Virus record (IMG/VR): IMGVR_UViG_3300035698_009773
Span: 1-33,086 of that record
Reading direction: 5' to 3' (one strand)
Length of the DNA stretch: 33,086 nt
Origin: a virus
Of this stretch, positions 1 to 33,086 are shown piece by piece. The position numbers and the translations under genes are program-made. Numbering within the stretch: position 1 is the first letter of the stretch; every line of letters begins with the position of its first letter. The notes under the pieces are model-generated. The model saw only the letters and a program-made list of their open reading frames with translations. It was not told the origin of the DNA and did no database searches.

Positions 1-11
1 TAAAAAAAAAC

Positions 12-125
12 ATGAAGATAAAAGGATTTTTCAACGAACATTATCGTGATATAATTAAAGTGTTTAAAAAATATCCAGAAAAGAAATGGCATGAAAAACC
101 AACATATGCTAAAATAGATAACTAA
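12..125 (+). CDS. small hypothetical protein, possibly the 3' end of a gene cut by the left edge
   Basis: An ATG opens a 37-residue lysine/aromatic-rich frame ending in TAA at 123-125. The same frame is open back to the first base, so this may be the tail of a larger gene. No domain is recognisable. Its stop lies inside a 17-base sequence (118-134) that is repeated before the gene starting at 1112. Confidence 0.35.
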   Translation: MKIKGFFNEHYRDIIKVFKKYPEKKWHEKPTYAKIDN

Positions 126-195
126 ACAAGGAATATAATGAAAAAATCAGAATTAAGAAAAATTATCAAAGAAGAAATTAAAAAGTTAAATGAAT
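118..195 (+). repeat. direct repeat, copy A: gene-start module (upstream sequence plus leader codons)
   Basis: The 17 bases ATAACTAAACAAGGAAT at 118-134 recur exactly at 1091-1107. Both are followed by ATG and nearly identical codons for the MKKSEL leader. A third leader copy without the upstream part starts at 1356. The copied unit includes the AAGGA ribosome-binding site, so these genes probably arose by duplication or exchange of a 5' module. Confidence 0.7.
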
Positions 196-1085
196 CAAAT
201 GCATTCAAACCTAAACGTTCTAGTAAAGAATTGTCAATAATTAAAACAGCTATTCAGAGAAAAGGAAAAAAAATGGAAGCTTTTTATGAAGACGATTTTG
301 AAGCTTCATATGACGAAAAAGCGTTAATTAAATTTATTAAGGCAAAACTACCACAGTATGCAAAAGATGCTAAAAGTATTGCTAATGATTTGAATATACA
401 AGCCATGAATAAAAATAGTAGTGAATATCAACAATTAAAAAAATCAGGGCATTTGGCTGGAACGTTAGCATGGATTGATGATAATCAACCAAAAAAGAAT
501 AAACAATATAATGTGACACCTAAAGTTGCAGATGCGTTGGCAAATCTAGATGAAAATGGAGTTGAATATAAAATCAAAGGAAAAGATTTTTATGTTATAG
601 GTGACATAGAAATTAATAATGATATTATAAAAGATATGGAAGAAATTATTAAAAATTACACGTTTAAATCAGTAAGTGGAACGTGTGAAATATCAGTGGA
701 TTCATTAAAATCATTATCTATTGCACCACAAAAGACAGGCCTGTCTTTTGTTATCAGTTTTCGAACAAGGCTAACTTCATTAAAAGGGTCGCCAAAAACA
801 GTAGGTGCGACTTTTCGAGTTGATGGGTGCAATTTAACTTCATTACAAGGTGGACCAATAGAAGTAGGTAATGATTATTTCTGTAAAAAAAACAAGATAA
901 CTTCATTAAAAGGAGCCCCAAAAACAATACGAGGAAGTTTTAATTGTTCATCTAATAAGTTGACGTCATTAAAAGGAGCACCAACAAAAGTAAATGGATA
1001 TTTTGGCTGTGATAATAACCCTGGGAAATTCAGTAAAGAAGATGTGAGAGCAGTATGTAATGTTAAATACGACATACTTATATAG
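138..1085 (+). CDS. leader-bearing protein with leucine-rich-like repeats (candidate packaged protein)
   Basis: The protein has 315 aa, with AAGGA six bases before the ATG. Residues 1-19 form the shared lysine/glutamate leader that ends in L-N-E. The middle is lysine-rich, without a known domain. Residues ~190-300 contain four to five repeats of about 21 aa built on L-T-S-L-K-G-x-P followed by G-x-F-x-C/D-x-x-N, a leucine-rich-repeat style often seen in phage proteins of unknown role. The leader resembles the T4 capsid-targeting peptide cleaved after L/I-x-E by the prohead protease. I infer packaging with the DNA; the function after ejection is unknown. Repeats of this kind usually bind proteins. 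Confidence 0.65.
   Translation: MKKSELRKIIKEEIKKLNESNAFKPKRSSKELSIIKTAIQRKGKKMEAFYEDDFEASYDEKALIKFIKAKLPQYAKDAKSIANDLNIQAMNKNSSEYQQLKKSGHLAGTLAWIDDNQPKKNKQYNVTPKVADALANLDENGVEYKIKGKDFYVIGDIEINNDIIKDMEEIIKNYTFKSVSGTCEISVDSLKSLSIAPQKTGLSFVISFRTRLTSLKGSPKTVGATFRVDGCNLTSLQGGPIEVGNDYFCKKNKITSLKGAPKTIRGSFNCSSNKLTSLKGAPTKVNGYFGCDNNPGKFSKEDVRAVCNVKYDILI
774..1025 (+). repeat. 63-bp tandem repeat encoding 21-aa leucine-rich-like units
   Basis: The sequence A-C-T/G-T-C-A-T-T-A begins units at 774, 837, 900 and 963, an exact 63-base period. Each unit encodes T-S-L-K/Q-G-x-P and a G-x-F step. A weaker unit precedes the first. The units differ at the DNA level, so they are old rather than freshly amplified. 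Confidence 0.75.
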
Positions 1086-1090
1086 TGACA

Positions 1091-1170
1091 ATAACTAAAC
1101 AAGGAATAATAATGAAAAAATCAGAACTACGAAAACTAATACGTGAAGAAATTAAAAAGTTAAAAGAAAC
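1091..1170 (+). repeat. direct repeat, copy B: gene-start module
   Basis: This copy shares the exact 17-base upstream sequence with 118-134, then ATG and the leader codons with a few substitutions. It marks the junction where the second leader gene was added behind the first. Confidence 0.65.
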
Positions 1171-1354
1171 AACTTTGTTTACAGAAGACGACCACAATGC
1201 ATTGATGGAAGCCTACGAAAAATATAAAGAGTTTTTTGAAAAGGCAATGGAAAAATTCGATGTAACAAGTATAGGTGAAATGGACGACGCAAAGAAAAAA
1301 GAATTTTTCAATTATATTGATGCCAATTATAATGCTAAAAAAGAGACGGACTAA
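1112..1354 (+). CDS. small leader-bearing protein (candidate packaged protein)
   Basis: The protein has 80 aa. I chose the ATG at 1112 rather than the in-frame ATG at 1085, because AAGGA lies just upstream of 1112 and the MKKSEL leader begins there, exactly as in the neighbouring genes. The leader (residues 1-19) ends in L-K-E. The rest is a short charged helical protein rich in lysine, glutamate and phenylalanine, without a recognisable domain. It sits between two other leader genes; its stop codon is one base before the next ATG, so the three are probably co-transcribed. Confidence 0.6.
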   Translation: MKKSELRKLIREEIKKLKETTLFTEDDHNALMEAYEKYKEFFEKAMEKFDVTSIGEMDDAKKKEFFNYIDANYNAKKETD

Positions 1355-1355
1355 C

Positions 1356-2081
1356 ATGAAAAAATCAGAATTAGTAAAAATTATAAAAGAAGAAATTAAA
1401 AAACTAAAAGAAGCAGGCGGTCAAGCTTATGGCAATATGGAATTAGTAAATACTAGTCTTGAAGACGCCAGAAAATTCATGGATGGTAAAATAGATTTAG
1501 ATAAAGAATTACCACAATTTGACAGTAATTTTAAATATGCAAGTAAGTTAGCTGGTATGGGTAAAACGAAGAGAAAAGAAATGCCCGTAATTGACGACTC
1601 CGATGTTAAGAAATTCCAAACTAGATTGAAAAATGGAAATTTAGATATTGCGAAACCTTTTGCAAAAACGACAGATACTAGCAATCCATTCCCAGAAGGA
1701 TTAAAAGGTTTTGACGCAAAGGATTTTCTAGGACGAGAGTTAAAAGATGGCTCAAAGAATGATGATATAATTCCAATTTCTATTAAACAAGTTTCTGTTG
1801 GTAAATTAAAACCAATTCAAAAACAAATTTATTTTGATAAATCGATGAATTCAACCGGTAAATTTGGAGTAAAAGGTACAACAGACTTTTTAACGAAAAA
1901 AACATTTTTTATCACAGGTGCTGACAATTATATTATAGATGGACATCATAGGTTCCTTTCAGGTGTAATTTTAGACCCAACAATGAAAGTAAATACACTA
2001 AGTATTGATTTACCTATTAAAAAATTATTACCATTAGCACGTGCATATGGTGATAGTTTAGGAAATAAACGAAACTCATAA
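1356..2081 (+). CDS. leader-bearing protein with ParB/sulfiredoxin-like DGHHR motif
   Basis: The protein has 241 aa. The start at 1356 is set by the MKKSEL leader, which an upstream ATG at 1275 would bury. Residues 1-19 end in L-K-E, the likely prohead-protease site. The C-terminal half has the pattern of a ParB/Srx-fold domain: a strand V-S-V-G-K-L-K-P near residue 146, then a hydrophobic strand leading into D195-G-H-H-R199, the conserved nucleotide-binding or catalytic box of that fold. Enzyme activity cannot be assigned; ParB-fold proteins include CTPases and nucleases. With the leader, the best inference is an internal enzyme delivered with the DNA. The residues between leader and domain are unassigned. 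Confidence 0.6.
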   Translation: MKKSELVKIIKEEIKKLKEAGGQAYGNMELVNTSLEDARKFMDGKIDLDKELPQFDSNFKYASKLAGMGKTKRKEMPVIDDSDVKKFQTRLKNGNLDIAKPFAKTTDTSNPFPEGLKGFDAKDFLGRELKDGSKNDDIIPISIKQVSVGKLKPIQKQIYFDKSMNSTGKFGVKGTTDFLTKKTFFITGADNYIIDGHHRFLSGVILDPTMKVNTLSIDLPIKKLLPLARAYGDSLGNKRNS

Positions 2082-2095
2082 TTAAAATTTTAAAA

Positions 2096-2107
2096 TTGTA
2101 TATTTAT
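2096..2107 (+). promoter_or_regulatory. candidate phage promoter motif TTGTATATTTAT
   Basis: The 12-mer is identical to one at 3148-3159, and its core TTGTATATT occurs before three further genes (11966, 24708, 31340). Here it ends about 43 bases before the gp26-like start codon, in the gap after the leader genes. A promoter role is inferred from position and recurrence only. Confidence 0.5.
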
Positions 2108-2149
2108 ATGTATACCTCAAACAATGTTATATTAATTAAAAATAAATAA

Positions 2150-2938
2150 ATGGTAGAAAAAAACGAACAAAAACAGGAACATAAGTTTCCTACGGAAATA
2201 GTCGATTTACCTAGTAAAGGATTGTTATACGACAAATCAAGCAAATTAGCAGAAGGAACAGTTGAATTAAAGTACATGACAGCAAAAGAAGAAGATATTC
2301 TTACTAGTCAGAATCTAATTCAAAAAGGCGTTGTTATTGATAGATTGTTAAAGGCAATAATTGTTACTCCTATTAATTACGAAGAATTGTATGTAGGAGA
2401 TAAAAATGCAATTATGATAGCAGCAAGGATTTTAGGATATGGCAAAGAATATCCTGTACACATTTCATGTCCAGGTTGTAATGCTAGAAATGAAGAAGTA
2501 ATAGACTTAACACAATTAGATGAAAAAGGACCAGATGAAAAACTTTTTAAAAATGCAAATAGTTTTGATTTTGACCTGCCTCATTCTAAAGCAAAGATTA
2601 CGTTCAAACTATTAACACATTCAGATGAAAAGAAGATTGGCATGGAGTTAAAAGCATTAACCAAAACAAAATCTAAAGGAAGTGCTACATCTGAAATTAC
2701 TACAAGATTAAAGTATATGATAACATCTGTAAATAATGATACAGAAGTTAAAACTATTCGAGAATTTATAGATAAAGAATTATTAGCTCGGGATTCATTG
2801 GCATTACGTCAATACATTAAAGAAATTTCACCAGACGTTGACATGAGTCATGCGTATACATGTGAAGAGTGCGGACAGACGAATACGGTACAAGTACCTA
2901 TGGAAGTGCAGTTTTTTTGGCCTCACGCCGGAGTATAG
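2150..2938 (+). CDS. baseplate hub assembly protein, T4 gp26-like
   Basis: The protein has 262 aa. The opening (F-P-T-E-I-V-D-L-P-S-K-G, then a helix with M-T-A-K-E-E-D-I-L-T) is the typical start of the T4 gp26-like baseplate family. Two cysteine pairs, C-P-G-C near residue 109 and C-E-E-C near residue 242, could form a zinc ribbon that brackets the central region. The C-terminus ends in F-F-W-P. There is no clear Shine-Dalgarno. It heads the tail operon, and the next gene overlaps its 3' end. In T4 gp26 acts in assembly of the baseplate hub; the same role is inferred here. Confidence 0.7.
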   Translation: MVEKNEQKQEHKFPTEIVDLPSKGLLYDKSSKLAEGTVELKYMTAKEEDILTSQNLIQKGVVIDRLLKAIIVTPINYEELYVGDKNAIMIAARILGYGKEYPVHISCPGCNARNEEVIDLTQLDEKGPDEKLFKNANSFDFDLPHSKAKITFKLLTHSDEKKIGMELKALTKTKSKGSATSEITTRLKYMITSVNNDTEVKTIREFIDKELLARDSLALRQYIKEISPDVDMSHAYTCEECGQTNTVQVPMEVQFFWPHAGV

Positions 2939-2939
2939 A

Positions 2940-3125
2940 GTGCAATTAAGACAAATTATATGGGATTTATCATATAATAGTCAAGGAGCATTTAATCATG
3001 ATGTTGTATATGATTTACCTATACCGTGGCGTACCTATTATTATAATAAATTGGTCGAGACAAAACAACAAGAACAAGAAGAAATAAAAAAACAAGAACG
3101 AAGTGCGAAAACAAGAAAAAAATGA
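2940..3125 (+). CDS. small protein overlapping the gp26-like frame; start uncertain
   Basis: The frame encodes a W-D-L-S-Y / D-V-V-Y-D-L-P-I-P-W-R-T-Y-Y-Y-N-K-L-V protein with a charged tail. This is the layout of the small protein that follows gp26 in many T4-like phages. An ATG at 2850 would overlap gp26 by 90 bases and gives an implausible N-terminus. GTG at 2940, with GGAG six bases upstream and one base past the gp26 stop, is preferred and gives 61 aa. A run of seven T at 2912-2918 would also join the two frames by a +1 slip, giving a gp26 fusion. Its stop codon lies inside the terminator stem. Confidence 0.5.
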   Translation: MQLRQIIWDLSYNSQGAFNHDVVYDLPIPWRTYYYNKLVETKQQEQEEIKKQERSAKTRKK

Positions 3126-3149
3126 TAACCTCATTTTTTTCTTGTTTTT
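3108..3149 (+). terminator. rho-independent terminator
   Basis: A perfect 18-bp inverted repeat (3108-3125 with 3131-3148) encloses a five-base loop TAACC and ends in a run of five T. It closes the gp26-like transcription unit. The distal arm runs directly into the promoter-like motif at 3148, so termination and restart are back to back. Confidence 0.85.
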
Positions 3150-3159
3150 GTATATTTAT
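3148..3159 (+). promoter_or_regulatory. candidate phage promoter motif TTGTATATTTAT
   Basis: This is an exact second copy of the 12-mer at 2096. It overlaps the end of the terminator and ends 22 bases before the next ATG (3182), which has a GGAGAG ribosome-binding site. Its position between a terminator and a new gene supports a promoter for the tape-measure unit. Confidence 0.55.
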
Positions 3160-3181
3160 AGTTATATAGATTGGAGAGACA

Positions 3182-3430
3182 ATGACAGAATTAAAAAAAC
3201 TTATTCGCGAAGAATATAAAATTGTATTACAAGAAGACATTTTTGATAAATGGATTGATAGAATTTTTAAAAAACTTAAAGACCAAAAGACGAAAGCAGC
3301 AATGAAAGCTATGGAATCAGATCCTGAATATCAAAAACGCAAAGCTAAATTGGAAAAATCTGTTGCAAGCATGGCTGCCCTTCTAAAATATGCGAAAGAA
3401 CGAGGCCCAAGTAAACTATTAGGACAGTAA
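3182..3430 (+). CDS. small protein with variant L-x-E leader
   Basis: The protein has 82 aa, with GGAGAG before the ATG. The first 18 residues (M-T-E-L-K-K-L-I-R-E-E-Y-K-I-V-L-Q-E) are a diverged copy of the leader found on the three proteins at the left edge and again end in L-x-E. The rest is a lysine-rich, helical, probably coiled-coil segment with a double E-x-D-P-E-Y-Q-K-R-K-like stretch. No domain is known. The stop codon abuts the ATG of the tape-measure gene, so the two are translationally linked. It could be a packaged protein or a small tail/scaffold component. Confidence 0.6.
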   Translation: MTELKKLIREEYKIVLQEDIFDKWIDRIFKKLKDQKTKAAMKAMESDPEYQKRKAKLEKSVASMAALLKYAKERGPSKLLGQ

Positions 3431-3709
3431 ATGCCCGAAAACGCGGACAATATAAAAAATCTAAACAATCTTTCACGTGATTTAAATAAACTTATTAAAG
3501 AATATAAACTTCACGAAAAAGACCTATCTGATTTAATGACGGGACGTGTAGAATCATTACAACAACAAGCAAAAGAATTAAAGAATATAGACACCTTAAC
3601 TAACAAAAATCTTGGTATTCATAAATCAACTGTTAGTTTATTGAAAATCAAGTTACTGAACAAAAAAGAAAGTATAATTTATACAAAGGTAAAATTGGTG
3701 AAATTTTAA
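3431..3709 (+). CDS. tape measure protein, N-terminal fragment (frame broken)
   Basis: This frame encodes about 69 residues of coiled-coil helix (N-L-N-N-L-S-R-D-L-N-K-L-I-K-E-Y). Past about 3637 its codons turn unusual for this genome, with many G/C third positions. From 3637 the neighbouring frame is open without an ATG and reads smoothly into the large tape-measure ORF, with A/T third positions throughout. One missing base near the T-run at 3637-3639 would join both into a protein of about 829 aa. The last 23 residues as written are therefore probably not real protein. Confidence 0.6.
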   Translation: MPENADNIKNLNNLSRDLNKLIKEYKLHEKDLSDLMTGRVESLQQQAKELKNIDTLTNKNLGIHKSTVSLLKIKLLNKKESIIYTKVKLVKF

Positions 3710-3735
3710 AGGCAAATCGTGATTTAGTAAAGTCT

Positions 3736-5919
3736 ATGGGTACAACAGAAAAACAAAACTTGATAGACACAATAAAATTATCAAACGACCAAAATAACTC
3801 TATATTTTTGCGCGAAAAAGCAGTAAAAGAAGTGTTTAAAGTATTATATAACCAAAAACAATTACAAGAAAAAAATAATGAATTGCTAGAAGAATATACT
3901 AGTGGAATATCAGACATTAAAAAGAAGTGGACAAATACAAAAGCCACAATGAAAGCCGCATTAACAGACCCAATGACGTCTGCTACGGTTGCAGCAGGTA
4001 TTCTAATAAAAAAGTTCATGCGATTTGCTGATACTATTAAAGACGTAAAAAAAGAATTAGGATTAAGTGTTACACAGACTGCACAAATAACAAAGAATAT
4101 TGCAGGTGCAACCGCACAAAATAAATTATATGGTGTAACAACAGAAGACGCAGCTGCAGCTACAAAAGCAATAGTAAACTATACAGGTGATTTAAATGAA
4201 GCAAACACACAAGCAGTTGTGACCGTTTCTAAATATGCGAAACTATCTGGAACAAGTGCTGACAATATTGCGAAATTAAATAAAGTATTTAAAGCTGTCA
4301 ATGGCGGCTCACAAGAAGCTTCAAATCACATATTTGAAATGGCTACAAACATGGCACGTGCAAATAATGTTCCGTTAGGTAAAGTTATGGAATCTATGGC
4401 AGAAAATGCTACAGATTTTGCAATGGCTGGAGCACAAGGTGCTGAAGCATTAGTGCGCTCATCTGTTATGGCAGCAAAATTAGGATTGTCATTATCAGAA
4501 ACTAAAGATATAGCAAAAGGATTACTAGATATAGAATCTAGTCTACAAGCAACAGCCGAAGCATCACTATTATTGGGACGACAGATAAACGCACAAGATG
4601 CACGGAAATTTGCGTTCAACAAACAGTATGATAAAATGTTAGTATCAATCGTTGACCAAGTAGGGACAATGAGCGACTTCGGACAATTACATGTTATACA
4701 ACAAGAATCATTAGCAAAAGCATTTGGACTATCAGATGAACAATTAGTTAACATGGTTGCAAACCAAGATAAATTGAAAAATTTAACTAGTGAACAAATG
4801 GATGCCTACATGCAAGGTAATTATCAATTAGACCAGCAAGGTGAACGATTATCATGGTTAGTAAAATTGTTTACTAGAGAAAACATGATACTTTCGATGA
4901 CTTTAGTACAAACATTAGCCCAAACAAACGCATTTAGAGCAATGGGAAAAGCGGGTAAATGGGCATATTTGGGGTTGTCAAGAGGATTCTCGGGCTTAGG
5001 CAAAAAAATAAGAAGAATGGTCAATATTAGCAAAGCGGCATCCGTAGCAGGCGAAGGTAAGAAAACACCTGCAGCAAGCGGGGGAGTTATTGGAGGGTTT
5101 TTACGACAATTTGATGACGTCAAATGGCAATCTATATTAAAATTCGCCGCCGTAGCAGCAATATTAGCGGCAGCATTATTCGTATTAGCACCTGCATTAA
5201 AACAATTTTCAGAAGTAGCATGGAGTGATGTAGCTAAAGGAATGACAGGATTGTTTGGATTGGTATTAGCTACGAAATTACTTGGGAAAGGAATGACAGG
5301 AATAATACAAGGTGCATTAGCATTGGGTATATTAGCATTAGCATTAATACCGGCAGCGTTTGCATTTAGTTTACTAGCAGATGTTCCAATGGAAAACATT
5401 ATTGCCTTTTCTATAGCTGTAGCATTATTAGGATTAGCAGCAGCAGGATTAGGATTTTTATTACCATTTATCGCAGCAGGCGCACTTGGATTAGCATTAA
5501 TGGGAGCAAGTATTTTAATATTAGGTTTTGCAATGACAAAATTTCCCGGAGCATTTGATTCACTACCGGACATGCTACAATCAATATCATCCCTAGCAGG
5601 AGATGCAGGACAAATACTACTTTTAGCATCAGCATTTGGAATATTATCATTAAGTATATTAGCATTAGCTGGCTCATTATTATTACTAGCTCCAATGTTA
5701 CCTGTTTTGGCGGCAGCCAAATCATTAGGAGTAAACGTTGGTAGTACATCAACAGAAGAATCATCTACTTCATCAGATAATAAAATAGTTGAGAAACTAG
5801 ATGAATTAATAAACTTAATGCGAGCAGGTGGAGTTGTACAATTAGACGGAGCAAAAGTTGGAAAATATGTTAATAATTATATTAAATTAAGTAAAACAAG
5901 TCCAGGTACAGGAGGGTAA
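3736..5919 (+). CDS. tail tape measure protein, main part (gp29 position)
   Basis: The frame has 727 aa from its first ATG, but coding probably begins upstream (frame open from 3637, continuing the fragment at 3431). It has an N-terminal coiled coil. Residues ~75-390 form a long helical region rich in A-x-x-A and T-x-x-Q repeats. Hydrophobic stretches follow at ~461-490, 501-550, 553-603 and 626-665, each rich in A/L/G. This is the classic layout of a myovirus tape measure, which sets tail length and is ejected with the DNA. It sits between the gp26-like and baseplate genes, matching the gp29 position of T4. Fold-level similarity to gp29 cannot be proven by eye. Confidence 0.7.
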   Translation: MGTTEKQNLIDTIKLSNDQNNSIFLREKAVKEVFKVLYNQKQLQEKNNELLEEYTSGISDIKKKWTNTKATMKAALTDPMTSATVAAGILIKKFMRFADTIKDVKKELGLSVTQTAQITKNIAGATAQNKLYGVTTEDAAAATKAIVNYTGDLNEANTQAVVTVSKYAKLSGTSADNIAKLNKVFKAVNGGSQEASNHIFEMATNMARANNVPLGKVMESMAENATDFAMAGAQGAEALVRSSVMAAKLGLSLSETKDIAKGLLDIESSLQATAEASLLLGRQINAQDARKFAFNKQYDKMLVSIVDQVGTMSDFGQLHVIQQESLAKAFGLSDEQLVNMVANQDKLKNLTSEQMDAYMQGNYQLDQQGERLSWLVKLFTRENMILSMTLVQTLAQTNAFRAMGKAGKWAYLGLSRGFSGLGKKIRRMVNISKAASVAGEGKKTPAASGGVIGGFLRQFDDVKWQSILKFAAVAAILAAALFVLAPALKQFSEVAWSDVAKGMTGLFGLVLATKLLGKGMTGIIQGALALGILALALIPAAFAFSLLADVPMENIIAFSIAVALLGLAAAGLGFLLPFIAAGALGLALMGASILILGFAMTKFPGAFDSLPDMLQSISSLAGDAGQILLLASAFGILSLSILALAGSLLLLAPMLPVLAAAKSLGVNVGSTSTEESSTSSDNKIVEKLDELINLMRAGGVVQLDGAKVGKYVNNYIKLSKTSPGTGG

Positions 5920-5922
5920 CAA

Positions 5923-8121
5923 ATGGGATTACGTTTGAGCACAAATAAAATAGACAGTATTAATCTACCTAAGATTGTGCCTAGCACCCCTACCACTAAA
6001 TTCCCAACAGAAGATGTACAACCATATATCGAATCAACTATTAATATACCCACTATTGGATTAGATACATTATATGATAGTAATAATACATTGAATATAC
6101 CTTCATTGTATAATAATAAAACTACATTTAGAAAAAACTTTAAATCATATGATTCAAATTATACTAAGATTAAGTTAAATGATACATTGGAAAACATGTA
6201 TGCAAATAAACTAGTAACATACAACGCAAACACATTTGTATTTCCAGGTTATGGACATGATTTAAAAGGTGGTGGAAGTTCCAAAGAACCATTTATTACT
6301 ACTAAAATTGGACATTCATTATCAGGGAATGGATTTATATCTGATTATACATTAGGTGCAAAACGTTCTATAGTAGATGCTGACCGAATATTGAAATTTT
6401 TACAAAGTCCACGTGGCGTTCAATTTATAGCTAAACAAACATTATTACAATTATCAAACCCAAAAGTAGAAACAACATTATTACAGTCAAAAATATTACC
6501 AATAATACCTACACGAATATATAACCCAGCTAAATTACCATTACAAGTAGCAGGTAATTATTTTGGGATTAGATTCCCACGACATGGAGTTCGTCTAGAC
6601 CCTCTTAATTATGAAGAAGTAAACTTTACAAATAATACTCCATCTACATATATACCTAAAGCAGGAGTTGGAAATAGGTTATTAAAAATATATTCTGACT
6701 TGGTAGATTATAGTACAAACAATTTATATTCCTCTGAAACAAATGGGCAACCTTGGACATCTACCGCGTATCAAATTATGGATATTGATATTAAAAAATA
6801 CCAAGATACAATCAAAGGTACAACGGGAATCTATGCTAACCACAGAAATTATGTTCCTACTAAAAATAATATGGGGGTTGGCTTATCACGAATAAAAGAA
6901 ATAAGTGGACTAGCAGGACCTAATTCAGCTATGGGGTTGGGATATACTAGAATACGAACAGCTAGAAAAAGATTTGAAATTAAATGGACCGGAAATAATG
7001 GACAAATGGAGTTTATTAAAACAGTTTATAGATATCCATTCAATAGGTACACTGATGCATTACTTTCAATGGAAAGGAATTATAATACAAATAGTAAATT
7101 AGCAGCCATTATACAAGACTTTCCAAATAGTACTATTAACTATAATCCAGGTTTAAATACTACATATTTTAATAAATCTGGAGGCGAAGTACATACAAAT
7201 ACCAAGTATAATCCAGAAAGCACATATATTGATGATGCAATAGAAAATGAAGAAGGACATTTAGTAACAAGGATAGATTCTACATTTGGACCTGGGAGTA
7301 CAGCAAAAAATATGCCTATTAGTCTTAAAAATAGTGTAATACCTGATGCAGTAAATAAATATCAAAACATTAAGGCATACGCAGAAGGAACAATTAATGA
7401 CCCCGGATATATTGTAAATTACAATAATTTGGATTCAATTGAAGCAGGACGTGATACTATTCGTCGTTCATCATACCCATTGAAAACTAGAGATGGAAAA
7501 GCTACAATTAATGGTGACACATGGGATAGTATGTATAAACGAGTAGGGTTACAAGATACAGGAAATGACGTTGATAAAATTATGGCTGGAACTTCTACAG
7601 ATAATAGGGATTTTGTAAAAGTAAGAATGCAACGAGTGGGAACAAATGTAATTACATATTTCAGAGGATATATAAGTGGATTCAGCGATAAATATAGCCC
7701 ATCATATAATACTATTAAATATATCGGACGACCAGATGATTTAGCTACATATACAGGTGTAGGAAGAAGCGTTGGTTTTGATTTGATGATAGCAGCAGAA
7801 AGTAGAAAAACAATGTTAGCATTGACACAACGATTAAATACATTGGCACAATATGTTTCACCAGAATTAACATCAATAGGTTTAATGAAAGGTGCATTTT
7901 TATATTTAACTATTGGTAACTACCTAAACCAAATCCCAGGTTATATAAGTAGTTTGGATTTTAGTATTGACGATGAATACCCATGGGATATAGATATAGA
8001 AAAACCAATGTATGTAAAAGTAAGTATAAGCTTTGAAATTTTACACAACACAATACCTACAGCAAATAAACAATTTTATACATATACATCTGCAGAGCAA
8101 CAAGCAGCCGACGAAATATAG
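5923..8121 (+). CDS. baseplate/tail-tube junction protein (gp48/gp54-like, tentative)
   Basis: The protein has 732 aa, with a strong GGAGGG site six bases before the ATG. The N-terminal ~570 residues are rich in N, T, Y and P, without a known domain, and look like an extended structural protein. The last ~180 residues (R-G-Y-I-S-G-F-S-D, Y-I-G-R-P-D-D, then I-P-G-Y-I-S-S-L-D-F-S-I-D-D-E-Y-P-W) have the pattern of the tube-initiator fold found in baseplate proteins that cap the tube. The LysM gene that follows is a usual neighbour of such proteins. It is twice as long as T4 gp48, so the N-terminal part must be an added domain. The assignment rests on the C-terminal pattern and on context. Confidence 0.5.
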   Translation: MGLRLSTNKIDSINLPKIVPSTPTTKFPTEDVQPYIESTINIPTIGLDTLYDSNNTLNIPSLYNNKTTFRKNFKSYDSNYTKIKLNDTLENMYANKLVTYNANTFVFPGYGHDLKGGGSSKEPFITTKIGHSLSGNGFISDYTLGAKRSIVDADRILKFLQSPRGVQFIAKQTLLQLSNPKVETTLLQSKILPIIPTRIYNPAKLPLQVAGNYFGIRFPRHGVRLDPLNYEEVNFTNNTPSTYIPKAGVGNRLLKIYSDLVDYSTNNLYSSETNGQPWTSTAYQIMDIDIKKYQDTIKGTTGIYANHRNYVPTKNNMGVGLSRIKEISGLAGPNSAMGLGYTRIRTARKRFEIKWTGNNGQMEFIKTVYRYPFNRYTDALLSMERNYNTNSKLAAIIQDFPNSTINYNPGLNTTYFNKSGGEVHTNTKYNPESTYIDDAIENEEGHLVTRIDSTFGPGSTAKNMPISLKNSVIPDAVNKYQNIKAYAEGTINDPGYIVNYNNLDSIEAGRDTIRRSSYPLKTRDGKATINGDTWDSMYKRVGLQDTGNDVDKIMAGTSTDNRDFVKVRMQRVGTNVITYFRGYISGFSDKYSPSYNTIKYIGRPDDLATYTGVGRSVGFDLMIAAESRKTMLALTQRLNTLAQYVSPELTSIGLMKGAFLYLTIGNYLNQIPGYISSLDFSIDDEYPWDIDIEKPMYVKVSISFEILHNTIPTANKQFYTYTSAEQQAADEI

Positions 8122-8124
8122 AAA

Positions 8125-8424
8125 ATGAAAGATAGATATAAATATACAAAAGTCATACATAATAAAGCCGGTCAACGAATTTATGAATCTACTATTTATC
8201 CAAAAATAGAAAGAACATTAGATGACATATATATTATAAGTACATTAGGTGATAGATTAGATTTGTTAGCATATAAATATTATGGTGATAGTAGAAATTG
8301 GCATATTATAGCACATGCAAATCAATTAGGAACAGGAAGCATGGTAGTTCCACCTGGATTACAAATACGAATTCCAATGGATTTAAATCAAATAGAAACA
8401 ACACTTGAAGAAAATCAATCATGA
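8125..8424 (+). CDS. LysM-domain baseplate protein (gp53-like)
   Basis: The protein has 99 aa. Residues ~38-90 form a LysM-like unit: G-D-R-L-D-L-L-A-Y-K-Y-Y-G-D then W-H-I-I-A-H-A-N and a closing P-P-G-L-Q-I-R-I-P strand. Small LysM proteins occur in most contractile-tail baseplates, where they bridge hub and tube or wedge; gp53 is the T4 counterpart. It lies three bases after the junction-protein stop and overlaps the hub gene by the four bases ATGA, so stoichiometric coupled translation is likely. Confidence 0.65.
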   Translation: MKDRYKYTKVIHNKAGQRIYESTIYPKIERTLDDIYIISTLGDRLDLLAYKYYGDSRNWHIIAHANQLGTGSMVVPPGLQIRIPMDLNQIETTLEENQS

Positions 8425-11387
8425 GTAGCGGAACACCAATAGCACCATTTTATTCTTCACCTGACCCATGGGTACAGGAAACGTGGAAAAAATTACAAGC
8501 AGATGTTTTTGCCAGAGGCAACATCAACACACAAGATTCATGGTCTTATTTATTTACAAGAACACCTTGGGTTAGGCTAACATCAATGTTGGCAGTTAAA
8601 AAACCTGGTACTGATTATTTTGATGAAGATTACAGGAAACTTTGGATATTACAAGGTGGACAAGTAGCAACTTCAAAAACTAAGACAGGAACCAGTAAAA
8701 ATAAAATTACAGGTGAAGTAGAAGATATTTGGTCTACGAATGTAAACATTAGAGGAAATTTCAATAATATATATGGGCAGTCAAAATTACATAGACCAAT
8801 ACCTGGTATAACAGAAGCAACTGTTGAAAACACAGGAGCATTAGGTTCGTCAAAGAAGGCTACTGTTAAATTTATGTGTCACGACGACGAACAATTAGAT
8901 GCATGTACTTCATTATATATGGTAATTGGTGGATTTGTAAGATTGGAATTTGGATGGTCAGTTGATAGTGATGGAAGTGATGTATTTCCAATAGACAATA
9001 ATACTATATTAGAAACAAGACGTGCAACACAAAAAATATTATATAAAGTAAAAACACATAAAGGTGCATACGGTGGAGTACAAGGTGTAGTAAGTAATTT
9101 TTCTTTTTCTAGAACAACAGAAGGTTCATATGATTGTGAAATTACTATTATATCAACAGGTGATGCATGGTTAAGTACAAACGTTAAAAATGGCAACAAA
9201 AATGTAAAATTTGATGAATCTATTGAATTACATACAACTGAAGGGGAAATAAACGATAATGATGGTGGGTCTGTAGTTTGGGATATATTAGGATTTTGGC
9301 AAACTTGCATGAAAGAAAATGCTAGAGATAATGCAGTAATTACTGTAGAAACAAATGAAATAATGCCAGGCGGATTAGAAAACAGTGCACCAAAAGAAGT
9401 TATTGGTATGAACTATCAAGTTAGGTTCCAAACACCAGATAATAAAAGGTCTTTTGGAGAAAAAATAATATCGTTCTTTGGTGGAACACCGGCCGACAAA
9501 CTGAATTTAGGATATGTTACATTAGGTAGCGTTTTACGATATATGATAAATGCAAATCTAATGGCAATAATCAAAAGTGGAAAATCAACCGAGGGGTATA
9601 AATTAGGAAATGAACGAGCATTAGTAAAAGTAGACGATTCAAGTCCAATATTGGCGCCATTGTATACTAAATACATGTGTTCATCGAATCCCTTATCAGT
9701 ATATTTACCTGGATATCCAGGACCAGGAGAAGGATTAGAAACACTATATGGCAATCACATTGAAAAAGATTTTAAAAATAATTTAAAACCTGATAAATCG
9801 GGAGCAGCGTTTGACAAACTTGAGACACAAGCTAACGATATTATTAATAAATATAATGGTAATGCAATAACAGCATACGCAAAAGCAACAACCGCAGAAA
9901 AAGCAGTACTACGAAATTACAGTGCATATTCTTCTGGTGGATATTTAGATTTAAGATTTGTACTTTTAAATTTGGAATGGTTGTATAGTGTAGCAATTGG
10001 AGCTGAATCATTAGATGCTTTTATAATGAGCTTAATGAATGAAATATCAAAATCAACCGGAAATATTTGGGATTTTAGTATTTTTATAGATGAAGATGAT
10101 AATGGTTTGATTAAAGTAGTAGAAAGTAGTACGACGGCAGAAACACAACCAGATGAATTAGTTATCAATACATCCACTACTAATACAGACGGCTCTATAG
10201 TTCGTAGTTTTTCAATACAAACAGAATTAAGCAGTGACTTAACCGCAATGGCAATGCTAGGCTCATCAAAAGATTATGAAGATGGTGATGCATCAAAAAA
10301 AGATATGACCCCAGAAGGAAGCTTTGCGTTTAGTGCCTTTGGTATAGATGTAAAAAATTTAGGAATAGGTGGAGATGGAAAAATACAAACAAACGAACCA
10401 CAGCCATCAGATGGAGAAACAACCGCTACAACAAAATCTACTTTTTCAATATTAACCGATGCAATGGAAGATTTGTATAACAAATCAACATCAGCTAGAA
10501 TTGACGCAGCCAATAATGCATTAACTAATTACTTACGAGGAAAAAAGACATCACCTGTAACACAATATAACTCCAACGACCCTGGCAGACCATTATTACC
10601 ATTGTCTTATCAAATGAGCGTAGACGGATTTACAGGGTTACGAGTTGGGCAATTAATTCGTCCTACGTTTTTACCAAAAAAATGGAATGACGCTTTTGAT
10701 TATATGATAAAAAATGTATCTCATACCATAACAGCAGATACGTTTGAAACGTCATTAGAAACTATTTTTAGAACTAGGCTCAATGCTAGCAAAAAAGGAA
10801 CTAAAGTTACAGACGAAGCAGATATTGCGTTTAGTGGTACACCTAGAACTTCAAGTACAAGTGGAACTGGAAATAATTGTTTAACGTTAAAAGATGGAAG
10901 AAAAGTCTGTAATGGGTATTTACCAAGAGACCTTATGTTTCGTAAGCATGAAGACATGTTCTTAAGTGGGTATAAAGGGTATGCTAATGGTGCTAATTTT
11001 TATGTACCAGTTGTTGACCCGTTGACTAGGCAATTAAGATTATTGAGTAAAAAATATGAAAGAAAATTCGGCGTACGTCTACCGGTTGTAGAAGGTTATA
11101 GAACTTTCGACCTACAGCAAGCTGCTCATGATGACCCTGACAAACAAGCATCGCCAGGCGGGCAAGGAAATCATGGATGGGGGTTAGCAATTGATTTGTC
11201 TGGGGATGATGGATTCGCCTGGAATGCATGGCGAGGAGAACAATATTTGTGGATGATGCAACACGCAGGACAATATGGATTTGTACACCCAGCATGGGCA
11301 CAAGAAGGTACAGGACAATCTGAGCTATGGCATTGGGAATATATATTTGATGATACAATCTATCCACATAACCCAGCAACACAATAA
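8421..11387 (+). CDS. baseplate hub fused to M15 peptidoglycan peptidase
   Basis: The protein has 988 aa. The first ~800 residues look like a hub/spike structural protein (R-L-E-F-G-W motif in a strand-rich domain near 175; long acidic stretches). Residues ~835-988 form a peptidase M15/VanY domain with zinc ligands H918 (G-N-H-G-W-G-L-A-I-D), D925 and H971 (L-W-H-W-E-Y). M15 enzymes cut D-Ala-D-Ala or endopeptide bonds in peptidoglycan. In T4 the hub (gp27) and tail lysozyme (gp5) are separate; here a peptidase replaces the lysozyme and is fused to the hub. It should cut the cell wall during injection and acts at the tail tip. Confidence 0.75.
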   Translation: MSSGTPIAPFYSSPDPWVQETWKKLQADVFARGNINTQDSWSYLFTRTPWVRLTSMLAVKKPGTDYFDEDYRKLWILQGGQVATSKTKTGTSKNKITGEVEDIWSTNVNIRGNFNNIYGQSKLHRPIPGITEATVENTGALGSSKKATVKFMCHDDEQLDACTSLYMVIGGFVRLEFGWSVDSDGSDVFPIDNNTILETRRATQKILYKVKTHKGAYGGVQGVVSNFSFSRTTEGSYDCEITIISTGDAWLSTNVKNGNKNVKFDESIELHTTEGEINDNDGGSVVWDILGFWQTCMKENARDNAVITVETNEIMPGGLENSAPKEVIGMNYQVRFQTPDNKRSFGEKIISFFGGTPADKLNLGYVTLGSVLRYMINANLMAIIKSGKSTEGYKLGNERALVKVDDSSPILAPLYTKYMCSSNPLSVYLPGYPGPGEGLETLYGNHIEKDFKNNLKPDKSGAAFDKLETQANDIINKYNGNAITAYAKATTAEKAVLRNYSAYSSGGYLDLRFVLLNLEWLYSVAIGAESLDAFIMSLMNEISKSTGNIWDFSIFIDEDDNGLIKVVESSTTAETQPDELVINTSTTNTDGSIVRSFSIQTELSSDLTAMAMLGSSKDYEDGDASKKDMTPEGSFAFSAFGIDVKNLGIGGDGKIQTNEPQPSDGETTATTKSTFSILTDAMEDLYNKSTSARIDAANNALTNYLRGKKTSPVTQYNSNDPGRPLLPLSYQMSVDGFTGLRVGQLIRPTFLPKKWNDAFDYMIKNVSHTITADTFETSLETIFRTRLNASKKGTKVTDEADIAFSGTPRTSSTSGTGNNCLTLKDGRKVCNGYLPRDLMFRKHEDMFLSGYKGYANGANFYVPVVDPLTRQLRLLSKKYERKFGVRLPVVEGYRTFDLQQAAHDDPDKQASPGGQGNHGWGLAIDLSGDDGFAWNAWRGEQYLWMMQHAGQYGFVHPAWAQEGTGQSELWHWEYIFDDTIYPHNPATQ

Positions 11388-11390
11388 ACT

Positions 11391-11945
11391 ATGAAATATA
11401 TACCAGGTAATATAAAAAGATTTGTACAAGAAACACTTTACACAAGTGGCAGATTGTATATGACCAGATATGGCCAAAATTATGTCGGGCAATATTTTGT
11501 AATGGGAGCCGAGGCATACCCAGGTACTATAGACGAAGTAAATGAAAATAGTATTATAGAACCATTAATACCATATACTAATAATCGAAACTATATTAAT
11601 TATATTAATATTAAAACAAAAATACCATACATAAAAACAACATCGCCAAAATCAACAAAACCAAAGCCTACAGAAGATGATTATAAACAAGGATACTTCT
11701 ATAGATATTTTTCTAAGAAAAGAAACGATATCACAGGAACGACATTTTTAGAGATTAGTGAAAAGCAATATTTGGACTTCAACCCAAAAGATGGCATTAA
11801 TTCTGATTTATATGAAAATATAAAACTTAAATGGATATTAAGTGGGATTAATGCACAAAAGGAAAACACAAGAACTGTTTTGTTAGACACTACAAAAGGC
11901 TTACAATTTTATTTATCTGATTGTCAAGAATATGTCCGAAATTAA
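11391..11945 (+). CDS. unknown tail-associated protein
   Basis: The protein has 184 aa and starts three bases after the hub stop. The N-terminal part (Y-T-S-G-R-L-Y-M-T then Y-V-G-Q-Y-F) resembles small structural proteins found near baseplate genes of marine phages, where a Y-T-S-G-G-E / Y-x-G-x-Y-H pattern is common. The middle is K/P/T-rich and probably flexible. No enzyme motif or membrane segment is visible. Its place at the end of the tail unit suggests a baseplate or tail accessory protein. Confidence 0.5.
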   Translation: MKYIPGNIKRFVQETLYTSGRLYMTRYGQNYVGQYFVMGAEAYPGTIDEVNENSIIEPLIPYTNNRNYINYINIKTKIPYIKTTSPKSTKPKPTEDDYKQGYFYRYFSKKRNDITGTTFLEISEKQYLDFNPKDGINSDLYENIKLKWILSGINAQKENTRTVLLDTTKGLQFYLSDCQEYVRN

Positions 11946-11965
11946 TAGGATTTGTCATAAATTTG

Positions 11966-11977
11966 TTGTATATTTTA
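11966..11977 (+). promoter_or_regulatory. candidate phage promoter motif TTGTATATTTTA
   Basis: The core TTGTATATT is shared with four other intergenic sites. It lies in the 46-base gap between the tail unit and the PolA-like gene and ends 14 bases before the ATG, closer than at the other sites, so the transcript would have a very short leader. Confidence 0.45.
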
Positions 11978-11991
11978 ATTAAATGTAACAT

Positions 11992-13335
11992 ATGATAATT
12001 GATACTAAATCACAATATCTAGAATTTCTAGAAGATATCAAAACATCTGAAATTGTAGTAATACCTGTTATGTGTAATTCAAAAGAATTATATCATATAG
12101 ATAAACTATCATTTATATATGTGTATGCAATAGAATCAAAACAAAATTATATATTGTATCATAATCATCATGACATGATTTATAAAACAGATGTAGTCGC
12201 ATTTTTGAGAAATTTTAATAATATTATTTATACATTTGATAAAAAGAAATTATTACATGTTTGTAATAAAAACGAAAATGTAATTGATTTAAATTTATTA
12301 CTATATTATAAGACAAACAAAGTTTTAGATTTAGAACAGTTTAGGTCTACGATTACAGGGTTTTATAGTTACGATACAAATGATAATTATATAATTCCAA
12401 TAACAAAACACATTCAGAATTTATACCCACGAGCAAAAATTGCATTACAAATAATAAGTGGAAGTCATGCTATAATCACGTCGCCTTCATTTAAAAATTA
12501 CAATGATATATTATTACGTGCATTTTATGGAGTTGAACAATCAGGATTACAAATAGACCAACCACTATTTAAAAACATATTCAAAAAACATTACGACCAA
12601 CAAACTATAAATAATTCAATAGTATACACTGACTACAACGTATACACAAGCACAGGACGTCCGAGTAATTCTAACAATGGTATTAACTTCGCAGCTTTAG
12701 ACAAAAGTAACAATTCTAGAAGATGTTTTACTAGTAGGTTTAAAAAATCTGGATTATTAGTAGAAATTGATTTTAATTCATATCATTTATATTTAATTTC
12801 AAAGTTATTAAATTATAAAATAGATACTGATAACATACATTTATATTTAGGTCAACAATTGTTTGGTAATACTGAGTTTGACAGTAATGATTATAATGAA
12901 TTGAAAACGCTAAACTTTCAATTGATATATTCTAAAATACCACAGGACATCAGAGACAAAGTCCCGTATTTTCAAAAAATACATGATTTTAGAAATACAT
13001 TGTTTGAAACATATAAAAAACAAGGATATATAGAAACTCCAATTTATAAAAGGAAAATTCATAACGTTAAAAAAGTATACAATGAAAAGTTGTTTAATTA
13101 TTTAATACAATCATATGAAACAGAAAACAATGTTGTATTTTTAGATAAAATATTACAGTATATGAATAATAAAAAATCGAAGATTATATTGTATACATAT
13201 GATAGTTTTTTGTTTGATATTCACGAAACAGAAATGGAAGAAATAATGCACTATCTAACAGATGCATTTCCAGGTTTTCCTTTCTCAATAAAATATGGCA
13301 GTGATTATCAAAATTTAATTAAACTAAACAAATAA
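11992..13335 (+). CDS. PolA-like (family A) DNA polymerase with degenerate exonuclease domain
   Basis: The protein has 447 aa. The C-terminal half carries family A polymerase motifs: T-S-T-G-R223-P and N-G-I-N-F before the palm; motif A at E-I-D260-F-N-S; a motif B-like helix with K305, F309 and Y313 at exactly the spacing of K758/F762/Y766 in E. coli Pol I; motif C at Y-T-Y-D404-S. The usual motif B arginine (position 301) is Tyr, and the HDE of motif C is Y-D-S. The N-terminal ~150 residues have an exonuclease-like strand order, but no DEDD acidic residues are seen. The phage also encodes a family B polymerase at 26.9 kb, so this would be an accessory enzyme (repair, lagging strand or priming) or an inactive relative. 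Confidence 0.65.
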   Translation: MIIDTKSQYLEFLEDIKTSEIVVIPVMCNSKELYHIDKLSFIYVYAIESKQNYILYHNHHDMIYKTDVVAFLRNFNNIIYTFDKKKLLHVCNKNENVIDLNLLLYYKTNKVLDLEQFRSTITGFYSYDTNDNYIIPITKHIQNLYPRAKIALQIISGSHAIITSPSFKNYNDILLRAFYGVEQSGLQIDQPLFKNIFKKHYDQQTINNSIVYTDYNVYTSTGRPSNSNNGINFAALDKSNNSRRCFTSRFKKSGLLVEIDFNSYHLYLISKLLNYKIDTDNIHLYLGQQLFGNTEFDSNDYNELKTLNFQLIYSKIPQDIRDKVPYFQKIHDFRNTLFETYKKQGYIETPIYKRKIHNVKKVYNEKLFNYLIQSYETENNVVFLDKILQYMNNKKSKIILYTYDSFLFDIHETEMEEIMHYLTDAFPGFPFSIKYGSDYQNLIKLNK

Positions 13336-13347
13336 CAACCAACCTGT

Positions 13348-13355
13348 TATAAATA
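13348..13355 (+). promoter_or_regulatory. TATAAATA, T4 late-promoter consensus
   Basis: This is an exact match to the T4 late-promoter box in the ~106-base gap after the PolA-like gene, about 87 bases before the ATG at 13442. In such AT-rich DNA a chance match is quite possible, so this is only a candidate. Confidence 0.25.
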
Positions 13356-13394
13356 ATCTATAAAAATTTATTAAAAAAATGTGAAAAATTACTC

Positions 13395-13412
13395 GTGTTT
13401 TTAAAAAAACAC
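13395..13412 (+). other. AT-rich hairpin in intergenic gap
   Basis: GTGTTTTT and AAAAACAC form an 8-bp stem with a two-base loop. No T-run follows on the + strand, so it is not a standard terminator. It might protect the mRNA end of the PolA-like gene or serve as an operator. Confidence 0.3.
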
Positions 13413-13441
13413 ACTATATATTAATACAACGAAACAAAAAT

Positions 13442-13850
13442 ATGTTGGTGTTATTTAATGAAGAAGAAATTGTTATGTACATTCGTAATCAAGAATCAAA
13501 TTTTGCATGTCTTAACTCAAATTCAAAAACAATATTTAGTCTTGTACAACAAGATTTTAATATATGAAAATGAAGGCGATAGTGAACAATATTTATGTGT
13601 ATATCATATTGACCCAATAAAAATGGAAAATATACAATATACCATTTCACTACACAGAAAGAGCAAAACAAATACATTATACACGATTAACGCATTAAAT
13701 GAATTTATTAAAGAAGTAAACAATGGAGTATTAGATAAATCATTTCTTGTAAATTGGGATACGTTAAAAGATTGTATTTTAATGACAAATAACAACGAAT
13801 TAATAAGAAACAATATACATTTATTAGAAACATACAGCATAAATAATTAA
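13442..13850 (+). CDS. unknown protein upstream of SSB, probably with a frameshift
   Basis: An uninterrupted ORF runs 13458-13850 (130 aa) and matches no known family. Up to ~13560 its codons end in G/C about 13 times in 36, unlike this genome. The +2 frame from ATG 13442 has only about 5 in 37 and gives a more ordinary sequence (M-L-V-L-F-N-E-E-E-I-V-M). Removing one T from the four at 13555-13558 would join 13442-13555 to the remainder as a 135-aa protein. The C-terminal part (Y-E-N-E-G-D-S-E-Q onward) is real in either case. Its place before gp32-like SSB suggests a replication or regulatory role, but nothing shows it. Confidence 0.5.
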
Positions 13851-13889
13851 CAATTAAAAAGTAAAAACTAAAAACTAAGGATTAACCAA

Positions 13890-14714
13890 ATGGGAATTAA
13901 TTTAAATTTAATCAAAGACAAACTACAAAATCTACAAAATTCGACCAATACACGAGGACGTATTTGGAAAGCAGAACCAGGTAAAACACTTATAAGAATT
14001 GTACCTTATGCATTTAACAAATCAAATCCATTTATTGAATTGTATTTTCATTACAATATCGGTAAAAAACCACATTTATCATTACAAACTTTTGGCGAAG
14101 ATGACCCAATTGTAGAATTTAGTGAAAAATTAAAACAAACAGGTAGCAAGGAAGATTGGAAATTAGGAAAAAGAATGGAACCTACCTTGAGAACATATGT
14201 ACCAATTATCGTACGAGGAAAAGAAAAAGAAGGCGTTAAATTTTGGGGTTTCGGAAAAACGATTTACCAAGAATTACTAAGTATTATTGCAGACCCAGAT
14301 TACGGTGATATATCAGACCCAACAGCAGGACGTGATATTGACGTTGAATACCTAACACCAGCAGAAGCCGGTAATTCATATGGTAAAACAGCAATTAGAG
14401 TAAAACCAAATACTTCAAAAGTTACTGAAGATAAAGAAGTTATACAATTGATTACTGAAGGCCAACAAGATGTTGGAGAAATATACAAAAGACCTACATA
14501 TGAAGAACTAAAAGCTGTATTAGCAGTATATCTAAACCCAGACGCAGAACCAGAAATGAACGAAAGTAAAGATTCAAGTGCACCTAATACTACACCAACT
14601 GAAAATACACCAACAACCTCAGGACTAGATCAGTCACCAGCAACACCAGAGGCCAAAAGTTCTGTAGATGATTTAAATAAAGCTTTCAGTGATATTTTTG
14701 ATAAAGAAGATTAA
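13890..14714 (+). CDS. single-stranded DNA-binding protein, gp32-like
   Basis: The protein has 274 aa. The N-terminal basic segment is followed by a core with W-K-A-E-P-G-K-T-L-I-R-I-V-P and F-W-G-F-G-K-T-I-Y-Q-E-L, the OB-fold pattern of gp32-like proteins. The C-terminus is acidic and disordered, ending D-L-N-K-A-F-S-D-I-F-D-K-E-D. That tail is where gp32 recruits partner replication proteins. The cysteine/histidine zinc ligands of T4 gp32 are absent. It lies directly upstream of the recombinase, its usual functional partner, with AAGGA nine bases before the ATG. It should coat ssDNA during replication and recombination. Confidence 0.75.
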   Translation: MGINLNLIKDKLQNLQNSTNTRGRIWKAEPGKTLIRIVPYAFNKSNPFIELYFHYNIGKKPHLSLQTFGEDDPIVEFSEKLKQTGSKEDWKLGKRMEPTLRTYVPIIVRGKEKEGVKFWGFGKTIYQELLSIIADPDYGDISDPTAGRDIDVEYLTPAEAGNSYGKTAIRVKPNTSKVTEDKEVIQLITEGQQDVGEIYKRPTYEELKAVLAVYLNPDAEPEMNESKDSSAPNTTPTENTPTTSGLDQSPATPEAKSSVDDLNKAFSDIFDKED

Positions 14715-14722
14715 GGAGACAT

Positions 14723-15880
14723 ATGTCTAGCAAAGAAAATTTATCGGAAGTATTACGAAACTCTTTGAATGATAAGTTTAAAGATTTTAAAGTAGCGTAC
14801 TTCCTAAATGAAGAAGAAACACCAACAGACCTAAATGAATGGATTTCTACAGGTTCGAGCATGTTGGATTTGGCAATAGCCAATAAACCTAATGGTGGAT
14901 TCCCGGTGGGAAGAATCATAGAAATCACAGGAATGGAAGCCTCTGGAAAATCATTACTAGCGGCGCATGCTTTAGCCAATACACAAAAGAAGGGTGGAGT
15001 AGCAGTATTTATTGATACTGAAAATGCAGTAAGTAGAGAATTTTTTGAAGCAATTGGTGTTGATTTAGAATCATTAGTTTATGTACAATTAGAATCTGTA
15101 GAAGATATATATGAAGCTATCACAGATTTGATAACTAAAATTCATGAATCTAATAAAAATAAACTTGTTACTATTGTTGTAGATAGTATGGCAGCAGCCA
15201 CAACTAAAATAGAACAAGAACAAAACTTCGAGAAAGAAGGTTGGGCAACAAGTAAAGCAATTGTAAATTCTAAAGGTATGCGAAAAATAACGCAGACAAT
15301 TGGAAGAGAACGTGTTTGTTTAATTTTCACAAATCAGTTACGTATGAAGCTTGGTTGTGTAAATCCAGAATCAACTTTTGTTGTATGTAGAAGAAAACTT
15401 ACAGAACAAGAAATAAATATTAATGATTTATTGCAATCAATAAACATTAAGTATCAAGATTTACCGATAGGTATTGAGATTGATATAGAAGAACATAAAA
15501 TGCAATTTATGACAGCAGATGGAAAATGGAATAATGTTATAAGTGTTATTCGCAAACCAGATGATATATTGTATAATATAACAGTAGGGTCTGACGAACT
15601 ACAAACAACAGGAAAACATAGAGTGTTAACTCAAGAAAATGAGTTTGTATATGTTGAAGATATGATAAATACTTCATATCATGTTAATCATAAAAATACA
15701 TGGAAGAAATGCATTGTAGAAAAAACAGATTATATCATACCTGTTATTGACTTTGAATTAGATGGCGATCATACATATATAACTAATAATATTGTATCGC
15801 ATAATACAAGTTTTGGCGATCCATATTGTGTTGATCCATATGAAACAAAAGTAAAACTCCGTTATAAAATAGAAAAATAA
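14723..15880 (+). CDS. uvsX: RecA/UvsX recombinase, N-terminal gene: N-extein + intein 1 + short IntN of intein 2
   Basis: The protein has 385 aa, with AGGAGA seven bases before the ATG. Residues 1-211 are the recombinase N-extein: Walker A G70-x4-G-K-S77, a Walker B-like V-V-D-S strand, and the end L-I-F-T-N-Q-L-R-M-K-L-G. Residues 212-361 are a complete mini-intein (C1...S-H-N), followed by T362 and the bridge T-S-F-G-D-P-Y (362-368). A second intein then begins at C369 and stops after 17 residues at TAA 15878-15880. The C-terminal recombinase domain is encoded 1.1 kb further on. The sequence around the joins aligns with bacterial RecA better than with T4 UvsX. It should catalyse strand exchange only after splicing. 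Confidence 0.85.
   Translation: MSSKENLSEVLRNSLNDKFKDFKVAYFLNEEETPTDLNEWISTGSSMLDLAIANKPNGGFPVGRIIEITGMEASGKSLLAAHALANTQKKGGVAVFIDTENAVSREFFEAIGVDLESLVYVQLESVEDIYEAITDLITKIHESNKNKLVTIVVDSMAAATTKIEQEQNFEKEGWATSKAIVNSKGMRKITQTIGRERVCLIFTNQLRMKLGCVNPESTFVVCRRKLTEQEININDLLQSINIKYQDLPIGIEIDIEEHKMQFMTADGKWNNVISVIRKPDDILYNITVGSDELQTTGKHRVLTQENEFVYVEDMINTSYHVNHKNTWKKCIVEKTDYIIPVIDFELDGDHTYITNNIVSHNTSFGDPYCVDPYETKVKLRYKIEK
15356..15805 (+). other. intein 1 of the recombinase (150-aa mini-intein)
   Basis: It runs from C212 to N361 of the upstream gene product. The first residue is Cys, a TxxH-like block B (T-T-G-K-H-R) is present, the C-terminal blocks read D-F-E-L-D-G-D-H-T-Y then I-V-S-H-N, and the +1 residue is Thr. 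There is no endonuclease domain. All splicing residues are present, so cis-splicing is expected. Confidence 0.85.
15827..15880 (+). other. intein 2, N-terminal half (IntN, 17 residues)
   Basis: It starts at C369 directly after the bridge T-S-F-G-D-P-Y. The residues C-V-D-P-Y-E-T-K-V-K-L-R-Y-K-I-E-K have the block A pattern (Cys1, T at +6, alternating V). The gene then stops. The length matches the atypically split inteins with an IntN of about 16-25 residues (AceL-TerL, VidaL type). Its partner is encoded at 16999-17367. Confidence 0.8.
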
Positions 15881-15907
15881 TTAATAAATGTTCATAAAAA
15901 TATTTAT

Positions 15908-15934
15908 TTGACATACTTATATATGACTTATAAA
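15908..15934 (+). promoter_or_regulatory. candidate promoter for the endonuclease gene
   Basis: TTGACA at 15908-15913 and TATAAA at 15929-15934 are separated by 15 bases, slightly short for a sigma70-type promoter. TATAAA is also close to a T4 late box. It lies in the 73-base gap between the recombinase N-gene stop and the endonuclease start, and would let the inserted gene be expressed on its own. Confidence 0.4.
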
Positions 15935-15953
15935 CGACAAGTGGAGTATTTTT

Positions 15954-17012
15954 ATGGACATTTTATTAGAATATTTTGATATAAAATTTTATTGGGATTG
16001 TGATAAACCAATAATAAAATTAACTTTAAAAAATGAAAAAAAGATTGTAGACTACCCAATATATAAACCTGGAACTAAAATACCATATTCTGGGTCACAA
16101 GAAGTATATTACATGCATTATCTAGGTAACAATACGGGTAAACTAGTTTATGAACAACGAAGAAAATTATTTCCTAAAACAAAAAGAATAGAATGGTACA
16201 TCAATACATTTGATATTACAGTAGAAGAAAAACAACGATTAACAGAACATTTATTTGTTATTAGTAAAAATATATCTGGCGGGTTACTAAAGCATTACAG
16301 TTCCGAAAATGGGAAAAAAACGAAGGAAAAATTAAAGTTACGAAATAAAAAATGGGCTCCAATTATTGGACAACAACATAAAGAAAGATGGGAAAATAAT
16401 CCTGTATGGGTTAAAAAAGAAATGGAGCGTAGAAAGAATACAGGAATGTATGAAAAAATAAGTAAATGCAATAAAGAAAGAATGGAAGACCCTGTATTTA
16501 GGGCGTATTTTAAAGAGCGGTGTAATGACCCAACAAGAAAGAAAAAGATTAGTGAAGCTAGCAAACGAATGTGGCATGATGCAAAACATAATAATTTAAA
16601 AAAATATTATAAAATGATAAATAATTCTAAAAATAAAAAATATGTTTGTTGTGGTATTAAAATGAATAGTATTGAATACCACATGGCTAATATATTATTG
16701 GATTTAAATTTAGAGTTTAAATATGAAAAATTATTTATGTTAGATACACATAGTTATTTACCTGATTTTTATATACCTAAATATAATTTAATTGTTGAGT
16801 GTTATGGGGATTTTTGGCATGCAAACCCAGAATTATTTGAAGCAACACATACAACACATAAAAATAGGTTAGCCAAAGATATATGGGAATATGATTTAAC
16901 AAAAAAAGAAGTTTTTGAAACTCATGGATATAAGTTTATGTTTTTTTGGGAAGCTTCTATATTAAAACAAAAAAGTATTATAATTAAAAAAATAAAAAAT
17001 GAAATATATTGA
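15954..17012 (+). CDS. EDxHD (Vsr-like) homing endonuclease inside the fractured recombinase gene
   Basis: The protein has 352 aa, with GGAG seven bases before the ATG. The middle (~130-215) has lysine-rich helical repeats of the NUMOD/S-E-A-S-K-R-M-W type that bind DNA. The C-terminal ~110 residues form a Vsr-like nuclease: E241 in N-S-I-E-Y-H, D271 in L-P-D-F-Y-I-P, E282 and G-D286-F-W-H289. This EDxHD family is the one found between halves of fractured intein genes. It should cut uninterrupted recombinase alleles and so spread the insert. Its end overlaps the start of the recombinase C-gene by 14 bases, which couples their translation. Confidence 0.75.
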   Translation: MDILLEYFDIKFYWDCDKPIIKLTLKNEKKIVDYPIYKPGTKIPYSGSQEVYYMHYLGNNTGKLVYEQRRKLFPKTKRIEWYINTFDITVEEKQRLTEHLFVISKNISGGLLKHYSSENGKKTKEKLKLRNKKWAPIIGQQHKERWENNPVWVKKEMERRKNTGMYEKISKCNKERMEDPVFRAYFKERCNDPTRKKKISEASKRMWHDAKHNNLKKYYKMINNSKNKKYVCCGIKMNSIEYHMANILLDLNLEFKYEKLFMLDTHSYLPDFYIPKYNLIVECYGDFWHANPELFEATHTTHKNRLAKDIWEYDLTKKEVFETHGYKFMFFWEASILKQKSIIIKKIKNEIY

Positions 17013-17367
17013 ACAAGAACTATCGCTAGCAGAGATAGCAGAAAAATTTTTAGGGATAAATGATTTCCAAACACCAGAAGTATATGATGTTGAAAATTAT
17101 GATTTACAAGTTGAAACCATTAATGATAAAACTGGCAAACATATTTTTAAACAGATAAAAGCTTTTATAGTTAAAGAAGCAGTTGACCATTATTATACAG
17201 ATGGAATATTAAAAGGTACGGGAAATCACATCATTGTTGAAAACGGAAAAGAAGTACATCTAAAAGAACATCCAGATTTTAAACGTGTTGATGAAACAAT
17301 GCATGTTGTAGATATTGAAGTTGAAGATGCACATACATATTTGGCAAATGGACGATTGAATCACAAT
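16999..17367 (+). other. intein 2, C-terminal half (IntC, 123 residues)
   Basis: It holds blocks B, F and G of a class 1 intein, with penultimate His122, Asn123 and +1 Thr124. Together with the 17-residue IntN it makes a 140-residue intein with no endonuclease domain of its own, since that function is in the separate gene between the halves. Confidence 0.8.
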
Positions 17368-17703
17368 ACAACATCGGGCGGTCATGCAATAAAATTCCAC
17401 GCATCAGTTCGTTTACGCTTAAAATCAAAGGGACAGTTAAAAGCTAAAGTAAGCTCAAATACTGTTGAACAAACAATTGGTATTAAAACTGAAGCACATG
17501 TTGTAAAAAATAGGTGTGGACCTCCTTTGAAAAAAGTAGAATTTAATATCTATTTTGATTCTGGAATTGATGATTACGCAAATTGGTTGGATAAACTAAA
17601 AGTGCATAAACTAGTGAAGCAAGCAGGTGCTTGGTACACACTTCCAGAAGAGTTGTATGGTGAAGAAATAAAATTTCAGTCAAAAGATTTCGTAGGAATT
17701 TAG
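16999..17703 (+). CDS. uvsX: RecA/UvsX recombinase, C-terminal gene: IntC of intein 2 + C-extein
   Basis: The protein has 234 aa. Residues 1-123 are the large C-terminal intein half: a block B-like G-T-G-N-H-I-I, then V-V-D-I-E-V-E-D-A-H-T-Y-L-A-N-G and the final N-H-N. The C-extein starts at T124 with T-T-S-G-G-H-A-I-K-F-H-A-S-V-R-L, the RecA core after F-G-N-P-E, and includes V-V-K-N-R and Q-A-G-A-W-Y. No Shine-Dalgarno precedes the ATG, which lies inside the end of the endonuclease gene. The frame meets TAG at 17701, yet coding continues in frame for 43 more codons to TAA 17833. The mature spliced protein would be 329 aa, or 373 with the extension. Confidence 0.85.
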   Translation: MKYIEQELSLAEIAEKFLGINDFQTPEVYDVENYDLQVETINDKTGKHIFKQIKAFIVKEAVDHYYTDGILKGTGNHIIVENGKEVHLKEHPDFKRVDETMHVVDIEVEDAHTYLANGRLNHNTTSGGHAIKFHASVRLRLKSKGQLKAKVSSNTVEQTIGIKTEAHVVKNRCGPPLKKVEFNIYFDSGIDDYANWLDKLKVHKLVKQAGAWYTLPEELYGEEIKFQSKDFVGI

Positions 17704-17835
17704 GAAGAAAAACCAGAATTGAAAGAAAAGATTTATAATCTAATCTGTGACGAAATGATTATGAAATATAAGTCAACATCAATTAACCCTGATGATATCA
17801 TATACGACGACAAAGAACCAATTCCAGAAAATTAA
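17704..17835 (+). other. in-frame coding extension of the recombinase beyond TAG
   Basis: After TAG at 17701-17703 the same frame encodes 43 residues (E-E-K-P-E-L-K-E-K-I-Y onward) of normal codon use, ending in an acidic tail and TAA at 17833. A perfect terminator begins 11 bases later, as expected if this is the true gene end. RecA-like proteins normally carry such a C-terminal tail. Confidence 0.65.
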
Positions 17836-17845
17836 TTATTATTTT

Positions 17846-17876
17846 AAGGGGATGAATCCATCCCCTTTTATTTTTT
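17846..17876 (+). terminator. rho-independent terminator after the recombinase
   Basis: AAGGGGATG (17846-17854) pairs perfectly with CATCCCCTT (17859-17867) around the loop AATC. It is followed by TTATTTTTT. It is the most GC-rich hairpin of the region and closes the recombinase transcript 11 bases after TAA 17833. Confidence 0.9.
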
Positions 17877-17887
17877 AAAACATTTAC

Positions 17888-18478
17888 ATGAACGAAAAAT
17901 ATTTTGACTTATTCTCATCTTTAGAAAAAAAAGCACCGTTTACACAAAATTCGCGAGTTTTACTTATAGATGGGTTAAATTCTTTTATACGTGCATATGC
18001 AGCATCACCTACGACAAGTGAACATGGGTATCATATTGGAGGAGTAACCGGATTTTTATTAAGTGTTGGTTATGCTATCCGAAATATAAATCCAACACAG
18101 GTAATAATTGTGTTTGATGGAAAAGGCGGAAGCAAGTATAGGAAGTCAATTTATCCTGATTACAAGGCAGGACGAAAGTCTCGAACTAATATTATTAATA
18201 ATTCATTTTATAATTCAAAGAACGAAGAAGAAAAAGCAATGCAAATGCAAATGCATTTGTTAGTTAAATATTTAAAACTACTTCCTATTAAAATTATGTC
18301 AATTGATGGTGTAGAAGCCGATGATGTAATGGCATATTTAAACTTTTGGTTCAAAGAAAAATACGAGTCTGAAATATCTATAATGTCTACAGACAAAGAT
18401 TTTTATCAATTAATAGATGATAAAACTACTGTATGGAGCCCAACAAAAAAGAAAGTTTATACAACTAATGAAATATAA
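17888..18478 (+). CDS. 5'-3' exonuclease / flap endonuclease (T4 Rnh-like), N-terminal part before in-frame TAA
   Basis: The part has 196 aa and carries the acidic clusters of the FEN/5'-nuclease family: L-I-D-G-L-N-S near 25, V-F-D-G-K...Y-R-K-S-I-Y-P-D-Y-K-A-G-R near 78-100, I-D-G-V-E-A-D-D near 140 and S-T-D-K-D-F near 166. The frame meets TAA at 18476-18478 and then continues in the same frame with the helix-hairpin-helix part. The enzyme would remove RNA primers from Okazaki fragments, next to helicase and SSB. As written the product lacks its DNA-binding C-terminus. It follows directly on the terminator of the recombinase unit. Confidence 0.75.
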   Translation: MNEKYFDLFSSLEKKAPFTQNSRVLLIDGLNSFIRAYAASPTTSEHGYHIGGVTGFLLSVGYAIRNINPTQVIIVFDGKGGSKYRKSIYPDYKAGRKSRTNIINNSFYNSKNEEEKAMQMQMHLLVKYLKLLPIKIMSIDGVEADDVMAYLNFWFKEKYESEISIMSTDKDFYQLIDDKTTVWSPTKKKVYTTNEI

Positions 18479-18595
18479 AAAGAATTTGAAGGACTACATC
18501 CAAATAATTTTATTTATTATAAAGCATTAATAGGTGATAGTTCTGATAACATACCTGGAGTCAAAGGTCTTGGATTAAAGACTCTTAAAAAGAGA

Positions 18596-18958
18596 ATGCC
18601 AATATTATTTGAACATGAAAAAATAGACCTTAACACTATTTTTGAGTATGCAAAAAATGAAGATACAAAAGCCGAAGAAACAAAAAAAGCAACAAAATAT
18701 AAAATATATTCTCAAATATTAGAAAACAAAGATGTCATAGCTACTAATTATAAATTGATGCAATTACATGAATCTATAATAAATAATACTAAAAAATCAA
18801 GTATTATGTATCAATTGGAACAACCAACTAACAGATTAACAAAACATACATTTATTGCTGAATTAGTAGAAGATGGGCTCAACACATTTATCAAAGCTCC
18901 TGATGTATGGTTACGAGAAACATTTAATAAAATAGATAATTTCACAATAATAAATTAA
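18596..18958 (+). CDS. flap endonuclease, C-terminal part after the in-frame TAA
   Basis: The same frame as the upstream part is open from 18479, but the first ATG is at 18596. The stretch before that ATG encodes A-L-I-G-D-S-S-D-N-I-P-G-V-K-G, the conserved last acidic cluster and helix-hairpin-helix of 5'-nucleases, so it must be translated with the N-terminal part. The ORF from 18596 (120 aa) is therefore not an independent gene. Read through, the whole protein would be about 356 aa, somewhat longer than T4 Rnh (305). Confidence 0.65.
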   Translation: MPILFEHEKIDLNTIFEYAKNEDTKAEETKKATKYKIYSQILENKDVIATNYKLMQLHESIINNTKKSSIMYQLEQPTNRLTKHTFIAELVEDGLNTFIKAPDVWLRETFNKIDNFTIIN

Positions 18959-18963
18959 TAATA

Positions 18964-20325
18964 ATGGTCGATAAATTAAGTGAATTTGGATATAGTTTTC
19001 AAATAAAGTTGGTAACATCTTTATTAACAGATATATCATTTTTAAAGCAAATTATAGACATATTACAACCAGATTATTTTGAATCAACTTCTAATAAATA
19101 TATAGTTAACATCATTAAAGATTATTTTATAGAGTATAAAAGTATACCCACATTAGAAGTTTTTAAAGTGAAACTATCAGAGACAAATGATGATTTATTA
19201 AAGACAACAACAGTTGAAACGTTAAAAGAAGTATACAAAGCTACAGATGCAAAAGACTTGCAATTTATAAAAGAAGAAGCACTGTTATTTTGTAAAAACC
19301 AAAGTTTGAAACAAGCTATTTTGGGGTCTGTTGATTTGCTAGAACTTAACAAATTTGACGAGATTAAATCGTTAATAGATGATGCAATGAGAGCAGGAAC
19401 TGAGCAGAACATTGGTCATGATTATAAAATAGAAGTACGTAAACGATATGAAGAAGGAACGAGAAATTGCATGCCAACAAGATGGGACATTATCAATGAA
19501 ATCATGGATGGTGGATTAGCAGCAGGAGAATTGGGGGTATTAATTTCTGGTCCGGGAGGAGGAAAATCGTGGATGTTACAATCAATTGGTGCACATGCTT
19601 TAATGGAAGGAAAAACTGTTTTTCATTATACACTTGAATTAGATGAAGACTATACAGGACGTAGGTATGATTCAATATTAACAGGAATAGCATTTCGTGA
19701 TTTAAAATATCATGTAGATATGATTGAAGAACGAGTAAAAAATATTAAGGGTAATTTATCAATTAAGTTTTTCCCTGAACAAAGTATATCAATTAATGGA
19801 ATTAGAGCACATATTGAAAAAGCAACATTATTAGATAAAAAACCTGATTTAATTATACTAGATTATGCGGATTGTCTTAGACCAATACAAATGGGAAAAC
19901 GAGATAGGTCCGACCAATTAAGTGGTGACATTTATAGTATGATAAAAGGAATGTTAGGTGAATTACAAATACCATGTTGGACAGCTAGTCAATCGAATAG
20001 AGGGTCTGCCGAGAATAGTTACATACAAGGACATGACGTATCTGATTCATATATAAAAATAATGAAAGCAGACTTTATTGTTAGTTTACAACGAAAAGTA
20101 GAAAATAAAATAGCAGGGACAGGGATATTACATGTTATAAAAAATAGGTTTGGACCTGATGGAATTACACTGCCAAGTAAAATTAATTTTGACACAGGAA
20201 AAGTAGAAATTTTTGAACCTAGCACACATGAAGGTAAAGAAACACAGACAAAGATAGAAAATGGAGATGTACAAGTACGTAAATATCTCAGCAACAGATT
20301 AAATCAATTTAATGGTAAAAATTAA
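18964..20325 (+). CDS. replicative DNA helicase, gp41/DnaB-like
   Basis: The protein has 453 aa. The N-terminal ~150 residues are helical (partner/primase-interaction region). The RecA-like ATPase domain has Walker A G196-P-G-G-G-K201-S202, Walker B L-I-I-L-D-Y-A-D-C-L-R and the T-A-S-Q-S-N-R-G motif that senses nucleotide and DNA. This is the hexameric 5'-3' helicase of the T4-type replisome. It starts five bases after the flap nuclease and its stop TAA overlaps the next ATG by one base (TAATG). It is intact and of typical length (T4 gp41 is 475). No primase (gp61) gene is visible in the window. Confidence 0.85.
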   Translation: MVDKLSEFGYSFQIKLVTSLLTDISFLKQIIDILQPDYFESTSNKYIVNIIKDYFIEYKSIPTLEVFKVKLSETNDDLLKTTTVETLKEVYKATDAKDLQFIKEEALLFCKNQSLKQAILGSVDLLELNKFDEIKSLIDDAMRAGTEQNIGHDYKIEVRKRYEEGTRNCMPTRWDIINEIMDGGLAAGELGVLISGPGGGKSWMLQSIGAHALMEGKTVFHYTLELDEDYTGRRYDSILTGIAFRDLKYHVDMIEERVKNIKGNLSIKFFPEQSISINGIRAHIEKATLLDKKPDLIILDYADCLRPIQMGKRDRSDQLSGDIYSMIKGMLGELQIPCWTASQSNRGSAENSYIQGHDVSDSYIKIMKADFIVSLQRKVENKIAGTGILHVIKNRFGPDGITLPSKINFDTGKVEIFEPSTHEGKETQTKIENGDVQVRKYLSNRLNQFNGKN

Positions 20326-23288
20326 TGAAGAAAAAATTAGAATTTAATAATGATTTAAGTAAAGAAATATACGAATTAACATATAAATTCGGTGAAGAAG
20401 ATGTAAACGGGACAATTCATAGGATAGCAACAGAATTATCAAACAATGAAAAAGATAAAGAAGTTTGGTATGACAAATTCACAGAACTGTTATCAGACTT
20501 TAAATTTATACCAGGTGGAAGAATAATATCTAATACAGGTACCAAGCTAAAAGGTACTAGTTTATTAAACTGTTTTGTAGACGGATTTACAGGAAAAGAC
20601 CAAGATTCTATTGATGGAATAATGAATGCATTGAAACGACAAGCCAAGATACTTAAATCGGAAGGTGGGTATGGGATAAATGTTGATGTTATACGACCGC
20701 GTGGCGCATATGTTTATGGTATAGCAAATGAAACACCAGGTGTTGTTACAATGATGGAAATGTGGGATACACAATCAAAAGTTATTACTGAGGGAAGTGG
20801 AAGAATAAGCACACGGAAAAATAGTAAAAAGAAGATAAGAAAAGGTGCTATGTTGGCATGCATGAGTATATGGCATCCGGACATTGAAGAATTTATCACT
20901 GCGAAACAACAATCAGGTAAATTAACTAAATTTAATTTATCAGTAGGCATAACAGATGCTTTCATGCAAGCTGTTAAAAACCACGAACTATGGCAGTTAA
21001 AATTTCCAGAATTTGATTCTGATATAATGATTGGAAATAAAACGATTAAAGAAATTTATAAAGACGAATGGGATGGAAATATTGTAAAATGGGAAAGTAA
21101 AAATTTACCTGTTAAAGTATATAAAACATATGATGATGCAAATGAATTATGGAACTTAATAACTAAATCAACATATGACAGGAATGAACCTGGAATATTA
21201 TTTATAGATAAAATCAATGAATATAATAATTTGTATTATAATGAGTTCATAAATGCCACGAATCCATGTGTTATTGGTGAAACAAAAATTCCAATTATTA
21301 AAAATAATGTTTTTGAAGAAGTTTGTATTAAAGATGTTATAGGCAAAAAAATTACAACGTGGAATGGATTTGAAACAACAGAAGTAACACCATATAAAAC
21401 AGGACAAGATAACGAAGTAATTAAAATTAATTTTAATAATGGAAGTAATATAACTTGCACAAATTATCATATTTTTATAGATAAATCAGGAAATAGAATA
21501 GAAGCTAAAGATATATTAACAGAAGGGTTTGAACTACAGAGTTTTATAGATTATAAAACAAACAAGTCTGTTCCTAATATAAAAGTAACATCATATGAAA
21601 TATTAAAAGAAAGACACGATGTGTATTGTTTTACAGATGATAAAAATCATACAGGAGTGTTTAATGGAATAATGACAGGACAATGTGGCGAAATTCCACT
21701 ACCAATTGGCGGAGCTTGTTTATTATCAAGTATAAATTTAACACAATTTATCAATGAAAAAGTTGATGATTGGGACTATAAAAAATTAAAAAAATATATC
21801 CCAACTATGGTTAGATTTATGGATAATATTAATGATATAACTCCACTACCATTGCCTGACCAAAAGGATAATCTACTTAATAAACGTAGGTTGGGTCTAG
21901 GAGTAATGGGGTATGGGTCTGCATTATTAATGATGAAATATAGATATGGCTCTACGAAAGCATTACAGATAACAAATGATTTATTTAAATTTATAGCAAA
22001 TGAAGGCTATAAAGCATCTTCCAATATCGCATCAATAAAAGGAAGTTTTAAACTATTTGATACAGATAAATTTTTAAACAGTAAACAAATACAAAAACTA
22101 GATTTATCTACAAGAAATTTAATTAAAAAACAAGGTTGTAGAAACAGTCATATTGGAATGATAGCTCCAACGGGAAATTCATCAATCTTTGCAAATTGTG
22201 TGAGTGGTGGATTAGAACCTGTATTTTTATTTGAGTATACAAGAACAATGTCGGTACCAGAAACCCCCAAAGGATTGATATTACCTATTATTGATTGGAG
22301 CGATAAAACGTTTGAAGTTACAGACCAAAAATGGGAATGGATACAAGAAGGTGATGAAGCATTATTAATGATTGAATTTAATGATATAATATACAAAATA
22401 GATAATCATCGAGGCCTTTTAAAAGAAAGTAAAGTAATAGATTATGGCACTAGATATTTACAAGAAAAAAATGAATGGGATAGTAAAGCAGATTGGGCAG
22501 CAAATATTGAAACATTGTCAATCGATGAACATATAGATACATTATCTACAATAGGCTATTGGATCTGTTCAAGTATGTCGAAAACCATAAATTTACCTAA
22601 TGATTACCCATATGAAGATTTTAAAAATGTTTATACTAAAGCATATGAAACCGGAAATATTAAAGGTGTAACTACATATAGAGCAGGCACGATGGGAACG
22701 GTATTATCATCAGGTAATAAACAATCATTACATGAAAGAAAAGATGACCGAATTTACAGACATTCCGCACCAATACGCCCAGATGTTGTTCCATGTGATG
22801 TGCACCAATTAACAGTACAAGGGATAAAATGGACTGTTTTTATAGGAATGCTAAAAGATGAAACAGATGATTATAGCCCATATGAAATCTTTGCCTTTAA
22901 AAAGAAAAGTATAACATTACCAAATAGAGTTACAAATGGCTATTTAATAAAAGTTAAACGAAAAGTTTATAATTTTGAGTCAAACGATGGTTTAGTTTTA
23001 GAAAATCTTCTAGAATTCTTTGACAGAGATGAGCAAGAAGCATTAACAAGAAGTATATCATTAGCACTACGACATGGAGCACAAGTTAAATTTGTTGTGG
23101 AACAATTAAATAAATCAGAAGGTGATATACTTGCATTTAGTAAGGCAATGGCACGCACACTTAAGAAATATATTAGAGATAATGACGTGCCCACACATAC
23201 TAAATGTCCACATTGTGAAAAACAAGACGCATTGATTTATATGGAAGGATGTATAAAATGTAAATTTTGTGGTTATAGTGAATGTTAA
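20325..23288 (+). CDS. nrdJ: class II (adenosylcobalamin-dependent) ribonucleotide reductase with intein
   Basis: The protein has 987 aa, or 848 after removal of a 139-aa intein. C83 (L-L-N-C-F-V) is one active-site cysteine. The thiyl-radical cysteine is C454 in N-P-[intein]-C-G-E, and its partner C465 (G-A-C-L-L-S-S-I-N-L) lies 11 residues on, the spacing of class II enzymes rather than the 23 of class I NrdA. A-P-T-G-N-S-S-I and G-L-E-P-V-F line the site. The C-terminus has a C-P-H-C...C-I-K-C-K-F-C zinc ribbon typical of NrdJ. No NrdB is needed. It would supply dNTPs, given cobalamin from the host. Confidence 0.85.
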   Translation: MKKKLEFNNDLSKEIYELTYKFGEEDVNGTIHRIATELSNNEKDKEVWYDKFTELLSDFKFIPGGRIISNTGTKLKGTSLLNCFVDGFTGKDQDSIDGIMNALKRQAKILKSEGGYGINVDVIRPRGAYVYGIANETPGVVTMMEMWDTQSKVITEGSGRISTRKNSKKKIRKGAMLACMSIWHPDIEEFITAKQQSGKLTKFNLSVGITDAFMQAVKNHELWQLKFPEFDSDIMIGNKTIKEIYKDEWDGNIVKWESKNLPVKVYKTYDDANELWNLITKSTYDRNEPGILFIDKINEYNNLYYNEFINATNPCVIGETKIPIIKNNVFEEVCIKDVIGKKITTWNGFETTEVTPYKTGQDNEVIKINFNNGSNITCTNYHIFIDKSGNRIEAKDILTEGFELQSFIDYKTNKSVPNIKVTSYEILKERHDVYCFTDDKNHTGVFNGIMTGQCGEIPLPIGGACLLSSINLTQFINEKVDDWDYKKLKKYIPTMVRFMDNINDITPLPLPDQKDNLLNKRRLGLGVMGYGSALLMMKYRYGSTKALQITNDLFKFIANEGYKASSNIASIKGSFKLFDTDKFLNSKQIQKLDLSTRNLIKKQGCRNSHIGMIAPTGNSSIFANCVSGGLEPVFLFEYTRTMSVPETPKGLILPIIDWSDKTFEVTDQKWEWIQEGDEALLMIEFNDIIYKIDNHRGLLKESKVIDYGTRYLQEKNEWDSKADWAANIETLSIDEHIDTLSTIGYWICSSMSKTINLPNDYPYEDFKNVYTKAYETGNIKGVTTYRAGTMGTVLSSGNKQSLHERKDDRIYRHSAPIRPDVVPCDVHQLTVQGIKWTVFIGMLKDETDDYSPYEIFAFKKKSITLPNRVTNGYLIKVKRKVYNFESNDGLVLENLLEFFDRDEQEALTRSISLALRHGAQVKFVVEQLNKSEGDILAFSKAMARTLKKYIRDNDVPTHTKCPHCEKQDALIYMEGCIKCKFCGYSEC
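21267..21683 (+). other. intein of the ribonucleotide reductase (139-aa mini-intein)
   Basis: It covers residues 315-453, between N-P and the catalytic cysteine C-G-E. It begins C-V-I-G-E-T-K-I-P, has the C-terminal blocks V-Y-C-F-T-D-D-K-N-H-T-G-V-F-N-G and ends M-T-G-Q before +1 Cys. The terminal residue is Gln instead of Asn, and the usual penultimate His is Gly. Gln-ending inteins are known to splice. No endonuclease domain is present. Confidence 0.85.
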
Positions 23289-23304
23289 ATTTAAAATATA
23301 AAAT

Positions 23305-23655
23305 ATGAATATTATTAGAAAAATTAGAAATCGAAAGTTGCAACGTAAAAGAGACAAATTTTTACTAGAAGCTGCAACAAAACAGAGGCCGTGTGATTGT
23401 AAAAGTAAAGAAATATACGAAAGACATACCAATGTTGTAGATGAAATATTAGCAATTGACAATGAAATAGCATTAGAGGAGTTACCATTATCTCGTGTTA
23501 CTAAGAAAACTGCTGATAAAATTAAAGATATGGTAGTTCGGGATATCAACGAACAAATTAAGTTAGAAGAAGCTAGATTTCTTGCAGCATCTTGCAGCAT
23601 GTGGAATGGACAAGGAAAACATTTAATAGATAAAAATAAAAGAAATACATTATAA
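23305..23655 (+). CDS. unknown small basic protein
   Basis: The protein has 116 aa. It is a helical, charged protein with an arginine/lysine-rich N-terminus (I-R-K-I-R-N-R-K-L-Q-R-K-R) and a C-D-C-K motif near residue 30; a further cysteine lies near residue 97. There is no recognisable domain. Its last base overlaps the ATG of the methyltransferase, so the two are co-translated; it may be a partner or simply a neighbour. No Shine-Dalgarno is present. Confidence 0.5.
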   Translation: MNIIRKIRNRKLQRKRDKFLLEAATKQRPCDCKSKEIYERHTNVVDEILAIDNEIALEELPLSRVTKKTADKIKDMVVRDINEQIKLEEARFLAASCSMWNGQGKHLIDKNKRNTL

Positions 23656-24422
23656 TGAAAATAGATTTACAAAAAGGTGATTGCTTAAAATTAATGCAAA
23701 AGATACCAGGCAAAAGTATTGATGCGATAATAACCGATCCACCTTACGGCACGACTGCGTGCAAATGGGATAGTGTTATTGATTTTGAATTGATGTGGAA
23801 ACAATTAAACCGTATAATAAAACCTAATGGAGCAATAGTTTTATTTGGTAGTGAGCCTTTTAGTTCTGCCTTAAGAATGAGCAATATTAAGAACTATAAA
23901 TATGATTGGATATGGAATAAAAGAAAAGCAGGTAATTTCGCGTTGGGGAATAGGCAACCATTAAAAACGCACGAAATAATAAGTGTATTTAGTTTAAAGA
24001 CACATAACTATTACCCGCAAAAAACACTATTAGAAAAGCCACAAACTAGGCATCTTGGTAAAAAATCAATAAATAGAGAAGATGGTTTTACTGGTGGGAT
24101 AGGCAAGGAAATAAAATACGGAAAAGATTATGAGCCAAACAAAAAACTACCAATATCTATACAAGAATTTAAAAAAGATAACTATAAAAATAATAGATTT
24201 CACTCAACTCAAAAGCCAGTTGAATTGTTAGAATACATAATCAAAACCTATACCAACGAAAACGAAACGGTTTTAGATTTTACAATGGGAAGCGGAACAA
24301 CAGGCGTTGCGTGTGTAAATATTAACCGTAATTTTGTTGGAATAGAATTAGATAATAATTATTTTAACATAGCAGAAAAAAGAATTAACGAAGCACAAAT
24401 ACCTACAAAATTTTTTAAATAA
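23655..24422 (+). CDS. DNA methyltransferase, beta-class (N6-adenine or N4-cytosine)
   Basis: The protein has 255 aa. Catalytic motif IV is T-D28-P-P-Y-G near the N-terminus. The AdoMet-binding motif I D-F-T-M-G-S-G-T-T-G (208-217) is near the C-terminus, with H-S-T-Q-K-P before it. This order defines the beta class, whose members methylate adenine N6 or cytosine N4. The target site cannot be read from sequence. No restriction endonuclease is adjacent, so it is an orphan phage methyltransferase, likely serving to evade restriction or to regulate. It is intact. Confidence 0.8.
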   Translation: MKIDLQKGDCLKLMQKIPGKSIDAIITDPPYGTTACKWDSVIDFELMWKQLNRIIKPNGAIVLFGSEPFSSALRMSNIKNYKYDWIWNKRKAGNFALGNRQPLKTHEIISVFSLKTHNYYPQKTLLEKPQTRHLGKKSINREDGFTGGIGKEIKYGKDYEPNKKLPISIQEFKKDNYKNNRFHSTQKPVELLEYIIKTYTNENETVLDFTMGSGTTGVACVNINRNFVGIELDNNYFNIAEKRINEAQIPTKFFK

Positions 24423-24435
24423 AAAAGGAAATAAA

Positions 24436-24675
24436 ATGTATAATTATAAAGGAAAATATGTAAATCCGGAAACGTTTGAAGAAACAGACGTAATAACAAA
24501 AATTCCCGGTAAATTAGTAGAATATGTATCTCAAGCTATTTGTGATATCGGTGATGACTATACAACATCACCGACAATGATAGATAAAGATAATACAAGT
24601 GTAAATTTTTTACTTATAGAAAATAATACTGATGATAAGGTAAAATATAAAATTTCAATATCTTTATTAAAATAA
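24436..24675 (+). CDS. unknown small protein
   Basis: The protein has 79 aa and starts 13 bases after the methyltransferase stop, with AAGGAA upstream of the ATG. It is an acidic, tyrosine-containing protein (Y-K-G-K-Y-V-N-P-E-T-F-E-E) without a known domain or membrane segment. It is the last gene of its unit, before the promoter-like motif at 24708. Confidence 0.45.
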   Translation: MYNYKGKYVNPETFEETDVITKIPGKLVEYVSQAICDIGDDYTTSPTMIDKDNTSVNFLLIENNTDDKVKYKISISLLK

Positions 24676-24707
24676 ATCGAATTTTATTTGGTAGTCTCAA
24701 ATATTTT

Positions 24708-24719
24708 TTGTATATTAGT
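24708..24719 (+). promoter_or_regulatory. candidate phage promoter motif TTGTATATTAGT
   Basis: It has the TTGTATATT core in the 68-base gap before queD and ends 24 bases before the ATG. A TTTG about 20 bases upstream (24687-24690) gives a layout like Bacteroidota promoters (TTTG, then TAnnTTTG), though the fit is partial. It would drive the deazaguanine genes. Confidence 0.5.
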
Positions 24720-24743
24720 ATATAAACTTTAAAACATACGATT

Positions 24744-25325
24744 ATGATAATCAGAAAATTATTTAAGTTTGAAGGCGCACACGTCGTTCGAAATTGTTCG
24801 AGTACTCGCTGCAAGTTTAGTATTCATGGGCATAGCTATAAAGTAGAATTATTTCTTACTAGTGATAAACTAGACAATGCAGGAATGATTGTTGATTTTG
24901 GATTACTAAAAACTAATATTAAAGACTTTATAGATAGTTTTGACCACACATGGGCATATTGGAACAAAGAAAATGATAAGTTCAAACAAGATGTAAAAAA
25001 CATGAGTGCACGATGGATAGAATTACCAGTAAGTCCAAGTGCTGAAAACTGTGCATTAATGTTTGTATATGTAATAGATAAAATAATTAACAATACTGAA
25101 TTTAACAATGGAGAAGGTAATGTTAACGTGCATTCTGTAAGAGTACATGAAACAGATACAGGATATGCAGAAATGTTTTTGGATGATTTAAAACATTATT
25201 CTCATGTATTACCAGACATTAAATTTAGTGAAGCGGTAATAGAAGAATGGACAAACAAAAACTTTTGGAATTCTTTATGTCTTGAAAATAAATTTATTAT
25301 ACCACCTACGGAGCAACAAGCATGA
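24744..25325 (+). CDS. queD: 6-carboxy-5,6,7,8-tetrahydropterin synthase
   Basis: The protein has 193 aa. The T-fold residues are all present: F-E-G-A-H near 10, the catalytic cysteine in R-C-K-F-S-I-H-G-H (27-31) with the zinc H-x-H, M-I-V-D-F-G-L-L-K, F-D-H-T-W, P-S-A-E-N and V-H-E-T near the C-terminus. It converts 7,8-dihydroneopterin triphosphate to 6-carboxytetrahydropterin, the second step of preQ0 synthesis. At 193 aa it is longer than E. coli QueD (121), with an insertion after F-D-H and an added C-terminal stretch. It overlaps queE by ATGA. Confidence 0.85.
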   Translation: MIIRKLFKFEGAHVVRNCSSTRCKFSIHGHSYKVELFLTSDKLDNAGMIVDFGLLKTNIKDFIDSFDHTWAYWNKENDKFKQDVKNMSARWIELPVSPSAENCALMFVYVIDKIINNTEFNNGEGNVNVHSVRVHETDTGYAEMFLDDLKHYSHVLPDIKFSEAVIEEWTNKNFWNSLCLENKFIIPPTEQQA

Positions 25326-26212
25326 GAACAACAATTAATTTAGTAGAGGATGGAATATTTCCAATTATTAATGATGAGAATGGAGCAAGACTTCCAACAA
25401 TACCTGATACACAATTACCTATTAGTGGTACTATTCAAGGAGAAGGAAAACTAGTAGGTTATCCATCATTATTTATTAGAACATCCGGATGTAATTTACG
25501 ATGTTGTTGGATGCTACCAGATGGTTCATCAAGTATATGTGATACACCATATGCTTCATTTAATCATGAAAATAATATTTGTGAAATAAATAAAGTACTT
25601 CGAATAGTAAAACAGAACATTGGTAGCAATATTAAACATATTGTTATAACGGGTGGTGAACCAATGTTACAAATAAAACCATTAGTAGAATTATTAATTG
25701 GATTAAAAAAATTAAAATTACATATCACTTTAGAAACTAACGGTACAATATTTGACGAAGAAGTTTCTAAATATATAGATTTAATGTCAATATCTCCAAA
25801 AATGTCTAATTCAACTCCATGGGAACAAAATATTGTAGGAGCAGGGCTTGAGTATCATGAGAAAGTAGCATTAAAACATGAAAGATTTAGATATGATATT
25901 AAAGAATTACAATACCTAGTAGACGCATGTTATGATATTGTTAGTATGAATAATTATTCATTAAAAGAAAACAAAGACTTTCAATTAAAATTTGTTGTGA
26001 CAAACAAATTGGATATTGCAGAAATAAAAAATAAATATATAGATAGGTTAAAACATTTGTATTCACATAATATAATATTAATGCCGGCAGGCCTCAATAA
26101 AGAACAATTAGAAAAAACATCTAAATTAACACTAGAAGCATGTGTTGAGAATGGATGGTTGTATAGCCCTAGGTTACAAATTGATATTTTTGATGATAAG
26201 CGAAGCGTTTAA
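25322..26212 (+). CDS. queE: 7-carboxy-7-deazaguanine synthase (radical SAM)
   Basis: The protein has 296 aa. G-C-N-L-R-C-C-W begins the radical SAM cluster and the third cysteine comes in I-C-D-T-P-Y. Nine extra residues lie between the tryptophan and that C-D-T, so the motif is C-x3-C-x11-C (or C-x4-C-x10-C) rather than C-x3-C-x2-C. T-G-G-E-P-M-L (SAM-binding) and L-E-T-N-G-T follow, with S-P-K-M-S downstream as in QueE. It rearranges 6-carboxytetrahydropterin to 7-carboxy-7-deazaguanine. Start and end are coupled to queD by the ATGA overlap, with folE 15 bases downstream. Confidence 0.8.
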   Translation: MRTTINLVEDGIFPIINDENGARLPTIPDTQLPISGTIQGEGKLVGYPSLFIRTSGCNLRCCWMLPDGSSSICDTPYASFNHENNICEINKVLRIVKQNIGSNIKHIVITGGEPMLQIKPLVELLIGLKKLKLHITLETNGTIFDEEVSKYIDLMSISPKMSNSTPWEQNIVGAGLEYHEKVALKHERFRYDIKELQYLVDACYDIVSMNNYSLKENKDFQLKFVVTNKLDIAEIKNKYIDRLKHLYSHNIILMPAGLNKEQLEKTSKLTLEACVENGWLYSPRLQIDIFDDKRSV

Positions 26213-26227
26213 AATAAGGAATAAAGT

Positions 26228-26863
26228 ATGAGTAAATTAATTAAATCTGGTAGTAACATGGAATTATCAGATAAAGAAAAACAAGTTATGCTATTAAAAG
26301 CAGAAGAAGCATATGGTAAATTTTTAACAGCATTAGGATATGATTGGGAAAATGACCCAAACCAAGAACGAACACCATACAGAGTTGCAAAAATGATGGT
26401 AAATGAAATTGGACACGGTAGTTATTCAGCACCACCAAAAATTACTACATTTGATAATACAACGAACTATGATGGATTAGTATTTGAAGGAAATATAGAT
26501 GTAAAATCATTTTGTTCACATCATATTATGCCATTCCTAGGTAAGGCACATGTAGCATACATACCTAACCCAACAGGTAAAATTTGTGGGTTAAGTAAAT
26601 TAAATAGAGTAGTTGATTGGTTTGCAAGAAGACCACAACTACAAGAAAATTTAACTAAACAAATCCATGATTATCTAGATGAATTATTACCTGGAAATTT
26701 GGGTGTTGCAGTATTGATACAAGCACAACATACTTGCGTAGCAGCACGCGGAGTTAATCAAAATTCAACAATGATGACAAGTAAATTAAGCAAACAATTT
26801 TTGAATAATGATGGTCCAACAAGAAAAGAATTTTATGATAATATTAAAATGTTGAAAGATTAA
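26228..26863 (+). CDS. folE: GTP cyclohydrolase I
   Basis: The protein has 211 aa and is full length for the family. Zinc ligands C96 and H99 (F-C-S-H-H-I-M-P-F) and C170 (H-T-C-V-A-A-R-G) are present, as are E-R-T-P-Y-R-V-A and G-L-S-K-L-N-R. The enzyme opens GTP to 7,8-dihydroneopterin triphosphate, feeding QueD. With queD and queE it forms the first three steps of the deazaguanine pathway in one operon. A weak GGA site precedes the ATG. Its reading frame runs on past the stop into the polymerase frame. Confidence 0.85.
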
Positions 26864-26884
26864 AAAGATTTAGGAGATACGACT

Positions 26885-29584
26885 ATTTATCAAAACGCAT
26901 ATTACGACAGGACAAAAAATGTAATTCATATTTTCGATGATGAACGTGGACATATATCGTCTAATTATCAACCATATGGTTATGTAAAATCAAATAAGGG
27001 TAATCTAACTACTTTGGATGGAATTAAGGTAGCTAAGACTAATTTTATAAAGAAAGAAGACATTGATGCTGGAAACATATTTGAGAGTGATTTAAGTCCT
27101 GTTTTACGTACATTGTTAGACATGTATGGTGATAGTGATGAGCCATCAAAAAACCATACTCATTTCTTTTTTGATATTGAAGTAGCTAAGGAAGAACATT
27201 ACAGCACAGCAGAAGATGCGAATAATATGATAACATCAATATGTTATTATACTCCAAACCTTAATAAATATGTGGTATTAGTAGTAGATGAAGACAACTC
27301 AATACCAACGATGGATAATGAAAAAATAAAGGTAAATAGGTTTGACAATGAAAAAGAACTATTAAAAGAATTCTTAAAACATTATATTGAAATAAAACCT
27401 ACAATATTAACAGGTTGGAATATAGACGGATTTGATATACCGTATTTATATAATAGAATTACAAAAGTTCTTAGTAGAAGACAAGCAAATACTTTAAGCC
27501 CATTGGGCATAGTAAATTGGAATGAACGAGATTTAATATATAATATAGCAGGTGTCTCATGTCTTGACTATTTATACATGTACAAGAAATTTGATCCAAA
27601 CGAGAAATCTTCGTATGCATTAGATGCTATTATGAAAGCAGAATTGGGATATGGCAAAATCGAATATGATGGGGATTTGGACCAATTAAAAAAGAATGAC
27701 CCTATTAAATTCATTAAGTATAATATGGTGGATGTGAAAGGTGTAGTAGATATTGATAATAAGAAAGACTATATTACACTTGTTAAAAATATATGTCACA
27801 AAGGACATGTGGTATATGAAGATATAAAACATACATCTACGTATTTAGATGGCGCAAGTTTGGTCTATACTAAGAAAATAGGTATTGTAGCACCCAATAG
27901 AAAAAAGCCAATATCTTTTAAAGTAAATACAACACAGACAAAAGGAAAGACTGAAATTATAGTAGCAGACGAAATTCCTAAAGAAATACCATTAGTTGGA
28001 ACATTACGTATTGTAGAATCTAAATCAAAATCATTTAAGGTAAATTATATAGATTATAAGAACAATGTATTTAAGTTAGAAGAACCATTAAAGAAGATCA
28101 TACAGCCAGATTTTATAATTCGTTTAAATTTAATTGGAGCATATGTAAAGTCACCTAATGTAGGATTACATGAATGGATATTTGATTTGGATTTACAATC
28201 GTTATATCCAAGTATTATAATGACATTGAATATAAGCCCCGAAACAAAACGTGGAAGAGTAATTAATTGGAAAACAAATGAATTTATAACTAATTCAAAT
28301 TATGAATTTATTGTTAACAATATAAAGGGTAAAAATGAAAAGATACTAGCAAAGGATTTTAGAGCATGGCTAAAAGAAAACAATTATTCTATTGCAGCCA
28401 ATGGTGTATTTTATACGTTAGACGAACAAGGATTTTTACCATCAATTTTAGAAAAGTGGTTTGAAGAACGTGCTGAGTATAAAAAATTAATGAAAAAATA
28501 TGGTAAGGCAGGAGATAAAGAATTACAACAATATTATCACATCAGACAATGGGTACAGAAGATTTTATTAAATTCATTCTATGGTGTACTTGGATTACCA
28601 AGTTTTAGGTACTATGATATTGATAATGCATCTTCGGTTACCGAGAGTGGATGGCAAATAATTCTCTTCTCGGAACAAGCAGCTAATAGTTATTATAACA
28701 AAAATTTAGGAACTTCAAATGTAGACTATGTGGACTATATTGATACAGATAGTTTATTTTTATCTGCGTTACCACTTATTAAACACAGGTTCCCTACTGC
28801 GGATACGACGAATGATAAACTAATGACAAAACATATACTCAATATTGCAGGTGAAGTCCAAGGATATGTTAATAAAATGTATGACAAATATACTGATATT
28901 TATCACAATGTTCAAAATCATAAACTGTTAATTAAACAAGAATCTATTGCAAAATCAGCTATTTTTATAGTTAAAAAACGCTATGCACAATGGATTATTA
29001 ATAAAGAAGGAATTGAATGTGATGAATTGGATGTAAAGGGTATTGATGTAGTACGAAGTGATTTTCCAAAAGCATTCAGGACATTTTTAGGAACTGTATT
29101 AAAATCTATTCTAGCAAAACAAACAAAAATAGATATTGATAATCAAATTATAGATTTTAAAACTTCTATAAAAGAAAGAGATATAAAACAAATTATGTTT
29201 CCGACGGGAGTTAAAAATGTTTTAAAACATGATTATCTCGATAGAGGTTTATTTGAAATAATGAAAGGAACACCAATACATGTTAAATCGTCATTGTACT
29301 ATAATGATATATTAAAACATAAAGGGTTTACTAGTGGAGCCAAGATATCAAATGGAGATAAAATACTGTGGTCGTACTTAGCTGAAAACCCTTTGAATTT
29401 AAAAACATTGGCATTTAAAGGAACAGACGACCCCGAATTTATTGTAGACTATTTAAAGAAATATATTGACTATGACGAAATATTTGAGAAGTCTATAATA
29501 AGTAAAATCAAATCTTTCTATGTAGCATTAGATTGGGGACAAATGAATCTAAACGAATCAATAAATAAATTTTTTAATTTTTAA
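26885..29584 (+). CDS. replicative DNA polymerase, family B (T4 gp43-like); non-ATG start
   Basis: The first ATG in frame is 27014, but coding clearly extends upstream: the 43 codons before it (Y-Q-N-A-Y-Y-D-R-T-K-N-V-I-H-I and onward) match the N-terminus of phage family B polymerases. AGGAG at 26872-26876 sits eight bases before ATT at 26885, the likely start. That gives 899 aa, against 898 for T4 gp43. Exonuclease motifs F-F-D-I-E-V and N-I-D-G-F-D-I-P-Y, motif A D-L-Q-S-L-Y-P-S-I, motif B K-I-L-L-N-S-F-Y-G and motif C Y-I-D-T-D-S are intact. It should be the replisome polymerase with proofreading. Only 21 bases separate it from folE. Confidence 0.8.
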   Translation: MYQNAYYDRTKNVIHIFDDERGHISSNYQPYGYVKSNKGNLTTLDGIKVAKTNFIKKEDIDAGNIFESDLSPVLRTLLDMYGDSDEPSKNHTHFFFDIEVAKEEHYSTAEDANNMITSICYYTPNLNKYVVLVVDEDNSIPTMDNEKIKVNRFDNEKELLKEFLKHYIEIKPTILTGWNIDGFDIPYLYNRITKVLSRRQANTLSPLGIVNWNERDLIYNIAGVSCLDYLYMYKKFDPNEKSSYALDAIMKAELGYGKIEYDGDLDQLKKNDPIKFIKYNMVDVKGVVDIDNKKDYITLVKNICHKGHVVYEDIKHTSTYLDGASLVYTKKIGIVAPNRKKPISFKVNTTQTKGKTEIIVADEIPKEIPLVGTLRIVESKSKSFKVNYIDYKNNVFKLEEPLKKIIQPDFIIRLNLIGAYVKSPNVGLHEWIFDLDLQSLYPSIIMTLNISPETKRGRVINWKTNEFITNSNYEFIVNNIKGKNEKILAKDFRAWLKENNYSIAANGVFYTLDEQGFLPSILEKWFEERAEYKKLMKKYGKAGDKELQQYYHIRQWVQKILLNSFYGVLGLPSFRYYDIDNASSVTESGWQIILFSEQAANSYYNKNLGTSNVDYVDYIDTDSLFLSALPLIKHRFPTADTTNDKLMTKHILNIAGEVQGYVNKMYDKYTDIYHNVQNHKLLIKQESIAKSAIFIVKKRYAQWIINKEGIECDELDVKGIDVVRSDFPKAFRTFLGTVLKSILAKQTKIDIDNQIIDFKTSIKERDIKQIMFPTGVKNVLKHDYLDRGLFEIMKGTPIHVKSSLYYNDILKHKGFTSGAKISNGDKILWSYLAENPLNLKTLAFKGTDDPEFIVDYLKKYIDYDEIFEKSIISKIKSFYVALDWGQMNLNESINKFFNF

Positions 29585-29587
29585 AAT

Positions 29588-29941
29588 ATGAAAACAAATA
29601 TTATTGTTAATTTTACTTTTGAAGGTATCCATCAATGGAAACAAGCAAAAGAACTTTATCCAGACGTGGCATTTTTATCAAATCCACACAGACATATCTT
29701 TCATGTATGTGCTAAAAAAGAAGTTTCACATGATGATAGGGATATAGAAATAATACGATTTAAACGAGAACTTGAAGCGCATATAATGGCTACATATCCG
29801 GTAACAGGTGAAAATGCAATATGTTTGTATTTAGGAGAAACAAGCTGTGAAATGTTAGCCGCAGTTTTAATGAAAAAATTTGATTTAAGTTATTGTAGAG
29901 TTTTAGAGGACAACGAGAATGGAGCAGAAAAGATTAAATAA
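29588..29941 (+). CDS. QueD/6-PTPS-like T-fold protein, divergent
   Basis: The protein has 117 aa, the size of E. coli QueD. It aligns with QueD by landmarks: N-F-T-F-E-G-I-H against F-T-F-E-A-A-H, P-H-R-H-I-F-H-V against L-H-G-H-S-F-M-V, I-I-R-F-K-R-E-L against I-I-D-F-A-E-L-K, E-T-S-C-E-M-L-A against N-P-T-S-E-V-L-A, and a final V-L-E-D-N. The three zinc histidines are kept. The catalytic cysteine before H-x-H and the L-D-H histidine are missing. So it may use a different substrate or act as a partner in modification. It starts after the polymerase and overlaps the first glycosyltransferase by 23 bases. Confidence 0.55.
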   Translation: MKTNIIVNFTFEGIHQWKQAKELYPDVAFLSNPHRHIFHVCAKKEVSHDDRDIEIIRFKRELEAHIMATYPVTGENAICLYLGETSCEMLAAVLMKKFDLSYCRVLEDNENGAEKIK

Positions 29942-31307
29942 CAAACGTGTGGGTATAGTAATATCTAAGCAATTGTTTATAGTTACGGGCGGAATAGGTA
30001 TACTTGTTTATAATATGATAGACTTATTATTAAAGCATGGTGCACGAGTAGATATAATATCAGATGTTGAACTGAAGGTGACAGATGTGCCGCATGAGGT
30101 TAATTTCATTCACACCAACGACCCAATGAAATATACGCAACATAAAAACATTCATATGTTTACTGAAAATTTATGTCTTGAAAAAATCATGAATTATAGG
30201 AATTCAATATTTGATGCAATGACTAATAATTATTATGATTTTATCCTTTGCAATGATGTGGAAGGCGCATATGCTAGCATGAGTTTGGAATTAGGTGAAC
30301 ATGTCCCTACTATGTTTTATACAAATAATGGCGGAACAATTTTTGATGGTAAAAATATGACAGATGATATATTCTCAGAAAGTTATTTGGACACCACAAA
30401 AGCTTTATTTGGCATGAGCAAACTTATAATAGGTACACAAACCAAATTGAACAAACAGATAATTGAAGAGAAACATCCAGGTGCAACTGTAAAAATAGTG
30501 CCACATCCAATTGATAGTAAGATGTTAGAACCAGCTAACTTAGAACAAGAAGGAATTTTGTTTATTGGTGTACATTCAGCTCGTAAAAATCCTAAACTAT
30601 TTATAAAGATTCTGAAAGAAATTAAAGAAGAACGAGGTGAGATTAAAGTAAATATTTTAACCCGTAAATCACATATTCCAAAATGGGAAGCTAGCTTCAA
30701 AGAAATAGGTTATACCAATTATGATGTTCGAGGTGGAATTATAGGAAAAGAGAAAAATGATTTTATTAATAGTTCTAAATTATTCGTATCACTTGCATCA
30801 TTAGAATGTTATCCTGTATCAATAACAGAGGCAATGGTAAATATGCCAGCATTAATTATTAACGAACACAAATGGCACGCGGGATTTGAAAACTTTAAGA
30901 ATGCACACTTTGCATCAAGTACAACGATGAAAGATAAAATACTTGAGTTATATGATAACAATATATTTGATGCAAATGAAATGAAGAATTATAATTCAAA
31001 AACTGAAGAAACGTGGATTGATTATATTGAAAATCCACCAAAAGTAGGTAAACATCTTACTAAAAAACCTACTAATCACTTTATGAAAAATTTAGAAACA
31101 CTTGATGGTAAGTATATAACTATAAAAGATTACTTATCAAAATTCAATACTAAAAACATAATTTATATGAAGAGTGATATTTACACACTATATGCATCAT
31201 CAGACTATATACATGTAGTACAAGATAAAGAATGCTCTTATATTGGATTAGGCGATAAATTTGAAAAATTTGCCAACGCAGAAGAAGATAGTTTCTTTTC
31301 ATATTAG
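29919..31307 (+). CDS. glycosyltransferase, GT-B fold (GT4-like)
   Basis: The protein has 462 aa. The N-terminal Rossmann half begins G-I-V-I-S...T-G-G-I-G-I-L-V-Y-N-M, the acceptor-side glycine loop of GT4 enzymes. The second half has G-V-H-S-A-R-K-N-P-K-L-F (sugar-nucleotide domain entry) and S-L-A-S-L-E-C-Y-P-V-S-I-T-E-A-M-V, the E-x7-E-like donor-binding motif. The last ~90 residues are an extra, unrecognised domain. It starts within the T-fold gene, and no sugar-synthesis genes are nearby. Candidate acceptors are modified DNA bases, as in T4, or a host surface molecule. It is intact. Confidence 0.65.
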   Translation: MEQKRLNNKRVGIVISKQLFIVTGGIGILVYNMIDLLLKHGARVDIISDVELKVTDVPHEVNFIHTNDPMKYTQHKNIHMFTENLCLEKIMNYRNSIFDAMTNNYYDFILCNDVEGAYASMSLELGEHVPTMFYTNNGGTIFDGKNMTDDIFSESYLDTTKALFGMSKLIIGTQTKLNKQIIEEKHPGATVKIVPHPIDSKMLEPANLEQEGILFIGVHSARKNPKLFIKILKEIKEERGEIKVNILTRKSHIPKWEASFKEIGYTNYDVRGGIIGKEKNDFINSSKLFVSLASLECYPVSITEAMVNMPALIINEHKWHAGFENFKNAHFASSTTMKDKILELYDNNIFDANEMKNYNSKTEETWIDYIENPPKVGKHLTKKPTNHFMKNLETLDGKYITIKDYLSKFNTKNIIYMKSDIYTLYASSDYIHVVQDKECSYIGLGDKFEKFANAEEDSFFSY

Positions 31308-31339
31308 GTTGGTAAAAATTAGGATGATAAGAAAATTAG

Positions 31340-31351
31340 TTGTATATTATA
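31340..31351 (+). promoter_or_regulatory. candidate phage promoter motif TTGTATATTATA
   Basis: It has the TTGTATATT core in the 67-base gap between the two glycosyltransferase genes and ends 23 bases before the next ATG, matching the spacing at 3148 and 24708. Confidence 0.5.
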
Positions 31352-31374
31352 TTAACATTTAAAAAATACGTTAA

Positions 31375-32547
31375 ATGAATAAAAGAAAAAAATCACTATT
31401 TTATTTTGGGTTAGAGCCATTGAAAGCAAGATATACCTTTCAGCTATGCAAAGAATGGATGCCTGAATCGTTTGCAAAATACAAAAAACAAATTGATTTT
31501 GTAGATGTTGAAGGAGATTTTGATGAAGATTGTGAAATAAAAGTTGGCGCCGTTTTGGATGCAATTGGAAGAGGAAAATTCGCGTTATCACAATGTTCAA
31601 ATTTCCTAGAAATGCTACGACAAGATAAAGTTAAAGATGGCGACATATTGTTTTTCCAAGATTTTTGGACATCAGGAATAGATTCTATATTTTATGCATT
31701 AGATTTATACGGATATAAAAATGTTAAGATTTATACTATGCTACATGCACAATCTGTAGACGAGTATGATTTCACATATCCTATGAGAAATTGGATGCGC
31801 TCATATGAATTAGGATTTGATAAAAAATTAGATGGTATATTTGTTGGTAGTACAATACACAAAGAACAATTAAGAAATGCTGGATTTAATGCACCAATAC
31901 ATGTTGTGTCATTGCCAATACACAAAGAAAAAACAATTGAAAAATTACCTAATTATAAATCTTTTGACAAAACGAATACAGTTGTATATTCATCAAGATT
32001 GGATAAAGAAAAAAATCCATATTTTATGCTAGAAGTAGCAGAAAAGTTTTTAGCGAACAATACGGATTTTGAATGGCACGTGACAACATCTGGGAAAACC
32101 ATTCGTAGTATGTTACCGGGCGTAATAGATGATATATATGCATTAGCAGTTAAACAACCTAGATTTAAAGTATTAACAGGTTTGACAAAAGAAGAATATT
32201 ACACTGAACTCGCAACATGTAGGGTACAGTTTAATAGCTCATTGCAAGATTACGTGAGTTGGACTGTCATCGAATCAACGATTTTTGGAGCAGATATTGT
32301 ATTTCCAAACTTTAGAAGTTTCCCTGAGTTCATAAATAATAATAGATTATACAAACCATTTGACGTTGATGATGCTATTCAAGTATTAGATGACGCTATA
32401 TATGCGCCTCATACCACACATCCAAAAATTGGTGACTTGTCGGATTTGGGAAGAAAAGTCGAAGCACATATAATTTGTAATGGTATAGATGTAGAAGTAA
32501 ATGTTTGGCATGAAAGCGCATACTGTAAAAAATTAATCGGAGAGTAA
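31375..32547 (+). CDS. glycosyltransferase, GT-B fold, second copy type
   Basis: The protein has 390 aa. The N-terminal half ends in G-I-F-V-G-S-T-I-H-K-E-Q-L-R-N-A-G-F. The C-terminal half opens T-V-V-Y-S-S-R-L-D-K-E-K-N-P (typical GT4 donor-domain start) and has Q-F-N-S-S-L-Q-D-Y-V-S-W-T-V-I-E-S-T-I-F-G-A-D, which includes the conserved glutamate of the donor site. It is not closely similar to the upstream glycosyltransferase. It is followed after three bases by the dpdA-like gene, which it likely shares a transcript with. A role in glycosylating DNA containing the inserted base is inferred from neighbours only. Confidence 0.65.
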   Translation: MNKRKKSLFYFGLEPLKARYTFQLCKEWMPESFAKYKKQIDFVDVEGDFDEDCEIKVGAVLDAIGRGKFALSQCSNFLEMLRQDKVKDGDILFFQDFWTSGIDSIFYALDLYGYKNVKIYTMLHAQSVDEYDFTYPMRNWMRSYELGFDKKLDGIFVGSTIHKEQLRNAGFNAPIHVVSLPIHKEKTIEKLPNYKSFDKTNTVVYSSRLDKEKNPYFMLEVAEKFLANNTDFEWHVTTSGKTIRSMLPGVIDDIYALAVKQPRFKVLTGLTKEEYYTELATCRVQFNSSLQDYVSWTVIESTIFGADIVFPNFRSFPEFINNNRLYKPFDVDDAIQVLDDAIYAPHTTHPKIGDLSDLGRKVEAHIICNGIDVEVNVWHESAYCKKLIGE

Positions 32548-32550
32548 TAC

Positions 32551-33086
32551 ATGTTTGATAACATCAAAACAAATGAAAACAAATTTGATAAATTTGTCAA
32601 TAAAGATACACCAAAGAAGTTCATTTATTATCCAAGTTTATCTTCGGGTAATAGTTGTTCATGGTTAGTGAATGATTACCATTTACCAAATGGGACACCA
32701 ACGAGATTTTGGAGTGAAGAGTTTAAAAAAATTATGCCCGAGTTTTACCACCCATATTTTTTAGTATCAGCAGGACACAGAATGGGTGATATGGATATAA
32801 CTAAAAAATTAGGGTTGGAAGATTCATTAGTAATTGGAGATAGTGGAGGGTATCAAATATCAACGGGTGCAATTAAGTTTGATAAGGCTAAACGCCAGCA
32901 AATTTTTGAATGGTTAGAAAATAACAGTGATTTAGCTATGAATTTGGATATCCCACCTCGTGAAAATTACGATGGGAAATTCAATGAAGCATTAGATATT
33001 TCAGTTGATAATTTTAGATACTTTGCAGATAGACAAACAGGAAAAACAAAATTTCTTAATGTTATTCAAGGAAATAATTTCAATGA
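32551..33086 (+). CDS. dpdA: DpdA/TGT-like DNA deazaguanine transglycosylase, 3' end cut by window
   Basis: 178 codons are visible. G-D-S-G-G-Y-Q-I-S-T-G matches the D-S-G-G-F-Q catalytic motif of tRNA-guanine transglycosylases, N-L-D-I-P-P matches the second aspartate region, and N-V-I-Q-G-N matches V-Q-G. The N-terminal part (F-I-Y-Y-P-S-L-S-S-G-N-S) is not that of queuine Tgt. Together with folE, queD and queE in the window this points to DpdA, which exchanges guanine in DNA for a 7-deazaguanine. No tRNA-specific C-terminal part can be judged. It continues past the edge. Confidence 0.75.
   Translation, partial: MFDNIKTNENKFDKFVNKDTPKKFIYYPSLSSGNSCSWLVNDYHLPNGTPTRFWSEEFKKIMPEFYHPYFLVSAGHRMGDMDITKKLGLEDSLVIGDSGGYQISTGAIKFDKAKRQQIFEWLENNSDLAMNLDIPPRENYDGKFNEALDISVDNFRYFADRQTGKTKFLNVIQGNNFN

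What the first reader, a model, noticed from the sequence alone, without database searches (positions are those of the whole stretch)
14723..17835. Fractured RecA/UvsX gene with an atypically split intein whose N-half is only 17 residues
The recombinase is encoded in two genes 1.1 kb apart. The first ends 17 residues into an intein (from C369, stop 15878). The second starts with 123 residues of IntC ending in N-H-N and then resumes the RecA core at T-T-S-G-G. Extein joins read R-M-K-L-G, T-S-F-G-D-P-Y and T-T-S-G-G-H-A-I-K-F, aligning without gap to bacterial RecA. An endonuclease gene fills the gap. Split inteins with such short N-halves (AceL-TerL, VidaL) are rare and valued in protein chemistry; most were found on metagenomic fragments, so a full genomic setting is informative. 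Whether this exact intein is already catalogued I cannot check.
Basis: partly seen in the sequence, partly recalled or inferred. Interest (0 to 1): 0.95.

Follow-up and report, generated by a model that had tools for sequence, protein, structure and literature searches.

The report
Phage RecA rebuilt by split intein
A virus of bacteria encodes its DNA-recombination protein as two separate genes that are probably stitched back together by a self-removing protein element whose front piece is only 17 residues long; dozens of related viruses carry the same element, some in split and some in unsplit form.

Summary
ORF1 (14723-15880) holds RecA/UvsX residues 1-211, a contiguous 150-residue intein, a 7-residue extein (TSFGDPY) and a 17-residue IntN (CVDPYETKVKLRYKIEK, then TAA). 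ORF3 (16999-17703) starts with a 123-residue IntC ending LNHN, then TTSGG and the rest of RecA. A Vsr-like endonuclease gene fills the gap.

It belongs to a large allele family that I found described nowhere in the papers held. 47 other viral loci (40 further distinct sequences) carry this IntC at the same RecA site. Eight distinct ones are contiguous, and the state changes at least 5 times on the tree. One near-identical pair differs exactly at the split point. Endonuclease relics show that the split outlives the endonuclease. Split IntCs are under purifying selection (dN/dS 0.05-0.09). A contiguous relative is predicted as a HINT fold (pLDDT 95), nearest PolB16 and VidaL, the two known natural inteins split at this position.

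Corrections: the window is a metagenomic fragment. ORF3 ends at an in-frame TAG (17701) that none of 45 relatives covering that region has, so the given end (17835) lies past a stop. 17 residues is not the shortest known IntN. Splicing is inferred, not shown.

The parts
14723..15355 (+). N-extein: RecA/UvsX residues 1-211, Walker A intact (GMEASGKS), ends RMKLG
   Evidence: Pfam RecA E 9e-37, PHROG 97 UvsX-like E 4.9e-42; alignment to Mel-JY01 RecA
15356..15805 (+). Intein 1, contiguous, 150 aa (CVNPEST...NNIVSHN), followed by Thr
   Evidence: L058 carries the same intein split after 16 aa, L014 carries it contiguous
15806..15826 (+). Micro-extein TSFGDPY (7 aa) between the two inteins
15827..15877 (+). 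IntN of split intein 2, CVDPYETKVKLRYKIEK (17 aa); stop TAA 15878-15880
   Evidence: 15-24 aa in most split relatives, longer by reading frame in L060 and L086
15954..17012 (+). Putative Vsr-like/DUF559 (EDxHD-type) homing endonuclease, 352 aa, between the two recA halves
   Evidence: Pfam DUF559 over its cut-off; TIGR00632 vsr E 1e-4 but below cut-off; Vsr structures E 0.0034 and 0.001; conserved NxIE, PDF, ECYGDxWH
16999..17367 (+). IntC, 123 aa, block-B-like TGNH, ends LNHN
   Evidence: TIGR01443 intein C-terminal over its cut-off; 47 relatives; AlphaFold pLDDT 92
17368..17703 (+). C-extein: TTSGGHAIKF... RecA C part, 111 aa, ending in in-frame TAG 17701-17703
   Evidence: Pfam RecA E 6.5e-13; relatives read a sense codon there
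17704..17835 (+). In-frame continuation of the recA C-terminal region after the TAG, to TAA 17833-17835
   Evidence: aligns to the C-terminal region of relatives; terminator-like hairpin follows at 17846-17867

Best explanation
This is a RecA/UvsX recombinase gene of a tailed phage, broken in two at a class-1 intein. ORF1 makes RecA-N, a cis intein, the 7-residue TSFGDPY and a 17-residue IntN. ORF3 makes a 123-residue IntC and RecA-C. IntN supplies the first beta strands and Cys1 of the HINT fold; IntC supplies the rest, with block-B Thr/His, the penultimate His, the terminal Asn and Thr+1. The halves bind, the acyl group after Tyr(-1) moves to Cys1 and then to Thr+1, Asn123 cyclises, and RecA is joined at DPY-TTSGG. 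Intein 1 splices in cis a few residues upstream. Both inteins sit in the region equivalent to DNA-binding loop L2, so an active recombinase should need both reactions. The split state most likely arose when a homing endonuclease gene entered the intein after its second beta strand; loss of the endonuclease can leave the intein split, and contiguous forms also exist. Shown here: sequence, homology, motifs, predicted fold, state changes, selection. Inferred: association, trans-splicing, order of reactions, homing activity, direction of the changes.
For: Both halves are RecA. The IntC end hits NCBIfam intein_Cterm over its cut-off. Forty-seven viral loci carry the same IntC at the same RecA site, most of them split with IntN of the form CVDPxTTKxKIRYK. 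Eight distinct ones are contiguous, IntN running straight into IntC (L058, L062, L076/L077, L078, L079, L083, L090, L096). L094 (split, with endonuclease) and L096 (contiguous) are 98.7% identical over 4.75 kb, beginning at the split point. The tree needs 8 state changes, at least 5 forced by well-supported branches. Endonuclease relics remain in still-split L060, L092 and L089. IntC of split forms evolves at dN/dS 0.049, 0.051 and 0.091. A contiguous relative folds as HINT (pLDDT 95); its top Foldseek matches are PolB16 and VidaL, and it aligns to VidaL with Z 15.3, rmsd 2.0 over 116 residues. No Rfam intron in the region.
Against: No splicing has been shown for any member. ORF3 carries an in-frame TAG that no relative covering that region has. 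The exonuclease gene also has an in-frame stop, and the polymerase has ATT at its expected start, so this genome copy may be damaged or the contig may hold base errors. IntC has no obvious ribosome-binding site. IntN alone is too short for an independent statistical match.
Confidence: 0.88

Rival explanations
1. The gap is removed or bypassed at RNA or ribosome level (group I/II intron with a homing endonuclease, or translational bypass), so a contiguous intein is made and splices in cis.
For: Homing endonucleases often sit in introns, and contiguous versions of this intein exist.
Against: No Rfam family at gathering score in the whole window, and only chance hits in the gene. IntC has its own ATG, overlapping the endonuclease end as separate genes do. 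Gap length and content vary widely between relatives: short relics, Vsr-like, HNH, or an unrelated ORF.
Confidence: 0.04
2. The window copy is a decaying gene: the halves no longer give an active recombinase in this genome, and the TAG is part of that decay. This can be true alongside the main explanation, which concerns how the element works.
For: In-frame TAG in recA, in-frame TAA in the exonuclease gene (18476-18478), and ATT where the polymerase of Mel-JY01 starts.
Against: All splicing residues and RecA motifs upstream of the TAG are intact, and the part lost is only the last ~44 residues. Relatives with the same split show strong purifying selection. Base errors in a metagenomic contig would look the same.
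Confidence: 0.25
3. The halves associate without splicing, and a non-covalent RecA works or the long IntC-RecA form has its own role.
For: None direct; ORF3's IntC is predicted to fold on its own.
Against: NHN-T is invariant across members and Cys1 is kept in every IntN seen, which is expected only if splicing is selected. A HINT domain in loop L2 would probably block filament function.
Confidence: 0.04

Closest known systems
VidaL split intein (PDB 6vgv/6vgw; IntN 16 aa, S1 split)
   Same: Natural split after the second beta strand, Cys-dependent, short IntN, HINT fold (Z 15.3, rmsd 2.0 over 116 residues).
   Different: No significant sequence match to the window's intein or to the family profile. 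VidaL's sequence is nearer the Walker-A-site UvsX inteins of L009/L011 (E 7.7e-4 and 3.6e-6). VidaL has proven activity; this family has none tested.
PolB16 OarG split intein (PDB 8cpo; IntN 15 aa)
   Same: Natural S1 split; best Foldseek match (E 4.3e-5).
   Different: Ser1/Ser+1, in a DNA polymerase gene, IntC 168 aa (PMC10189870). Here Cys1/Thr+1, in RecA, IntC 123 aa.
Fractured genes with split inteins and an endonuclease in the gap (Dassa et al. 2009, doi 10.1093/nar/gkp095; not held here, known to me from memory)
   Same: Host gene in two pieces, split intein at the break, Vsr-related endonuclease gene between them.
   Different: As I recall, those are mostly split at the canonical endonuclease site (long IntN). 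Here the break is near the N-terminus, and contiguous and split alleles coexist.
AceL-TerL and GOS-TerL atypical split inteins
   Same: Short IntN (25 and 37 aa), phage-type gene.
   Different: Split after the first helix (S2), terminase gene (PMC13014065, PMC11766414).
Mycobacterium tuberculosis RecA intein (PDB 2imz, 3ifj)
   Same: Intein in RecA, same fold (Z about 13).
   Different: Contiguous; different insertion site as I recall it.

Membership tests
Class 1 intein (HINT domain) | Cys/Ser at position 1, penultimate His-Asn end, Cys/Ser/Thr at +1 | tested here: met
   C369, H122-N123, T124; NHN-T invariant across 28 aligned members
Class 1 intein (HINT domain) | Block B Thr/Ser-x-x-His | tested here: met
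   T74-G-N-H77; His invariant, Thr or Ser in members
Class 1 intein (HINT domain) | HINT fold | tested here: met
   Contiguous relative L058 pLDDT 95, top matches all inteins; window IntC pLDDT 92, likewise. Prediction only.
Class 1 intein (HINT domain) | Protein splicing activity | not testable with these tools
   needs expression
Naturally S1-split (atypical) intein | Two separate genes; split after the second beta strand; short IntN | tested here: met
   Separate ORFs with their own stop and start; split falls after strand 8-13 of the L058 model; IntN 17 aa
Naturally S1-split (atypical) intein | Trans-splicing | not testable with these tools
   no experiment
VidaL sequence family | Sequence homology to 6vgv detectable | tested here: inconclusive
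   No phmmer hit at E<=10 and no profile hit at E<=5; fold alike
Fractured gene with homing endonuclease | Endonuclease gene between the split halves, repeatedly across genomes | tested here: met
   L009-L014 and most split loci carry a relative in the same gap
Vsr-like (EDxHD) homing endonuclease | Vsr-type catalytic residues | tested here: met
   E241, D271, E282, D286, W288, H289 invariant in 8 members and aligned in part to Vsr. Pfam Vsr and TIGR00632 scores stay below their cut-offs
Vsr-like (EDxHD) homing endonuclease | DNA cleavage at the intein insertion site | not testable with these tools
   needs assay
RecA/UvsX recombinase | RecA core with Walker A and L2 region after splicing | tested here: met
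   but the last ~44 residues are cut off by a TAG in this contig

The most novel reading that the evidence does not exclude
Phage RecA/UvsX is a hotspot where three different inteins each occur in contiguous and in S1-split form: Walker A site, L2 upstream site, L2 downstream site. In some relatives (L009, L012, L075) RecA is in three genes and would need two trans-splicing reactions, with IntN fragments of only 13 and 15 residues. If functional, 13 residues would be shorter than the 15 reported as the shortest characterised, and splitting would be a repeatedly evolved and perhaps reversible state rather than a rare accident.
Probability: 0.45. Interest if true: 0.8.

Novelty: new variant of a known kind. 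Interest (0 to 1): 0.62.

Why it matters
Ultra-short split inteins are prized for protein labelling, and only a handful are characterised. This family offers about 40 natural variants of one intein, most of them S1-split, with contiguous relatives for comparison. It also gives a natural record of how intein splitting begins and persists: endonuclease present, decaying or gone, plus a near-identical split/contiguous pair. The recombinase is interesting in itself because two inteins flank a 7-residue extein in its DNA-binding loop.

Tried and rejected
Group I/II intron or other RNA element in the gap: Rfam found nothing.

Stop-codon reassignment in this virus: TAA ends 22 of 31 listed ORFs and TAG 5; only recA and the exonuclease gene continue in frame without a nearby start. 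No tRNA in the window. Recoding was not pursued.

Named hosts or isolates: no IntC relative in 50,697 phage records nor in bacterial/archaeal genome contigs. Acinetobacter phage ME3 has a related endonuclease upstream of recA, but no intein was seen in the recA ORF.

The six hits (L003-L008) have no intein at this site; L008 has one near Walker A.

VidaL's host gene could not be established from the papers held.
Full report
What is there. The window is a linear IMG/VR contig of 33,086 bases, part of a tailed phage with a T4-like set of replication genes: gp32-like protein, RecA/UvsX, exonuclease, DnaB-type helicase, B12-type ribonucleotide reductase, family-B polymerase. The recA gene is in two pieces. 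ORF1, 14723-15880, reads RecA residues 1-211, then a contiguous intein of 150 residues (C212-N361), then TSFGDPY, then CVDPYETKVKLRYKIEK and TAA. ORF3, 16999-17703, reads 123 residues ending LNHN and then TTSGGHAIKF and the rest of RecA. Both halves score as RecA and as UvsX-like. The end of IntC scores above the curated cut-off of NCBIfam's intein C-terminal model. Between them lies an endonuclease gene, 15954-17012, that overlaps the IntC start by 14 nt.

A family, not a one-off. The closest intein-free homologue is the RecA of Microcystis phage Mel-JY01 (56% over the N part, 52% over the C part). Searching viral contigs with the endonuclease gave 43 loci; the six best (L009-L014) all sit in the same place between the same two halves of recA. 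Searching with an alignment of IntC gave 47 loci, with 41 distinct IntC sequences including the window. All lie directly before a RecA C part of the form T-T/V-x-G-G or close to it. Most are split, with IntN mostly of 15-24 residues and the pattern CVDPxTTKxKIRYK; L060 and L086 have longer ones by their reading frames. Eight distinct ones are contiguous, the IntN running straight into IntC. None was found among 50,697 phage records or in bacterial and archaeal genome contigs.

How splitting comes and goes. On a tree of 37 IntC sequences, split and contiguous states are scattered: 8 changes, at least 5 forced by well-supported branches. L094 (split, Vsr-like endonuclease) and L096 (contiguous) are 98.7% identical over 4,753 bases, and the match starts at the split point. 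The gap gene differs: Vsr-like in most, HNH in L085/L087/L088, fused in frame to IntC in L093, an unrelated ORF in L064. Relics are left in L060 and L092 and, read directly, in L089, whose gap keeps the last codons of the HNH gene of L087. L088 (with HNH gene) and L089 (without) have identical IntC proteins with 7 synonymous differences. So the split can outlive the endonuclease. Split IntC pairs evolve at dN/dS 0.049, 0.051 and 0.091, which argues that split forms work.

Mirror image in a relative. In L058 intein 1 is split (IntN CVNPETTDVIFRTQIN, 16 aa, with another endonuclease in the gap) and intein 2 is contiguous, the reverse of the window. A third intein, in the Walker A motif, is contiguous in L011 and split in L009, L012 and L075, with IntN of only 13 residues. 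In those three, RecA is in three genes.

Structure. The contiguous L058 intein is predicted with pLDDT 95; strands 8-13 and 16-21 flank the split position. Foldseek's best solved matches are PolB16 and VidaL, the two known natural inteins split at this position (PMC13014065, PMC10189870); VIA-align gives VidaL Z 15.3, rmsd 2.0 over 116 residues. High Z with many other inteins shows that this is the shared HINT fold, not a special kinship. Window IntC alone is predicted with pLDDT 92 and matches inteins; its first nine residues, partly strand in the contiguous model, are not strand here, as expected if IntN completes the sheet (inference).

Endonuclease. Pfam DUF559 over its cut-off; Vsr structures match weakly (E 0.001-0.0034). 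N-x-I-E, PDF and ECYGDxWHxNP are conserved in eight members. Homing is inferred.

Caveats. ORF3 meets a TAG at 17701; the frame goes on for 43 codons to 17835, and a terminator-like hairpin follows that. The 45 relatives covering that region have C-exteins of 136-193 residues and read a sense codon there, against 111 residues here; of the other two, L067 runs off its contig and L086 stops elsewhere. The exonuclease gene has an in-frame TAA, and the polymerase has ATT at the position where Mel-JY01 starts. Either this genome is damaged or the contig has base errors. This limits claims about this copy, not about the family.

Mechanism. Class 1 trans-splicing is the best-supported reading; the residues for it are present and conserved. 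Because both inteins lie in the region equivalent to loop L2, the spliced state should be needed for activity (inference from RecA biology). Splicing stimulated by single-stranded DNA is reported for an archaeal RadA intein (PMC10663303), which makes regulated splicing in phage RecA worth testing, but nothing here shows it. The expected spliced protein is 329 residues, 36.6 kDa, as the contig stands, and about 42 kDa if the frame went on to 17835.

Novelty. Short-N S1-split inteins and fractured phage genes with endonucleases are known kinds. New here, as far as the tools show, are the allele family at this RecA site, its coexisting split and contiguous states, the cis-plus-trans pair around a 7-residue extein, and the 13-residue IntN elsewhere in the gene. 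I could not check intein databases, and the key paper on fractured genes was not held.

Noticed in passing
L009:3938-3979, L012:2907-2948, L075 (Walker A site): A second split intein in the recA P-loop with an IntN of only 13 residues (CVTEDTxIxVIIE-stop), shorter than the 15 aa reported as the shortest characterised; L011 has the same intein unsplit. RecA is in three genes in these contigs.
   Followed up: partly
L058:1721-4092: Mirror of the window: intein 1 split (IntN 16 aa, with its own endonuclease), intein 2 contiguous.
   Followed up: yes
L094:808-5559 vs L096:2441-7193: Near-identical pair (98.7%), one split with endonuclease, one contiguous, differing at the split point.
   Followed up: yes
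window 18476-18478: In-frame TAA inside the 5'-3' exonuclease gene (17888-18958); relatives read a sense codon there.
   Followed up: partly
window 26885-26887: The family-B DNA polymerase frame has ATT, with a good Shine-Dalgarno before it, at the position where the Mel-JY01 polymerase starts.
   Followed up: partly
window 20325-23288: B12-type ribonucleotide reductase with a contiguous intein (from about residue 315); its C-terminal end looks unusual (...GIMTGQ-C rather than HN).
   Followed up: no
L093:3987-5888: Endonuclease and IntC-RecA-C are one continuous reading frame.
   Followed up: no
L099 (Acinetobacter phage ME3): A related endonuclease lies just upstream of a recA whose reading frame begins near the P-loop; the N-terminal part of RecA was not seen in the stretch read.
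   Followed up: no
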